From NCBI GenBank assembly GCA_028753945.1, contig JAPNXP010000001.1:14622501-14686500 (forward strand): 64,000 nt of DNA. The letters are read 5' to 3'. The DNA comes from Hexactinellida sp. DTS-2022 (lineage: Eukaryota > Porifera > Hexactinellida). A model generated the notes under the pieces. It was not told where the DNA came from, ran no database searches, and saw nothing but the letters and a program-made list of their open reading frames with translations. The first letter of the stretch is position 1. Every line of letters starts with the position of its first letter. Made by a program: the position numbers and the translations under genes. Below, piece by piece: positions 1 through 64,000 of this stretch.

Positions 1-327
1 ATCCTGTCGGCACGGCTGTAATTTTAGATTTTTATATGTAAATATGAATCCTTTTTAACATCCTGTTTATGAATGCTCGACTAATCAGAAGCCTTTAACT
101 GCTTTTTTGAAGGTTCCAATTTCCTATTGTGTCCTATAGTGTGGTAAAGTAGTAAAAATAAAATAGCTAAATTTGTCACTATTATCGTGTCACCATTGCA
201 AAAAGCTAAAAAAGATGTATATTTAAATATAAAATTTAAAACTTGCAAATATGCAACAATTAGAGTTCAAAAACAACAAATATATTCATAATAGAAATAC
301 TAGTCATAATATATACAAACCACCACA
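1..327. other. AT-rich stretch, nothing recognised
   Basis: AT-rich sequence without a coding frame or repeat structure that I can recognise. It ends in a CAA microsatellite. Confidence 0.5.
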
Positions 328-356
328 ACTACAACAACAACAGCAACAACAACAGC

Positions 357-392
<36 letters not shown>
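328..392. repeat. CAA/CAG microsatellite
   Basis: An almost pure CAA run with a few CAG triplets, immediately next to the stop codon of the tail exon on the minus strand (GTT/TTG repeats in that gene's 3' flank). Confidence 0.9.
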
Positions 393-393
<1 letters not shown>

Positions 394-612
394 TCACTTA
401 AGGTTAGCGTAGTTGTGAGTATCACTGGTGTTCTGAGTGCCTACAGATTGCATATGAGAGTAGTAAGCAGAGTCATTAGTGGGAGAAGGGATATCAGGTG
501 ACAGGGGGGATACTATATTTAGATCTATGTACTCGTAGGGATGAGGGGGCTCTTTGGGCAGAGAAAGCAGGTGTTTGATCTTTCTGTACATAACAAATAG
601 CAGACACTACGG
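394..612 (-). CDS. Cytoplasmic-tail exon of a putative receptor, YxxL/YxxM motifs
   Basis: This minus-strand frame ends at 394. It reads a short hydrophobic end (CLLFVM), a basic stop-transfer-like YRKIK, and a Pro/Ser/Thr-rich tail of about 55 residues. The tail has several SH2-type tyrosine motifs: YEYI/YIDL, YYSHM (YxxM) and a C-terminal NYANLK. A possible splice acceptor (taccgtag) lies at about 612. The region immediately upstream encodes an Ig-like domain in another frame and the membrane-spanning exon is not evident, so the locus may be partly deleted. A related stretch (YEYIVDINE) is at 1695-1783. The tyrosine spacing is too wide for a canonical ITAM. A tail of an Ig or EGF receptor is an inference. 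The gene is unidentified. Confidence 0.4.
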
Positions 613-902
613 TAGTATTACTGTCGGAAGGAATGTAGCTGGTTATTATCAGCCTAATTCCAGATCTGCTGGTGGTAACACCTAATCCATCTGTGTTAGC
701 AGTGTACCTGATAAGGTCTACACCTCCTATAGTATCGTTATTGTTTATGTTAGAGATAGATGCAGGTGGATTTGACTCTTGAAGGAGACATAAGCACTGG
801 TTACTATAAACGTGGTAGTCGGAGGAGGCATTATGTAACAAACCATCTGTACCTCCTCTCCTATGCAGAGAGGTACATTGGGAGAGAATGAAATGATGTT
901 AT
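613..902 (-). pseudogene. Ig-like domain exon, frame-broken
   Basis: A splice acceptor (ttgcccctctctag) precedes 902. The first frame reads SFSPNVPLCIGEEVQMVCYI, typical of the first strands and first cysteine of an Ig domain. A second frame, one base off, then reads GGVDLIRYTANTDG, SGIRLIITSYIP and VVSAICYV, which looks like the later strands and second cysteine. The frame change lies between about 790 and 860. This is either a decayed domain or a sequence error. It sits directly upstream of the tyrosine-motif tail and would be the ectodomain of the same receptor. Confidence 0.4.
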
Positions 903-921
903 CTAGAGAGGGGCAAATAAG

Positions 922-1095
922 TACAGTATATATCGGATATAAGCACACCGGTTATAAGAACATATCGGATATAAGCACACTATGTTGAGCTACGGATGCC
1001 ATATACCCTGTATAATTTATATCGGTTATAAGAACATGTCAATTATAAGCACATTAAGTGCAGTTCCCGACGATGTGCTTATAACCGGCAGTATA
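922..1095. mobile_element. MITE, 'ggttataagaaca' family
   Basis: Internally palindromic segment with repeated cggttataagaaca and atcggatataagcaca motifs, ending cgatgtgcttataaccgg. The same family recurs at 11559-11715, 24557-24705, 27000-27070 and, as fragments, near 18015 and 39515. Better copies start CAGT and sit between TA dinucleotides. Confidence 0.7.
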
Positions 1096-1529
1096 TCATA
1101 TTGAACAAACCTTGTCCATGAGATGTCTCAATACCAGAAATAAACAAAAACAACAACAACAATTTCATATCTAATTAACAAATAGTCGAAAATTATACAT
1201 ACGTGTATACTATTCTTGCAAACAAATTAACAAAATCTCATTTAATTCTGAGATACAATTTCTATTTTTACCAAATAACAATAATTATATATTATGATCC
1301 AATCTGTAAAAGTAAAAAAATATTCAAACGAATTTTCAAAAAGTAGTATTCAAGTTTTGCAAATCTAAAACCAAATTATAAACAGAATAAACAGACAATA
1401 CTTATTCCTATACATTCGAATTGATACATTAAAAATTAGTTTTCTCATAAGGAGAAGTAAAACTATTTTATCTTCAATCTGAAAAACAAAGTTAATAAAA
1501 TAGAAATCTCTCATAGACACATATCTCCT
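1096..1529. other. AT-rich stretch, nothing recognised
   Basis: No open frame, repeat array or terminal repeat found in this AT-rich spacer. Confidence 0.5.
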
Positions 1530-1694
1530 GGGGCAGACTGAATAGTGGAATCTAGTGGAATCTAGGGTGACTGAATGGTGGAATCTAGTGGAATCCAGTG
1601 GAATTACTAAATTTTAGTGGAATTGACTGAACGGTGGAATCGAGTGGAATCTTTGACTGAATAGTGGAATCGAATGGAATTTGACTGAATGGTG
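1530..1694. repeat. Satellite fragment, 28-bp family
   Basis: Degenerate copies of tgactgaatagtggaatcga-type repeats, introduced by ggggcagactgaatag, which resembles the terminus of the element at 4252-5045. The array directly truncates the tyrosine-motif remnant at 1695-1783. Confidence 0.75.
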
Positions 1695-1783
1695 GAGATA
1701 TTTCGTTAATATCTACTATGTACTCGTAGGTGTGAGGTTGTATAGGAACAGAAGGGGATTTTCTATGAGATTACTGTCATAAA
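1695..1783 (-). pseudogene. Remnant of a second tyrosine-motif receptor tail
   Basis: The minus strand reads PHTYEYIVDINEISPP, alignable with PHPYEYIDLNIVSPL of the tail exon at 394-612. It starts after a possible acceptor (tttatgacag) and is cut at its 3' end by the 28-bp satellite. A possible preceding exon end with donor gtgagt lies at 1949-1983, just beyond the MITE at 1786-1941. This is a paralogous relic; its relation to the EGF exons further upstream is uncertain. Confidence 0.35.
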
Positions 1784-1785
1784 TA

Positions 1786-1941
1786 CAGTAGAACCTCGTT
1801 AATACGAATACGGTTTACCGTTAATACGAAATTCCGGTTAACACGAAAACTATTTCAGTCCCCTTCAAAGCCTTTTCAATACAAATTACAATGGTTAACG
1901 CGAATTCCGGATAAGGCGAACGTACTAACGAGGTTCTACTG
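1786..1941. mobile_element. Pogo/Tigger-type MITE, TA duplication
   Basis: Left end CAGTAGAACCTCGTTAATAC, right end the near-complement GTACTAACGAGGTTCTACTG, flanked by TA on both sides. A second copy of the same family is at about 38306-38472. CAGT ends with a TA target duplication are characteristic of the Tc1/mariner-pogo group. No coding capacity. Confidence 0.8.
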
Positions 1942-1984
1942 TAGTAATATAAACTCACCTTTAGATTTCTTATAAAAGCAGATA

Positions 1985-2878
1985 CAGTAGACCTCTGCGA
2001 GGATCGTATGCGGGCCCGCACCCACCCCGCATTGACTGGTGATTGACCCGTCCCGACCCGCAAGCCACATTTTATAACTAAATGAACCCACAATGACCCG
2101 CGCTAACCAGTATTCTCGCCAAGATTATATAATACGGTGTAAACACTCGGCGCACAATGCGGGCACAATAATATTTAGTTTTAAGGAACAAGGAATACGG
2201 CCAGTGTTATTTTTAAGGAATTGCTTAGAGGGCCCTGCCAACAATTAGAGGCCCTCACTATACATTTCATGATATTGAGTACTTAGCACGTTAAAAATTA
2301 GAGGTCCATTTTGGGCCTCTAATTTGAAAAAAACAAAAAAAACACTGAATACGGCAATTCGTTTTTTGGCGGATATTTGAACAGCGAATTCCGAGTTTAT
2401 TATACAGGATTAAGGAATAATTTACTGTACAATTTTTTCGATCGCAAACTTCTCCCATCTTAAGATAATATTGATCATTAAGTATGTTTAGGAACTACTG
2501 AGGGAACATTGTTACAATAGGGGCACTGCGCCCCCCAAATGAGGCTTAGCGAGAACAGAGACGGAACCGGTCGGGTCTGACCGGCAGGTCGAACCCTGAC
2601 CGGCCGGTCGAGATCTCTATATGATCTATTCGATATCATAATATCATAATTTGTTTTCTGCTATTCATAAATTATTGCTAGCTATGTTTGACCGGTCGAC
2701 CGGCCGGTCGGGTCGGGTCAAATTTCCAACTGCACCGGTCGGATCGGGTCATGAAAATCTCGACCGGTTCCATCTCTGAGCGAGAACACTGACCCGCACC
2801 CGCACCCGCACCACAAAGTATTCTGATCCTTTGATCCGCAAGAACCCGCATTTATTAACCCGCCCCGCGCAGAGGTCT
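1985..2878. mobile_element. Larger TIR element (CAGTAGACCTCTGCG ends), nested
   Basis: Starts CAGTAGACCTCTGCG after TA and ends CGCAGAGGTCTA. The interior has two GC-rich cccgcaccc-type ends, a gaggccctc/ttagagg segment at 2220-2330 and a nested hAT MITE at 2556-2778. It lies between the EGF remnant (2881-3064) and the tail-like remnant, so it separates what may once have been one gene. Confidence 0.6.
2556..2778. mobile_element. hAT-type MITE with 8-bp duplication AGCGAGAA
   Basis: Ends CAGAGACGGAACCGGTCG and the complement of CAGAGATGGAACCGGTCG. AGCGAGAA is duplicated exactly at 2548-2555 and 2779-2786. Subterminal ccggtcgggtc repeats are typical of hAT MITEs. No coding frame. Confidence 0.85.
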
Positions 2879-2880
2879 AG

Positions 2881-3064
2881 AAGACATGTGAAACTCCGAT
2901 ATGTATTTAAGCAAAGTTCCGCACATACACCGTCATTGATAAGACATTCGTCGACATCCAAACATTCGTCATGTTTACGAGTTGGAATCCAATATCACAT
3001 GAACACTGGTAGCTTCCTTTGATATTATGGCAATACCAGTGTATTATACAGCTATTTGTAATTT
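2881..3064 (-). pseudogene. Calcium-binding EGF repeats (fragment)
   Basis: The minus strand reads NIKGSYQCSCDIGFQL, typical of the end of one cb-EGF module. After a one-base frame change it reads ECLDVDECLINDGVCAELC, the start of the next (DVDEC calcium motif). The upstream end is cut by the satellite MITE at 3066-3614 and the downstream end by the element at 1985-2878. With the pieces at 3781-4250 this implies at least four tandem cb-EGF modules of a fibrillin-like extracellular or membrane protein. Frame breaks and insertions indicate a dead or heavily invaded gene. Confidence 0.6.
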
Positions 3065-3065
3065 C

Positions 3066-3614
3066 CATAGATGCATTATACGATCATACGTTATACGTTC
3101 GGGGAGCGTATAATGGATCATATATACGTATAATGGATCATATATACGTTCGAGCGTATAATCAACGTATAACAAATGGCCAACGTATGATACCATCATA
3201 CGATGAAACTGAATTTAGTCAATTTAGTAAAAACTAAAACGTGACTATTAGTGATGCTAAGGAAGACAGGTTTCTTCGATACATAACGTATGGTAACGTA
3301 TAATGAACGTATAATGAACGTATGATGAACGTATGATAACGTATGGTAACGTATAATGAACGTATAATGAACGTATGATAACGTATGATGAACGTATGAT
3401 AACGTATGGTAACGTATAATGAACGTATAATGAACGTATAATGAACGTATGATGAACGTATAATGAAAATCGTATAAAATCATTATACGTTATACGTCGT
3501 ATGATGATTATACGTTTTGACCATATGATCCTCTAACGTATGATGGCATTATACGTTCACCTAACGTATAATGGCACCATATATACGTTATACGTTACGT
3601 ATAATGCATCTATG
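3066..3614. mobile_element. TIR element made of aacgtataatg repeats
   Basis: Both ends read CCATAGATGCATTATACG inward. Between them lie dozens of imperfect 10-12 bp repeats (aacgtataatg, aacgtatgatg) in both orientations. The block interrupts EGF coding sequence. No duplication could be fixed with confidence because the right flank is another MITE. Confidence 0.7.
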
Positions 3615-3615
3615 G

Positions 3616-3780
3616 TAAATACGCTCCTAATCCTGATCTTATCCAATTTTCATACGCCTAATACACACATTAATGTTACGGTATAGGAGTGGATTGCAAA
3701 TTTTCGCGCTCCTAAATTCAAATTTTCCAAAAATCATGCTCCAAAACGTGCGTCTCGCGCTCCTGGATAATTCCTTGGGC
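3616..3780. mobile_element. Dispersed 'ggagcgcgag' repeat, reverse orientation
   Basis: About 165 bp matching, in reverse orientation, the units at 16105-16255 and 29787-29950: end ggaattatccaggagcgcga and the other end with atcaggattaggagcg. The ends are not inverted repeats of each other. The superfamily is not assigned. Confidence 0.6.
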
Positions 3781-4250
3781 AATACGTACATGTCACAACT
3801 GTCAGTTGATTCCTGACATTCATCAATACTGTATCAACACATTGAGAGCGATTCAAAATACGATACCATCGCAAAAATGTTAACACAACCAGTTTCCCTA
3901 CATGCATAGAGTAGGAAGGATGGTTAATCGGTTAACCGTGGCGATAAATCGAATTGTAACCGTAGCCTCAGATCGTTTAACCAACGCCACCCTTGTGCAC
4001 AAGATCCTATTAGATTAACATAACACATATCTCCCCACTGAAACATGTTTCTGTTCCCAGAGCACACTCAGTAATATCCTGTGTTACAAAAGCATTAATA
4101 AGATCCACAGTATTATTGCACTGATGTTTGCAATTAGCTATTCCCAACTGACATTCGTTCTCATCGAAACATAGTCCAGTGTGTGATTAACTGAATACAT
4201 CAGCACAAGTGCATGCATAACTATTGGCTGTGTCACGACATACTAATTCA
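3781..4250 (-). pseudogene. cb-EGF repeats, broken by stops
   Basis: Minus-strand pieces include ELVCRDTANSYACTCADVFS (then a stop), CFDENECQLGIANCKHQC, DITECALGTETCFSGEIC and SIDECQESTDSCDMY. These carry the DxxEC and C-x-C patterns of calcium-binding EGF modules. Stop codons and frame changes separate them. The 5' side is cut at 4251 by the satellite element, beyond which (5055-5200) weak cysteine-containing sequence continues. Same gene relic as 2881-3064. Confidence 0.55.
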
Positions 4251-4251
4251 G

Positions 4252-5045
4252 GGGGCTGACTGAATAGTGGAATCGAGTGGAATTTGACTGAATAGTGGAA
4301 TCGAGTGGAATTTGACTGAACAGTGGAATCTAGTGGAATTTGACTGAATAGTGGAATCGAGTGGAATTTGACTGAACAGTGGAATCTAGTGGAATTTGAC
4401 TGAATAGTGGAATCGAGTGGAATTTGACTGAACAGTGGAATCGAGTGGAATTTGACTGAACAGTGGAATCTAGTGGAATTTGACTGAATAGTGGAATCGA
4501 GTGGAATTTGACTGAATAGTGGAATCGAGTGGAATTTGACTGATTAGTGGAATCGAGTGGAATTTGACTGAATAGTGGAATCTAGTGGAATTTGACTGAT
4601 TAGTGGAATCGAGTGGAATTTGACTGATTAGTGGAATCGAGTGGAATTTGACTGAACAGTGCAATCGAGTGGAATTTGACTGATTAGTGGAATCGAGTGG
4701 AATTTGACTGATTAGTGGAATCGAGTGGAATTTGACTGAACAGTGGAATCGAGTGGAATTTGACTGAACAGTGGAATCGAGTGGAATTTGACTGAATAGT
4801 GGAATCGAGTGGAATTTGACTGAACAGTGGAATCGAGTGGAATTTGACTGAATAGTGGAATCTAGTGGGATTTGACTGAATAGTGGAATCGAGTGGAATT
4901 TGACTGAATAGTGGAATGGAATTGGATTAAATTGTTAAACACTACGTATATGCTATAAGGTATGTGTGTATCATATTACGTTAATTTTCGCCCATGTAAA
5001 TATCTTTGCAACGATTAAACTAGTGTTCCACTATTAGTCAGCCCC
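4252..5045. mobile_element. Satellite-cored TIR element, 9-bp duplication
   Basis: Left terminus GGGGCTGACTGAATAGTGG, right terminus its near complement CCACTATTAGTCAGCCCC. CTAATTCAG occurs at 4243-4251 and 5046-5054. The left three quarters is a tandem array of about two dozen 28-bp units (variants tgaatagtgg, tgaacagtgg, tgattagtgg; tcgag or tctag) that begin with the terminal sequence itself. A 9-bp duplication fits Mutator-like elements, though 7-8 bp is possible depending on where the ends are drawn. It is inserted in EGF coding sequence. Confidence 0.8.
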
Positions 5046-5204
5046 CTAATTCAGTGGATATGAAATAGATTTACTGAAGCAATGATAAGATTTATCTGCC
5101 GTACAGTTTGTATATAGAGATTGTGAGGTATTGTGGTTCTATACACTTTACCAGGTTCGAGGCAATAAGCAGATTGAATCGATAGACTGTATTGAGAAAC
5201 AACA

Positions 5205-6557
5205 GGGCCCGTATTCACTAAGATTACTTAGTACTTAAGTACTAAGTACGTACTTAGTTAAGTACGTACTTAAGTCGTATTCACTAAGAAATATTGTTGT
5301 ACTTAAGTACATACTTAACTAAGTACGTACTTAAGGGCAACACTTATTGAATTTCAGGGTATCTCACGGTGAAAAGGAAGAAATATGTAAATTTCCAATA
5401 TACAATAGATCAAGTCCGAAAATATGTCAAGAAAACGAATCCGAATTTTTTTTTTTAAATTTCACCTTTGAGGTGAATTTGGGAAAAAATTAAAAAAAAA
5501 TTAAAAAAATTAAATATTAAAAAAAAAAAAATTCTGCACCAAATGTTGTTGTTTTTGATCATTCTGAATTTTTTAGAAAACAAATATAAATTTTCATGTT
5601 TTGAAAAAGACACTTTTCAGAAAAGCAAAATCACAGAAAACTAAAAATTTTTGAAACGGACATTTATTGTGAAAAAGGCATATAAGTACGAGTACTAGTC
5701 GGTGCTGGGACCAGAATTTCGAATCTTTTTAATTTTTATTGAGAAATAATTTTTTTAGTGAAAAATATAGATAATTTTCAACAAAAATACTAAAATTAAA
5801 TTTTTACGAAATCTAATTATAAAATCAAAATTGTAAAACCAGCACCGACCAGATAATAGAGTAGAAAACATTTCATAATTGAGGTTACTATTCGAAATCA
5901 TTATTCTAGATAGTAAAAAGTTGATTCTTGGCTAGTATGAATCAGTATAGTATAGAAATTTGAATATGCTATAACCGAGGATATATGAATTCGCAACTTC
6001 TAGTATTATGGATATTTACTAGATAGGTATAGAGCAAATTAATGGCTATTTCAACTTTTTCAAATTCGAATGTTGAAAATTCAATAAGTGTCCCCCTTAA
6101 GTACGAAATTGAATTATATTTATTGAATTATATTTAATAGCATAGCATATTAGTGTATGGAATGCTATTGTAATAGCTTGGTGTATTCTTTTAACTTTAA
6201 AAAGAATATTCTCAATGAAGTTCCTGTGATTTTTATGCTTGAGAAAAAACAGAACTTCTAGAAAACAACAACCAATTGTAATAAATGTTGAAAATAGAAT
6301 CATAAACTTCCCCTAAAGTAAAGCAAGTACTACTAGAAATCTAATACAATGTTCTAATTAAACACCAACGTCTAAAGAGTCAATAAAAGAAAATTCTTAT
6401 TAGTTAAGTCAACTTAGTAGGTTACTTAAGTTTTGTACTTAAGTATGTACTTAAGTACACACTTAAATCTTAGTGAATACCTATCTTAGTGAATACGACT
6501 TAAGTACATACTTAGTACTTAGTAGTACGTACTTAACTTCTTAGTGAATACGGGCCC
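5205..6557. mobile_element. TIR element, GGGCCCGTATTCACTAAG ends
   Basis: About 1.35 kb bounded by GGGCCCGTATTCACTAAG and its complement, with subterminal taagtacgtacttaagt palindromes repeated at both ends. The interior is very AT-rich without a meaningful coding frame. The GGGCCCG end resembles PIF/Harbinger or ISL2EU elements (inference). I could not define a target duplication. Confidence 0.7.
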
Positions 6558-6558
6558 A

Positions 6559-6655
6559 GGAAATTAAGGTCATGGAAATTAACGCTCCATGAAATTAACG
6601 CTATTTGGAGAAATTCGCGTTAATTTCATGGCGCGTTAATTTCCTATAATAAGGT
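6559..6655. mobile_element. Short palindromic MITE, 'ggaaattaacgcg' family
   Basis: Two arms around ctatttggagaaattcg, with ggaaattaa ends. Related copies lie at about 39070-39175 and 39350-39425, in both cases also abutting coding remnants. Confidence 0.7.
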
Positions 6656-6880
6656 ATTCGTAATGAAGTGAGTGCATTGAGTTTGTACAATGTACTTAAT
6701 GGGAATAACGGGTTTCCACTTAGCGACAAAGAATTCAAAGCAGTCAGTCCATTGAATGCATTATCACTGACATATATGCCATTTCCATCCAGGTCTAGAT
6801 ATGTTAAGCTTTTAAGATCCTTAAAGATATTTGGTTCAAGTTTATCGATCTTATTTCCTTCTAGTCCCAAACAACAATTG
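6656..6880 (-). pseudogene. Leucine-rich-repeat fragment
   Basis: An open minus-strand frame with three LRR units: LGLEGNKIDKLEPNIFKDLK, LTYLDLDGNGIYVSDNAF and ALNSLSLSGNPLFPL. These have the LxxLxLxxN spacing of extracellular typical LRRs. It is bounded upstream by the terminus of a dispersed repeat (caacaattgcgctttta, also at 21795 and 48725) and downstream by the MITE at 6559-6655. Only about 70 codons of a larger LRR protein remain, unless neighbouring exons lie outside. No family assignment. Confidence 0.6.
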
Positions 6881-7149
6881 CGCTTTTAATATAACGTAGA
6901 TAGATAGATAGATGAGACACAGTTTACAATGTTATTATATTAATTAGTTGTCAACCTGAAGTTGAGTATAATACCACAGAATTGAAGTAAATAAAATGGA
7001 ATGTCAAGTAAGTTCGAAGGAATGAACTTTAGTTGAATATATCTGTACATAATATTCACTGTAATTATAGAAAATGAGCCTCGAAAGAGTACTTGGAATA
7101 TTTAGCTCAAAATAAATTCACCACTGTAATATATGTATGTATACATGTA
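6881..7149. other. Spacer with TAGA microsatellite
   Basis: A short TAGA run near 6897-6912, then AT-rich sequence with no recognised gene. Confidence 0.5.
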
Positions 7150-7323
7150 CAGTAGTGTTCGCAGTTCGCCTAATAGCAATTGCTCTAATAGCAATATTGC
7201 TCTATTAGCAAGTTACTTTTTGTCCCCAAGCGAGCATTTAATGTTAAATTTGTAATAGCAAGTTCGCCTATTAGCAAGGAAATTTCGTGCAAAATGCGAC
7301 TTGCTATTAGGCGAATACCACTG
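7150..7323. mobile_element. MITE, 'ttcgcctaatagca' family, TA duplication
   Basis: Left CAGTAGTGTTCGCAGTTCGCC, right end ...ATTAGGCGAATACCACTG, with TA on each side. Related copies are at about 28418-28541 and 28842-29000. Confidence 0.75.
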
Positions 7324-7329
7324 TATATG

Positions 7330-8000
7330 TTATGTCGATTTTGTCAAATGTTGATTTTACAAAATCAACATGAATCAACGGAACTAAAACAAGTGTTCGA
7401 CTTTGGCTATATTACTCGGATAAGCCTAGGTTTTATTGCATTTTGTACATAATTCGCTTCATCCAAGTATATACCGACTTGTATGAAGATATTTTTTACC
7501 AAAATGAATTTTTTTACTAAAATGAAAAAATATTCCAGGGTGATTTTGCAAAATCAACGAATAAAAATACCGTATTTACTCGAATAGTAGCCTAGGCGAT
7601 TATTGTTTTTTACTCCATTTTTGGACCAATAATTATGAGCAATTTTCTAGAATATCACATTTTATTACAATTTAGTTATGATAATCGGTTGATAATCGTA
7701 TTGTGAGTTATATTAGATATAAATGTTTACTCCGGGTAGCAGTAATAAATTTTTATTTGCTACTTTAGGGGGGCGATTATTGGAGGTAGGCGATTATTCG
7801 AATAGAGGCTACTATTCGAATAAATACGGTATGTCGATTTTATAAAACAACATTATTTATTAGTTGATTTTGTAAAATCGACATTTCTAATTAGTTGATT
7901 TTGTAAATTCGACATTTCTAATTAGTTGATTTTGTAAATTCGACATTCTGAAATGCTGATTTTGTAAAATCGACATTTCAGAATGTATAATACCACAGGC
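7330..8000. mobile_element. Nested MITE cluster
   Basis: An outer repeat of gttgattttgtaaaatcgac units (several tandem copies at 7860-7985) encloses a palindromic element at 7570-7829. That element has ends CCGTATTTACTCGAATAGTAG and its complement, with TA duplicated on each side. No coding capacity. Confidence 0.65.
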
Positions 8001-8040
8001 TTGAAGTTGATAAAAATCCAGGACAAATATGTTTTGTTCT

Positions 8041-8183
8041 GTTAATATTTATTTATTAATTAAGAACTGATAAGGTCGTTTGGATCTTTAATTTTACAAA
8101 CTAACATAATCCTAACAATTATACACAAACTAGGGAACTAATAACCAATAAGTACAGGTAACACACAAGCCTAAGCAGGGCGG
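8041..8183 (-). terminator. Actin 3' untranslated region with poly(A) signals
   Basis: AT-rich 3' flank of the actin gene. On the minus strand it contains overlapping AATAAA hexamers at about 8047-8060, roughly 125 nt past the stop codon. Confidence 0.6.
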
Positions 8184-9344
<1,161 letters not shown>

Positions 9345-9420
9345 TTAGCGAAGAAAAAGTGGGAATTTGCTAACGGAGTTTCTGAGATAATAGAAGTTAT
9401 AGAACCACGCAGATTTCTGA

Positions 9421-9430
9421 CTTTATATAA
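9421..9430 (-). promoter_or_regulatory. TATA box of the actin gene
   Basis: The minus strand reads TTATATAAAG about 110 bp upstream of the actin ATG, 80 bp downstream of the CArG box. This predicts a start site near 9390 and a 5' UTR of roughly 75 nt. Confidence 0.65.
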
Positions 9431-9461
9431 TAAAGCTGAGAACTGAATCATCAGTAAAATG

Positions 9462-9472
9462 CCTATATATGG
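9462..9472. promoter_or_regulatory. CArG-like element (imperfect)
   Basis: CCTATATATGG has seven A/T bases between CC and GG rather than six, so it is a weak or non-consensus SRF site between the TATA box and the perfect CArG box. Confidence 0.35.
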
Positions 9473-9507
9473 AGAAAACGAGAAACATCGATTGAGATAG
9501 ATTATCT

Positions 9508-9517
9508 CCTTATATGG
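9508..9517. promoter_or_regulatory. CArG box (SRF site) upstream of actin
   Basis: CCTTATATGG fits CC(A/T)6GG exactly and lies about 195 bp upstream of the actin ATG. SRF control of actin genes through CArG boxes is well established in animals, so actin is the expected target. Confidence 0.7.
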
Positions 9518-9589
9518 TAATAATTTGGGAGATTTAATCTGTCTACCAAAATTGTATTGTTTGCAATTTTTGGATAATGAAAAGATCAA

Positions 9590-10259
9590 TTACATGCAAG
9601 ATCTTACTGTGATCATAATTAATAGTTCGGGGTTCAAATTGCAATGGGTTGCAAAAATTCAAATTGCAAAAATTGCAATGGGATTAAAAAGAATAAATAA
9701 CTGGGTCGCTAAGCAATTGGTTTATTTATCTACATATCGTTTTAACAAAGTTCGAAATGTTATACTCGTCCATAATAGCAATTTTCAATTCACCGTAATA
9801 CATAAATCGTAATACAAATATATAATAGTTCCAGTTTCACAAATAATTCTATACTAAGAAAAGTATAAGAGCTAGAGTCGATTTCTTTTCGTTAATTTAA
9901 AGCTAATACATTAAACTAACTAAATGAAATGCACTATAATCAATCGAATTATTGGATTCACCGGGACATCTAGCCTTGATAGTTCGGGGTTCAAATTGCA
10001 ATGGGTGAGTGAATCGAGTTCCATTCGTGCTAGATAAGATTATTTCAATTAAACAATAGGTGCCGACTTAATAACTTAAAGGCATAGTAAATAACAAGCA
10101 CTTATTTCCAATGTATACTGTATACACCAATAATATCACTAATATAAAATATAAATTGATAAATAATACAGGGAGAGGGGGGGATTCCCTCTCTTCAAGA
10201 ATTTGGAAAATATTATGTTGTATTAAGATTAGCTAATAATTGACTACTAGCTATCCTAG
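9590..10259. other. AT-rich spacer with a short direct repeat
   Basis: tagttcggggttcaaattgc occurs near 9622 and again near 9978. The motif resembles a tRNA B-box weakly but no cloverleaf is evident. Otherwise nothing recognised. Confidence 0.45.
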
Positions 10260-10700
10260 TCTAAACTTTGTGTTTGTGTGTTTGTCCAGAATTAATAGGA
10301 AAGACCATAGGCTCTGGAGATCTGAAAATTGGCATGCAGGGGTAATTTTACACGCTAACAATGATCTATTGGTTTTCTAAGCGAAATAGCGAGATTATGA
10401 CGTCATAAAGACCCATATTTGGGAATAACTCTTTCAGTTTTTATTACATTCGCCCACAATTTTAGATGATAACACAACATACAATGAGACACACGTATAC
10501 CGATTTATGGGAATGTGACGTCACGTAGGAACTAATTTGGATTCAACTCTTACACTTTTGGTATGACCTAATGAAAAAATCCAAAATTACAGCTGTGCAG
10601 ACAGCATTTTCTCATTGAGGCATGTATAGAGTAATAATTTCCATATATGGGTGAAATCATTCTCAAAAGTATTTTAGATGTTTCTAGCGTATTTGAAAAC
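10260..10700. mobile_element. Dispersed repeat, 'ttgtccagaattaatagg' family
   Basis: Contains tgtttgtgtgtttgtccagaa, aattaataggaaagacca and tggcatgcaggggtaatttt. Closely related copies are at 18430-18950 and diverged ones at 21490-21840, 48440-48780 and 54985-55250. No coding frame and no inverted ends. Confidence 0.65.
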
Positions 10701-10960
10701 CTAAGTTTAGTTTATTCCATGACGATAAGTAATACATTTTACGAGCAATTAGAAAGGAAACACTGGCCTGGAAATGAAATGAGCAAATACTTGACTTATC
10801 TAGCCGTATAGTAGACCATGGTTTGATTATCCTAAGCTATAAATTAATGAGAAATGAAGTAGTAACTGTATATATTATATTTAGATTTAATAATTCGTAA
10901 TGTAAATTAAAACGTGTGGGAGCTAATATTTCCAAATGAAATAAATCCAGAAAACTTAAA

Positions 10961-11524
10961 TCAATGGGAGTCAGTTTGATTCTCGAAATAATCTTTCCCA
11001 AAACTCTCCAATTCCCTTTTTATTTGCTCGCTTTTCTCTTCAATGGCTTCCCTGCCCATAGCGGCCATACCCGATATCCTGTCTGCCATTAGACTCTCCA
11101 GGGAATCTGAAAACGGGAGTTTAAACACGGATATCCTCGCTTCTTGTTCTAGCAGAGTTTGTTCTGTGTCCCCAGGCACTACTGAGTATTTTAAAGTCTC
11201 GTCTATTCGTATTATACTAGCGAATGTGTAATTAGTTGATGTTAAAGTTAACGTTTTATCCTTCAAATCTAGAACGGAGTATTCAGATACATACGTCATA
11301 GGCATTCTACTGAGTCCCAGCAGTTTAACAGCCCACACGGGAGGGCTCCAAGCTGTGCCTAGCAGTCTCCGACTTAATAGCCGGCCTCGACTGTCCACGC
11401 GTCTCTCTATGACGTCAACAGCTCTGACTGAGGGGTTAAACAGGTTCGGATACTTTCTGAAGGCAGCGAGCACGATGCACTCCCATCTGTCTGTGAATCG
11501 GTACTCTGTTCCCCAGATACGCAT
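10961..11524 (-). CDS. PRELI/MSF1-domain lipid-transfer protein, PRELID3/Slowmo-like
   Basis: A 187-residue single-exon frame. I choose the ATG at 11524 (MRIWGTEYRFTDRWECIV) because the family starts M-[KR]-I-W and the in-frame extension upstream runs into a MITE. Family-typical segments are AAFRKYPNLFNPSV, VDVIERRVDSRGRLLSRRLL and TYVSEYSVLD, followed by a helical C-terminus. PRELI proteins act in the mitochondrial intermembrane space, moving phosphatidic acid or phosphatidylserine between membranes with a TRIAP1-type partner. Overall similarity and the N-terminus fit the PRELID3 (Slowmo) subgroup better than PRELID1. A CAGT-type MITE (11559-11715) ends only 35 bp upstream of the ATG and would lie in the 5' UTR or core promoter. 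Confidence 0.85.
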   Translation of the reverse strand: MRIWGTEYRFTDRWECIVLAAFRKYPNLFNPSVRAVDVIERRVDSRGRLLSRRLLGTAWSPPVWAVKLLGLSRMPMTYVSEYSVLDLKDKTLTLTSTNYTFASIIRIDETLKYSVVPGDTEQTLLEQEARISVFKLPFSDSLESLMADRISGMAAMGREAIEEKSEQIKRELESFGKDYFENQTDSH

Positions 11525-11558
11525 TGGGACAATGGAATGCAAACTAAATAGTATTATA

Positions 11559-11715
11559 CAGTGGATCCCGGTTATAAGCACATCGTCGGGAACTTCGATT
11601 AATGTTCTTATAACCGACATAAATTATACAGGGTATATTGCAACCGTTTTCCAACATAGTGTGCTTATATCCGATATGTTCTTATAACCGGTGTGCTTAT
11701 ATCCCACTTCTACTG
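11559..11715. mobile_element. MITE, 'ggttataagcaca' family, TA duplication
   Basis: Starts CAGTGGATCCCGGTTATAAG and ends GCTTATATCCCACTTCTACTG, flanked by TA. It is placed 35 bp upstream of the PRELID3-like ATG. Confidence 0.75.
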
Positions 11716-11864
11716 TACTGACTATAATACAGTACATGGATATAGTGATAATTTAGTAATTTAGCCAAAAATCCCATGTCCCCACCATTATTACTATATT
11801 CATTATGTACTGTACCAGGAGTAATGCTATGAGTATAATAATAGAAAAGCTACTGTCTGTCTGA

Positions 11865-12335
11865 CAGGGTTGTATCAACTCATCTTGAGTTGGCAAAACA
11901 ACTCATTTTTTGTCTACCAACTCATTCAAATTTCATTAACCAACTCATCAACTCATTCATTTTGCTGTTACCAACTCATTCAACTCATTCAAGAAAATGA
12001 GTTGATTCTGCCAACTCATTTTTTATTAAACTAATTGTAACTAACGTATATCATAGATCTTCAGTTTACTAATACATTAACAGCTGCGTAGGTCGGCTCT
12101 CAAAAGTGGTCCGGCCAAATTTGGATCTCCCTACGCATTAATGTTACGACAAAGTGAAAGTAGACTCTGGCCATGGTCGGAACTAGGATTGTATCAACTA
12201 ATTTTAGTTGGGAAAACAACTCATTTTTTGTCTACCAACTCATTCAACTCATTCATTTTGCAGTTACCAACTCATTCAACTCATTCAAGAAAATGAGTTG
12301 ATTCTGCCAACTCAAATTGAGTTGATACAACCCTG
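11865..12335. mobile_element. TIR element with 'caactcattc' repeats
   Basis: Ends CAGGGTTGTATCAACTCA and its complement TGAGTTGATACAACCCTG. The interior has two repeats of the aacaactcattttttgtc module around a unique segment at about 12050-12185. CAGGG ends suggest hAT, but I see no matching 8-bp flanks. Confidence 0.65.
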
Positions 12336-12379
12336 TTAAAATTAATTTAATTTGATACAATAACCAATGTAATGGAGTG

Positions 12380-12600
12380 ACAAACTGTAATACAGTAAGG
12401 TTCTTTATTAGCAACATTCACGGGACCAAAATTTGTGTTAATAATAAGCGAACGCAACTTAATTAATACAGACCCTATGTAAGTTGTAAAAATTAGGATT
12501 TTAGTCATATCCCAGTACGGGCTCCAATTTTTCCTTATTATATATCGGTCAACAGAACCCAGCTTCAAAAGGTAAATATTGATGGATAAAAATACCATGA
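12380..12600. mobile_element. Decayed MITE, 'caggttctttattatgaaca' family
   Basis: tacagtaaggttctttatta followed by the cgggaccaaaatttgtgtta module, seen better preserved at 17337-17537, 18693-18888 and 29537-29738. The right end is degraded. Confidence 0.55.
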
Positions 12601-12961
12601 AATTTCATTAGAAAGGTGTTAGTGTAGTTGTTAACATTTTAACCTAGAAATACGTACTATGTACTACTATTTGAAAGCGGATTTCATGACCTAAAGAACC
12701 AATAAAATGAGCATTTAATAAATAAATAAATAACCAAATACAAAGCAAACGCGTCTATTACAATTTCTCAACCCTATTTAGTTAAATAAATAACCAAACT
12801 ATCCAGATAATAAACTAAAATCGCTATTTTATATAGCACCAAATAAGCATGATATATTCACCTCACTATATAGCTATATGATAAGCTATAGATACTATAT
12901 GCCAAATGCCAAATACTAATGCCAATACTATATATTAAGAGCTATATGCTATATACTAATG
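12601..12961. other. AT-rich 3' flank of copine
   Basis: Low-complexity tatatgctatatactaatgc-type repeats at about 12850-12960 run into the copine stop codon. Nothing else recognised. Confidence 0.5.
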
Positions 12962-15900
12962 CTATGAGCTATGCGCCTTGAGTGCCCGCATCTTCATGTA
13001 CTCCTCTACCTGTTGTGGAATCTCAGCTAGCACTTCCTCCGCTAGATTAAACGCACCATGTTTCTGCCTACCCTTAGCCTGTTCGTACGATACGAACTGT
13101 ACAATATCCCGTACGGCCTGTTTCCCATTAGAATCCGTGAGTCGACACGAATCTGCATCCAACACCTGCATACCTGTGAACTCATCAGTCCCTATCCCAA
13201 CTATAACAATAGACAGCGGGAGCTCACTACCAGACACTATACAGTCTATAGCATGTGCCATGTCACTGAATACGCCATCAGTTAGCAGCAGCAGTATAGA
13301 GTACATAGGGGCCCCGGCAATAGCACCTGCTATAACCGTGTTAAGTAGCGGCGCTACTAGAGTAGGGCCGGACAAACGACAGGCGTCCAGAGTGCTTTGG
13401 TAGGCGGAGAGTATACTCTCCAGTCCTGTTATGTCCGGGCTGTCAGAGCTACCGTTAAGCGGGAAACACATATGGGCAGCGGCAAAGTTATCGATTGGGA
13501 GTTTAGCTCCGAACCCATAGCATGGTATCTTCTGATCTGAGTCGTACGGCGCTAGTATTGATACCACAGCACGTAGCACCTCTAGGTACTTATTGGGTCT
13601 GCTGCTGCCCATGTAGTGTAGGGAGGTGGGCTTCATAGGATTACCGTTAGACCCCGTGAAGTCAATACCCACACTCAGGTTAATCTGTAAGCCGGCCTTG
13701 AGATGGGTAGAGAAGCTCGTTATCTCGTATAGCTCTGTGGTGACCTCTAGGGTACCTGGCAGGAATGGTAAATAATGATTATTTAAAAAAAATCAAAATC
13801 AATTGATTTAAAGTTGATTTTTACTATTTGAAAATGGTGAAACCTATTTCAATCGTAGTTATTTCGACGTAATATTACAAAGTATACTTACTGCGAAATT
13901 CGCAATTGAATACCTATTATATAATAATTTGAGTTATGTTCATTCAAACCAATGATTTTAAATTTCCCCAAAAATCAAATAAATCATAAATTTTCCGAAA
14001 TTACTTATATAGAGCTCAGCTCTAGTAGAGTTCAGTTTTTCAGTATGTGTATTCAGGCACTGAGAAAGGTCAGTTTTTCCCAAGCTGTGAAATTGACCTT
14101 TAGAAAGTAAGCCTGGGCTTTTAGCATGGGAAAAATCTGAACTCTACAATGCTCAGCTCTATATAAGGATTCTCGTTAAATAAATAAAATAAATAAATAA
14201 AAATCAAATAAATCATAAATTTTACCTGAGTTCTTATACTTGGGTCCCTTCTTACGCTGTTTGTCCGGGTGTATAAGCTCTAAGTTAGACACACGGGTCC
14301 CTGGTCCCTCCAGAGACACTAGAGAGCCCAGCGAGGGTGTGACCACCCCTATCAGGTCAGAGGAGCCGTCGTTATCCCAATCATAGCAGTGGACTTCAAA
14401 TGGTACCGTGAGATCCCCTCCACATAGCTTATTGCTCTTTAGACAGAATGGCACCCATGTGGGGTCTAGTGTGTTGTTAACGACCTCTGTCTTATACACC
14501 AACTGTGTTATACCCGGGCCTAACACGCGCTTAATCTCTAGATAGGGATCCGACTTGGATAGGATATCCTTCTTGTCGAGCTTCCTGCCCTTAACAGAGA
14601 ACCTAACTTCGTATCTAGCTGCTATCAGCTCCTCTGCATACACACTGAGTATACCGGTCTCCTTGTCGGTACCCGGCCGGTGAATAGGCTTTAAGATAGG
14701 CTTCTGATTGGTCACCATGTCTCCTAGACGGACCTCACGGGCCCCAATAACCTCCCTCTTCCCTGTATGGGATAGATAGGATAAGGATTAAGTCAATGCA
14801 TACATAGTAGTAAGGATAGTATTAAGTCAATACATACATAGTAGTAAGGATAGTATTAAGTCAATACATAGTACTAGTGTTGTAAAGTTTCCAAAAAATT
14901 TGTGTGGAAATTTCTGGAAAGATTACATATTTCAAATTATGCTTAGGAACTATATTTGAAATTGTCAAAATTTTTGTGCTACTTAGGTTAGACTGTTATG
15001 AGGAAAAATAACAAACGCACAGTAACAACTCTACATTATAGATATGGTTTATCAAAATTAAAAAACTAGGTCAATACATAGTACAGGGCCGTAGCCACCA
15101 AAATAAAAGTAGTCAGGTTGAAACCTGACCAGTGGCCTGACATAGTAGTAACTAAAGTAAAGTATGAAGTTAGTTGTATTGTAGAATAGATTAGTATATT
15201 GGAATGCATACAAGAAGTAATAACTACAGTCGACTCCGCTTAATAGAGTCACCTCGGGACCAGGTTACTTTGATCCGATTAAGCAGAGAAATGCATTAAC
15301 TGATAATATTTTTCAGCCAAAATGTTTTCACTAACTTGATACCATATCTCATTATATTATTAACACTAAATACAATCGACTCCGCTTAATAGAGACTTTG
15401 GTCCGAAAATATTTTAAGCCAAAATGTAATTCCGTCCTATAAATCCTGTGAAATGTTGACCCGATTAAGCGAAGGAATCTATTACACGGTGGCTCCATTA
15501 AGCGGAGTATACTGTATTTACAAAATTTGGGCATTTTTGGGCAGGTCTACAGTCGAAACTGGATTTTCCTAACTAACTATTCATTCATAATGTGTAAGAA
15601 ATTCAAATATTGTTTAATTTTCAATCGTTTTCTTTTAATTATCGGTTTTTTCTTACTTTATTTCCATGCAAAGAATTGTTAGAAAAATCCGGTATTCGAC
15701 TTATTTTCAATATATTCTATTATATACCTGCCTTATCTGCGTCCTCAACAAGGAATTTGATTGGCTGCTCTACATGGAAGTAGTACGGGAGTACGAATGT
15801 TTTCTGGAACTGAGGATCAGAACAGTTCTGAATAACCTCGGTCTCTCCCAGCCTAATCAGCTTCCCTGTGCCTATATCCCTACCGAATAGCGTTACCACA

Positions 15901-16031
15901 GGGTCCGATTTGGATAGCAAATCCATCTTCTTTAGCCCCAGACACGATACGCTTATCTCCACAAGACTGGTGTGCGGGTATTTAGCATTGGGATACAAGG
16001 GAGCGTGAGGTATAGGAGCTGCTACTGCCAT
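12962..16031 (-). CDS. Copine (two C2 domains plus VWA-like copine domain)
   Basis: Three exons, 15728-16031, 14226-14762 and 12962-13755, join in frame with GT-AG introns (both phase 1) into 544 codons, the usual copine length. Exon 1 holds C2A (SVSCLGLKKMDLLSKSDPVV). Exon 2 holds C2B (KLDKKDILSKSDPYLEIKRV; CYDWDNDGSSDLIG). Exon 3 holds the copine/VWA domain (LSVGIDFTGSNGNPMKPTSL) ending VLAEIPQQVEEYMKMRAL. The SKSDP and D-x-D motifs are the calcium-binding aspartates. Copines are cytosolic proteins that bind phospholipid membranes on calcium rise and recruit partners through the VWA domain. The start follows tacagta. Intron 2 is almost wholly made of transposon sequence. Confidence 0.93.
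13756..14225. mobile_element. Copine intron 2, composed of nested MITEs
   Basis: From 13760 to about 13985 the sequence matches, in opposite orientation, the hAT MITE at 16656-16901 (end caggaatggtaaataatgat). A second palindromic insert with atatagagctcagctct ends lies at about 13990-14170, after which the MITE's other end (aaatcaaataaatcataaat) reappears. The MITE ends lie within a few bases of both splice sites. Confidence 0.7.
14776..14880. repeat. Short tandem repeat in copine intron 1
   Basis: About 2.5 copies of a roughly 40-bp unit containing ggattaagtcaat and acatagtagtaa. Confidence 0.7.
15228..15527. mobile_element. Two copies of the 'cgactccgcttaatag' MITE in copine intron 1
   Basis: A partial copy (acagtcgactccgcttaata) at about 15229-15305 and a fuller palindromic copy at about 15372-15522 ending ttaagcggagtatactgta. 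The same family is at 26768-26866 and 29325-29426. Confidence 0.7.
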
Positions 16032-16084
16032 TACTGTATAGTAAGTATAGGAAGCTAGTGTGTATATAGTACAGTAGTTTAATA

Positions 16085-16265
16085 CAAGGAATTATCCAGG
16101 AGCGCGAGACGCTCCCTTTGGAGTATGATTTTTGGAAAATTTGAATTTAGGAGCGCGAAAATTTGGATCCTCTACTATACCGTAACATTAATTTGTGATT
16201 TAGGCGTATTAAAATTGGATCAGACCAGGATTAGGAGTGTGTTTACAAATGGCTGTATTATATGG
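16085..16265. mobile_element. Dispersed 'ggagcgcgag' repeat
   Basis: ggaattatccaggagcgcga ... atcagaccaggattaggagt. Same family and approximate length as 29787-29950 and, reversed, 3616-3780. It lies just upstream of copine exon 1. Confidence 0.6.
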
Positions 16266-16269
16266 AAGC

Positions 16270-16547
16270 TAGTGTGTAGTATAGTACAGTAGTTTAAGTT
16301 TAAATTACACACTGAAAAGGAAAAAATAAATATATATATTTTGCATTTTTAATAATAATTTATGTTGAGGGTAAACCATACAATAATATCCTGAAGTTAC
16401 AATACCCTACATTTAGTAGTTTATGAGCTATGATTACTCAAAGAGATTACTCATGTAACTATTTGCTCACCTACAGGAAGATTGTCAACTTGAAGTTTTA
16501 TCTACTCCCAACACCAAATTAACCAGGTCTCTCTCTCTACCTCTTAC
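16270..16547. other. AT-rich spacer
   Basis: No gene or repeat recognised between copine and the exon at 16548-16969. Confidence 0.45.
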
Positions 16548-16969
16548 CACCTTGGAGGAAGCGCTGCCCGCTTTCAGGTCCTGAATTTCGAATGAGACCG
16601 TTTCTAGACCGAAGCCAGGCCTTTGTGTTGTCCTCTGGGTATAGATGGGTACAGACAGGCTAGGAAAATTTATTATTTATTTGATTTTTGGGAAATTTAA
16701 ATCATTGATTTGAATGAACATAACTCAAATTATATAATAGGTATTCAATTGCGAATTTCGCAGTAAGTATACTTTGTAATATTACGTCGAAATAACTACG
16801 ATTGTAATAGGTTTCACCATTTCCAAATAGTAAAATCAACTTTAAATCAATTGATTTTGATTTTGATTTTATTTAAAAATATTATTATTTTACCATTCCT
16901 GGGTACAGATGGGTACAGATCGCTGTCCTCGGTGTTGGAGAGAGGAACGGGGCTATTTAGTGACGTCAT
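16548..16969 (-). pseudogene. Unidentified exon split by a hAT MITE
   Basis: Two minus-strand coding blocks, MTSLNSPVPLSNTEDSDLYP from 16969 and PGFGLETVSFEIQDLKAG before a splice donor (gtaagag) at 16547, flank a hAT MITE at 16656-16901. They lie in the same frame once the 246-bp MITE and one 8-bp duplication are set aside, so the insertion hit an exon of about 56 codons. I do not recognise the protein. It lies upstream of and co-directional with copine, but joining it to copine exon 1 meets a stop codon, so it may be a 5' leader frame or belong to another gene. Confidence 0.45.
16656..16901. mobile_element. hAT-type MITE, 8-bp duplication GGTACAGA
   Basis: CAGG...CCTG ends with exact GGTACAGA copies at 16648-16655 and 16902-16909. 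Its sequence matches most of copine intron 2 in opposite orientation. Confidence 0.85.
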
Positions 16970-16979
16970 TTTTAATGAA

Positions 16980-17336
16980 ATTACCAAATATGGAGATTTT
17001 TTACAATATTATAAACTTTTACTATAAATTAAGTGAAGACCTAAAATATATTGCTTGTAATTATAAAATTCAGATTCTAATATTTACACATACAATCATC
17101 CAAAAAGCGGGAGGTTTGAGAGGGGAGGCGGGAGAGGAAACATCAAAAAGCGGAGGGTTGGCAGCACTGCATAATAGATTATGGTACAAGTTAGTGGAGC
17201 GCCGTGAAAACCATAGTGGTTGCCCGCCGCAAGATCTGAGGTGAATATTTCGTCACACTCCTGACAAGCCCACCTAGGAAATTAATAGTTTAAGTAAATT
17301 TATAGATAGGCTAGCATTTTAGCCTAGCAAACATAT
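16980..17336. other. Spacer without recognised gene
   Basis: An open plus-strand frame runs here but has no recognisable domain and overlaps the exon above. A CRE-like tgacgtca lies at 16961-16968 at the start of the opposite-strand frame. Confidence 0.4.
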
Positions 17337-17540
17337 ACAGTCAGGTTCTTTTATATAAAAATATTTTATTATGAACCAAAAATTGTATTCATATTAGAGA
17401 GACTTAATAATAAGCGAACTCAACTTAATAAAAACCCTATGTAAGTTGTTAATTTGGGACCATAAGACTTGTTCATAATAAAAAGTTTTTCATATTAAGC
17501 AGACGAAAAATTGTTCATGATAAGCAGACCTGACTGTACA
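17337..17540. mobile_element. MITE, 'caggttctttattatgaaca' family
   Basis: tacagtcaggttcttttata ... ttcatgataagcagacctgactgtaca. Palindromic with CAGT ends. Confidence 0.7.
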
Positions 17541-17694
17541 ATAGTATACAGGGTTTATCTAGGCTTTTATTGGCCTCACTTAATTATGGAGGAAAAAATT
17601 TACGGCACCCTAATAGTGTTTCCATATTTCAGCAAAAATCTCATATTTCAGCAAAAATCTCATATTTCAGCAATAGTGATATAAATTAAGAGAG

Positions 17695-17945
17695 TATTTT
17701 CCATATTTCAGTTTCATAATGATAATAAAATTGTTTATTTAAATAACCTGAATCACCTGAGAGACATCTCGCTACTCCTCTCTTGTATTTTCTGCAGCAA
17801 TGGATTCTCCTGGCGAAAACAAACCCCCAGTATCCACTGAATATTAGGAAAATAGATAAAAACACTGAGTTTAAAAAGATTACAAAGAGTTATATTTATT
17901 GAGTGTTTTATAAGAAGATTTGAATCCTGATTGTAATCCAACTAG
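17695..17945 (-). pseudogene. Third copy (N-terminal fragment) of the 7TM gene
   Basis: About 170 bp match the 5' coding end of the genes at 20152 and 22052, including the segment for FVFARRIHCC and KYKRGVARCLSGDSGYLNKQ. The match stops abruptly at both ends, with three atatttcagcaaaaatctc direct repeats just 5' of it on the plus strand. A truncated relic. Confidence 0.8.
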
Positions 17946-17999
17946 GATTAATGATTACTTAATGATTACATAAAATGGTGAGTATTTCACATGTATATA

Positions 18000-18960
18000 C
18001 TCGGATATATTGTACAGTAGATGCCGGATATAAGAACACGGGTTATCAGAGATTCAGAACATTCTACTGGAAAACGGTTGCCATATACCCCTATATAATT
18101 TATGCCGGTAATATTTGGAAAGACTACGAGTCCCAGAAAGCTGAAAATTTGTATACAGGGGTCATTTTGTACTGCGACAACAATCTATTGGTTTTTGAAA
18201 CAAAATAACGGGTTTATGACGTCACAGTTGCGAAAAACAGATATTTTGTACTACCCAATTTTGCTCCGATCTGTAGAAAATTCAAAGCATTAGACGTACA
18301 CTAAATTTCTACACCTGATAGCAGTTCACGAATTCCCATTTTTCTTCTGAATGTGACACAGTTAATTAATTAGTCCCTGCACTAATCAACCATAAATAGT
18401 GTATCGTACCAACACAGGTATAACAAAGTGCAAGTGTGTGTTTGTTCAGAATTAATAGGAAAGACTACGAGTCCTAGAAAGCTGAAAATTGGCATGTAGG
18501 GGTAATTTTACACGCTGACAACGATCTATTGGTTTTCTAAGCGAAATAACGGGATTATGACGTCATAAAAGCACATATTTGGGAATAACTCTCAGTTTTT
18601 ATTCGATTAACCCACAATTTTAGATTACAACACAACATACAATGGGACACACGTATACCGATTTATGGGAATGTGACGTCACGTAGGAACTACAGTCAGG
18701 TTCTTATATTATGAACATTCAAGGGACCAAAAATTGTGTTCATAATAGAGAGACTTCACAATAAGCGAACTCAACTTAATACAAACCCTATGTAACTTGT
18801 TAAATTGGGACCGTAGGGTTTGTTCATAATAAAAAATCTTCATATTAAGCTAACGAAATATTGTTCACAATAAGCAGAACCTGACTGTAATTTGGATTCA
18901 GCTCTTACACTTTTGGTTCAATCGACAAATAATTTTGTCACATTATAAAACAGAATGTAT
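18000..18960. mobile_element. Cluster of dispersed repeats and MITEs
   Basis: Holds a fragment of the 'ggttataagaaca' MITE (18012-18110), a fragment of the 'aaagctgaaaatttgtatac' repeat (18110-18300), and a copy of the repeat at 10260-10700 (18430-18920). The last is itself interrupted by a complete 'caggttctttattatgaaca' MITE at 18693-18888. Comparison with 10510-10560 shows the insertion point in aactaatttgg. Confidence 0.65.
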
Positions 18961-19689
18961 TGCATGTCTCTAGAAATTTTTATAATTTTCGCATTTAATC
19001 TGAGCCAGGCAATAACAGAAATGTAACCTCCAATTGCTGCATCATTGCATATACAATTGAGGTTTGATGATTTAATCTTCACCTACAATATTTCCGAAAT
19101 TGCATACTTGATTAATCCAGTTAATCCAGTTTAATCTAGGATTTCTACTAGAAATGAATTAAGTTAAGTAATCTAGGATTTTGCCTAACGATGAGATTTA
19201 TTATGTTAATTATTCCTAAAAATTAAATTAAATAATTCACTAACCCAGCTCCTGCAAAATGAATTGTTTATGGAGGGATCTATAAATGTTTATTACTATT
19301 GAATAAAATATTTTGCAATCCTGAATTTACCATTATTATGCAGAGATTAAATCCAGAGTTGGTAAATTACTTTGCATTGTTTGCAATACAATTTACTGAA
19401 ATAAATTAATTGCGTATAATTTACCAACACAGGTCTCAATTTATTTGAGTTAACAAGCTAACGTTTTAATATAGCTGAACGAGCTACCCTTAAGAATTAT
19501 TGAGCTATTAATTAACTATTAATTAATAAGTTAACTAATGAGCAATGAGAATAACTTACATAACATAATTTCCCAAACAAATTACAGTAACTAATCACAA
19601 CCCAAACTGAAATTTAGGCACGGGTTATTAAGTCATAGTGTCTAATTTACTAGCCACAGGTGAACTCATTATTAATATTATTGCTTTTG
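18961..19689. other. AT-rich spacer
   Basis: No gene recognised. taatccagttaatccag and similar short duplications near 19110-19150 only. Confidence 0.5.
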
Positions 19690-19815
19690 GGGAGGGAAAG
19701 GCCGCGAAGCGGCCGTTAATTGTATCGCGTAGTGCCTAACACGAACGAACAAAAGTCGCGAAGCGACTTTTGTGAGAGTGATCCGTCGCGAAGCGACCGA
19801 GATCGAAGGGCTCGT
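19690..19815. repeat. Cluster of GAA-loop mini-hairpins
   Basis: Three compact inverted repeats, ggccgcgaagcggcc, gtcgcgaagcgac and again gtcgcgaagcgac, each a 5-6 bp GC stem closed by GAA, within about 90 bp. They abut the left arm of the palindrome. Related cttcggtctcggtcg and ggccgctgcggcc blocks occur near 48200, 49190, 55450-55520 and 56570. Confidence 0.75.
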
Positions 19816-20151
19816 ATCTTTAAAGTTGAAAAATACCTTTTAAGATTTTGTAAGGGTCAATTATCTTTGATTACAGATCAGTTCATCTCATATAATTATA
19901 TGCTTATACACTGAAAGCAACTAAATATAGACTACAACCTAATATTAGCTAACAAGTTATATTATGCAAGAAGTTTTATTACCTAAGTTATTGCATACGT
20001 GAGAGTAACTTATATGTCTTATATTAAATTACATAAAACCCCTGGAAATAAATGCAATAAATACCATTTTACGACTATAATCAGTAAATAAGATTACAGG
20101 GTTCAATTTTCGTATAAATACTCAATAATATAACTTTTAATATAATTCGAA

Positions 20152-21270
20152 ATGATATTAACAATCATCCTAAACTCAGTGTTTATATCTATTTTCCTAA
20201 TATTCAGTGGATACTGGGGGTTTGTTTTCGCCAGGAGAATCCATTGCTGCAGAAAATACAAGAGAGGAGTAGCGAGATGTCTCTCAGGTGATTCAGGTTA
20301 TTTAAATAAACAATTTTATTATCATTATGAAACTGAAATATGGAAAAATACTCTATTACTCTTGATCACTTTTTTTGAGATTATTACTTTTATACTTTTC
20401 TTCACAACAAATACCATACAGCATTTCCTCACGTACCATAAAGTTGGTAATAGTACACTCGAGTTACCATCCACTGATTGTACAAGTTATCATAAGCCTG
20501 CACTGAATCAAGTTAATATCATAGATACGGAAATTCCTTTCTTAAATGGATTTAGGGGAATAGCGAGATCTGCTGAGTTATTTATACTTGCTCTCAGTGC
20601 ATGTTTGATGAATTATATAATTATTCGTATCAAGAAAATCAAACAACCGTACAACACATTGAATTCTCGGCTCTTATTCATCCTAACCACCTTGTTAAGT
20701 ACAGTCATCATCCTAACTGGGTTTATACAATATACCACTGTTATTAGTACTGTATTGTTCTTTGTTATTATACCCACATATCTCGCTATATTTGTTCGCA
20801 TTTCCAAACGATTCAAATGTGCCTTGCTCCAGAGAGCTTTGGAGCGTCTCACACAACACGGTTCCAACAAGGAAGAGATGAAACAATACAGATACTGCAA
20901 GCACACTCTTAATATTATAACATGCGGATATCTGTTCTTAATATTATCAGAGACATTAGTCGATCTTCGAGAATTATTGATTAGTGCATTATTCTTTGGA
21001 GACTGTTATTTCCCGTTTAGTTTGTTCAGTTCGTTAAACTATGTTATCCAAACTAAAGAAGCTGTTGAAACATTTTTGATAGCAATTCATTATATGGATT
21101 TGGTTGGCAAAGTTATTTTCTTTGTATCTGCATTTTTATGCTTGTCACTATTCGCGTTCGTCACTATCTGCAATTGGATTAAGCATATTCACAATCGGAT
21201 TTATGGCAACAAAAAAATAATGTATAGTGCTTTTAATTCTGGCCTGAAAGAATTATTTGTTAATAATTAA
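20152..21270 (+). CDS. Putative seven-transmembrane protein, copy 1
   Basis: An intact 372-residue single-exon frame beginning MILTIILNSVFISIFLIFSG. Hydrophobic segments suggest seven membrane spans, around residues 5-27, 66-90, 140-162, 175-198, 202-222, 258-285 and 325-348. Between them are basic loops such as RRIHCCRKYKRG and RIKKIKQPYN, and an N-glycosylation sequon (GNST) in the loop after span 2. The order fits a receptor-like 7TM fold, but I see no DRY, NPxxY or other class-defining GPCR motif, so the family is unknown and possibly lineage-specific. It converges with the inverted copy at 22052-23095. Chemoreception is only a guess from the copy number and single-exon structure. Confidence 0.75.
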   Translation: MILTIILNSVFISIFLIFSGYWGFVFARRIHCCRKYKRGVARCLSGDSGYLNKQFYYHYETEIWKNTLLLLITFFEIITFILFFTTNTIQHFLTYHKVGNSTLELPSTDCTSYHKPALNQVNIIDTEIPFLNGFRGIARSAELFILALSACLMNYIIIRIKKIKQPYNTLNSRLLFILTTLLSTVIILTGFIQYTTVISTVLFFVIIPTYLAIFVRISKRFKCALLQRALERLTQHGSNKEEMKQYRYCKHTLNIITCGYLFLILSETLVDLRELLISALFFGDCYFPFSLFSSLNYVIQTKEAVETFLIAIHYMDLVGKVIFFVSAFLCLSLFAFVTICNWIKHIHNRIYGNKKIMYSAFNSGLKELFVNN

Positions 21271-21344
21271 TTAATTAATTGGTGTATAATTCCATAATAT
21301 CCATTCAATAATTGATATATACTCAATGATAAATGCTTACTTCT

Positions 21345-21480
21345 GTCGGACAAATGCATACAACAAAATTCGGACAAATGCATACTCCAGTCGGACAAAT
21401 GCATACAACAAATTCGGACAAATGCATACTCCAAAATTTCGGACAAATGCATACTAGAAATTCGGACAAAAGCATGCGCC
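21345..21480. repeat. 21-bp tandem repeat in the palindrome spacer
   Basis: About six copies of ttcggacaaatgcatactcc with alternating ends (acaaa or ctcca). Unique to the spacer in this window. Confidence 0.8.
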
Positions 21481-21489
21481 CCAGAAAAA

Positions 21490-21840
21490 CATGTAATAGA
21501 ATAGACAAATGATTGATTGGTTAAATGAATTTATTTTCAATCAATCAGATTGCAGCCTCAGAAAATATTTCTATTATGCACAGTCTATTTATACTAATTG
21601 ATGAAGTCTGCACGTCTGCTAATCCATACTAACAAATCCTCGAAATTAATTGGCGTAACATATTTTGTCACCTTTAAATGTGAATATTTCTCTTCAAAAA
21701 CCAAGCAGTACAAAATTACCCCTGTATACAAATTTCAGCTTTCTAGGACTCGTAGTCTTTCCAATTAATTCTGGACAAACGAACCCACAAACAGACAACA
21801 ATTGCGCTTTTAATATACACGTATAGATAGATTTTCAATT
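21490..21840. mobile_element. Dispersed repeat in the palindrome spacer
   Basis: aatagacaaatgattgattg ... aaacaacaattgcgcttttaa. A near-identical copy in the same orientation lies at 48455-48750 and an inverted one at 54985-55250. Confidence 0.7.
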
Positions 21841-22051
21841 CGAGCCCACTATATTGTCCACTATAATTTGTTATCACCTTCAAATTGTAAGAATAATTTT
21901 GTAACATTTAATATATCAATTATCGAATGGATATATGGAATTATACATCAATTAATTAATTAATTAATTATTAATAAATAATTCTTTCAGGCCAGAATTA
22001 AAAGCACTATACATTATTTTTTCGTTGCCATAAATCCGATTGTGAATATGT

Positions 22052-23095
22052 TTAATCCAATTGCAGAATGCAGATAGTGACGAACGCGAATAATGACAAC
22101 CATAATAATGCAGGAACAAAGCAAATAACTTGGCCAACCAATTCCGTATATTGCATTACTTCGAAAAATGTTTCAACAGCTTCTTCAGTTTGGATAACAT
22201 CGTTTAACGAACTGAACAAACTAAACGGGAAATAACAGTCTCCAAAGAATAATGCACTAATCAATAATTCTGGAAGATCCATTAAGACCTCTCCTAATAT
22301 TATGAACACATATACACATGTTACAGTATTAATAGTGAGCTTGCAGTATCTGTACTGTTTCATCTCTTCCTTGTTGGAACCGTGTTGTGTGAGACGCTCC
22401 AAAGCTCTCTGGAGCAAGGCACATTTGAACCGTTTGGAAGTGCGAACAAATATACAGAAATATGTGAGTACAATAAGGAAGTACAATACAGTACTAATAA
22501 CTGTGGTATATTGTATAAACCCAGTTAGGATGATGACTGTACTTAACAATGTGGTTATGATGAATAAGAGCCGAGAATTCAATGTGTTGTACGGTTGTTT
22601 GATTTTCTTGATACGAATAATTAGATAATTCATCAAACATGCACTGAGGGCAAGTACAAATAACTCAGCAGATCTGGCTATTCCCCTAAGTCCATTTAAG
22701 AAAGGAATTTCCGCATACGTGTATATGATATTAACTTGATTCAGTGCAGGCTTGTGATAAATTGTACAATCAGTGAAAGGTAACTCGAGTGTACTATTAC
22801 CAACTTTATGGTACGTGAGGAAATGCTGTATGGTATATGTTGTGAAGAAAAATATATAAACAATAATCTCAGAAAAAGTGATCAAGAGTAATAGAGTATT
22901 TTTCCATATTTCAGTTTCATAATGATAGTAAAATTGTTTATTTAAATAACCTGAATCACCTGAGAGACATCTCGCTACTCCTCTCTTGTATTTTCTGCAG
23001 CAATGGATTCTCCTGGCGAAAACAAACCCCCAGTATCCACTGAATATTAGGAAAATAGATAAAAACACTGAGTTTAGGATGATTGTTAATATCAT
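22052..23095 (-). CDS. Putative seven-transmembrane protein, copy 2 (tail shifted)
   Basis: A 347-residue frame about 90 percent like copy 1 and with all seven hydrophobic segments. Relative to copy 1 a 7-bp insertion (attctgc) after TIC of the last span shifts the frame to ILQLD and a stop. The last 30 or so residues, the basic cytoplasmic tail, are lost; their coding sequence is still present downstream at 21975-22050. Other differences are mainly conservative substitutions in the spans, plus a two-residue insertion in the second extracellular loop (IIYTYAEIPF against IIDTEIPF). It may be functional with a shortened tail or a young pseudogene. Confidence 0.7.
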   Translation of the reverse strand: MILTIILNSVFLSIFLIFSGYWGFVFARRIHCCRKYKRGVARCLSGDSGYLNKQFYYHYETEIWKNTLLLLITFSEIIVYIFFFTTYTIQHFLTYHKVGNSTLELPFTDCTIYHKPALNQVNIIYTYAEIPFLNGLRGIARSAELFVLALSACLMNYLIIRIKKIKQPYNTLNSRLLFIITTLLSTVIILTGFIQYTTVISTVLYFLIVLTYFCIFVRTSKRFKCALLQRALERLTQHGSNKEEMKQYRYCKLTINTVTCVYVFIILGEVLMDLPELLISALFFGDCYFPFSLFSSLNDVIQTEEAVETFFEVMQYTELVGQVICFVPALLWLSLFAFVTICILQLD

Positions 23096-23536
23096 TTCGA
23101 ATTATATTATAAGTTATATTATTGAGTTTTTATACGAAAATTGAATCCTGTAATCCACTTAGCATTATTGATTTACTGATTACATAAAATGGGATTTATT
23201 GCATATATTTCCCCCGATAAACATTTTATGTAATTTAATATAAATATACAAGTTATTCCTCTCACGCATGCAATAACTTAGGTAATCAAATTTCTTGCAT
23301 ATTTAACTTGTTAGCTAATATTATGTTATAGTCTACTATTTAGTTGCTTTCAGTTTAAGCATATAATTATACGAGATGAACTGATCTGTAACAACGATAA
23401 TTGACCCTTACAAAATCTCTAAAGGTATTTTTCAACTTTAAAGATATTGTTGACTAAAGTTAAATCGTTTTACCCCTAAATTGGGTCATTATTTATCAGT
23501 GATTGTGAACAAGGTTCAAAATGGCAAACAGTAGAT

Positions 23537-23928
23537 CAGAGTGGACCATGGGTCATGGGTCAGATGGGTCACCTAAATCGATGGGTCAGATGGGTCATGG
23601 GTCACGGCTCCGTGACCCATGACCCATTACCAATTTGAAATTTCATTGTCATCTTCAGTTAAAATACTAATCACTCATCATCATCATTATTATTATAACA
23701 TTGATGTGCATTGAAATACTAAACATCTTCGACATTGCAACAAGTAGGTTTGTTGAGGTAATTTATACGGTTATTCTGTTATACTGTTAATGTTACAGTA
23801 TAGTCTTTAGATATTTGAAATTGTGTGATGGGTCAATGGGTCACTCGATGGGTCATGGGTCAATGGGTCAGAAATGGGATGGGTCAGATGGGTCATGGGT
23901 CACCAATGTTGACCCATGGTCCACTCTG
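23537..23928. mobile_element. hAT-type MITE, 8-bp duplication CAGTAGAT
   Basis: Perfect 19-bp ends CAGAGTGGACCATGGGTCA and complement, exact CAGTAGAT at 23529-23536 and 23929-23936, and subterminal arrays of atgggtca in both arms. Confidence 0.9.
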
Positions 23929-23936
23929 CAGTAGAT

Positions 23937-24276
23937 GACACTAGATTACTGTTACTTCGGACTAGTCTTGTTAGTTAATACAGGGGCGACGGATCCAGTT
24001 CAATAGTGGTCAGTCCGTGTCCCCGTAATATAATTAATTGTACAGCTTAGAAGTAGTTTCGTTAGTTGAATATTGTTTGACAAATTAGACTAAGCAAGCA
24101 AGGTGCATTGTCTGGAATTTAACCCCATATCTATCAAGTATATATAAATGATCCCAAATTTACCTAAATACACCTAACTTCTAATATTTCTTCTTTAATT
24201 TCTTAAATTAAGTTACCTAGATCCTAAAATAGGAAAAAGGATAAACTAAGTACCATAATAGTTTACAAGGACTTAC
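23937..24276. other. Spacer without recognised gene
   Basis: A GC-richer piece near 23990 (caggggcgacggatccag) looks like one end of another hAT-type element, without an identified partner. Confidence 0.4.
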
Positions 24277-24365
24277 CTTAATTACTTTGTCTAGAACATG
24301 CAGCATTCTGAATGCTAGTTGTTGATTTACAGTAATCCCCTCTCCTGTATCTATAACTTTCTTTA
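24277..24365 (-). CDS. Orphan 29-codon exon, unidentified
   Basis: The minus strand has an acceptor (acaaatttag) then TGEGITVNQQLAFRMLHVLD in an 89-bp open frame, and a strong donor (gtaagt). Entry is phase 1 and exit phase 0. Composition looks coding but neighbouring exons of the same gene were not found and I cannot name the protein. It lies 630 bp downstream of the nucleoside-transporter stop codon. Confidence 0.35.
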
Positions 24366-24556
24366 CTAAATTTGTGATGGGAAATTATTACTTGTATTTT
24401 CTAACAAAATTCACACGATTTTATTCTAAGTCATAGTATGTATATTAATTATCCTATCACACTGTTAATATTTAACAGACCGGTTAACTGGTTAGTCCAG
24501 CCTTTGCCCTAGTTAATCCGAACTGGGTTAGGTACGTATAATATAGTAGGGGTATA

Positions 24557-24705
24557 CAGTAGATGCCGGTTATAAGCACATCGTCGGGAACTGCAATTAA
24601 TGTGCTTATAACCGACATAAATTATAGGGTATATGGCAACCGTTTTCCAACATAGTGTTCTTATATCCGAATGTTCTAGTTCTTATAACCGGTGTCTACT
24701 GTTTT
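24557..24705. mobile_element. MITE, 'ggttataagcaca' family
   Basis: cagtagatgccggttataag ... cttataaccggtgtctactg. Palindromic with CAGT ends. Confidence 0.75.
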
Positions 24706-24993
24706 TAAAAGTATTCAAATGAAACAACTGCAGGTTGTAATGATTTGTAATAAAAAACACTTTTCACTAAATAGTATATTCCCCAGTAAATCCCAATAAG
24801 AATTGTATTAATAAACTGCATTCAACAAGTACAATAAATAAATAAATGTGATAGAGATAGATAGTACTAAAAAGTCCACATAAAATGTACACCATAAGAA
24901 ATATACTTAGAAATTGAATAGTATTAAGTATGCGAGAAATATTAAAAAGTTAAACAACATGCTTATATTAATGCGTTAATTATCCAATACATA

Positions 24994-26424
24994 TCATGAT
25001 GTCGTGAACACTTTCTCAAGAACCAATGAAAAGCAGGAGCCGCCAAGAAGTCCTACGCCTATTGAGATCGCCAATAACATTGCAGCTGTTTCTCTGTATT
25101 CCTCGCTCACCTTTCTAGGTCCCTGCATTAGACTAATGCTACTCAATACCCCATTTGTAATGCCCAGGAGAATTACTATGACGAGGTATATGTAGTCACT
25201 CGGGAACCATAGGGGTAGGAATCTCTTGTTCTGTAGATCGCATAGTAAGATTAGGGGAATGAATATTGTCCTAGAAAGAGCACTTATAGTTAGAATTAGA
25301 GAATGCACTTTAAACTTAGCACTGAACCCTGCAACAGCTCTACCGATGAAGTCCGACAGATTAAATGTTAGGAAGCAGAACACAGGTGTGAAGTATAGAC
25401 ATATCCAATCGCTACAAAGAGGCGGCATTATAGTGCTATTACGCGTAAGGTTATTATACTCCCACTCACAAAAGCAGCTCTCCCCTGAGTGGGTAGAGTT
25501 CAGCTTGCTCTGCGGTATAACTATTGAGGTCAGGGCAGGGAATACCGATAGGGTAACAAAGAATATGTAGAATACATTAAAGCAGTCTAAACCGACACAC
25601 CTTCCAACCTCCCTTATTTCTCCCTTTATTTTAGATAGGAATTCCAGCTTTCTTGGCTCTGGTAGGGATTGCAGTAGTTTCCTACTATATGGATACAGCG
25701 TGAGAGCTAAGTACGTTATTATGCATACCAGAATACTGATGCTAGCGAATGAGAAGTATATGCAAGCTGATGTGTTTATATCCTCTGATACACCAACCTC
25801 ACTAACAAAGTACTTTGATAGGATTAGAATAGTTGGTGGGAGAATGCCCCCCATGCCTTGGCCTACGAACACTGCTTGTGTATGTATACTGGGGAACACA
25901 CCTGTTATACCGATAATACTTGTTTGGTAGAAACCGCCTAACGCGTTTATAACAGCCACACAAAGGAATGTTATAATAGTGAATGCTAATTGCGGTACAT
26001 ACACTTCTGTTAGAACTATTGTTAGGATGAATAGCAACAACATTAACCCGAGGGAAAAGAATATCCTAGGATTGGCACGAAACACCTCCTTAATGAATAG
26101 CGTTAATAGGAAGAATATACAGTTAGGCGTTTGTGCTACCAGCACTAAATAAGCCTCGAAACTAACCAAACCGGATTTAGATATGAAATACGAGTTGGAA
26201 GTAATGAACAAGTTCCAAGGCAAGAGAGTCCCTATTCCGAGCACAAAGAATAACAACCAGACTACAGTTATACTTATAAAGCTAGCAGGTTGGTCCGGCA
26301 GTTTATTTATAGCTGCTCCTGCCACTGAGAGGAGAGGAGAGGACGAATTAACCGATTTATTCGCTCCGTAATCTGTAGGCTCCTCGGAGCTATCTTCAGA
26401 GCACGAGGCGGCGTCTATATTCAT
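24994..26424 (-). CDS. Equilibrative nucleoside transporter (SLC29/ENT family)
   Basis: A 476-residue single-exon frame. After a Ser-rich N-terminal cytosolic segment with an acidic/dileucine-like SSPLLS, it reads the ENT signature GIGTLLPWNLFITSNSYF at the first membrane span. It continues with ten or so further spans, FYQTSIIGITGVFPS and GQGMGGILPP in the fourth-fifth span region, and a large loop after span 6. ENTs move nucleosides or nucleobases down their gradient, or with protons, across plasma or lysosomal membranes. The loop carries a cysteine-rich CFCEWEYNNLTRNST with glycosylation sequons, so it may be lumenal or external. The dileucine suggests endosomal or lysosomal sorting as in ENT3 (inference). 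Confidence 0.93.
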   Translation of the reverse strand: MNIDAASCSEDSSEEPTDYGANKSVNSSSPLLSVAGAAINKLPDQPASFISITVVWLLFFVLGIGTLLPWNLFITSNSYFISKSGLVSFEAYLVLVAQTPNCIFFLLTLFIKEVFRANPRIFFSLGLMLLLFILTIVLTEVYVPQLAFTIITFLCVAVINALGGFYQTSIIGITGVFPSIHTQAVFVGQGMGGILPPTILILSKYFVSEVGVSEDINTSACIYFSFASISILVCIITYLALTLYPYSRKLLQSLPEPRKLEFLSKIKGEIREVGRCVGLDCFNVFYIFFVTLSVFPALTSIVIPQSKLNSTHSGESCFCEWEYNNLTRNSTIMPPLCSDWICLYFTPVFCFLTFNLSDFIGRAVAGFSAKFKVHSLILTISALSRTIFIPLILLCDLQNKRFLPLWFPSDYIYLVIVILLGITNGVLSSISLMQGPRKVSEEYRETAAMLLAISIGVGLLGGSCFSLVLEKVFTTS

Positions 26425-27431
26425 TCTAGTACTCTGTTGTTCTAATACAGTTCTAACACATTATAATACTGTATACAGAGTATTCTAATTAGTATACGGA
26501 GATCACAAATACAGTAAACCGATTACAGTAGAGATACACTATACGTATAGGAATATCTATATATCTCGGAAACAGGGTTCTCGCTAGGCCTCTATCAAAA
26601 GGTGCATGCCCTTCTTGAAAGCTATTGTACCCTTTATATGTACCCTTTGAGTCAATATTATTATTTGAAGGTTTCATTAAATCATTGACATTAAGTAACA
26701 TCTCACTCTCATGAGATCTTACAACAAAAAATCCTGACGAGAACCCTGTACGGAACCGAGAATATACAGTAGACTCCGCTTAATAGAGTCACCTCGGGAC
26801 CAGGTCGTTTTGACCCGATTAAGCGGAGAAATTTATTAACCGGTGGCTCTATTAAGCGGAGTCGATTTTATATGCAAAATTCCTTTGAGAATCCATTTGG
26901 AATACAATCAACTCCCGTTCTAACGAAGTGCTCGGGACCGTAGTTTCATTACGTTATAAGCTGAGTTTGTTATGAGACGGTGTCAATATTCATTCTAGTA
27001 CAGTGGATGCCGGTTATAAGACATCGTAGGGAACTGCATATAATGTTCTTATAACCGGCATCTACTGTACTCTGTATACGGAGATCACAAATACAGTAAA
27101 CCAATTACAGTAGAGAAATAATAAAAGTATAAGAATATCTCGGGCCGAGAATATAAATGCAAAATTCCTTTGGGAATACAATCAACTCCCGTTATAACGA
27201 AGTTATCCCATTCCTTACTATACATTTGGAATCTAATTCCCATTCCCATTCTATGAGCTGATATTTTCAGATTAATTCCACATCTGATTCTGAATGGGAT
27301 TTAACCAGTAACCAATAATAAATACGCTAAGGAATTTATCATTTTAGTTATTAACAATAAAATTTATTATTAAAGCAGAATAGTGATATATGTATGTTGT
27401 TATTAACTTAAACAGAATAAACAGAATAACA
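26425..27431. mobile_element. Spacer with three short MITEs
   Basis: A 'cgactccgcttaatag' MITE at 26768-26868, an 'ggttataag' MITE at 27000-27070 (cagtggatgccggttataag ... cttataaccggcatctactg), and a partial duplication of ENT-upstream sequence. The duplication is ggagatcacaaatacagtaa at about 26498 and 27079, with aatacaatcaactcccgttc/t at 26911 and 27176. Confidence 0.65.
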
Positions 27432-28094
27432 TTAATCATATCTAGTTGCTTTGGGATCCACTAGTATAACAGGCTCTAGTACCTTTAGCTTACAATCCTG
27501 TATAACTCCAGTATCTATCCTAACCGTATAGCTATACTCTCCCGCTTCTGTAATAGGCCAGGCCATACCCTCCTCTCCCAGATAACCAATACACTCTCTT
27601 GGAATGTTAAGTTCGAATTCCTCTCTATACCTCACAGATATATCCTCTGGGTATATAACAAACGCGTTAGTATCAGGTGTATAGCTCAACACGTTATCTA
27701 CTAACGGTTTTCTAACCATTATAATAGCCTTAGCTAGTCTAACTTCAGGTGTCTGCATTGAGTCCCCCATTGCTCCTAGTCTATTCGCCTCGAGTATACG
27801 GTGCCTCGGACCCCGCAAATACGGGTCGTATATACGTGCCGGTATGGCCTGCTTATTAGGCAGTAACTCCTGTCTAACTACAGTAGGCTTAAGCCATACT
27901 ATTTCCCCCTTTAACCCATGCTGCTCTATTGTATGCAGCATATATACAGGCAGGCGCCGGTCCCGGTTGGGGAACTGTACGAACTTCTTGGACTCCCGAA
28001 TCCGCCCGGCCCGGGCTGTGTGCACACACGCGGTTAGGCGGAGAGAGGGGAGTAGGGGACGTAATAGGGAGGCGCTAGTGGCCAGGTTATGCAT
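27432..28094 (-). CDS. Mitochondrial large-subunit ribosomal protein mL9 (bL9 family)
   Basis: A 220-residue single-exon frame. A basic, hydroxylated N-terminus (MHNLATSASLLRPLLPSLRL) looks like a mitochondrial presequence. The bL9 core follows: YMLHTIEQHGLKGEIVWLKP with the conserved G-x-x-G-E/D-x-V turn, then RQELLPNKQAIPA. The C-terminal part (WPITEAGEYSYTVRID) matches the metazoan mL9 extension. It belongs to the large subunit of the mitochondrial ribosome. Length and order match animal MRPL9 proteins, which are slightly longer. No intron; the divergent upstream region toward 28.2 kb is repetitive. Confidence 0.88.
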   Translation of the reverse strand: MHNLATSASLLRPLLPSLRLTACVHTARAGRIRESKKFVQFPNRDRRLPVYMLHTIEQHGLKGEIVWLKPTVVRQELLPNKQAIPARIYDPYLRGPRHRILEANRLGAMGDSMQTPEVRLAKAIIMVRKPLVDNVLSYTPDTNAFVIYPEDISVRYREEFELNIPRECIGYLGEEGMAWPITEAGEYSYTVRIDTGVIQDCKLKVLEPVILVDPKATRYD

Positions 28095-28169
28095 TCTATA
28101 AGGGGATAGGTAGAGTGGTTGTAGTTAATAAGTAAGTTGAGAATTCATTGGTAAATTGAAAATAAATTT

Positions 28170-29260
28170 TAGGGCTGAATAATTAATGATTCTAGAATTA
28201 TTACTGTTTTGAACACAGATAATAAATATACATTAAATATTGAGAAAACTACAATAGACTTTCGTTAAAGTACATTCATGGATAATGAGATAAGGCGAAA
28301 TACCGGTTAAGTAAGTATAGTGGTTGTAGTTAATAACTAAGTTGACTAATCCATTGGTAAATTGAAAATAATTATACTTTGCACGAATAATAAGTGTTGA
28401 TTGTTAAAAACTACAGTGGTGTTCGGGTAATAGCGAGTCAAATATTGCAAAGGAATAGAATTGACATTAAATGCTCGCTTGGGGACTGAAAATAACTTGC
28501 TAGTAGTCTAGAGCAATATTGCTATTAGGCGAACACCACTGTATTAATAAACAAATCCAAAGTATTGGACACAGGAACTATTGGCTGACTAATTCTGAAC
28601 TGAATAATTAATGATTCTAGAATTAGTACTGTTTTGATCACAGATAATAAAATATACATTAAATAATGAGAAAACTACAATAGACTTTCGTTAAAGTACA
28701 TTCATGGATAATGAGATAAGGCGAAATACCGGTTAAGTACAGTGGTTGTAGTTAATAACTAAGTTGACTAATCCATTGGTAAATTGAAAATAATTAAACT
28801 TACTTTGTACGAATAATAAGTGTTGATGGTTCAAAACTACAGTGGTGTTTGTGTAATAGCAAGTCGCATATTGCATCATATTTGCTTGCTAAAAGGCGAA
28901 CTTGCTATTAAAGGAAGAGAATTAACATTAAATGCTCGCTTGGGGACTGAAAATAATTTTATAGTATAGCAATATTGCTATTAGGCGAACACCACTGTAT
29001 TAATATTTGATATCGCTAATTAAAACCAATCGATAATAATGCGCACAGGAACTATTGGTATAAGTTGGCTAATTCTGAAAATGAATAATTAATGAATAGC
29101 ACATCTTTCTAGAATTGGTACTGTTTTGATCACAGAGTAATTGCTGATAAGAGAAAACATTATATATTGAGAAAACTAAAGTAGAATTTCGTTAAAATAC
29201 ACACATACATGGATAACTAGATAAGGTAAGATATCGGTTAAGGAGTACAATATTTAATTC
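28170..29260. repeat. Triplicated 430-bp block with embedded MITEs
   Basis: aattaatgattctagaatta, caatagactttcgttaaagt and gagataaggcgaaataccgg recur three times (from about 28170, 28600 and 29090). The first two units carry a 'ttcgcctaatagca' MITE in the same place. This indicates tandem duplication of a block that already held the MITE. Confidence 0.75.
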
Positions 29261-29322
29261 CCCTAGCCTATACAAATGAATTTAAGTGACTCCGGTTAAT
29301 GTGAATTTGGGGATAAACGAAA

Positions 29323-30178
29323 TACAGTCGACTCCGCTTAATAGAGCCACCTCGGGACCAGGTTACTTTGAGCCCATTAAGCGGAGAAATCTATTAACCG
29401 TTGGCTCTATTAAGCGGAGTCGACTGTATATACGGTCTATTGGTATTCATACAAAGTAGAGTCTACTGTATTAATATCCGAAGAATGGACTATGGATACA
29501 CAGAAATCCATAAACTAGTATAATACAGTAACGAATACAGTCAGGTTCTTTTATTATGAACATTCAAGGGACAAAAAATTGTGTTTTCATAATAGAGAGA
29601 CTTCATAATAAGCGAACTCAACTTAATACAAACCCTATGTAAGTTGTTAAATTGGGCCATAGCCTATAGGGCTTGTTCATATTAAAGTTTTCATAATAAG
29701 CAGTCAAAAAACTGTTCACAAAAAGCAGACCTGAGTGAAAAGGTTGGGAATCGCTGCCTTACTGTATGTATATACTATAGAGACGAAGGAATTATCCAGG
29801 AGCGCGAGACGCTCCTTTTAGAGTATGATCTTCATTTTTATGAAAATTTAATTTATGAAAATCTTCTCCAGTAACGTAATATTAATTTGTGATTTAGGCG
29901 TATGAAAATACGATCAGACCAGGATTAGGAGCGGATATATAAATTGCTGTATAATACACTGATAGACAGTCCATTATTGAATGTATTACTACAGTGAAAC
30001 CTCACAAACGGGGTGCCAGGGGCGCAAGGTCTCAGCCACCCCGATTCCCCATTTCTGCCGATTCCCCGTTTGTGGAGGTTCATTTATGTGGGACTAGGAA
30101 TTTGCTGCATTTTTTTTAACCCAATTTTCAGAGGATTCCCGTTTCCACAGGCCCCGTTTGTAGAGGTTCCACTGTATA
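29323..30178. mobile_element. Cluster of four MITE families
   Basis: In order: 'cgactccgcttaatag' MITE (29325-29426), 'caggttctttattatgaaca' MITE (29537-29738), the 'ggagcgcgag' dispersed repeat (29787-29950), and a palindrome starting cagtgaaacctcacaaacgg and ending cgtttgtagaggttccactg (29993-30174). All are within 1 kb and 100 bp downstream of the ATG14-like stop codon. Confidence 0.75.
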
Positions 30179-30279
30179 TAAGCCATGGCATCAGCGGATT
30201 GCATATGTACGAATGTGAGTATTCGATTAATAAGATATACAACATGCACTTCAAAACAAATGTACGGACACACGTGTGG

Positions 30280-31563
30280 TTAACTGTTCTCGGCAGCAGA
30301 CCGCCAGAAGAACGACAGGAACCGGGACCGTGTGACGTCACCGCGGGCTGTATCCTCCTCGCAGGAGTACGACGGAGACACGCTCCTATCCAGGTCCTCC
30401 CAGTCGCTGTCGCTATCGCTAGCATTAGACACACCTCTGCTAGAGAGCTGAGTAGAGAGCTGAGTAGAGAACAGAGCCGTGTAGGCTGCGAAGGGCCGCG
30501 TCTGTCCGAGCAGCGGGTTCCGCGGGTTCAGGAGGGTCAGGAGGTTCTCTAGGGCGTGGCCCCTAAGTAGCAGGTCGGACGGGACCCCCTGTGAGGCCGC
30601 TAGATACACGACTGAGTTCTCAAGCAGCGCCGCGGCAGAGCTGAGCTGTGCGGTGTCCACGTTAGTGTCGGATATGTTGAATGTGTGGAAGCATATCTGA
30701 GAGGGCAGGAGTGTATCTAGGATGCCTGCTATGTTCTGTGTCAGCTGTGCTGCGTGGGATAGCGCCGCTAGCGTGGAGACACGCGCAGTCTCGCTAGCTG
30801 GGGACTGGCAGCAGAGCTTGGTGACGTAGAGAGAGGCGGAGGGGAGACAGGACCCGAGGATCGAGTAGCGCTCCCCCGGATCCACCCACACATAGTCCTG
30901 TCGCGTCAGCGGCGATACGGCCGTCTCCTGGACAGCGGCCGCTAGCTTCAGAATCGGAAAGCAGTCGCTCTGCATCTCCAGCAGAGCCAGGCGCCGGCGC
31001 TGCGTGAGCTCCTCTGTGAGGCGGGACAGCCGGGCCCGCGAGGCGAGACACCGCTCCTCGCACTCCTGGAGGTACTCGGAGAAGCTCTGCTTGCCCGCCT
31101 CCAGCAGCTGAGCGCCGCGACGCGCGTTGCGACTGCTCAGCTGACGCAGACGGTTCCGTCCGACCCGCGTCCGCTCGGTCTCCCGCGAGACGGCGAGACG
31201 CAGGAGCCGCAGCCGCACCTGCAGGAGCACCAGTCGCTGCTGACCGGCGTCCGGGGGCACCCGGGGCCTGATGCCCTCCCTGAGGCCGCGGCCCCGCTCC
31301 CGGGAGAGAGAGAGGGCCGCCAGCCTCTGCGGGAGCGTGGCTCCGGGCGGGGCGGCGGTCACACAGGCGGTTATGCAGTCGGGACAGTAGAAGGAGGACT
31401 GGTTAACCTGGCAACAGGGACAGGGGTGGTATATGGGTCTCGTGGGGAGGGCAGGGGCGTAGTTCTCTAGGAACTCAATGCTGGTGCTGCTGCTGTGTCT
31501 CTCCAGCAGCGGCTGGAACTCTCCGTCAGAGTCAGAACCCGAGCTGTAATCCAGCCGAAGCAT
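30280..31563 (-). CDS. ATG14/Barkor-like subunit of autophagy PI3-kinase complex I
   Basis: A 427-residue single-exon frame, strongly GC-rich. Residues 48-63 carry CPCCQVNQSSFYCPDC, matching the N-terminal CxxC-type motif of ATG14. Residues about 100-215 are Leu/Arg/Glu/Gln-rich and predicted coiled coil (for Beclin 1 binding). The second half (YVWVDPGERYSILGSCLPSA, LTQNIAGILDTLLPSQICFH) fits the ATG14/UVRAG-type domain. The C-terminus FLSFFW is aromatic, as in the membrane-sensing BATS end. ATG14 targets the VPS34-VPS15-Beclin 1 complex to the phagophore. It is slightly shorter than vertebrate ATG14. UVRAG is the alternative, but no C2 domain is seen. Confidence 0.8.
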   Translation of the reverse strand: MLRLDYSSGSDSDGEFQPLLERHSSSTSIEFLENYAPALPTRPIYHPCPCCQVNQSSFYCPDCITACVTAAPPGATLPQRLAALSLSRERGRGLREGIRPRVPPDAGQQRLVLLQVRLRLLRLAVSRETERTRVGRNRLRQLSSRNARRGAQLLEAGKQSFSEYLQECEERCLASRARLSRLTEELTQRRRLALLEMQSDCFPILKLAAAVQETAVSPLTRQDYVWVDPGERYSILGSCLPSASLYVTKLCCQSPASETARVSTLAALSHAAQLTQNIAGILDTLLPSQICFHTFNISDTNVDTAQLSSAAALLENSVVYLAASQGVPSDLLLRGHALENLLTLLNPRNPLLGQTRPFAAYTALFSTQLSTQLSSRGVSNASDSDSDWEDLDRSVSPSYSCEEDTARGDVTRSRFLSFFWRSAAENS

Positions 31564-31655
31564 AGGGGTAGTATATGCTAGCTAATTTGTTTGTTTGTTT
31601 GTGTTTATTGTCCGGATTGTATTAAAGTGATGGGGGAATAGAAACCGCATATCTA

Positions 31656-32807
31656 CAGTAGAGCCTCCCATAACGGACACTCCAAATAGAGGAAAACCTC
31701 TAAATAACGGACAACCCTCGTGGCACGGATTTATTTATTTAGCATATGTCTAATAGAAAAGCAACCTCTAAATAGCGGACAACGGTTCCGGTGTAAGCGC
31801 GTTTTGGGTATCCAGCGATTTAGGGATCCCCGTCCCTAAAACGCTAGCGTTTGGGCACTCTGGGTCCCCGAAACACTAGCGATATAGGGACGGGGGTCCC
31901 TATATAGCTAGCGTTTTGTGGTCGCGGGGTCCCTAAATCGCTAGTGATACAGGTACGCCAGTGTTTTGGGTAACCTCGTTTCTGTGTCCTAAATTACTAG
32001 AGATTAGGTACCTAAGTTTACATAAAGTGAGAATATCCTAAATTAAAGGTCTAAAGTACCTGATTATGTGACACTTGATATAGATAGGTCACAGTTACGT
32101 GATCTGTGTAGATAGGTAATTATCTGGCCTACAGTCGAAATCGGGTTTTTTTGCCTCCCAAAATGCACGACAAAAGGAGGCAAAAAAACCCAATAAGCAA
32201 AAAAACCCGATGGAAAACACATTAAGATATCACATTTTTGCACGACAAAAGGAGGCACAAAAACCCAATAAGCAAAAAAACCCGTGGCAAAAAACCCCGA
32301 TTTCGACTGTACTACATTTCTTTGCAAATTTCACACGCCCACTTATAGTTTGGGCCTATCCACGCCAGTATCGGAATCCGGCGATCCGCATACTTTCTTC
32401 GTGAAACCATTCTTGACAATCCGCACATTGCATTGTACATTTTGCCTCCTTCTTGAGTACGGCATTTACAAAAAATATCGATCCTCTTTCTATTTTTGAA
32501 CTTAGAAATATTTTTCTCTTTCTATTTTTCATTTTCACTTTCTATTTTTCACTATTTTTCATACAAAAACTAAAGATAGTGAAGGATTTGGGCGTAGGGG
32601 TGGTATGCATTGAGCCTATAAATTCTATATGGGTGGCCTTGGGTGGGGTCCCTATATCACTGAATTGATCCCTATATCCCTAGCGTTTTTGGGATACAAG
32701 GGGTCCCTAAAACGCTAGCGATTTAGGGACGGGGATCCCTATATCGCTGGATACCTAAAACGCGCTCACACCGGTCCCAAGGTGTCCGTTGTTCAGAGGC
32801 TCTACTG
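31656..32807. mobile_element. Pogo-type TIR element, nested, TA duplication
   Basis: Starts CAGTAGAGCCTCCCATAACGG, ends TTGTTCAGAGGCTCTACTG, with TA on both sides. The interior repeats ccctaaaacgctagcgattt in both orientations. A second complete MITE (32132-32309, ends CAGTCGAAATCGGG, TA duplication) is inserted inside. Confidence 0.8.
32356..32538 (-). pseudogene. PHD-finger-like fragment inside the transposon
   Basis: The minus strand reads CTMQCADCQEWFHEESMRI. This resembles the C-x2-C...W-F-H-x2-C half of a PHD zinc finger, with serine where the last cysteine is expected. It lies in the interior of the element at 31656-32807, so it may be a relic of transposase-accessory or captured sequence. 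Confidence 0.35.
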
Positions 32808-33061
32808 TATATAATTAAATCTCGATTGTTGTTTGTTTGTTTGTCCGGATTGTATTAAAGTGATGGGGGAATAGAAACCACAATTAATATTGGGATATAA
32901 ACTAACTTTCAAAAGTTATAATAGGTAAACAAATGTTATAATAGGTAAACAAGTATGCTAAACACGAATTTCGCGTTTATAAATTTATCATATTAATATT
33001 TGTTGTTGTTCTTTACACAAAATAGGTAAACAAATCAATGAAAATTCAAAAAACTTATCGA

Positions 33062-33690
33062 TTCCCCTCCAGTTCACCCACGAAATGAAGAACAGGTGAC
33101 TCTCAGTCCTGATTCACTTCCGATCTCTCGAGCACCAAACCCTCCTACGAAGTCCTACTACCCTCCTGTTAAGACACTCCCCAAATCAAAAATCTGTCAA
33201 GCCTGTTAGTTAATTAATGGGAATACTTATCCACCGATCATCGGCGTTTGTATTAAAAACCTCGCTACTTTCTACCGATTGTTTTTTTATGTTTATAAAA
33301 AAACATCATCGGTAGAAAGTAGCGAGGTTTTTAATACAAACGCCGATGATCGGTGGATAAGTATTCCCATTAATTAATTAACCCCAAATCAATTCATATA
33401 CCCACTCTGTACTGGACATTGGCCCTTGCGATGCGACTCTACACTCAACACGCATGAGAGTAACCAGTTTCTGCCCACCTGTTTATCAAACTCCTGTTTA
33501 TGGGTCGTATCGTGTTGAGTATCAGCCGGAGTATGTAAATCGTTCTTTGGAACAGAGACGCTATGTCTACCCGGGCACACATAGTGCGCATGACGTGTGC
33601 TCTCACACTTGTACTGTGCGAACAACACTGCCGCCTACTCAGCTAGTATGTTGGAGATATAAACTAACTTTCAAATATTATAATTGGTAA
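33062..33690 (+). pseudogene. Captured Pro/Tyr-rich coding segment, copy A
   Basis: Frame reading RAPNPPTKSYYPPVK, then after the foldback insertion FCPPVYQTPVYGSYRVEYQP and RRYVYPGTHSAHDV. Repeated PP-x-Y and YQxPVYG-like motifs suggest part of a secreted or cytoplasmic-tail protein. A 2-bp difference from copy B (ctctacact against ctacact) shifts the frame. The source gene is not recognised. Confidence 0.4.
33210..33377. mobile_element. Near-perfect foldback, 75-bp arms
   Basis: Two arms of about 75 bp starting ttaattaatgggaatactta and complementary, with a loop of about 12 bp. It is inserted in the repeat: copy B reads ccccaaatcaatacatatac straight through, while copy A has ccccaaatcaa before and after the insert. 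Confidence 0.85.
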
Positions 33691-33760
33691 ACAAACGTTA
33701 TAATAGGTAAACAAACGAGGTATTAAAAGTATTATGCGCACGCTCGCGCATTAGTACCTG

Positions 33761-35110
33761 TATACAGTCAAACCTCCAAGATCCGGAAACCTCCTTCAAC
33801 CGGGCAACATTTTTATATAAGTTCAAATTAAGTCGCCTTTTTTTGGTTATTAGCTCCAAATTTAGTTTATCTTTGCAGATTTGAATGTCAAAATGTAACT
33901 AAAAGTAAACCACCCTTATCTGGGCAGTGAATATTGGTTTGGATTTGGCCATATGGAAATTTCGCTACTTTATATACAATTCATTTCCGAAATTTATGAA
34001 CTCCTTGGTAAAGTTATACCAAGTTTCGATTGCGGTGCGCACAGATCTTAATGCGCGTGCACATAATACTTTTTATTAGATGAAACAAACAGGCTGAACA
34101 CGAATTTCGCACTCATAGATTTCCAATAGGAATATTTGTTGTTGTTGTTGTTGTTTACACAAATAAGTAAACAAATTAATGAAAATTCAAAATCAACCTA
34201 GAAGTTTGCTTCCAATGGGTATTAGATAAACAAGTAAGCTAAACTCGATTTTTATATTCCATTCTCTAATTACATACAACACAAGGTATCCTATTGCACA
34301 TCCTAGATTCCTGTTGCGAACATTCTCCTTTGTCTTTTCTCGGATGAACACACGTGACGTCACACGGCGTCCATTCCTCCAATCAGAAGAATCTATTTAT
34401 GGAACTAAGTAGCAAACTGGAACTATAAATAGAACTATAAAGTACAGTAGAATCTCATTAACAGGAACACCAGTTTCAAGTTACAGTAAACCTCCATTAG
34501 GGAACAACTCTGCTTAGGGGACACTTTTTTAGTCCCGATTTTCTGCTATGCTTTAACATTGATACCTACCTCCCATTAAGGAACACCTCCCTACAGTGAA
34601 CAGGGAACACCCTTTTGTGTCCCAAATGTCACTTAACCATTCAGATGGACCTCTCATTAAGGAACATTCGTATTAAATATAAATATTTATCATAATTTGT
34701 GGGGATAGTTTTGAACTTTTGATCTCAAGTCATTTTAGCCAATATACATGAATTGACATATAAATTTAACAAAATAGCCATGTTGAAACATCTATAATGT
34801 TAATAGCTACAGTACACCCTCGCTAATCCGAACCCTCGCTAATCCGAACAGGAGAAACCAAAATATGCTTCTAATAAATGTGGGAAAAATCGTAAATTGC
34901 AATGGAAGTATAAAAAGTAAGTATCAGCCAAGTATTTGAAAGAGTACACTAGATGTTTAGTGCGGATTAACAAGGTTTGTACAAGTTTGGTTCGGATTAT
35001 CGAGATTCTCATTTATAGATGCCCAAATTCGAACGAATTCACTAATCGGAACAGAAGATTTTTGAATCGGAACACCTCTGTTCGGATTAGCGAGGGTGTA
35101 CTGTACTATA
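33761..35110. mobile_element. MITE-rich spacer with a possible promoter island
   Basis: Contains a CAGTCAAACCTCCAAGATCC end at 33767, another ggtaaacaa-type unit at 34080-34260, a cagtaaacctccattaggga element from 34486, and a cagtacaccctcgctaatcc palindrome at about 34812-35103. All are CAGT-type. A short non-repetitive piece at 34345-34390 has transcription-factor motifs (separate entry). Confidence 0.55.
34351..34386. promoter_or_regulatory. E-box/CRE composite with CCAAT box
   Basis: cacgtgacgtcac holds an overlapping E-box (CACGTG) and CRE (TGACGTCA), followed 16 bp later by ccaatcag. This looks like a small core-promoter island, but no gene start is visible nearby. Confidence 0.3.
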
Positions 35111-35709
35111 AGCATTAATTTATGAATAAAAATTATTGCTCTTCAAATACACTTGGCCGCAGTGGTGGTGTTTTGCCAAAAAAAGAAGTGGGGGGCGCAG
35201 TGGCGTGTCCAGGATTATCGTGATGGGGGTGCTCTGGAGCGAGCGACGGTAAGGGGAGGTCTGGGAGGCAAGCCCCCAGAATTTTTTTGAATCTTAGACG
35301 CTCAAACATCGATGTAAAGCTATTCTTGTCACATAGAAGGAGGAGTGTAATATTGTACAGTTGTACCAAAAATGTTTAGATGTAGAAGTTTATGTTTAGA
35401 AAACATGATGACTTTGTTAGATAATTTATTAATACTATTTAGTGAATACAAATTTAGTCTGCTAATACAGAGGTCATCTGGAGTCTTCTGGTTTATCGTC
35501 TGGAAAAGTCGTGAGGGGGGTGTTTGAACACCCAAATCCCCCCCTGGATGCGCTCCCTTTTCAAATTTAGCATTTTCTTAGAAAACATAGGTGAAAACGG
35601 CCCCCAATAATGAATTTATAGATAACTGATAGGAAGGAGCGCCCCCCCAAAACATCACTGCTTGGCCGGTTAGTGTACATATTTACAACAAACATTCATA
35701 CACCTCACA
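35111..35709. mobile_element. Decayed hAT-like sequence
   Basis: cagtggcgtgtccaggatta at about 35199 and aaatccccccctggatgcgc at about 35533 look like facing hAT-type ends. The interior shows no transposase. Confidence 0.45.
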
Positions 35710-36175
35710 AAATTTAAACTAACTTTCAAATGTTATAATAGGTAAACAAATGTTATAATAAGTAAACAAGTATGCTGAACACGAATTTCGCGTTTATAAA
35801 TTATCGATTCCCCTCCAGTTCACCCACGAAATGAAGAACAGGTGACTCTCAGTCCTGATTCACTTCCGATCTCTCGAGCACCAAACCCACCTACGAAGTC
35901 CTACTACCCTCCTGTTAAGCCACTCCCCAAATCAATACATATACCCACTCTGTACTGGACACTGGCCCTTGCGATGCGACTACACTCAACACGCATGAGA
36001 GTAACCAGTTTCTGCCCACCTGTTCATCAAACTCCTGTTTATGGGTCGTATCGTGTTGAGTATCAGCCGCAGTATGTAAATCATAATAATTAATTAAAAC
36101 GAACTTTCTAATATTATAATTGGTAAACAAATGTTATAATAGGTAAACAAACGAGGTATTAAAAATATTATGCGC
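35710..36175. mobile_element. 'ggtaaacaa' repeat element, copy B, with the Pro/Tyr frame
   Basis: Same module order as copy A without the foldback. The open frame from about 35812 to 36090 reads RAPNPPTKSYYPPVKPLPKS through FCPPVHQTPVYGSYRVEYQP uninterrupted, so this copy preserves the captured segment better. Confidence 0.65.
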
Positions 36176-36632
36176 ACGCGCATCCTTCAAACCCTTCAAT
36201 TAATGTGCCAGGTACCAATTCTGGCACAAATGGCACTAATAAAATGTGCTGTATCTCAATAGAAAATAATTGCATTGGTTTGAAATTATGCAATTAATGA
36301 TCAAGAATTTTATATTAATTAACTAATTAAATGCAAAGCAGTAGAATGTTCTCTTTTATTAATTAAGGTGTCGGAAGACACCAAGGCATAGAGCCAACTT
36401 ACCTGTTTAGTTTTATTTGAAAGTTGTGTAAAGTTTTAAGTAAAGCAAATGAACTTCCCTAAATCCCTATCTTATATCTGATCTATAATATAATGTTATG
36501 GTTGGTTTATAATATATCAAAAATTCTAATTTTAATTAATTAATTCTAGATAGAGATTTAATTCATAAGCTAATTAGTAGACTGGAATAATATGCCAGAT
36601 TCCTTCCCCAATTTAACGCTTATTATTTACAG
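36176..36632. other. AT-rich spacer
   Basis: Nothing recognised apart from an aattaattaatt-rich tract at about 36310-36370 and 36530-36545. Confidence 0.45.
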
Positions 36633-37182
36633 ACGGGTATCCTGAGGTGACAATAACCGGAACTGTAACACGAATTAGTTTCAATACTCTGGATATATGC
36701 GAGTCAGACCTAACCTACTCTCTTTCCTCTGCGAAACGAGACCTGTGGACACAGTGGCGTAAACTTGGTGTGTGCGGCGGGTGCCTGGCACCCTGACGGC
36801 TGTGATGCCAGGGTGCCAAAGGTGTCTGGCACCCTGGCATTTTCAAACCGAAATTAACCCCCAAACTTAATTTAGCAGATGGCGAGCTAAATAATTTTTT
36901 AATTAAGACACAAAAACACAAAATGAATATTTAATATTTATCCAGAAAATATATAACTAGGGGAAGAACAAAGTGTCGTGGCACCATGGGTATTTTGATG
37001 AAGTTTACGCCCATGTGTGGACAGGATTGCTATAAGGTTCTATAAGAAAGGAGACAGCTAAGCAGGGACCAATGGTTCCCTTATTCTAACGGGAGAGGGA
37101 ACAAGGCTAACACACGCGGGCGTTTATGTTTGTGAGGGAAATATGTCCGGGAGAATATCTACAGCTTCTATTAAACTAAACG
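36633..37182 (+). pseudogene. Ig-like exon split by a hAT MITE
   Basis: Acceptor tattatttacag before 36633; donor cg-gtatgt after 37182. The 3' part reads LILTGEGTRLTHAGVYVCEG, an Ig F strand (D/H-A-G-V-Y-x-C). Just before it is FYKKGDS, then a stop codon. The 5' part (GYPEVTITGTVTRISFNT) is in a different frame. A hAT MITE lies at 36752-37015. The stop and frame change suggest decay beyond the MITE insertion. Confidence 0.45.
36752..37015. mobile_element. hAT-type MITE, 8-bp duplication TGTGGACA
   Basis: Ends CAGTGGCGTAAACTT and the complement of CATGGGCGTAAACTT, with exact TGTGGACA at 36744-36751 and 37016-37023. Confidence 0.88.
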
Positions 37183-37189
37183 GTATGTG

Positions 37190-37530
37190 TTGTATTGTTG
37201 TTTTGTAAACAAATGTTGTGTTTATGAGTTGTGTTGTTTTGTCTGTTTGTTGTTTTTGTTGTTTGTTTGTGTTTTTGTTTATGTTTATGTTGTTGTTTTG
37301 TTTTTGTTGTAACTGTTGTTGTTTATGTTTATGTTGTTGTTTAGGTTTATATTTACGTATATGTTTATGTTTTTGTTTTTGTTTTTTTTTGTTTTTTGTT
37401 GTTGTTGTTGTTTATGTTTATGTTGTAGTTATTAATGTTATGTTTATGTTTATGTTGTTGTTTACGTATATATTTATGCATATGTAGTTGTTGTTTACGT
37501 ATATGTTTATATACTTGTAATTATCCCTGC
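37190..37530. repeat. TTG/TTTATG low-complexity tract
   Basis: Long run of ttgttgttt and tttatgtttatg repeats in the intron between the two Ig exons. Confidence 0.85.
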
Positions 37531-37546
37531 TACTCTCGCCGTTGAG

Positions 37547-38243
37547 CTGACAACGGAGTTCTCGCAGCTCCCAAACGCTGCCCACGGATTGGACAGTCTC
37601 CTCTACTGCAGAGTTATAAATGCAGTCCTCCTGCCTTCAGATACAAATAGGGTGACCAGAGGATTTTGGGTCAAAACCGGGACATTTCTCAAAATTTCGA
37701 CCAAAACCCGGGACAATTCTGGGGTTATAGAAAACTGGACACTATTAGTTTAATGTGAGCGAATCGAAGACAATTTGGATGAAAATAAAAAATAACTGCT
37801 AAAAAAACCTGTACAATTTAGAGATTTACTGGACATCGCACAATAATTGTAAAAAACTGGACTGTCCAGGCTAAAAATTGGACAATAGTCACCCTAATAA
37901 CAAATCAGAGGCGGTCCCAGGGCCAGGGGGGTCCAGACCTCCAGGGGGTCCGGAACCCCTTTTTTCTGGACTAATGAAATTATGCCTGTCAGAAATGCCT
38001 CTTCAGAAATTATTTCTGGATTTTTGTAAAATTAGACCCTTTTTATCAAATTCTAAAATTAGACCCCCCCCTTTTATCAAATCCTGCGACCGCCCATGCA
38101 AATGGTACCGAAACAATGCCAGAATATCCGGGACCTATCTACCTGCCTACCGACACAGGAGTGACTATGGAATGCAGAACTGGAACTACTCCTGTCAGGT
38201 TTCGCACAGCTGTGGTGTCACATCGGAGACAACACTTCTATAA
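37547..38243 (+). pseudogene. Second Ig-like exon, split by two nested MITEs
   Basis: Acceptor cgccgttgag. Entry phase 1 fits the preceding exon. It reads LLQSYKCSPPAFRYK, is then interrupted by two MITEs (37649-37895 with GGGTGACC ends; about 37907-38097 with GGCGGTCCC/GACCGCCC ends), and resumes as WYRNNARISG and GMQNWNYSCQVSHSCGVTSE. The B-strand Cys, C-strand Trp and F-strand Y-x-C of an Ig domain line up in one frame across the insert. The frame meets a stop (38241) five bases before a good donor (gtaagt). Confidence 0.5.
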
Positions 38244-38305
38244 TTATGAGTAAGTTGGGACCAAGCGGTCTATTTATGTACCCCAGGGCAAGGGGACTAA
38301 ATTAC

Positions 38306-38472
38306 AGTAGAACTTCGTTAGTACGAACACGGTTAGTACGAATTTCCGGATAAAACGAATAAACAGTTCCACAAAATCAGGTCCCTACAATGGCTATTCA
38401 ATAGGTATTAGTCCGGTTAAAGCGAACACATTTTTACCGTCCGTTGGTGTTCGTATAAATGAGGTTCTACTG
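38306..38472. mobile_element. MITE, 'aacctcgttaatacgaa' family
   Basis: cagtagaacttcgttagtac ... cgtataaatgaggttctactg. Second member of the family at 1786-1941, in the intron before the VWA exon. Confidence 0.75.
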
Positions 38473-38787
38473 TATATACCCATGGGTAATTTGGTCTCCA
38501 TTGGGTACTTAATTAAGTGCAAAAAATGGGACCAAATGGAACTACTAATTGTGTCCTCTGGTTAACTAACTGGAACTAACTTTATATAGCCTCGGAATCT
38601 GTGTGGCACTGGATTGAGCCACTTGACACCTCAGTCTACGTTAACTCAGCTTAACTTGCAGCTCTGACAACCAAGAGGTGCAACTGGAACTTGACACCAA
38701 ATAATTGATTGAATCATAAAACAGTGAATACGTGTAGTTAATTTGCTATTATCAGATTTGGGATTGCAACATTTGCTTTCAACTGAG

Positions 38788-39046
38788 ATGGCAAACCTCG
38801 GCCCCTGCAGCTCTCAAGCAACAAGTTGCCAACAACCTATTCGGAACCGCCACTATGCTACGAGACGACATTCTACAGTTCCGGTATTCCGGTACTATTG
38901 AAGACGGATATTGGGGGATAGAAACTGTAGTGGACAAGTACGAATTCAGTAGGGAAGCAAGGAAAATTATAGTAATACTAACAGATGAGGAGAGGGACAA
39001 AGAAAGAGAGGATCTTAATTTATCGGCTATCCTAGAGCTACTAAAT
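38788..39046 (+). pseudogene. VWA-domain exon, truncated by MITEs
   Basis: After an acceptor-like tttcaactgag the frame reads WQTSAPAALK, then TIEDGYWGIETVVDKYEFSR and ARKIIVILTDEERDKERE. This is the middle of an extracellular VWA domain in which EDGY and I-I-x-L-T-D-E-x-R-D are typical. It is cut at about 39046 by a fragment of the 'cgactccgcttaatag' MITE and then the 'ggaaattaacgcg' MITE. It follows the Ig exons on the same strand, suggesting one multidomain extracellular protein. Confidence 0.55.
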
Positions 39047-39570
39047 ACAATCGACTCCACTTACCTTATTATAGGAAATTAACACGCCATGAAATTAACG
39101 CGAATTTCTCCAAATCGCGTTAATTTCCTTCGCGATAATTTCATGGAGCGTTAATTTCCATGACCTTAATTTCCTGCTATTTAGCAAAATTATACAATGG
39201 ATGGACAAACTTCCGAGCTACATATTTTCAGATGTGCAACTAGGTTGAAAGGATATACCATGTCTATCAAGTAGATTGGAAGCCTATTTGGACACAATAA
39301 ATAGTATTTAATCAGGAGATTAATAATCCTGAATTTTTTCTAAATTTATTCGAGTTAATTTCATCTATTAGAAAATGTTCAGCTCCAATTCGCGTTAATT
39401 TCATGGCGCGCTAATATCCTAAATAAGGTACTCTATACGCTATAGTAGAGGAACAGTTCAAAGTCAAATATGGTGAGTATTCATGTTATTTAGTTACAGT
39501 TCAATATAGCAATGTACAGTAGATGCCGGTTATAAGAACATCGTCGGGAACTGCATATTCGTGTTCGTAC
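39047..39570. mobile_element. MITE fragments
   Basis: 'ggaaattaacgcg' palindrome at 39068-39175, a second partial copy at 39350-39425, and the left part of an 'ggttataagaaca' MITE at 39518-39570. Confidence 0.65.
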
Positions 39571-39687
39571 TGTATTTTATTTGAATTAAGGTGTTACTTA
39601 TTTAGCTAAAAAGCTTTTTTAAGCTAATAGATTGACTTAAGGTTTTGGAATGGTTTTGATTAACTTTTGATAAAAAACAAAATCTAA

Positions 39688-40230
39688 TTAAAAACATTGC
39701 AATGAATAATTAGGATTTTCAGACATAACAAATATAGTACCTAATTGAGAAATGGAAATACCATATGGTCTAATAAACTCTCCTTTCTTGTCGCCTCTCT
39801 TCCCAATGGTATGGATGTGCTGTCCGTTTCTGGAGAATATCTTTATGGCATTGTGGTCAGTGTCGCTGATGATGATATTCCCAGCTGGATCCATACAGAA
39901 GAACCGCGGGTGATACACCAAACAATCCGGTCCCTCTCCCTGAGATACACAGGAACTGAGGAGGGATCCATTCCTTGAAAAGAAACGGACACAGTTGGGA
40001 CTCCAGTCCAGCACTACGACACAGTCCTTGGTTAGGTTCACGTCTTGTGGGTAGTGTAGTTGTCCAGTTCCGAGACACGCTGTGAATTGTAGTTCTTTGG
40101 AGTATCTTGCTATTCTGTGATTGAAGCTATCTGCTATAAACACATCTCCATTTGTGTCGATAGCGAGGCCGCGTGGGTAATATAGCTGTCCTTCTTCTTT
40201 CCCTTCAGTTCCAGTTCTGTTCTTTTCGTT
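39688..40230 (-). pseudogene. NHL-repeat protein, 5'-truncated C-terminal part
   Basis: The minus strand reads GQLYYPRGLAIDTNGDVFIA, DSFNHRIARYSKELQF, GNIIISDTDHNAIKIFSRNG and a C-terminus (MSENPNYSLQCF) like that of the NHL gene at 41860. These are three to four NHL beta-propeller blades ending at a natural stop. At 40230 the frame runs into the 15-bp repeat element, and the N-terminal coiled coil is absent, so this is a truncated paralogue. NHL blades usually bind proteins or RNA. Confidence 0.7.
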
Positions 40231-41040
40231 ACAGACATTTCGTTACACGACATTTCGTTACACGACATTTCGTTACACGACATTTCGTTACTGCGACATT
40301 TCGTTACACGACAGTTTGTTACACGACACTTCGCTACTAATTTCATTGGTTAATTCTAAACACCTGAGTGTTATTGTTTATAATGATATTTTAGCTGCTA
40401 GAATGCTGTAATTAATGTACTAATTGTAACATACTATTGTAACATAAAACTAATTATTGACAATAACAACTAGTTTGCATCCATACTGAAATGGTGTGCA
40501 AACCCTCTTAGAAACTCCATTCTGGGACGATATAAATAACTAGCGATGAGTTCTTTCAAAGCTTGTTCGCTAGCTTGTGATTTCACGCGTTTAGGTGGCT
40601 GAGCTCCTGCAATGAACTTAGCTTGTCACACCTCGACCAGTCCTTGTTCACGTTTTAAGGATGTTATAAACTTCCAAATTGTAGGATGATTGCACCCAAC
40701 AGTTGTATTAAAGGAACGGTGCCATGCTTCAACAATATTAGTTGTCCGGGGTAGTCCGAATGGGGTGTCGAAACAAAGGTAAACATGACCTTATTCAATA
40801 ACATTCTAGCAGCTAAAATATCATTATAAACAATAACACTCAGGTGTTTAGAATTAACCAATGAAATTAGTAGCGAAGTGTCGTGTAACAAACTGTCGTG
40901 TAACGAAATGTCGCAGTAACGAAATGTCGTGTAACGAAATGTCGTGTAACGAAATGTCGTGTAACGAAATGTCGTGTAACGAAATGTCGTGTAACGAAAT
41001 GTCGTGTAACGAAATGTCGTGTAACGAAATGTCGGTATCC
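40231..41040. mobile_element. TIR element with 15-bp satellite ends
   Basis: Both ends are arrays of acgacatttcgttac (about 7 copies left, 11 right, inverted). About 90 bp of further inverted sequence follows (ttggttaattctaaacacct), around a 400-bp unique core. 15 bp equals five codons, so the array also makes long artificial open frames. Confidence 0.8.
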
Positions 41041-41065
41041 CGACTCGGGATACCTGAGTTAATCC

Positions 41066-41848
41066 CAGGGCCGTCGAGAGCGCGAGCGGGCCCCGGGTCA
41101 AAATTTTGGGTTCGGGCCCCCTCTGATATATATTTCCGTTATCGTGAAGTTAATAAACTATACGCAAACTATCGCATTCGTATTATATATATTTTAATTA
41201 TTAAATAAATTAAATCCTATTTAATCTTATTTTTATGAATTTTTTATTAACCTTTAGCTATATAGCTATAGAGTTTATGATATACAATTTTTTTTGGCAC
41301 CAGATTTATGTTAATAAGAGGACATCACAGTTTGTGACTTATTGTTCTAAACAGTGAAAGAAACAAAAAGGTTGTTAGCCAGGGTATCATCCAGGCGTGC
41401 GCGACGCGCCTCTAGGCGTGTAATTTTGAAAGAAAAATTTTCTAGGTGCGCGAAAATCGAGAGGTGCTAACATAGCGTTATACAAATTGAGTATTTTAGG
41501 CGCTTGTGAGCGAGCTCAAACTTAATCTAGGCGCGCAGAAAAAAATTCCTGGGTAAAAGCCTGTGTTAGCATATTTACGCGTGGCTGTCGTTTGGATCGG
41601 ATCCCGTAACTGAGTTAGTTATGGAAAATTATATAACTGTTACAAAGTAAGTCAGGACGGGGTTTCTAGGAAGGATTAAATAACCAAGGTATTACTCTAC
41701 CCAGCGATGTCTGTATTTATCCTTGACTTGTCTACTTAATAGAGCCAATAAAGCCCATGTATACCTTCACAGACAGAATTTCTCGGGCCCCCTCGGGCCC
41801 CGGGCCCCGGGGTAATTACCCCGCCTACCCCCCCTCTCGACGGCCCTG
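41066..41848. mobile_element. hAT element, 8-bp duplication GTTAATCC
   Basis: Perfect 15-bp ends CAGGGCCGTCGAGAG and complement, with exact GTTAATCC at 41058-41065 and 41849-41856. GC-rich subterminal gggccccgggtc blocks; no transposase in 783 bp. The open frame is continuous across the empty site into the NHL gene. Confidence 0.92.
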
Positions 41849-41859
41849 GTTAATCCAAA

Positions 41860-43083
41860 TGCCAATCGTAGACCCCGTGTCGATACAAATCAACCAATCG
41901 ATAGACAGGTTGATACGCTCTCTCGAGCAGAGAAGGCACCAGCTGTTGACCGACTTAAGGGACAGACGGGAGGAAATCAGAGCCAATCGGGGGCCGCGTC
42001 AACAAATGCAACAACAAATAACCGAAACTCGCGAATTTTTGGAAGGCCAAATGACGCACAATTTGCTACATTCCTTTCAGGGGAAAATGGTCACAGATTT
42101 GGAAGCCAAAATGGCAGAAATGCAAGTGGCAGCACCACCTCAAGAAGTGAGCTACCTCTGCTACACACCGGACCTAGACGAACGTATCTCCCGTCTGGGA
42201 GAGATTCTACAACTCGAGACTCATCCCATCCCTCCTGTGCCAGCGATACCAAACTATGCCACATTCCAACAACCCATTGTTGCTGTTGGGAAAAAAGGAT
42301 CAGCTCCTGGAGAGTTTAACTTCCCAAGAGGTGTCTCAATCGATACGAAATCTGGACACATTTATGTGGCGGATATGGGCAACAAAAGAATCCAAATATT
42401 TTCAGAGACAGGAAACTGTCTCAATATATTCGGACAACATCACCTGAAATGGCCATGGGGCATATTAATCCATCAGGATAGCATTTATGTCACGGACATA
42501 CACCAAGACGCTATCTTCCTATTCAAACTTCCAGATCTCAGAATGGTAAAGCGAGTAGGGAAGAAAGGATCTGGAAATGAAGAGTTCATTTCTCCGAGAC
42601 AACTCGCCATATCTCCCAATCAACGCCTCTACGTGCCAGATGAATCTAACAACAGAATTCAAATCATGTCTACAGATCTAGCTTTCCAAGACTCGCTTCG
42701 ACATCAAACAATGACAAAACCTGTTGATGTTAAGTTCATAAGAAATGAAATGTTTGTGTTAAGCCGTGAAGACAATCCCTGTATCCACGTGTTTACACTA
42801 TCAGGAGAGAAGTCCCGCTCCATAGTTACCGGAGGGATTGGAATGCAAGTGAGGCGCTCATACTTCTACTGTTTGGACAAACGCAATAACATCGTCATTA
42901 GCGATTTTTCACGAACACAATATCAAGGTATTCTCTCCAGAAGGAGACCTACTACACACCATTGGGGGATACGGACATGAAGCTGGATTGTTTAACACTC
43001 CTACTGGCCTAGCAATTAACAACAACAACAAACTAGTTTGTTTATCAAAAAACAGAAGATTTGGACTCCAAATATTTTCCTAG
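41860..43083 (+). CDS. Coiled-coil NHL-repeat protein (one frameshift)
   Basis: From the ATG at 41860 (MPIVDPVSIQINQSIDRLIR) about 75 residues are coiled coil rich in Arg/Glu/Gln. A linker with CYTPDLDERISRLGEI follows, then six NHL blades such as PGEFNFPRGVSIDTKSGHIY, PWGILIHQDSIYVTDI and SPRQLAISPNQRLYVPDESN. Around 42921 one extra base shifts the frame: the other frame continues VFSPEGDLLHTIGG and ends FGLQIFS at 43083. There is no RING or B-box, so it is TRIM-like only in its coiled coil and NHL. Invertebrates carry large families of such proteins. A hAT element ends 11 bp upstream of the ATG, so an earlier start may have been lost. Confidence 0.75.
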
Positions 43084-43439
43084 TATTTCTTATTTATGTG
43101 TTGTTGTTGAATCAACTGTATTTACATATTGATGTTGAAATGCCATTGATAAATGTAAATGTGTGCAAATTCAATTTTATCTATTTTATGCAATTATTAC
43201 ACCACAATCAATTTAGTTAGTATTATAGATATATATCGAACGAATTGGAACATATGGTATAAATAGAAAGATCTAAAATTACAGCTGTGCCAACAGTATT
43301 TCTTTTTGGAAACATACAATGTTATATATAATAGAATTAGCCATTATTAACTTATAGAAAATTCTAATTATCACTTTAACTTTCAATTGAATTAACTTAT
43401 ACTAGATTCCGGGGCAAAGAAGGGTAAGTACTTACCTGT
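43084..43439. other. AT-rich 3' flank of the NHL gene
   Basis: No gene recognised. Confidence 0.45.
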
Positions 43440-43617
43440 GCAATCAATTAAGTTTCAATCTCCAGTTTCTGTACTACCCACACAAGTTTGTCCCCCGTTA
43501 CCAGGTGTGGGAGAGTCGCACTCTCTGCTCCTACTAACGGTACCGTCTCCACAGAGAGAGGAACAAGGGGACCAACTGCTCCATGCTCCCCAGCCTACTG
43601 CCCCCTGCCCCCTGCTA
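43440..43617 (-). pseudogene. Thrombospondin type-1 repeat exon with TGA at a conserved Cys
   Basis: The minus strand reads [39 protein letters not shown] and STETGD, then TGA, NLIDC and a strong splice donor (acag-gtaagt). All landmarks of a TSP1 module are present (W-x2-W-x2-C, CG-x-G, R-x-R-x-C). The TGA falls exactly where the module needs its fifth cysteine (TGC or TGT). The exon probably begins at the acceptor ttccggtag (43617); the apparent signal peptide upstream comes from a TTG-rich repeat. Nonsense mutation, sequence error or recoding are possible. Confidence 0.6.
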
Positions 43618-43682
43618 CCGGAATTATAAACAGTACACAACAATAAGTAAACAAACAAGCTAATCAACAATAGATACATTCA

Positions 43683-43935
43683 CATATGAAATACCTAACT
43701 AACTAACAAATAAGCAAATACATAGATAAACAATTAACAAATACACAAGTTAGCAACCAAACAAACAAACAAAAAACAAACATTCACAAACAAACAAAAC
43801 TAACAAACAAACAAAACAAACTAACAAACAAAAAACAAACTAACAAACAAACAAAAAACAAACTAACAAACAAACAAAACAAACTAACAAACAAAAAACA
43901 AACAACAAACGAACAAATAAACAAATAGTATACTA
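43683..43935. repeat. AAAC/AACAAACAAAC low-complexity tract
   Basis: Runs of aacaaacaaac with interspersed actaac units over 250 bp. Confidence 0.85.
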
Positions 43936-44587
43936 ACAAACAGTATAACTAATACAAGAACTCTCCTATCTATCTATATTACCAATATAAAAGGGGGACC
44001 CCTACAAGTATCGCCCTCATATTAATCCCTCCTCTCCCCATACAGTTATGCCGGGGTATCGCACTGTCTGTATCTGTATCTGTATCTGTCGCTTGTGCCG
44101 CAAATAGAGGTACACGAGCCCCAAGCACCCCATGAGCCCCAATCAACGTGAACTAAAGTAGCAAATGTAAATACTGTAGAATATGCTAATACGGACACTG
44201 TCTAAAAGGCCCAGGCCTAAAGGTGTCAAATGTAATTATAGTAGTATCTGTTAATACGGACACTGTCAAAGGCCAATGTACGTATTAACTAAAGGTTACT
44301 AAAGGTGGTTGATTATATGAACTTGATTATATGAACTAAAGTGGCAAATGTAAGTACAGTAGAATCGTTATAACGAGCAACTTCGTTATAACTTACTGTA
44401 TAAAGAACTCGCTGTACTAGTGGGTAGTATAATCTAGTTTGACTGAATTAATAACCGAAATATGATATTTTGAGGGGAAAACTATACTATAGACATTTCT
44501 AACTAGTTAATGATTAGTAGATAACCTGTAAAAATTAAGCGGAGAGATATATTAACCGGTGGGACTCCGATAATCGGAGAAATGTGA
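43936..44587. other. Spacer with possible TM-exon relic and MITE fragments
   Basis: At about 44040-44150 the minus strand reads LGLMGCLGLVYLYLRHKRQI, a hydrophobic stretch followed by basic residues, then a tatctg microsatellite. It may be a membrane-anchor exon (weak). Two partial direct repeats (aatacggacactgtc) near 44190 and 44255 and fragments of CAGT-type MITEs follow. Confidence 0.35.
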
Positions 44588-46245
44588 AGCAAGGTAATGC
44601 TGCGAATAAATAATTAATTTAAAAAAAAAACAAATTATCAATCCTCACATGAGGTGGCAAAAGGGGATTATATTGGAAGATTCCACTCTCTCAATATCTA
44701 CTGAAGATAGACAAACAAGTTGTCGCTAATTGCCTTGTCTTCGTAGTGATGCTAATCAGATGAGAGAATGTTGCCGTTATATACATATGCACGTATACTG
44801 TATTTGAGTGCATAATTTCATCCAGATTACTCATTTTTTGTATTACGTCTTCTGATTTTCGCGCACCTAGCAAGGTTTGCGTGAATGTTAACAGATGAAT
44901 GGAGTGTTTCGCATCTCAAAGGTAAGAGAATTTTGTGCCTCCTAATTTTTGGATCGAGCTCCCACTTCGCGCTCCTTGTTTCAAAAATGAGCGTGCACCC
45001 ATTTCCGCTATTGCAAAAATGGAACTCTCCTTTTGTTCTCCTTCTTTATTTACCCGGATATCATTTTGTTAATAATTATTGATGAAGTTCTAGTATAGAA
45101 TGAGTCAACATTTCCCTAGTGTCGCTGCTATGGTTGTGAGTGGGCTGCTGATGTTTACAAGTACATATCTCTGCGAACAACGATTATCAGCACTGTTATA
45201 TATTAAAAACAAATATCGTGCTCGTTTATGCGTAGAGTCTGACCTTCGTGTAGCTTTATCTAAAACCGAACAAGAATTGATGAACTTGTAAAAGCAAAGT
45301 AAGCCCAGCCATCTCATTAAACTTTGTCCTAATTATTTAACTTTTTCAAAATATACTTAAATCATGTTGTGTTCGTCATATTATACAAATTATATCAACA
45401 GAAATAATTTAGCGGGATCTTTCTAGATTTGAATCGAGGGTACCTGGACTTTTCCTTTAGCCTCAGGGGGTAAGCAGTTCGTAAAAGGTTGAGAACACCT
45501 GCTCTATACTATAGCTCAGAGATTGGTTGGGAACAATGGGATTATACGTTTGAATTAAAAAATTTGCATCTCAATTAATATTTGAGGAACAATGGCCTGA
45601 TGAGACCCCACGAGACCAAATAGCACAATAAATATGTAAATAGGAAGCTCATACTACTATTATTTACATATTTTACGATGTGATGTGTTAATCTATTGAA
45701 TTTATACGAATTCACAGAATTACTGAATTATATCTTTTGGAATTAGAAGACCTCTCTCGTAAATATGGTAATAATGTTTTATATTTAACGAATTAATTAA
45801 GGTATACTAACATGTTGCTGACAAGGTAGCAGGTATATGATTAATTAGCTAAGTGTGAATATTAAGTATCTGTGGAGTTGGTATAAACGAAACAGAGAGA
45901 AGTGAGAAGTTACGTACAAAAATTATCAAAAGGGAACGAACAATAGATAATGGATGACTTTCTGACCATGTGAGAGTTTTTTGCGGAGCACGCTCACTGG
46001 AGAGCGGTTCTATGTTACTACAAACAATTGCTAGGAATTATTGATGCAAAGGATATTCTTGCGTATATATGCACGATAATTTTAGTTTGAATTTTGTAGA
46101 CATAATTACATATGCCCCAATATAAACTAAACAATGAAATTATTATTATCATCCAAAGGCCCATTTGCCACCTCATGTGAGGATTGATATTTTTTTAGAT
46201 TTTTTAAATTAATTATTCATTCGCAGCGTTACCTTGCTACAAATG
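44588..46245. mobile_element. Relic TIR element containing hAT transposase sequence
   Basis: Facing ends of about 75 bp: caaggtaatgctgcgaataa and its near complement at 46225-46245, each followed inward by aatcctcacatgaggtggca. The interior holds a hAT transposase C-terminal fragment. A CAGGTGTTCTCAACCTTTT-like end lies at about 45485-45506, so at least two elements may be nested. Confidence 0.6.
45085..45330 (+). pseudogene. hAT transposase C-terminal (dimerisation) fragment
   Basis: The plus strand reads TYLCEQRLSALLYIKNKYRA and RLCVESDLRVALSK, matching the hATC motif of hAT transposases and ZBED5-like derivatives (S/T-Y-L-C-E-Q...K-N-K-Y-R-x-R-L). After a stop it continues KQSKPSH, the usual C-terminal end. 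Only about 75 residues are preserved. Confidence 0.7.
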
Positions 46246-47370
46246 AGTTCTGTGTCCCAACATCATAGATTTAAGTTGGTAAATAAGTAAATAAAATTTA
46301 ATATTGAAAATACTAGTTAATCAGTAATGTTAAATTGTTTGGCAACAAACAAGATTCAATCAAGTTAGGAATTATCCTCGATTTCACCTCCCATTAAAAT
46401 TGGATGATGAGTATGTAAATAATTTGTTCTAAAATATTGTATGTTGTTTCATTACTTCGTCAAATGTCGAGTGACAGTATACAAAAAATTGCACCTCAGG
46501 AAATTTACATTGAATTAATGGGGGTTGTTGAAGTAAAATGAAATTAGTGCATTTCATTCAACCAAAGCTTGATAAACTGTTCAAATTAGTGCAGAAAGCC
46601 TTTTCCCGGGTTTTAATGTCGTGCTACAAATGTTATTGTCGTCTGCAGCTGGCAAGCAAGCAATTTAATATACAAAGAAAGTTATAGACACACTCAACAA
46701 TCTATTTTCAACAATAAGTATGTAAAATTTCATCTTTTTATAAAGTAAATCTTCCCCACTTTTCAATCATACAAATTATACTGCGCTCCTAGATTTATTT
46801 GAGTTCGCTTCCACGCGCCTCAAGTAATCATTTTGTAATACTTCTAATACGGGAGGCATCTTCTGATTTTCGCGAGATATAAAATTTTTCTTGCAAATTT
46901 ACGTGCCAGGATTAATACCTGGGTATTCGAAATTATTTCAGGAGACATAAACAACAACAATATTGTTTATAAATTAAATATTATCCCAATATACGGTGCA
47001 ACTATATTGCATGAAACATTTTAAAACAAAATTGCAATAAAAGTTCATATTCAAGATTGTCACAGCATGGATAAATCAATGCGAGGACAACTTTTTTTAG
47101 TGTTCAGAAATGAGCTGGCTAAATGTAATTTATTATATTTTGTTTGTTTGTTTGACAAATATATTTGCCAGAGCATTTGTACTGTATTAAGTTTCAAAAT
47201 GTTATAAAGGTAAACAACGTAAATTCGAGTAACCTTTGACATTAATATATACTAGTCAATTGCCCGTCGCTTTGCTGACGTAATATGGAAATATTTTCAT
47301 GATACATTTGATATGGATATTATATAGCGGGAATATATACTAAGAAGTGGCTATGTACAGATTACTCAGT
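46246..47370. other. AT-rich spacer
   Basis: No gene recognised. A fragment of a ggcgcgc/tgcgctcct repeat occurs at about 46780-46910. Confidence 0.45.
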
Positions 47371-47628
47371 GGCGGATCCAGACATGTTGAAAAGGGGGGG
47401 CCAAAGAAGTAATGCGAGCGTAGCGAGTAACTTATAAGGGGGTCTGGTAACTTATAAGTAACTTATAAGGGGGTTTGAGTTATATACTCAGAAGTAATTT
47501 TAAACGCTAATTTCTTTAGGAGCCATAATTCTTAATGATTTTGTCAATTTTAGCCTAAATTTCAATCAATTTCAGTTTCGAAGGGGGGGCCCAGGCCCCC
47601 TGGCTCCCCCTGGTTCCGCCTCTGGAAT
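47371..47628. mobile_element. hAT-like MITE, CAGTGGCGGATCCAG end
   Basis: Left cagtggcggatccag and right tggttccgcctctg face each other around a G-rich subterminal region. No exact 8-bp flank match. Confidence 0.6.
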
Positions 47629-48439
47629 AATTTATAATTTATTTATATCAGTCATTATATCAAGCCCACCTACAAAACTTTGTATACTACATTTCGGGTG
47701 TATTTTACATTAGTGCTCCCTATCTGAGATTATTTTCAGCTGCACGAACTTCGGGGTAAGGCGTGTTTTTCTTTTCAACATTTTATTGCGCCATAAATCC
47801 TTTACGGCACACATTGTCTTAGGTCTATGTGGTATTTTCGATGAGTTTCCCGGGTTTCCATTGAATGTTTAGCAAAATGATTATTGTTTCCGTATTTGGT
47901 ATTTATTCAAAAAATGAATGTCAACAATGCATATTAGGAGATAAATATTAGTGGTTGAATTGGGGCAATCAAATGCGATCAGCAGTAAACCCTCAAATCT
48001 AATTGGTCGAGAACATTTGTCACCATATCTCAAAGAGGTGTGAAATTTTTGTCATTATAATTTCAAAAATTTCGATGTTTGTAAACATTGCGCATCTTTT
48101 GGTATCGATCTCGACTTGGTACGACCACTGATTCATACCGATCGGTTGCGGACACACATACATAGCACTGCTCTATTAATAGTACGAGTCCTTCGGTCTC
48201 GGTCGCATTGCGACTGTTCGGCGCTTCACGCCTCAATTGACGGCCGCTGCGGCCTTACTACGCCTTGAAACTAATCATTTAGAATTATACATCTCTGTGG
48301 TGTATTAAATATATTCCTCATAAAGTCCCCCTAATAAGAATGTTATACAATGTAATTTGTTAGGGAAATTCAAATCTTCCCATTAGTAGCTCAATAAATT
48401 TCAGTTGCACGATAAGAAAGCTCGAATTCAAATAATACT
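47629..48439. other. Spacer ending in a GC-rich hairpin block
   Basis: AT-rich, then at about 48190-48260 cttcggtctcggtcg and ggccgctgcggcc blocks of the mini-hairpin family. Confidence 0.45.
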
Positions 48440-49260
48440 AAAAGAAAAACTGGCAATAGAATAGACAAATGATTGATTGGTTAAATGAATTTATTTTCTA
48501 TCAATCATATTGCAGCCTCAGAAAATATTTCTATTATGTACAATCTATTTATACTAATTGATGAAGTTTGCTAATCCATACTAACAAACCCTCGAATTTT
48601 ATTGGCTAACATATTTTGTCACCTTCAAATGTAAATATTTTTCTTCAAATATCAAAAAGTATCAAAATTTTCAGCTTTCTGGAACTCCTAGTCTTCCCAA
48701 TTAATTATGGACAAACAAACCCACAAACAACAATTGCGCTTTTATTTTATACCTAGATAGATTATATTTACAAGCTGCTCGTCCGCGCTACGCGCGTTCT
48801 TACAACTTGCACTCGGGCCTGCGGCCCTCGCTTCTATTCATGGCAAATACCTTTTCAAATGTTTTGCCTGTTGTATTTAGATACTGTGGAGTGTAACGGA
48901 AATTTAACGAAAATTATACATCCCTTTCCTTACGTCACGTTTTTTGCCATTTTGGAATAAAAAGTGCGGTCTGTGACATTCGTAACCCTTCTCCCCCCTC
49001 CAAAGCGTTACGTAACGTTCGAAGGCCTCATACGCAGGTTAATTATATTACGGGAATCATTCAGGAATTATAATAGCTGTCCTCTAGCCTATGTACAAAT
49101 GACCGTGTATAGAGTAACCTTTAGCAGATTCTACTTTAAAGTATGTAGTGGCCCCCTAAGCAGTATATTTAAGCTGATCGACCGCACTACGCGCGTTCTC
49201 ACAACTTATTCTCGAGCCTTCGGCCCTCGCGTGAATTTACAACAATTTTGATTCCTTAAT
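48440..49260. mobile_element. Dispersed repeats with mini-hairpin ends
   Basis: Copy of the 21490-21840 repeat (48455-48750), then gctacgcgcgttcttacaac and cgggcctgcggccctcgc, repeated with changes at 49190-49240. Related inverted blocks lie at 54985-55540 and 56560-56620. Confidence 0.6.
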
Positions 49261-50680
49261 TAGAATAGACAAATTTGTTATTTCAGAAAGAAAGATATTT
49301 AGACTAAATCATAATAATATATGCTCATGATCCTCGGTAACTTAATACGTTAATTCTTGCTAAAAAAGTCATTGATACGAAAATTATTCTTAACTGACAA
49401 ATATGTCTTTTTTCGGGTTTATGAGTAGCAAATCTGAAATCAAATTGATTAATAATCAAAAGTTTGGAAATGAAGAGTTTATAAGGGGAATGAAAGGTTT
49501 GAGTTTAACTTTTACTAAATAGACTATTTATGCGATTAATGGGACTATTGAAGTACTAACTTATAGGGTAAAATTTATTGGTCAAATGTATTGACCCAGA
49601 ATTATTTGTATTTATTTTTTCAGCCAATTAAATTGCAGTCTCAGTTTGGCTTTCTATAATGCATACTTAACAGCTGATAGTTTTGACACCTTTTGAGAGG
49701 GAAGACATGAATATTTTTCTTAGATATTAGAATTTGTTCCTAGAAACATTATTTTCCACCTCCCTGCCAAATTTTAAGTCTACAGCTCTTACCAGTTCCT
49801 CAATCAATACCGAACAAAAAAAATCTAAACAAATCATTGTGATTTAATATATAAGATAGACAAAATTAGGAAACGAAAATGTTGATTACGAATTTAGCAA
49901 CGTCAAGTAGTAAATATTAGCTACTGTTCTAAGGAATATTAACACAAATCTTGAGAACTAAACATCAGGTATAATCATGTGCGCCAAGTTTGGGGTTTAG
50001 GGGGGGGGGGGGGCTGGAGGGTCACTGGGAGCCCCCATCTTTGACTATATTTTCAAAACTTGACGCCTATGGGTATAATACTAAGTTGTGTTATTCTTGA
50101 GAACAATGACATCAGTTTATAATAATTTGCATATCAAATAATATTTGAGGAACAATGGAGTAAATAACACCTCGAGGTAAATTTCACATTAAAAAATCAA
50201 TTATACAAAAGAAGATGGAGAATGGAAGAATGGACAAATTAATGTAAAAATATTTACATAAATTCCTTTGAATCGAAGAACGCTTAACTTTCCAACGTCA
50301 GATCGATACATAATGTATATAAGGTAGCTCGAAACTGAATTTCATATCTTATAGAGAACGCTCATGGGACCTAAATTGTTTAAAAAATTGCATCGTACAA
50401 TTTTCCACCGATTAAGCGCTCCGTAAAGCAAGTGTTAATTAATAATTAATTAATTTTAAATAGTATACTGTCAAACTACGCTTAATGTGGTCAATGGTTA
50501 ACAAAGTAAAATCAACATAAGTTAATTCAAAATATTTACGGTTAATTGGGCCAAATTTCGCTTAATCGGGTCAAACTAAATATGGACCAAATTGACTTAA
50601 ATTCTAGCGGAGTTGATTAAATTAAATATATCAGACAACAACTGTATAACTATCTCTTTTCACTAGAAAATCAATAAAGA
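49261..50680. other. 5' flank of the secreted-precursor gene
   Basis: Mostly AT-rich. 49610-49855 is an inverted copy of 55865-56220 (ccagttcctcaatcaatacc against its complement). A decayed 'cgactccgcttaatag' MITE lies at about 50465-50620. Only a weak TATA-like tgtataacta is seen just upstream of the ATG. Confidence 0.5.
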
Positions 50681-53238
50681 ATGAGGATCTCCAAAGTACT
50701 CATCGTGTTTGGCGTTGTAGCGATGGTGGCGCTACTCAATGCCCGTACCACAGGTGAGTATTAATAATATTACAAACAAATAACCTTGTGTCCTTAGGCC
50801 AAGAACTGCCATTAATACATATGTATATTTGTTTAGATCAGCAAGTTCAGATTAAAGAATTGTAAGTTTAGAGTAAAATATAAACTTTTATAACCGTTCA
50901 TTTAATCCTACTTTGCAATCGTATACGAACATGCTATTCAAATCATCCCTGTCAGTATACATAGTTACAACAGTATTACTTTAGTCGTATATGGAAGGGA
51001 GAGTGCGAAACTGATAAATTATCTTTTTAAGCGATCAAATTTGGAGCATTAGAATTTGAGTGGTACCATAAAGTATGTAGATTAAATACTTTATGCATGA
51101 CGAAAGGCTATTTTTATAACTGTAGAATATGTCCACTGTCACCATAAATAAATTATTGAGGTACATTATCTCCAATTAAATATTTATGTAAGACGAGTGA
51201 CGGTCCACTGACGGATAACTAAACTACCCCGCAGTCCTTCATTTTCAATAGTTAATCACAACATTAAATATGAATAATATAATAATTATAATAGTAGGGA
51301 AATTCGTGTTCAGCATACTTGAATGCGCTTGTTTATTCCTTATCACTTTAATACAATCCGAACAAACAATAAAATGAACAAACATACAAACAAACAACCA
51401 TTGAGTTTTGATAATATTGTTATATCATCTATAAATATATATACTTAATTTCTGGAATTAGAGAAGTAGCATGCATAATAATATTAAACGCATTAAGGGA
51501 TAATAAGTGGTATGTACATGTATTATACACGTATAGCTTATTAATTTGTATCATTTGGTAACAAACAAGCTATAGACGAACAAGTTGACTGCTGCCATTA
51601 CACCTATCACACATGTGTTTTTATCCCGATTGAGACCAAATTACAGAGCCTTAGTACTACTCTAGTGCATTTAGAATAATCACATAATAGGATTAATATG
51701 GATTATAGATTAACTCACGGGTATAATTATATAACATTGATATTGTATTATTTAGTGACGCGAAAGCTGAAGACGAACAGGCTGACACTGACATAGAAGC
51801 AGTGGATGAAGATGCTGATTGTCATCCCTATTATCAAATGTCTGACGAGAAGTGAGTAATCGAGGAATTATAAAATTTGTATTAGCATGGGCTTAATTAT
51901 GATGTTATAAAAATAATCTGCTAATGCCTAGAAAATCACAGTAGAAAAAGTGTTATATACAATAGATTCTCGTAAAAGGGATGCATAGGGACTGTAGAAA
52001 TTTGTTCGTGTTAATCAGAGTTATTTGCATACATTCGTATAGGCTAGGAGAAATTAACCTTGTTGTTGTATCTATATTCGTACTAACGAGAGTCCACTTA
52101 AGTAATGCATCTAATTAATTCGCAAAATCTGCAAGTTTCTTTACAAGAATTATGGTTCCTTTGAACTTGTTGAGTTTATTCAAATCTGAGTTGTACCATT
52201 TGACAATATATAGATAGGATTATCGAATAACTTAATGTTAAAATGTTTGTATCATTTAGTGACCTAGCAGCACTAGACGAAGATGCTGCTGAATTAGCTG
52301 ACTTTTTCGCATTGAGTGAGAAGTGAGTAACTGAGGCATTAATTACTATTTCATTGGCTTCATATACATCGGTCAGTACGTTTTAAATATAAAATCCTGC
52401 TTTATAGTGAGAATTTTTAATAATAAAATTTACTTCACCAGTGCTTAAAACAGTGGTTCCAAACCTTTTTTAACTCGTGAACCCCCTGATACCCGAAAAT
52501 TTGGTGGTGCACCCCCAGGACATAACTAAGTCTGAAGGATTCTATTGAGAAGGGCATCGATTATTAAAACAGGATGGGGGGGTGAACATCATATGGTCTC
52601 ATTAGGATGAAAAGCGTCAGTATGTAATAATATTGAACAGATATAAAAGAGTAATTCCCCAATAATTAATTGGCAGATCATTAACTTTTACGGAGTCGGC
52701 TCACTGTAGTCTTACTACAAACAACTTCAAAGAACCACAGAGAATTATTGCAAAAAATTGATATCATTGCGTATCTTCGGTGATAACGCGTTGGGTTTTT
52801 GCTTGAAGTCATAAGCCCCAATAAAAATATACAATAAAATTATATTCTTTTATCATCATCCAAATTCCCACTTCCCTTTCTCTGAATCTAAATGAACCCG
52901 ACGTACCTGATTATACATCATGTAAATGTAAATACAATCCGAATATATATAATAAATGGCACGAGGGGAGCTGGCTCCAAATTGATGAGCGCTTAATACT
53001 CTGACACTTGAAAAATAGCAAAATTTGCAAGAAATAACTATCCTTAGAACCATATGATATAATTTTTGTATTATTTAGTGACGATGAAGCAGTGGATTCA
53101 AACGAAGAAGCTGAATGGTTCCGCAACTTAATCAAACACATTCGTAGAAACCGTCGTCGCAGACTCCGTAGATGGCTTCGATATCTGCGTAAACTTCGCC
53201 GTAGAAGATGTCACCGTAGGAGAAGTGAAAGCGAATAG
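50681..53238 (+). CDS. Small secreted precursor, acidic pro-region and Arg-rich C-terminus, copy 1
   Basis: Five exons, 50681-50753, 50837-50861, 51756-51851, 52260-52322 and 53079-53238, join in frame (phases 1, 2, 2, 2) into 138 residues. Exon 1 is a signal peptide (MRISKVLIVFGVVAMVALLN). Exons 2-4 and the start of exon 5 are strongly acidic, with repeated DEDA-type motifs and SDEN/LSEN exon ends. The rest of exon 5 encodes about 36 residues with some 18 arginines in an L/W/Y-punctuated, potentially amphipathic helix, ending SESE. An acidic pro-piece with a cationic product is the layout of many antimicrobial-peptide precursors. A matrix or mineral-binding peptide is the alternative. All splice sites are canonical (acceptors tttag). 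I recognise no family. Confidence 0.8.
52450..52930. mobile_element. hAT-related insertion in intron 4 of copy 1
   Basis: cagtggttccaaacctttttt then cgtgaaccccctgatacc is a typical hAT terminus. It is absent from intron 4 of the sister copy, where the flanking cctgcttaaaagtac runs on. The right boundary is uncertain because gtcggctcactgtag-type sequence beyond about 52690 is shared with copy 2 (60605-60665). Confidence 0.6.
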
Positions 53239-53255
53239 GCTTCTACAGTTATCTA

Positions 53256-53372
53256 GGCGCTCTTCAGTAATTTAGGCAGTAATTCAGTAATTTAGACAGT
53301 AATTCAGTAAATTAGGCAGTAATTCAGTAAATTAGGCAGTAATTCAGTAAATTAGGCAGTAATTCAGTAAAT
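53256..53372. repeat. 20-bp minisatellite in the 3' UTR of copy 1
   Basis: About five copies of aattcagtaaattaggcagt just after the stop codon. The same array follows copy 2 at about 60205-60335. Confidence 0.9.
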
Positions 53373-53481
53373 TTGTGCCGGAGTATACGTATACTACGTA
53401 TATATGACATATATCCTATATTCATTTAAATTCAGTTTAGTTTGCTTAGTAACAACTCGTGTTACTCAATTGATTTCCACA

Positions 53482-53487
53482 AATAAA
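53482..53487 (+). terminator. Poly(A) signal of copy 1
   Basis: AATAAA 245 nt past the stop codon. The corresponding site of copy 2 reads aaatat. Confidence 0.6.
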
Positions 53488-53597
53488 GTATCTGATTAAT
53501 TGATAAGCAAGCTGCTTTTACAATGCCGGTTGTATTCAATTTTTATTATGGAATGTAACGAATAAATAAAACGAAAATCATATATCCCTCTTCTACG

Positions 53598-54800
53598 TCA
53601 CGATTTTCCTTTTTGTAATATAATATCTGTTACGTTCGGAATCAATCGCCTCGTTCCTGTTGGAAGCTCCACGTGTGGTTTGAAGGCCGCATACACAGGT
53701 TGATTATATTGCAAAAAATCATATAGCAGGTATTACGACTGGTCGATGGCCTAATATCAGTGATTTATCTAGGATTTTCGTGGCTGGCACTTTATTATGG
53801 AGGTATAAAATTTCCGGCACCCTAAAGCACGGGCGTCGCACGGCTCTGAAAAATCTCCGGCCAAACAGTTAAAGTGGTCCGGCCAAAACAGGACCGTCCG
53901 ATATAATATAGTGAAATATAGGAAGCACGTGGTCCAGTCGGGCACGTGCTACGCTCATAGGCGTAGAATAGGGGGGGCAGGGGGGCGTCGCCCCTCCATG
54001 ATTTGGCCATGGGGAGGGGGCGGCCATTACAAAAATCCTATCCCGCCCCTCCATGAAATGTGTGTTCTCTCACCCTTTTACCCCAATATTACGTGCTGAT
54101 TTTATTCGAGAAACATAATACAGCCTAATTCATGTATGAATCATGATACCTTCTTAGATGCGCATAATCTATGTATGTTATTAATTGGTTGAAACCACAC
54201 ATTCATTATAACATCACTGATTCAATGTAACAATGTTAATAGTTTATGACAAAATCAAAATTTGTTATCTCAACAAGTTTTATACGTTTTCTTAATATTT
54301 AAGCATGCACGCAGTTAGTGTTGACCAGTTCTTCCCGGTTTAAATATCAGTTTTGATGTCCGTCCAAATCAATTTGGATAGGACAAAATCAAGTTACTTT
54401 TACTAACTTATTCTAGGCACATACTACCTAAATTTTCCTGGGGGTAGACCGTAGACGGTAGACCCCCTAATTTTTTCCTCGCTCGCTATCGCCCCTCCAT
54501 CGCAAAACTATTTTGCTACGCCAATGGCTACGCCTATGTAAAGGTATTAGCCATAATTCGTAACAGTATAATTCAATGATGCGGCACTATTTTAAGGAGG
54601 TAAATTGCTACGGTGCACAAACTGTTGTTTATCCAAGCATTTCTGGACCAGAAAATATGGCCATACACCCGACATCTAATTAATGCCAGCCCGGCACCTA
54701 AATCGAACCGCAATTCACACACTTTTTGACCACAACTGATGCCTGGCCGGAACCAAAAGTGCCGGTCAGGCATCTAGATAAACCCCTATAGTCTATGCAC
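53598..54800. mobile_element. Nested elements
   Basis: Outer: tatctaggattttcgtggct (about 53767) to ggtcaggcatctagataaa (about 54785), facing ends. Inner: cataggcgtagaatag (about 53957) to tggctacgcctatg (about 54538), a hAT-like pair with GC-rich cgcccctccat repeats. No transposase frame. Confidence 0.6.
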
Positions 54801-54984
54801 AAATGACCATTGTATATACTATAGAGTGACATTTAACAGTTTCTAATGTACAGCGTCTAGGTAGCAGAACAGGAAATGACTAAATTCTTTTAGGCGTGGC
54901 CTCCTACGCAAGTAAATTCTATCCATGGATCTCATTTTTGGTTTACAGAAAATAATACCCAGTAAGCGCCGCAATATTGACACT

Positions 54985-55550
54985 AATTGGAACAGAAAGC
55001 TGAAAATTTGTATACAGGGGTAATTTTGTACTGCGAAGACGATTTATTGGTTTTTGAAGAGAAATATTCACATTTAAAGGTGACAAAATATGTTAGCAAA
55101 TTAATTTCGAGGGTTTGTTAGTATATAGAATTACAAGAAATCATCAATTAGTGTAAATAGAGTATGCATAAAATAAAGATTTTCTGAGACTGCAATCTGA
55201 TTGAGTGAAAATATATTAACCAATTAGATTATTTGTCTATTCTATTCTATTGCATTTTGATTTTTGTATTATTTGGATTCGAGCTATCCTTATCGTGCAA
55301 TTAAAGTTTATTGAGCTATTAATATGAGAATTTGAATTTCCCAAACAAATTACATTGTATAGCATTGTTATTGCGGGGGCTTTATGAAGAATATATTTAA
55401 TACACCACAGAGATGTAAATTCTAAAATGTTTAGTTTCAAGGCGCAGTAAGGCCGCGCAGCAGTCGTCAATTGAGGCGTGAAGCCCCAAACCGTCGCAAA
55501 GCGACCGAGACCGAAGGGATCGTAGTGATAATTTGTACACCGATTATACA
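54985..55550. mobile_element. Dispersed repeat, inverted copy
   Basis: Inverse of the 21490-21840 and 48455-48750 repeats (aaagctgaaaatttgtatac ... aatagacaaataatctaatt), then a mini-hairpin block (aaggccgcgcagcagtcg; gtcgcaaagcgaccgaga). Confidence 0.65.
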
Positions 55551-55614
55551 AGAATATTGGATATTGGACCTTCCTTGGCACTCATAATTCTATATGTTAC
55601 ATACAGTATAAATA

Positions 55615-56904
55615 TGGGAAAATTCCAAAAATACTCAAGTTTTTTAAAAATTTCCAAATATACTCAACTTTTTACTGATACTCAAATATAAAACTAGATC
55701 TTTCCGAATCTACTCAAGTTTTTCAAAATAATTCCAAATCTACTCAAGTTTTTCAGAATAATTCCAATTCTGCTCAAGTTTTTTCAATAAATTCCAAATC
55801 TACTCAACTTTTCAGTAAATTCACAGATCTACTCAAGTTTAGAAAGGCTATATTTAGTCTATCTTATATATTAAATCACAATGTTTTTGTGTTTGTTTGT
55901 TTGTGTATTTGTTCAGAATTGATTGAGGAACTGGTAAAAGCTACAGACCTAAAATTTGGCAGTGGGGTGGGGAATACTAGTATTGTATGTACAAATAAGT
56001 TCAATATCTAAAAAGATATTCAAATCTTCCATCACAAAAGGTGTCAAAACCTTTAGCCAATTAAATTCGAGGGGTGTTCCAGTATGGATTAGCAGCTAGC
56101 ATTTCAATTAGTATAATCGAGTGCTTTAGTGTCTGTCAAATGTTAAGTATGCATTATGGAATACTGAGAAAGTAATCTAATTGATCGAGAGGAAGTTCAG
56201 GCATTTAATCAGTTATTTGTGTTCTGTCTGTCTAGCCATACATTTATAACATTCCATTGTGTTATTTGTTATCAAATTATTATCAATCAATACAATAACT
56301 TCTCCACGTCCCAAAGTTAGGGGTCCACTGGTACAGTTTCTTAGTGATATTTAATTATATATTTGGAATTGGTATATTATTATACATGGACAAGCTCATA
56401 TATCTAGAAAATTATCTGTTCAAATTTGCATAAATATCCAAATTATTTAATCTGTCCTTATAGAAACCTGTAGCTAGGATGAACGGATATAAATAGACAG
56501 CTAGCGGCCAACCATCAAGAACGACATTTAATTTGAAAAGGAGATGCTTTAAATACAAGCGAGGGCCGTAGGCCCGAGTACAAGTTGCAAGGACGCGCGT
56601 AGAGCAGACGAGCAGATTGTACTAATAAATATTTTTTGTGGTTGGGATCTCCATACTAGTTTCAATAATCCAATAAAACTTGAGTATATTCGGAATAATC
56701 CAATAAAACTTGAGTATATTTGGAATAATCCAATAAAACTTGAGTATATTTGGAAATAATCCAATAAAACTTGAGTATATTTGGAATAATCCGGTAAAAC
56801 TTGAGTATATTTGGAAAAACTTGATTATATTTACAAATTAGTTGAGTATTGTTGAGTATATTTGGAAATTTTTAAAAAACTTGAGTATTTTTGGAATTTT
56901 CCCG
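55615..56904. mobile_element. Foldback-type element, satellite arms, TATAAATA duplication
   Basis: Terminal repeats of about 60 bp starting YGGGAAAATTCCAAAAATAC, extended by tandem arrays of aattccaaatctactcaagt at the left and the complement at the right. TATAAATA is exactly duplicated at 55607-55614 and 56905-56912. The core is an older dispersed repeat (55860-56220). Confidence 0.8.
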
Positions 56905-56983
56905 TATAAATATTGTTACTAGTTTAATTCAATAAATAATTCGATTAAAACTTATGAAAATACAGTATCGACAATGTATACTA

Positions 56984-57576
56984 CAGTAAACATTGGATTT
57001 AACGACACCAGCTTTAGCGACAAATTGCTAATAACGACCTATTTCTCTTGCCCAGAAGTGCGCAGCACTATTTTGCACACACCTTACTTCGGGTACAACG
57101 ACATGCCAAATAACGACACTTCGAATTTATCGACATATTTCTATGCCCACTGCCTCGAAATTCCATCGGATATTACGACTTTAGAATCCAAAATGCGTAT
57201 AGCTCCGGGCTCGATTTGTCTAAATAGTGAATAATTGAGTTTTGATTGATCTAAATATTAACCAATTAAGATTCCCCTGTTTGAATCAACAGCTGGCTTC
57301 TTATCAAAATGAAAACGTATTTAAAGCCATTAGTATGGAATTTCTCTATCATCGTCATGGATTCGAGCGGAGGTGTCAAAAGAAAACGCTTTTCTTTTGC
57401 TGAAAAATACGAAATTTTAAAGGAGCTTGATGCAGAGCGAAGAGACCATTCATGAGCGGAAACATACATGCATTATTTATATTAAAAAGTCAATCGGGAG
57501 AATGGTTTTGTGCCGTATCTCGGAGGTTGTCGTGTTTCAGAGGTGCCGATTTTAGAGGATTACCTGTCATATACTG
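56984..57576. mobile_element. Pogo/Tigger-type relic, TA flanks
   Basis: Starts CAGTAAACATTGGATTTAACG after TA and ends GATTACCTGTCATATACTG before TA. The two ends are not complementary, so this may be two fused CAGT-type elements. It contains the start of a transposase frame at 57357-57455. Confidence 0.55.
57357..57455 (+). pseudogene. Tigger/CENP-B-type transposase N-terminus
   Basis: A 32-codon frame with VKRKRFSFAEKYEILKELD, resembling the first helix of the CENP-B/pogo helix-turn-helix (K-R-K-R-x-S-F-x-x-K-x-x-I-L-K). It stops after RRDHS. It links the window's CAGT-ended MITEs to a pogo-type source. Confidence 0.55.
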
Positions 57577-58049
57577 TACTACATTGTATATCATCATATT
57601 TATACCTCATCAATTGTGATTGGTTCGTGTTCAAAAGAGTGTTGCACCATATGAAAATATGAATAAATTTCGGATAGAAAGTATATAATGCATATTTGGA
57701 GGTATTCGGAAGACTTCGGGCTAATGGGAAGAAGTTCTGTCTCCATTCCAGGAGTTGTTTAGGTTTAAGATCCAATCTCTTAGCAAGTTCTGAATGTAGA
57801 TCTGAGATATAGGCACCTGAGGAACTGCTATTGAGAATTGAAGGTTTCATTAAATTTAGTGTTCTTGAGACAAAGTCCCTATCTGCAACTTCATCTTCGT
57901 TGTTTCTATATGGTATCACTTCTTCTTGGATAAAGTTTGAAGTTGAGAATAATTGATCATCCGTTGTGTTATTAGTCTGATCCACTATTACGTTATCATC
58001 TGAATATAAGTCTTCTCCAACTGAAATTGTTCTATCACTAAGCTTTACC
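57560..58049 (-). pseudogene. Acidic frame downstream of the integrase relic
   Basis: Open from an acceptor-like ttttag at 58050 (VKLSDRTISVGEDLYSDDNV) through DLHSELAKRLDLKPKQLLEW. It probably belongs to the C-terminal part of the integrase-bearing transposon on the same strand. Not otherwise recognised. Confidence 0.35.
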
Positions 58050-58146
58050 TAAAAATTAGCATATAAACAAAATGTATTAAGTATGCAAGTTTAAATGTAT
58101 GGTCCCAAAAGTAAGAATGAACATGTACTTAATTAGTCTTTATTTA

Positions 58147-58972
58147 TTAATTAATTAACTGGGTATGCACTAAAGTAAGGTCAGACCATACTAAAGTAAA
58201 GTCAGACCATTGTTCTTTCTTTACCATTAAAGTTTTGCTGAGATATCTTTTAATCCCTTTGTGGTAAGATTCTGCGAGGCCGTTAGTTTGCGGATGATAA
58301 GGTGCAGAAAAAATTAACCTGCATTTGTAAGTCTCGTGTAGTTCAGCCATTAACTTGCTCGTAAGTTCTTTTCCATTGTCAGTTATGATCTGAACTGGTG
58401 CTCCTTTACTACAATATACTGAAAAAACAGCTCTCGCTACCTCAACTGTTTCTTTATTTCTTAATTCTCTGGTTTCGACCCATCTCGTAAAATGGTCTAC
58501 CATAGTAAAAATATATTGGTAGCTATTCGATAGGACCAAAGGTCCTGTCAAGTCCATTCCAACTCGATACCATGGTCTTGCAATCACTGGCAGAGGATTA
58601 AGAGGTTCCATTGGTCTGGTAAGTGAAAATGCATTACGCTTACAACGATCACAATTGTTTACATACTACTCACGGATTATATCTCGACATTTAGGCCAAA
58701 AGAAACGTTCTTTTGTAATATCGTAAGTATAGTTTGCACACTGATGACCTAAGTTGTCAAGCATGTCCTTCATGATATCGAGTAATTCATGTTCCTGAAC
58801 AACCATTGGCTTAGGACCATTCTCCAAATACAGTTTCTCTTTTATGATAATGTATTTCTTTGAAGTTTTACGCAAGACACGCTTGGAATTTGATCAGTTA
58901 GTCCAGAATAGGAACCGTTTAAAAGGTATTGATAAACACGTTGATATTGCGAAGTTTCCATAAACTTACCTT
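58147..58972 (-). pseudogene. GIN1/Ginger-like integrase relic
   Basis: The minus strand holds an H2C2 zinc-binding region (58666-58875: HELL...GHQC, then CDRC after an in-frame stop) followed by an rve integrase core. The core has D in GMDLTGPL, D in IITDNGKE and E in PQTNGLAE, giving a D,D-35-E triad. The N-terminal part (YQRVYQYLLNGSYSGLT, about 58960) precedes a frame change. The layout without reverse transcriptase resembles GIN1/KRBA2 and Ginger DNA transposons rather than Gypsy, but a truncated retroelement cannot be excluded. It is inactive: at least one stop and one frameshift. Confidence 0.7.
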
Positions 58973-59129
58973 TCAAAATTGATTTTAAAGAGAAAATGGC
59001 AAAAAGTAGTATCAGAAAAATATATAATTAGGAATATTGTTTACAACCAAAGAGTGTTGTGATTTAGATATATACCCCAGTAATCAACAAATTAAACGAA
59101 GCCCTATCGAAATATGAAACCATACAGTA

Positions 59130-59255
59130 ATGGAACTGAAAACGTTGCATTATTAGAAGGGGGACCATTTGGCCCAAAAATATAGAAATTTGGGCGAAAT
59201 GGTCCCCCAGGAACAAATATCCAGGGGGGACCATTTGGACCAGAACAATATGATA
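59130..59255. repeat. 'gggggaccatttggccc' inverted/direct repeat
   Basis: gggggaccatttggcccaaa, its near complement cgaaatggtcccccaggaac, and a third copy within 120 bp. Probably the end of another MITE. Confidence 0.5.
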
Positions 59256-59295
59256 CATACGTAGCTAATAGCATATACGTAGTATTTAACAATTT

Positions 59296-59617
59296 AATCA
59301 AATTCCACTCGATTCCACCATTCAGTTAAATTCCACTCAATTCCACTGTTTAGTCAAATTCCACTCGATTCCACTAATCAGTCAAATTCCACTCGATTCC
59401 ACCATTCAGTCAAATTCCACTCGATTCCACCATTCAGTCAAATTCCACTCGATTCCACTGTTCAGTCGGTTTTTAGAAAATTCACTCGATTCCACCGTTC
59501 AGTCAATTCCACTAAAATTTAGTAATTCCACTGGATTTCACTGGATTTCACTAGATTCCACTAGGTTCCACTAGATTCCACTAGGTTCCACTAGATTCCA
59601 CTATTCAGTCAGCCCCC
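59296..59617. repeat. 28-bp satellite array, reverse orientation
   Basis: Units attccactcgattccaccat, ending ctattcagtcagccccc, the complement of the left terminus of the element at 4252-5045. A one-ended member of the same family. Confidence 0.8.
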
Positions 59618-60204
59618 TTTAGGAATCTAAAATGATTTCTTAATGATCCTATCTGAAGTGATAGTATCTAAAGTTGTGTCAGTTTTACTATGTTCGAACC
59701 AGTGGCGCAAACAGGGGGTGGGGGGGCGTACGCTCCTCCGTAAAAGTTGAAAGGGAGTGCGGTGGTGCGGATGTTACTGTTTCCGCTGGGTAAAAAATAA
59801 AATGTTCAATATAATTTAGGATAGCAAAATATACTTATAATTCTTTCAAAAAATGTCATTTGTTGTAATCATTTTTTCGAATGGGGGTGTATCATTAGCT
59901 AGCATTATACTACCCGCTAGTGCGCTAGTAAAGTTTACCCATTAGCTATAGGGATAGGGGATGTATGATTTTCGTTTATTTATTCGTTACATTCCATAAT
60001 GTTTAATTGAATACAACCGGTATAACATTCGCAACGGTATTTCCTTGGAATACAAGCAGGGCGTAGCTGGTAAGATCAGCTTGCTTATTAAACAATCAGA
60101 TGCTATATTTGTGGATATCAAGTGAGTAACACGAATTGGTAGTAAGCAAACTAAACTGAATTTAATTGAATATTGGATTTAAGTCATATATATGTAGTAG
60201 ATAC
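59618..60204. other. Spacer and 3' duplication edge
   Basis: A hAT-like end (cagtggcgcaaacagggggt) at 59700. From about 59950 (tgattttcgtttatttattc) the sequence is the reverse complement of 53530-53600, marking the 3' edge of the gene duplication. Confidence 0.5.
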
Positions 60205-60335
60205 TCATGCCTAAATTACCGAATTACTGCCTAATTTACTGAATTACTGCCTAAATTACTGAAATACTTCCTAAATTACTGAATTACTGCCTAAATAGCT
60301 GAATTACTGCCTAAATTACTGAAGAGCGCCCAGAT
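60205..60335. repeat. 20-bp minisatellite, 3' UTR of copy 2
   Basis: Units ttactgaattactgcctaaa, the complement of the array after copy 1. Confidence 0.85.
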
Positions 60336-60347
60336 AACTGTTGAGGC

Positions 60348-62950
60348 CTATTCGCTTTCACTTCTCCTACTGCGACGACATCTACACAGAGCTCTACGGA
60401 GTCTTTTGTTTTGGCGACGTAATTTACGATAGAGCTTATATTTGGAATAGATTCTACGTGTGAGTTTAAGAAGGCCACGGATGGCTTTGCCTCTGCCTTC
60501 AGCTTCTTCGCCACTAAAGAATACAAACATTAGATTATATGGTTCTAAGGATCCTAATTCTTGCAAATTTGGCTATTTGGCTATAAAACTTGGCTATAGC
60601 AATAATTCCCTGTGGTTCTTAGAAGTTGTTTGTAGTAACACTACAGTGAGCCGACTCCGTAAGTAAGTTAATAATCTGCCATTTAATCATTGGAATTACT
60701 TTTGATATCTGTCAACAGCTTTTTTAATGTACTTTTAAGCAGGTTAATATAATATCAAAAATTCTCACTATGAAGGAGGATTTTATATTTAATACGGGAT
60801 GTATAAGGAAGCCCATAATATAGTAATGCCTCAATTGCTCACTTCTCGCTCAATTCGAAAGTGTCAGCTCCTTCGTCAGCATCTTCGTCTAGTGCTGCTA
60901 GGTCACTAAATAATACAAACATTTTAACATTAAGGTATTCTATAATCCTATATAAATATTGTCAAATGGTACAACTCAGATTTGAATAAACTTAACAAGT
61001 TCAAAGGAACCATAATTCTTGTAAAGAAACTTGCAGATTTTGCGAATTAATTAGATGAATTACTTAAGTGGACTCTCGTTAGTACGAATATAGATACAAC
61101 AACAAGGTTAATTTCTCCTAGCCTATACGAATGTATGCAAATAACTCTGATTAACACGAACAAATTTCTACAGTCCCTACACATTCCTTTTACTAGAATC
61201 TATTGTATATAACACTTTTTCTACCGTGATTTTCTAGGCATTAGCAGATTATTTTTATAACATCATAATTAAGCCCATGCTAATACAAATTTTATAATTC
61301 CTCGATTACTCACTTCTCGTCAGACATTTGATAATAGGGATGAAAATCAGCCTCTTCATCCACTGCTTCTATGTCAGTGTCAGCCTGTTCGTCTTCAGCT
61401 TTCGCGTCACTAAATAATACAATATCAATGTTATATAATTATACCCGTGAGCATGGCCTACTTAATATACGGCTATATATGTCGCCGAGAAGGCCATAAA
61501 ACAAAGAGGCCAGTTTCTAATTTTCAAAATGGAGAATTGATCTTTATTCGAATAATTAGCAATGATAGAGCTGAAAAGTGAATTATATTTTTGAGATAAT
61601 GAGATAATTAACACTTAATTCATTATTAGGTAATGACTCACTATCTCAAAAATTATTGAAGTTAGGCATAGAAAATGTATTATCGATGGATAGGAATTTA
61701 CCAATTCCGGATAGATCAGTACTAGCCTAGTTTACATAACATTAATAGTTTTTGAGTTATGGCACATTTTAGGAAATATACATTTTGCATGGCAACCAAG
61801 GAATGTGTCAACATTCCATTTATAATTTCGATATATTTTATTCTACTACTTCTGGGTATAACCATGTTCCAATTTTGAACATTTATAACGCGTTTAACTA
61901 TGTTAAAAGTATGCTAGAAAAACAAGATAATTCGCAACCAAAATAACCATAACGTCATCAAATGATGACATATCACAATTCTGGAGGGTGCTATGTATAC
62001 CTGGATACCATCTATATATATAATACTCCTATATAGTTATAATTCACTTTTCAGCTCTATCATTGCTAATTATTCGAATAAAGATCAATTCTCCATTTTG
62101 AAAATTAGAAACTGGCCTCTTTGTTTTATGGCCTTCTCGGCGACATATATAGCCGTATATTAAGTAGGCCATGCCATGAGTTAATCTATAATCCGATATG
62201 TGATTATTCTTAATGCACTAGATTAGTACTAAGGCTCTATAATTTGGTCTCAATCCGATAAAAACACATGGGTGATAGATTTAATGTCAACAGTCAACTT
62301 GTTCGTCTATAGCTTGTTTGTTACCAAATAATACAAATTAATAAGTAATACGTGTATAGTACATGTACACACCACTTATTATCCCATAATGCGTATAATA
62401 ATATTATGTATGCTACTTCTCGAATTCCAGAAATTAAGTACATATTTATAGATGATACAACAATATTATTAAAACTCGATGGTTGTTTGTATGTTTGTTT
62501 GAATGAATGTTTGTCCAGATTGTATTAAAGTGATAGGGAATAAACAAGCGCATTCATAGTTGACATATAAACTAACTTTCAACTGTTTGGTAACAAGTAT
62601 GCTGAACACGAATTTGGAAAATTATACATTATTGATATTTATTGTTCGGATTTACTATTGAAAATGTGCGACAGTGTGGATAGTTTACAGTTAAAAATAT
62701 ATTATTTCGTATTTATAACATACTTTACGACATACTTTACCACTCAAATTCTAATGCTTCAAAAAAATACAATTTCTCAGTTTCGCACACTTCCATATAC
62801 GACAAAAGTAACACTGTTGTTACTATGTATACTAACAGGGGTAATTTGAATTGCCTGTCCGTATATGATTGCAGAATAGGATTAAATGCAGGGTTATAAA
62901 AGTTTATATTTTACTCTAAACTTACAATTCTTTAATCTGAACTTGCTGAT
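60348..62950 (-). CDS. Small secreted precursor, copy 2 (5' exon not in window)
   Basis: Exons 62926-62950, 61314-61409, 60843-60905 and 60348-60513 correspond to exons 2-5 of copy 1, with the same phases and canonical splice sites (exon 4 donor gtgagc). The signal-peptide exon is not seen before the window ends; intron 1 is invaded by a minisatellite. Exon 3 differs from copy 1 at only a few bases and exon 4 at several. Exon 5 is very different in the cationic part: it reads LLKLTRRIYSKYKLYRKLRR and a CRC pair near the end. It nevertheless ends in the same RRSESE and identical stop context. Tail-to-tail with copy 1, 7 kb apart. The coding frame of exons 2-5 is intact. Confidence 0.75.
61452..62173. 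mobile_element. Foldback element in intron 2 of copy 2
   Basis: Arms of about 135 bp, perfectly complementary by eye, starting CATGGCCTACTTAATATACG. Flanks ccgtgag (61445-61451) and ccatgag (62174-62180) differ by one base. The sister intron of copy 1 reads straight through the empty site. Confidence 0.85.
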
Positions 62951-62969
62951 CTAAACAAATATACATCTA

Positions 62970-64000
62970 TATTATTAAATCTCGATTGTTGTGTGTTTGT
63001 GTGTGTGTTTGTTTGTCCGGATTGTATTAAAGTGATGGGGGAATAGAAACCGCATTTATATATGAGATATAAACTAACTTTCAAATGTTATAATTGGTAA
63101 ACAAATGATATAATAGGTAAACAAGTATGCTGAACACGAATTTCGCATTTATAAATTTCTAATATTTGTTGTTGTTTACACAATAAGGTAAACAAATTGA
63201 CGAATATTCAAATCGACATAGAAGTTAGCTCTCAACGGGTATTATAGGTAAACAATTATGCTGAACACGAATTTCGCATTTATAAATTTATAATATGAAT
63301 ATTTGTTGTTGTTGTTTACACAAAATAGGTAAACAAATTAATGAAAATTCAAAATTAACCTAGAAGTTTGCTCTCAACGGGTATTATAGGTAAACAATTA
63401 TGCTGAACACGAATTTCGCATTTATAAATTTATAGTATGAATATTTGTTGTTGTTGACACAAATAAGTAAACAAATTAATGAAAATTCAAAATTAACCTA
63501 GAAGTTTGCTCTCAACGGGTATTATAGGTAAACAATTATGCTGAACACGAATTTCGCATTTATAAATTTATAGTATGAATATTTGTTGTTGTTGACACAA
63601 ATAAGTAAACAAATTAATGAAAATTCAAAATTAACCTAGAAGTTTGCTCTCAACGGGTATTATAGGTAAACAATTATGCCGAACACGAACTTCGCATTTA
63701 TAAAATTATAATATGAATATTTGTTGTTGTTGTTTATACAAATAGGTAAACAAATTAATGAAAATTCAAAATTAACCTAGAAGTTTGCTCTCAACGGGTA
63801 TTATAGGTAAACAATTATGCTGAACACGAATTTCGCATTTATAAATTTATAATATGAATATTTGTTGTTGTTGTTTACACAAAATAGGTAAACAAATTAA
63901 TGAAAATTCAAAATCAACCTAGAAGTTAGCTTTCAACGGGTATTATAAGTAAACAAGTGTGCTGAACACGAATTTCGCATTTATAAAATTCTAATATGAG
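62970..64000. repeat. 'ggtaaacaa' repeat element with ~140-bp minisatellite
   Basis: Begins tctcgattgttgtgtgtttg (like 32820), then at least six ~140-bp units containing ctgaacacgaatttcgcatt, tttgttgttgttgtttacac and gtattataggtaaacaa. It runs to the window end. A partial relative lies at 62480-62620. Confidence 0.8.

Follow-up and report, generated by a model that had tools for sequence, protein, structure and literature searches.

The window, the whole stretch of 64,000 nucleotides that was analysed, carries gene A and all of gene B except its first exon, placed tail to tail (Table 1). Both genes gave in-frame spliced models, which confirmed the paired arrangement with a common layout described in the initial annotation. 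Both proteins have SESE as their C-terminus, and the last 23 coding bases of A and B are identical in the alignment, in agreement with the shared end and the identical tail of exon 5 noted there. The products had also been described as small secreted precursors; this fits the secretion-type leader (judged by composition), the acidic pro-region after it and the variable end, rich in Arg.

Table 1. Features of genes A and B (window positions, except exon 1 of gene B).
Feature	Position	Strand	Description
Gene A (whole)	50681-53238	+	five in-frame exons, AG/GT splice sites, open protein of 138 aa
Gene A exon 1	50681..50753	+	ATG, leader MRISKVLIVFGVVAMVALLNA, ends in phase 1
Gene A exon 2	50837..50861	+	25 nt, phase 1 to 2
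Gene A exon 3	51756..51851	+	acidic module; short CHPYY stretch at its end
Gene A exon 4	52260..52322	+	acidic module
Gene A exon 5	53079..53238	+	acidic start, Arg-rich payload (+20 in 36 aa), SESE, stop
Gene A 3' UTR array of 20-bp repeats	53263..53373	+	family-typical pattern
Gene B exon 1	C1:14686819-14686747	-	off window, 247-319 bases past its end
Gene B exon 2	62926..62950	-	splice model
Gene B exon 3	61314..61409	-	splice model
Gene B exon 4	60843..60905	-	donor GTGAGC
Gene B exon 5	60348..60513	-	short acidic start, Arg-rich payload (+21 in 45 aa), SESE, stop
Gene B 3' UTR array of 20-bp repeats	60208..60323	-	pattern search

Gene family and payload types

The leader was searched for in the window's own assembly (112.4 Mb, 18 contigs) and found at 12 places: genes A-D on C1, six tandem genes on C7 and two single ones. 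The family is therefore larger than the pair first described. Complete in-frame spliced models were obtained at 11 of the 12 leader loci, and exon 2 is 25 nt long in all ten C1 and C7 models. As read from its sequences, this is a family of putative precursors built of a leader, an acidic carrier and a variable payload.

The locus of the window on C1 comprises the four genes A-D and one terminal-exon relic, E. An additional full gene between C and D was considered and rejected, as only relic E, with a terminal exon and the common 3' UTR, lies there; no phase-2 acceptor was seen by eye at this relic. The 20-bp 3' UTR repeats are common to the C1 and C7 groups, and a pattern search matched only the family genes of these groups and relic E (reversed pattern, 0 matches). 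An explanation by frameshifted pseudogenes does not fit genes A, B and C; the reading of gene D ends through a frame shifted relative to those three.

No relatives were confirmed among 120 pattern stretches in prokaryote contigs and 19 in viral contigs. Scans of family members with Pfam and NCBIfam gave nothing above cut-off, and a PDB search gave no meaningful match. Protamine P2 (PF00841), against which gene B scored 16.9 bits (cut-off 25), was rejected, since the match probably reflects Arg composition and the secretion-type leader also argues against this identity.

Nd/N of the leader was far below Sd/S in between-group comparisons; the leader evolves under purifying selection. The payload differs by group, being Arg-rich and cationic in C1, made of His/Cys/Pro-rich repeated exons in C7, and of the form CX3C...CX3C in C13 and C1b. 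Peptide-like units are repeated within the precursors C7_2, C7_3 and C7_5. In genes A-D the pro-region has a charge of -22 to -26 and the payload one of +14 to +24, with a post-leader net charge of -8 (A), -5 (B), 0 (C) and -10 (D). Inspection by eye revealed no conserved site at which carrier and payload could be cleaved apart.

Exon 3 of gene A is related to the C7 payload exons, with 0 of 500 codon shuffles reaching the score in each of four comparisons, and the same count was obtained in 16 of the 16 comparisons of exon 3 of genes A-D with these exons. Exon 4 of gene A against exon 4 of C7_1, a single comparison, also gave 0/500. Whole terminal exons compared with C7 beat the shuffles in several pairs (3/3 for gene A, mixed for the others). 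DNA homology of the Arg-rich and His-rich payloads was rejected, because the payload-only comparisons of A-D with C7_1 stayed within codon shuffles (75 to 113 of 500 reached the score); an origin of the payload switch by single-base His/Arg codon changes was rejected on the same comparisons, which were no better than shuffles.

The hydrophobic moment at 100 degrees exceeded that of composition-matched shuffles significantly in B (p 0.017) and in C (p 0.008); no significant excess was seen in A (p 0.162), D (p 0.115) or relic E (p 0.466), and genes A, B and C are mutually non-independent in these tests. The moment of the whole payload peaked at 95-105 degrees in A, B, C and E and at 130 degrees in D.

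Divergence of the payload and its flanks

Between A and B, divergence was 2.1% in exon 3, 2.9% in intron 3, 12.7% in exon 4, 22.9% in the first 120 and 13.6% in the last 60 bases of intron 4, 37% plus gaps in exon 5, 8.8% at the 3' UTR start and 13.5% in the 3' flank. Exon 5 thus stands out as the divergent block recognised initially, above its pooled flanks (50/135 vs 28/219, Fisher test, p=1.6e-7). The close alignment claimed for exons 3-4, introns and 3' flanks holds mainly for exon 3-intron 3, non-coding divergence being higher from exon 4 on.

Exon 5 and payload lay above the pooled flanks in all three pairs tested (A-B, A-C and B-C; pairs involving D were left out of the Fisher tests). 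The payload exon reached 1.7-3.4x the pooled flanking non-coding divergence among A, B and C, a ratio that depends on the alignment, and in pair A-C the last 60 bases of intron 4 (0.275) equalled exon 5 (0.275). Among the same three genes, exon 3-intron 3 was 2-6% divergent, the intron 4 segments 14-28% (14-33% with D), and the 3' UTR start and 3' flank 9-18%; intron 3 differed from that of D by 19-20%. The payload contrast is therefore exaggerated by the close likeness of exon 3-intron 3.

A payload that outruns its flanks recurs in the paralogous C7 array. In 13 exon units (from C7_2, C7_3, C7_5 and C7_6, with C7_1 and C7_4 left out) the median divergence was 0.28 in the payload (37% gaps) vs 0.09 in the acidic part (9% gaps), with 0.11 upstream (22% gaps) and 0.09 downstream (7% gaps).

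Payload dN/dS values were 0.56/1.10 (A-B), 0.67/1.50 (A-C), 0.52/0.55 (B-C), 1.21/undefined (A-D) and, both near saturation, 0.93/0.90 (B-D) and 0.96/0.89 (C-D). Since dS exceeded dN in the first three pairs and an excess of dN was marginal and found in B-D and C-D only, this comparison, proposed in the initial annotation as a check, gave no clear dN excess in exon 5. Of the diversifying selection suggested there, what stands is that the coding block outruns its pooled neighbours in A, B and C; no clear codon-level signature was seen, and because synonymous divergence is also high in the payload, the classic form of such selection is unsupported.

In the N-terminal half of the payload, three of the six pairs were no better than codon-shuffled controls, and the alignable C-terminal tail changed at about the flank rate (Nd/N 0.14 vs Sd/S 0.10, B-C). 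Together with the high dS, these alignments suggest that replacement, indel or saturation accounts better for the payload turnover than a plain acceleration of amino-acid substitution would.

A possible account, which we hold to be somewhat doubtful, is concerted evolution, in which conversion would homogenise the leader, carrier, some introns and UTR of old paralogues while the payload alone would show how old the paralogues are. Special selection acting on the product would then be unnecessary, and a defence function would be compatible, as the account concerns the mode of divergence. The low exon 3-intron 3 values among A, B and C against those of intron 4, the divergence of intron 3 from D and the high payload dS all favour it. 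However, conversion would need to spare a block of 100-150 bases time after time, because divergence falls again at the 3' UTR start and 3' flank, and the similar payload contrast in C7 also speaks against it.

Proposed function and rival readings

The conserved leader, phase-locked small exons, acidic pro-exons and divergent payload block lead us to favour, with some reserve, secreted precursors that release host-defence-type peptides and are neutralised by their acidic pro-regions. The leader would direct the product out of the cell, and the acidic carrier would neutralise the cationic payload until proteolysis releases it. The C1 peptides so released may act in host defence as antimicrobial peptides that are rich in Arg and form partly amphipathic helices. 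From the His/Cys/Pro-rich exons of C7 could come defence or barrier peptides that bind metal or carry disulphide bonds, and from the CX3C pair a small disulphide peptide. Genes would first have been duplicated, and their payloads diversified afterwards by turnover of blocks and by changes in repeats or indels. The raised moments of B and C speak for the host-defence reading. To our knowledge, His/Cys/Pro payloads are atypical among known cationic antimicrobial peptides, which counts against it, as do the moment tests of A, D and E, the dS values above dN in A-B, A-C and B-C, the equal divergence of exon 5 and the end of intron 4 in A-C, and the failure to recognise a processing site. A helix with a poly-Arg tail is described as raising antimicrobial potency (PMC12371492).

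A broader and decidedly tentative reading is that one leader-carrier cassette near the animal base is a general chassis that secretes and neutralises whatever payload it carries. The payloads would be exchangeable and chemically unrelated: helices rich in Arg, metal-binding His/Cys/Pro peptides made in tandem as multi-peptide precursors, and disulphide peptides of the CX3C type. Whole payload modules would be replaced without loss of the recognisable leader, carrier and UTR, giving a sponge counterpart of venom or antimicrobial-peptide superfamilies that possibly shapes the microbiome.

Proteins of the skeleton or matrix are an unlikely alternative; these would be secreted Arg-rich and His-rich polypeptides with a part in silica templating or in binding to extracellular matrix, comparable to glassin, perisilin or silaffins. 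Glassin has His-rich and Pro-rich domains and perisilin His-rich domains, and both are hexactinellid silica proteins (PMC10772126). By description, C7 shares with them the His-richness, and with glassin also Pro-richness; its His-rich repeats and the polycations resemble silica-precipitating proteins, and the acidic parts could bind minerals. Against this, the C7 exons are Cys-rich in addition to His-rich; glassin and perisilin, as described, show neither such Cys-rich CHP repeats nor an Arg-rich sister group sharing their leader (PMC10772126). The hypervariable part is, moreover, the payload itself. Papain-family active sites were readable in 12 cases (17 loci out of 32 match rows), with 10 Cys, 1 Ser and 1 Gly, so that no clear silicatein set was seen, although silica could be formed by other proteins. 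This alternative, raised initially, is thus weakened and still a rival. A precursor that holds several peptides, as a neuropeptide-like or signalling prohormone would, is very improbable, despite the secretion-type leader, acidic spacers and repeated C7 units, as no dibasic sites were seen by eye between these units, the units inside one precursor are unlike each other, and convertases would be expected to cut up the Arg-rich payloads.

If the products are host-defence peptides, the family is a compact and readable example of a single leader shared by chemically unrelated payloads. The setting is an animal, probably a sponge, in which no Hox gene was seen, as an Antennapedia homeodomain gave three matches in the assembly at E<=1e-5, the best 46% identical, in a search that an intron-split homeodomain could escape. 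This result agrees with a sponge but falls short of proof. The 12 defined loci would then give a directly testable entry to how sponges curate dense microbiomes. The two paralogous arrays, in both of which the coding block has outpaced its flanks, also offer a tractable system for studying payload turnover. As far as we know, little has been reported on antimicrobial peptides encoded by sponge genes.

Comparison with peptide families of other animals

The design appears to resemble antimicrobial-peptide and venom-peptide gene families of other animals; compared by description, the closest would be mussel myticalins, bipartite antimicrobial peptides of Hydra and conotoxins. Myticalins have a similar precursor plan and tested antimicrobial activity; they are described as a signal peptide, a cationic mature region, a Lys-Arg site and an acidic C-terminal extension, with signal and mature parts in one exon (PMC5577615). 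Like myticalins and modiocalins, the present family is multigenic, with a conserved signal-type leader, an acidic pro-part and a hypervariable Arg-containing cationic part (C1 group only). Unlike in myticalins as described, the leader is followed by an acidic carrier of several small exons and then by the cationic payload in the last exon, and paralogues bear His/Cys/Pro or CX3C payloads.

Most Hydra antimicrobial peptides are reported to have a bipartite charge, and their genes to be paralogues that lie in clusters, the arminin and periculin genes being confined to the genus Hydra; the multi-exon modular carrier and swapped payload chemistry found here are unlike arminins and periculins as described (PMC10945409). 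Small precursors with a secretion-type leader, bipartite charge and clusters (C1, C7) are, by description, common to both. In conotoxins, conserved precursor parts and a hypervariable mature part are described, with accelerated nucleotide substitution and predominantly nonsynonymous change (PMC10561478). The present family likewise combines conserved precursor parts with a hypervariable end product; unlike conotoxins as there described, it has no clear dN > dS. A single leader here serves payloads that are Arg-rich, His/Cys/Pro-rich or CX3C, whereas those of any one conotoxin superfamily are mainly Cys frameworks.

No publication on hypervariable antimicrobial-peptide families of sponges was found in open-licence PMC text. 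The ASABF-type peptide of Suberites domuncula is a gene-encoded sponge antimicrobial peptide (PMC3210614), as the products of the present family may be.

Gene models and members of the family

Gene A (plus strand) was a clean model of five exons encoding 138 aa, and the layout of gene B (minus strand) mirrored it, with identical exon phases (1, then 2-2-2). Both proteins terminated in SESE and their last 23 coding bases were identical, confirming the two tail-to-tail genes of common layout described in the initial annotation, which had put the identical coding end at about 24 bases. The interval proposed there contained the whole of gene A but missed exon 1 of gene B, located 247–319 bases past the window end.

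Further paralogues, whose search had been proposed, were sought with the leader (the shared N-terminal peptide) in the assembly to which the window belongs (18 contigs totalling 112.4 Mb, matches up to E = 10) and were found: 12 places were obtained, every one with E of 1.2e-4 or better. Complete in-frame models with AG/GT sites were built at 11 of the 12; at C1b, a leader locus apart from genes A–D, exon 2 was sought and not found, so its model is partial. A terminal-exon relic (E) was located between genes C and D. An acceptor-like TAG lies 13–14 bases 5' of the ATG at all 12 leader loci, so that the genes may have a non-coding exon further upstream or be trans-spliced.

Coordinates of the gene family and of neighbouring or unlinked elements
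Feature	Sequence	Position	Strand
Genes A and B, initial annotation	window	50681-62950	
Gene B, exon 1	C1	14686819-14686747	-
Leader loci, genes A–D	C1		
Leader loci, six in tandem	C7	196.7-217 kb	
Leader locus, single	C13		
Leader locus C1b, single	C1	13962408	
Acceptor-like TAG before ATG (example)	window	50630-50680	
Pair of fully complementary 137-bp arms separated by 450 bp, gene B intron 2	window	61451-62174	
138-bp tandem array, ~6.4 copies, gene B intron 1	window	63109-63999 (to window edge)	
Retroelement integrase core (Pfam rve, 52.9 bits), between A and B	window	58147-58665	-
28-bp and 10-bp tandem repeats, TTCCACTCGA-type	window	59298-59603 and 4470-4934	
Repetitive 154-aa reading frame	window	4470-4934	
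Multi-span membrane-protein-like reading frame	window	20146-21270	+
Similar, inverted reading frame	window	22052-23101	-
Papain-family exon, silicatein-like	C1	17465738-17465995	

Each protein opened with MRISK or MKISK, and ...GVVAMVAL.NA was common to all. Between groups, the leader showed Nd/N of 0.02–0.15 against Sd/S of 0.25–0.61; it therefore evolves under purifying selection as a protein and, judged from its composition, is a putative signal peptide. Exon 2 was of 25 nt (22 nt in C13), followed by acidic exons. Exon 3 of A–D was related to the exons of C7 that encode the payload, the variable end product (score reached by 0 of 500 codon shuffles in 16 of 16 comparisons), and carried a short CHPYY stretch at the site of the long His/Cys/Pro payloads of C7. 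The unit of acidic part and payload was repeated before the terminal exon four times in C7_2 and C7_3 and three times in C7_5. A C-x3-C...C-x3-C peptide followed the acidic stretch in C13 and C1b.

A 20-bp repeat array in the 3' UTR was common to the C1 genes and most C7 genes. A pattern search allowing up to 3 mismatches yielded at least 54 matches (a lower bound), all of which fell at A–D, at relic E or at four members of the six-gene C7 array, with 0 matches for the reversed-pattern control. Weaker 3' UTR repeats were seen by eye in C7_1, C7_4 and C13.

Divergence and turnover of the payload

Exon 5, aligned as DNA, differed by 0.37 (A–B), 0.28 (A–C) and 0.29 (B–C), versus 0.13, 0.17 and 0.15 in the pooled flanks (terminal 60 bases of intron 4 together with the beginning of the 3' UTR and the 3' flank), with p of 1.6e-7, 0.014 and 9e-4, respectively. 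Payloads aligned by codon, which tends to inflate DNA differences, differed by 0.44, 0.49 and 0.38. Pairs with D showed exon 5 differences of 0.40–0.49; the test against flanks covered A–B, A–C and B–C only. For C7, 13 exon units from C7_2, C7_3, C7_5 and C7_6 (78 non-independent pairs) gave median differences of 0.112 in the upstream intron (22% gaps), 0.091 in the acidic part (9%), 0.279 in the payload (37%) and 0.089 in the downstream intron (7%). In both arrays, then, it is the payload that changes fastest. The proposal that exon 5 outruns its non-coding neighbours held against the pooled flanks, but in A–C the final 60 bases of intron 4, taken alone, were as divergent as exon 5 (0.275 each), which counts against the contrast; a purely neutral effect of age is a rival explanation.

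In A, B and C, exon 3 and intron 3 were unusually alike (2–6%) compared with intron 4 segments (14–28%), which suggests local homogenisation. The N-terminal half of the payload did not exceed codon shuffles in three of six gene pairs. The C-terminal half was clearly related in A–B, A–C and B–C and changed at about the rate of the flanks, Nd/N being slightly above Sd/S (0.14 versus 0.10 over 23 codons in B–C; 0.22/0.13 in A–B and 0.26/0.13 in A–C, 13 codons). Between the recent pair C7_1 and C7_4, payload exons showed 4/120 and 4/163 differences with 12 gapped bases, and introns 3 and 4 showed 1/87 and 2/250; most payload turnover therefore predates their duplication. Duplication with partial homogenisation of the frame, and payload turnover by replacement, indel or repeat change, is the most economical reading. 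Diversifying selection on the payload, as initially proposed, is not supported in its simple form, as dS was as inflated as dN (dN/dS pairs: A–B 0.56/1.10, A–C 0.67/1.50, B–C 0.52/0.55, B–D 0.93/0.90, C–D 0.96/0.89, A–D 1.21/undefined).

Chemistry, likenesses and possible function

The acidic pro-regions of A, B, C and D carried charges of -26, -24, -22 and -24, and their payloads +20, +21, +24 and +14. The helical hydrophobic moment exceeded that of same-composition shuffles in B and C (p of 0.017 and 0.008), but not in A, D or E (0.16, 0.115 and 0.47). D terminated in CGGK through a frame shifted with respect to the other genes. After the leader, C7 proteins contained as many as 41 Cys, 48 His and 58 Pro residues.

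Leader coding status (from selection), layout, charge segregation and block divergence were read from the sequence. The precursor would be secreted and cleaved after the acidic carrier, and the freed peptides may act in host defence, a role that we consider somewhat favoured. Mussel myticalins (PMC5577615) have a conserved signal, an acidic pro-part and a cationic mature peptide that is hypervariable, and seven of them were active as synthetic peptides; the overall plan is similar, with the acidic part here on the opposite side. What is described in general terms for Hydra AMPs (PMC10945409) applies to the family as well, and the best-known precursors that combine conserved parts with a hypervariable mature region are those of conotoxins (PMC10561478). 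Besides host defence, a silica or matrix role for the products is a rival explanation, suggested by the His-rich domains of glassin and perisilin (PMC10772126). Membership of the genes in any of these families is not supported.

No match over cut-off was obtained in Pfam (seven members scanned) or NCBIfam (five members), PDB searches with gene C and with the C13 tail had no meaningful outcome, and no match to gene A or to one C7 query could be confirmed in prokaryote and viral contigs. Conserved-leader, variable-payload precursors are already known; a single leader shared by payloads of three unrelated chemistries, together with modular acidic exons, is to our reading a new variation on them. 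No such sponge family was found in open-licence literature text.

Neighbouring elements and genome-wide observations

The 137-bp inverted arms have no counterpart at the matching place in gene A and probably mark a recent terminal-inverted-repeat insertion. A repeat similar to those of the TTCCACTCGA type appears to account for the repetitive 154-aa reading frame. Of the two membrane-protein-like frames, the plus-strand one was scanned and had no Pfam match. The DNA comes probably from a sponge. No Hox gene was seen, since the best homeodomain match to Antennapedia was 46%. Among 12 readable papain-family active sites, 10 had Cys, one Ser and one Gly; in the silicatein-like exon, Ser replaced the catalytic Cys (CGSSWAF).
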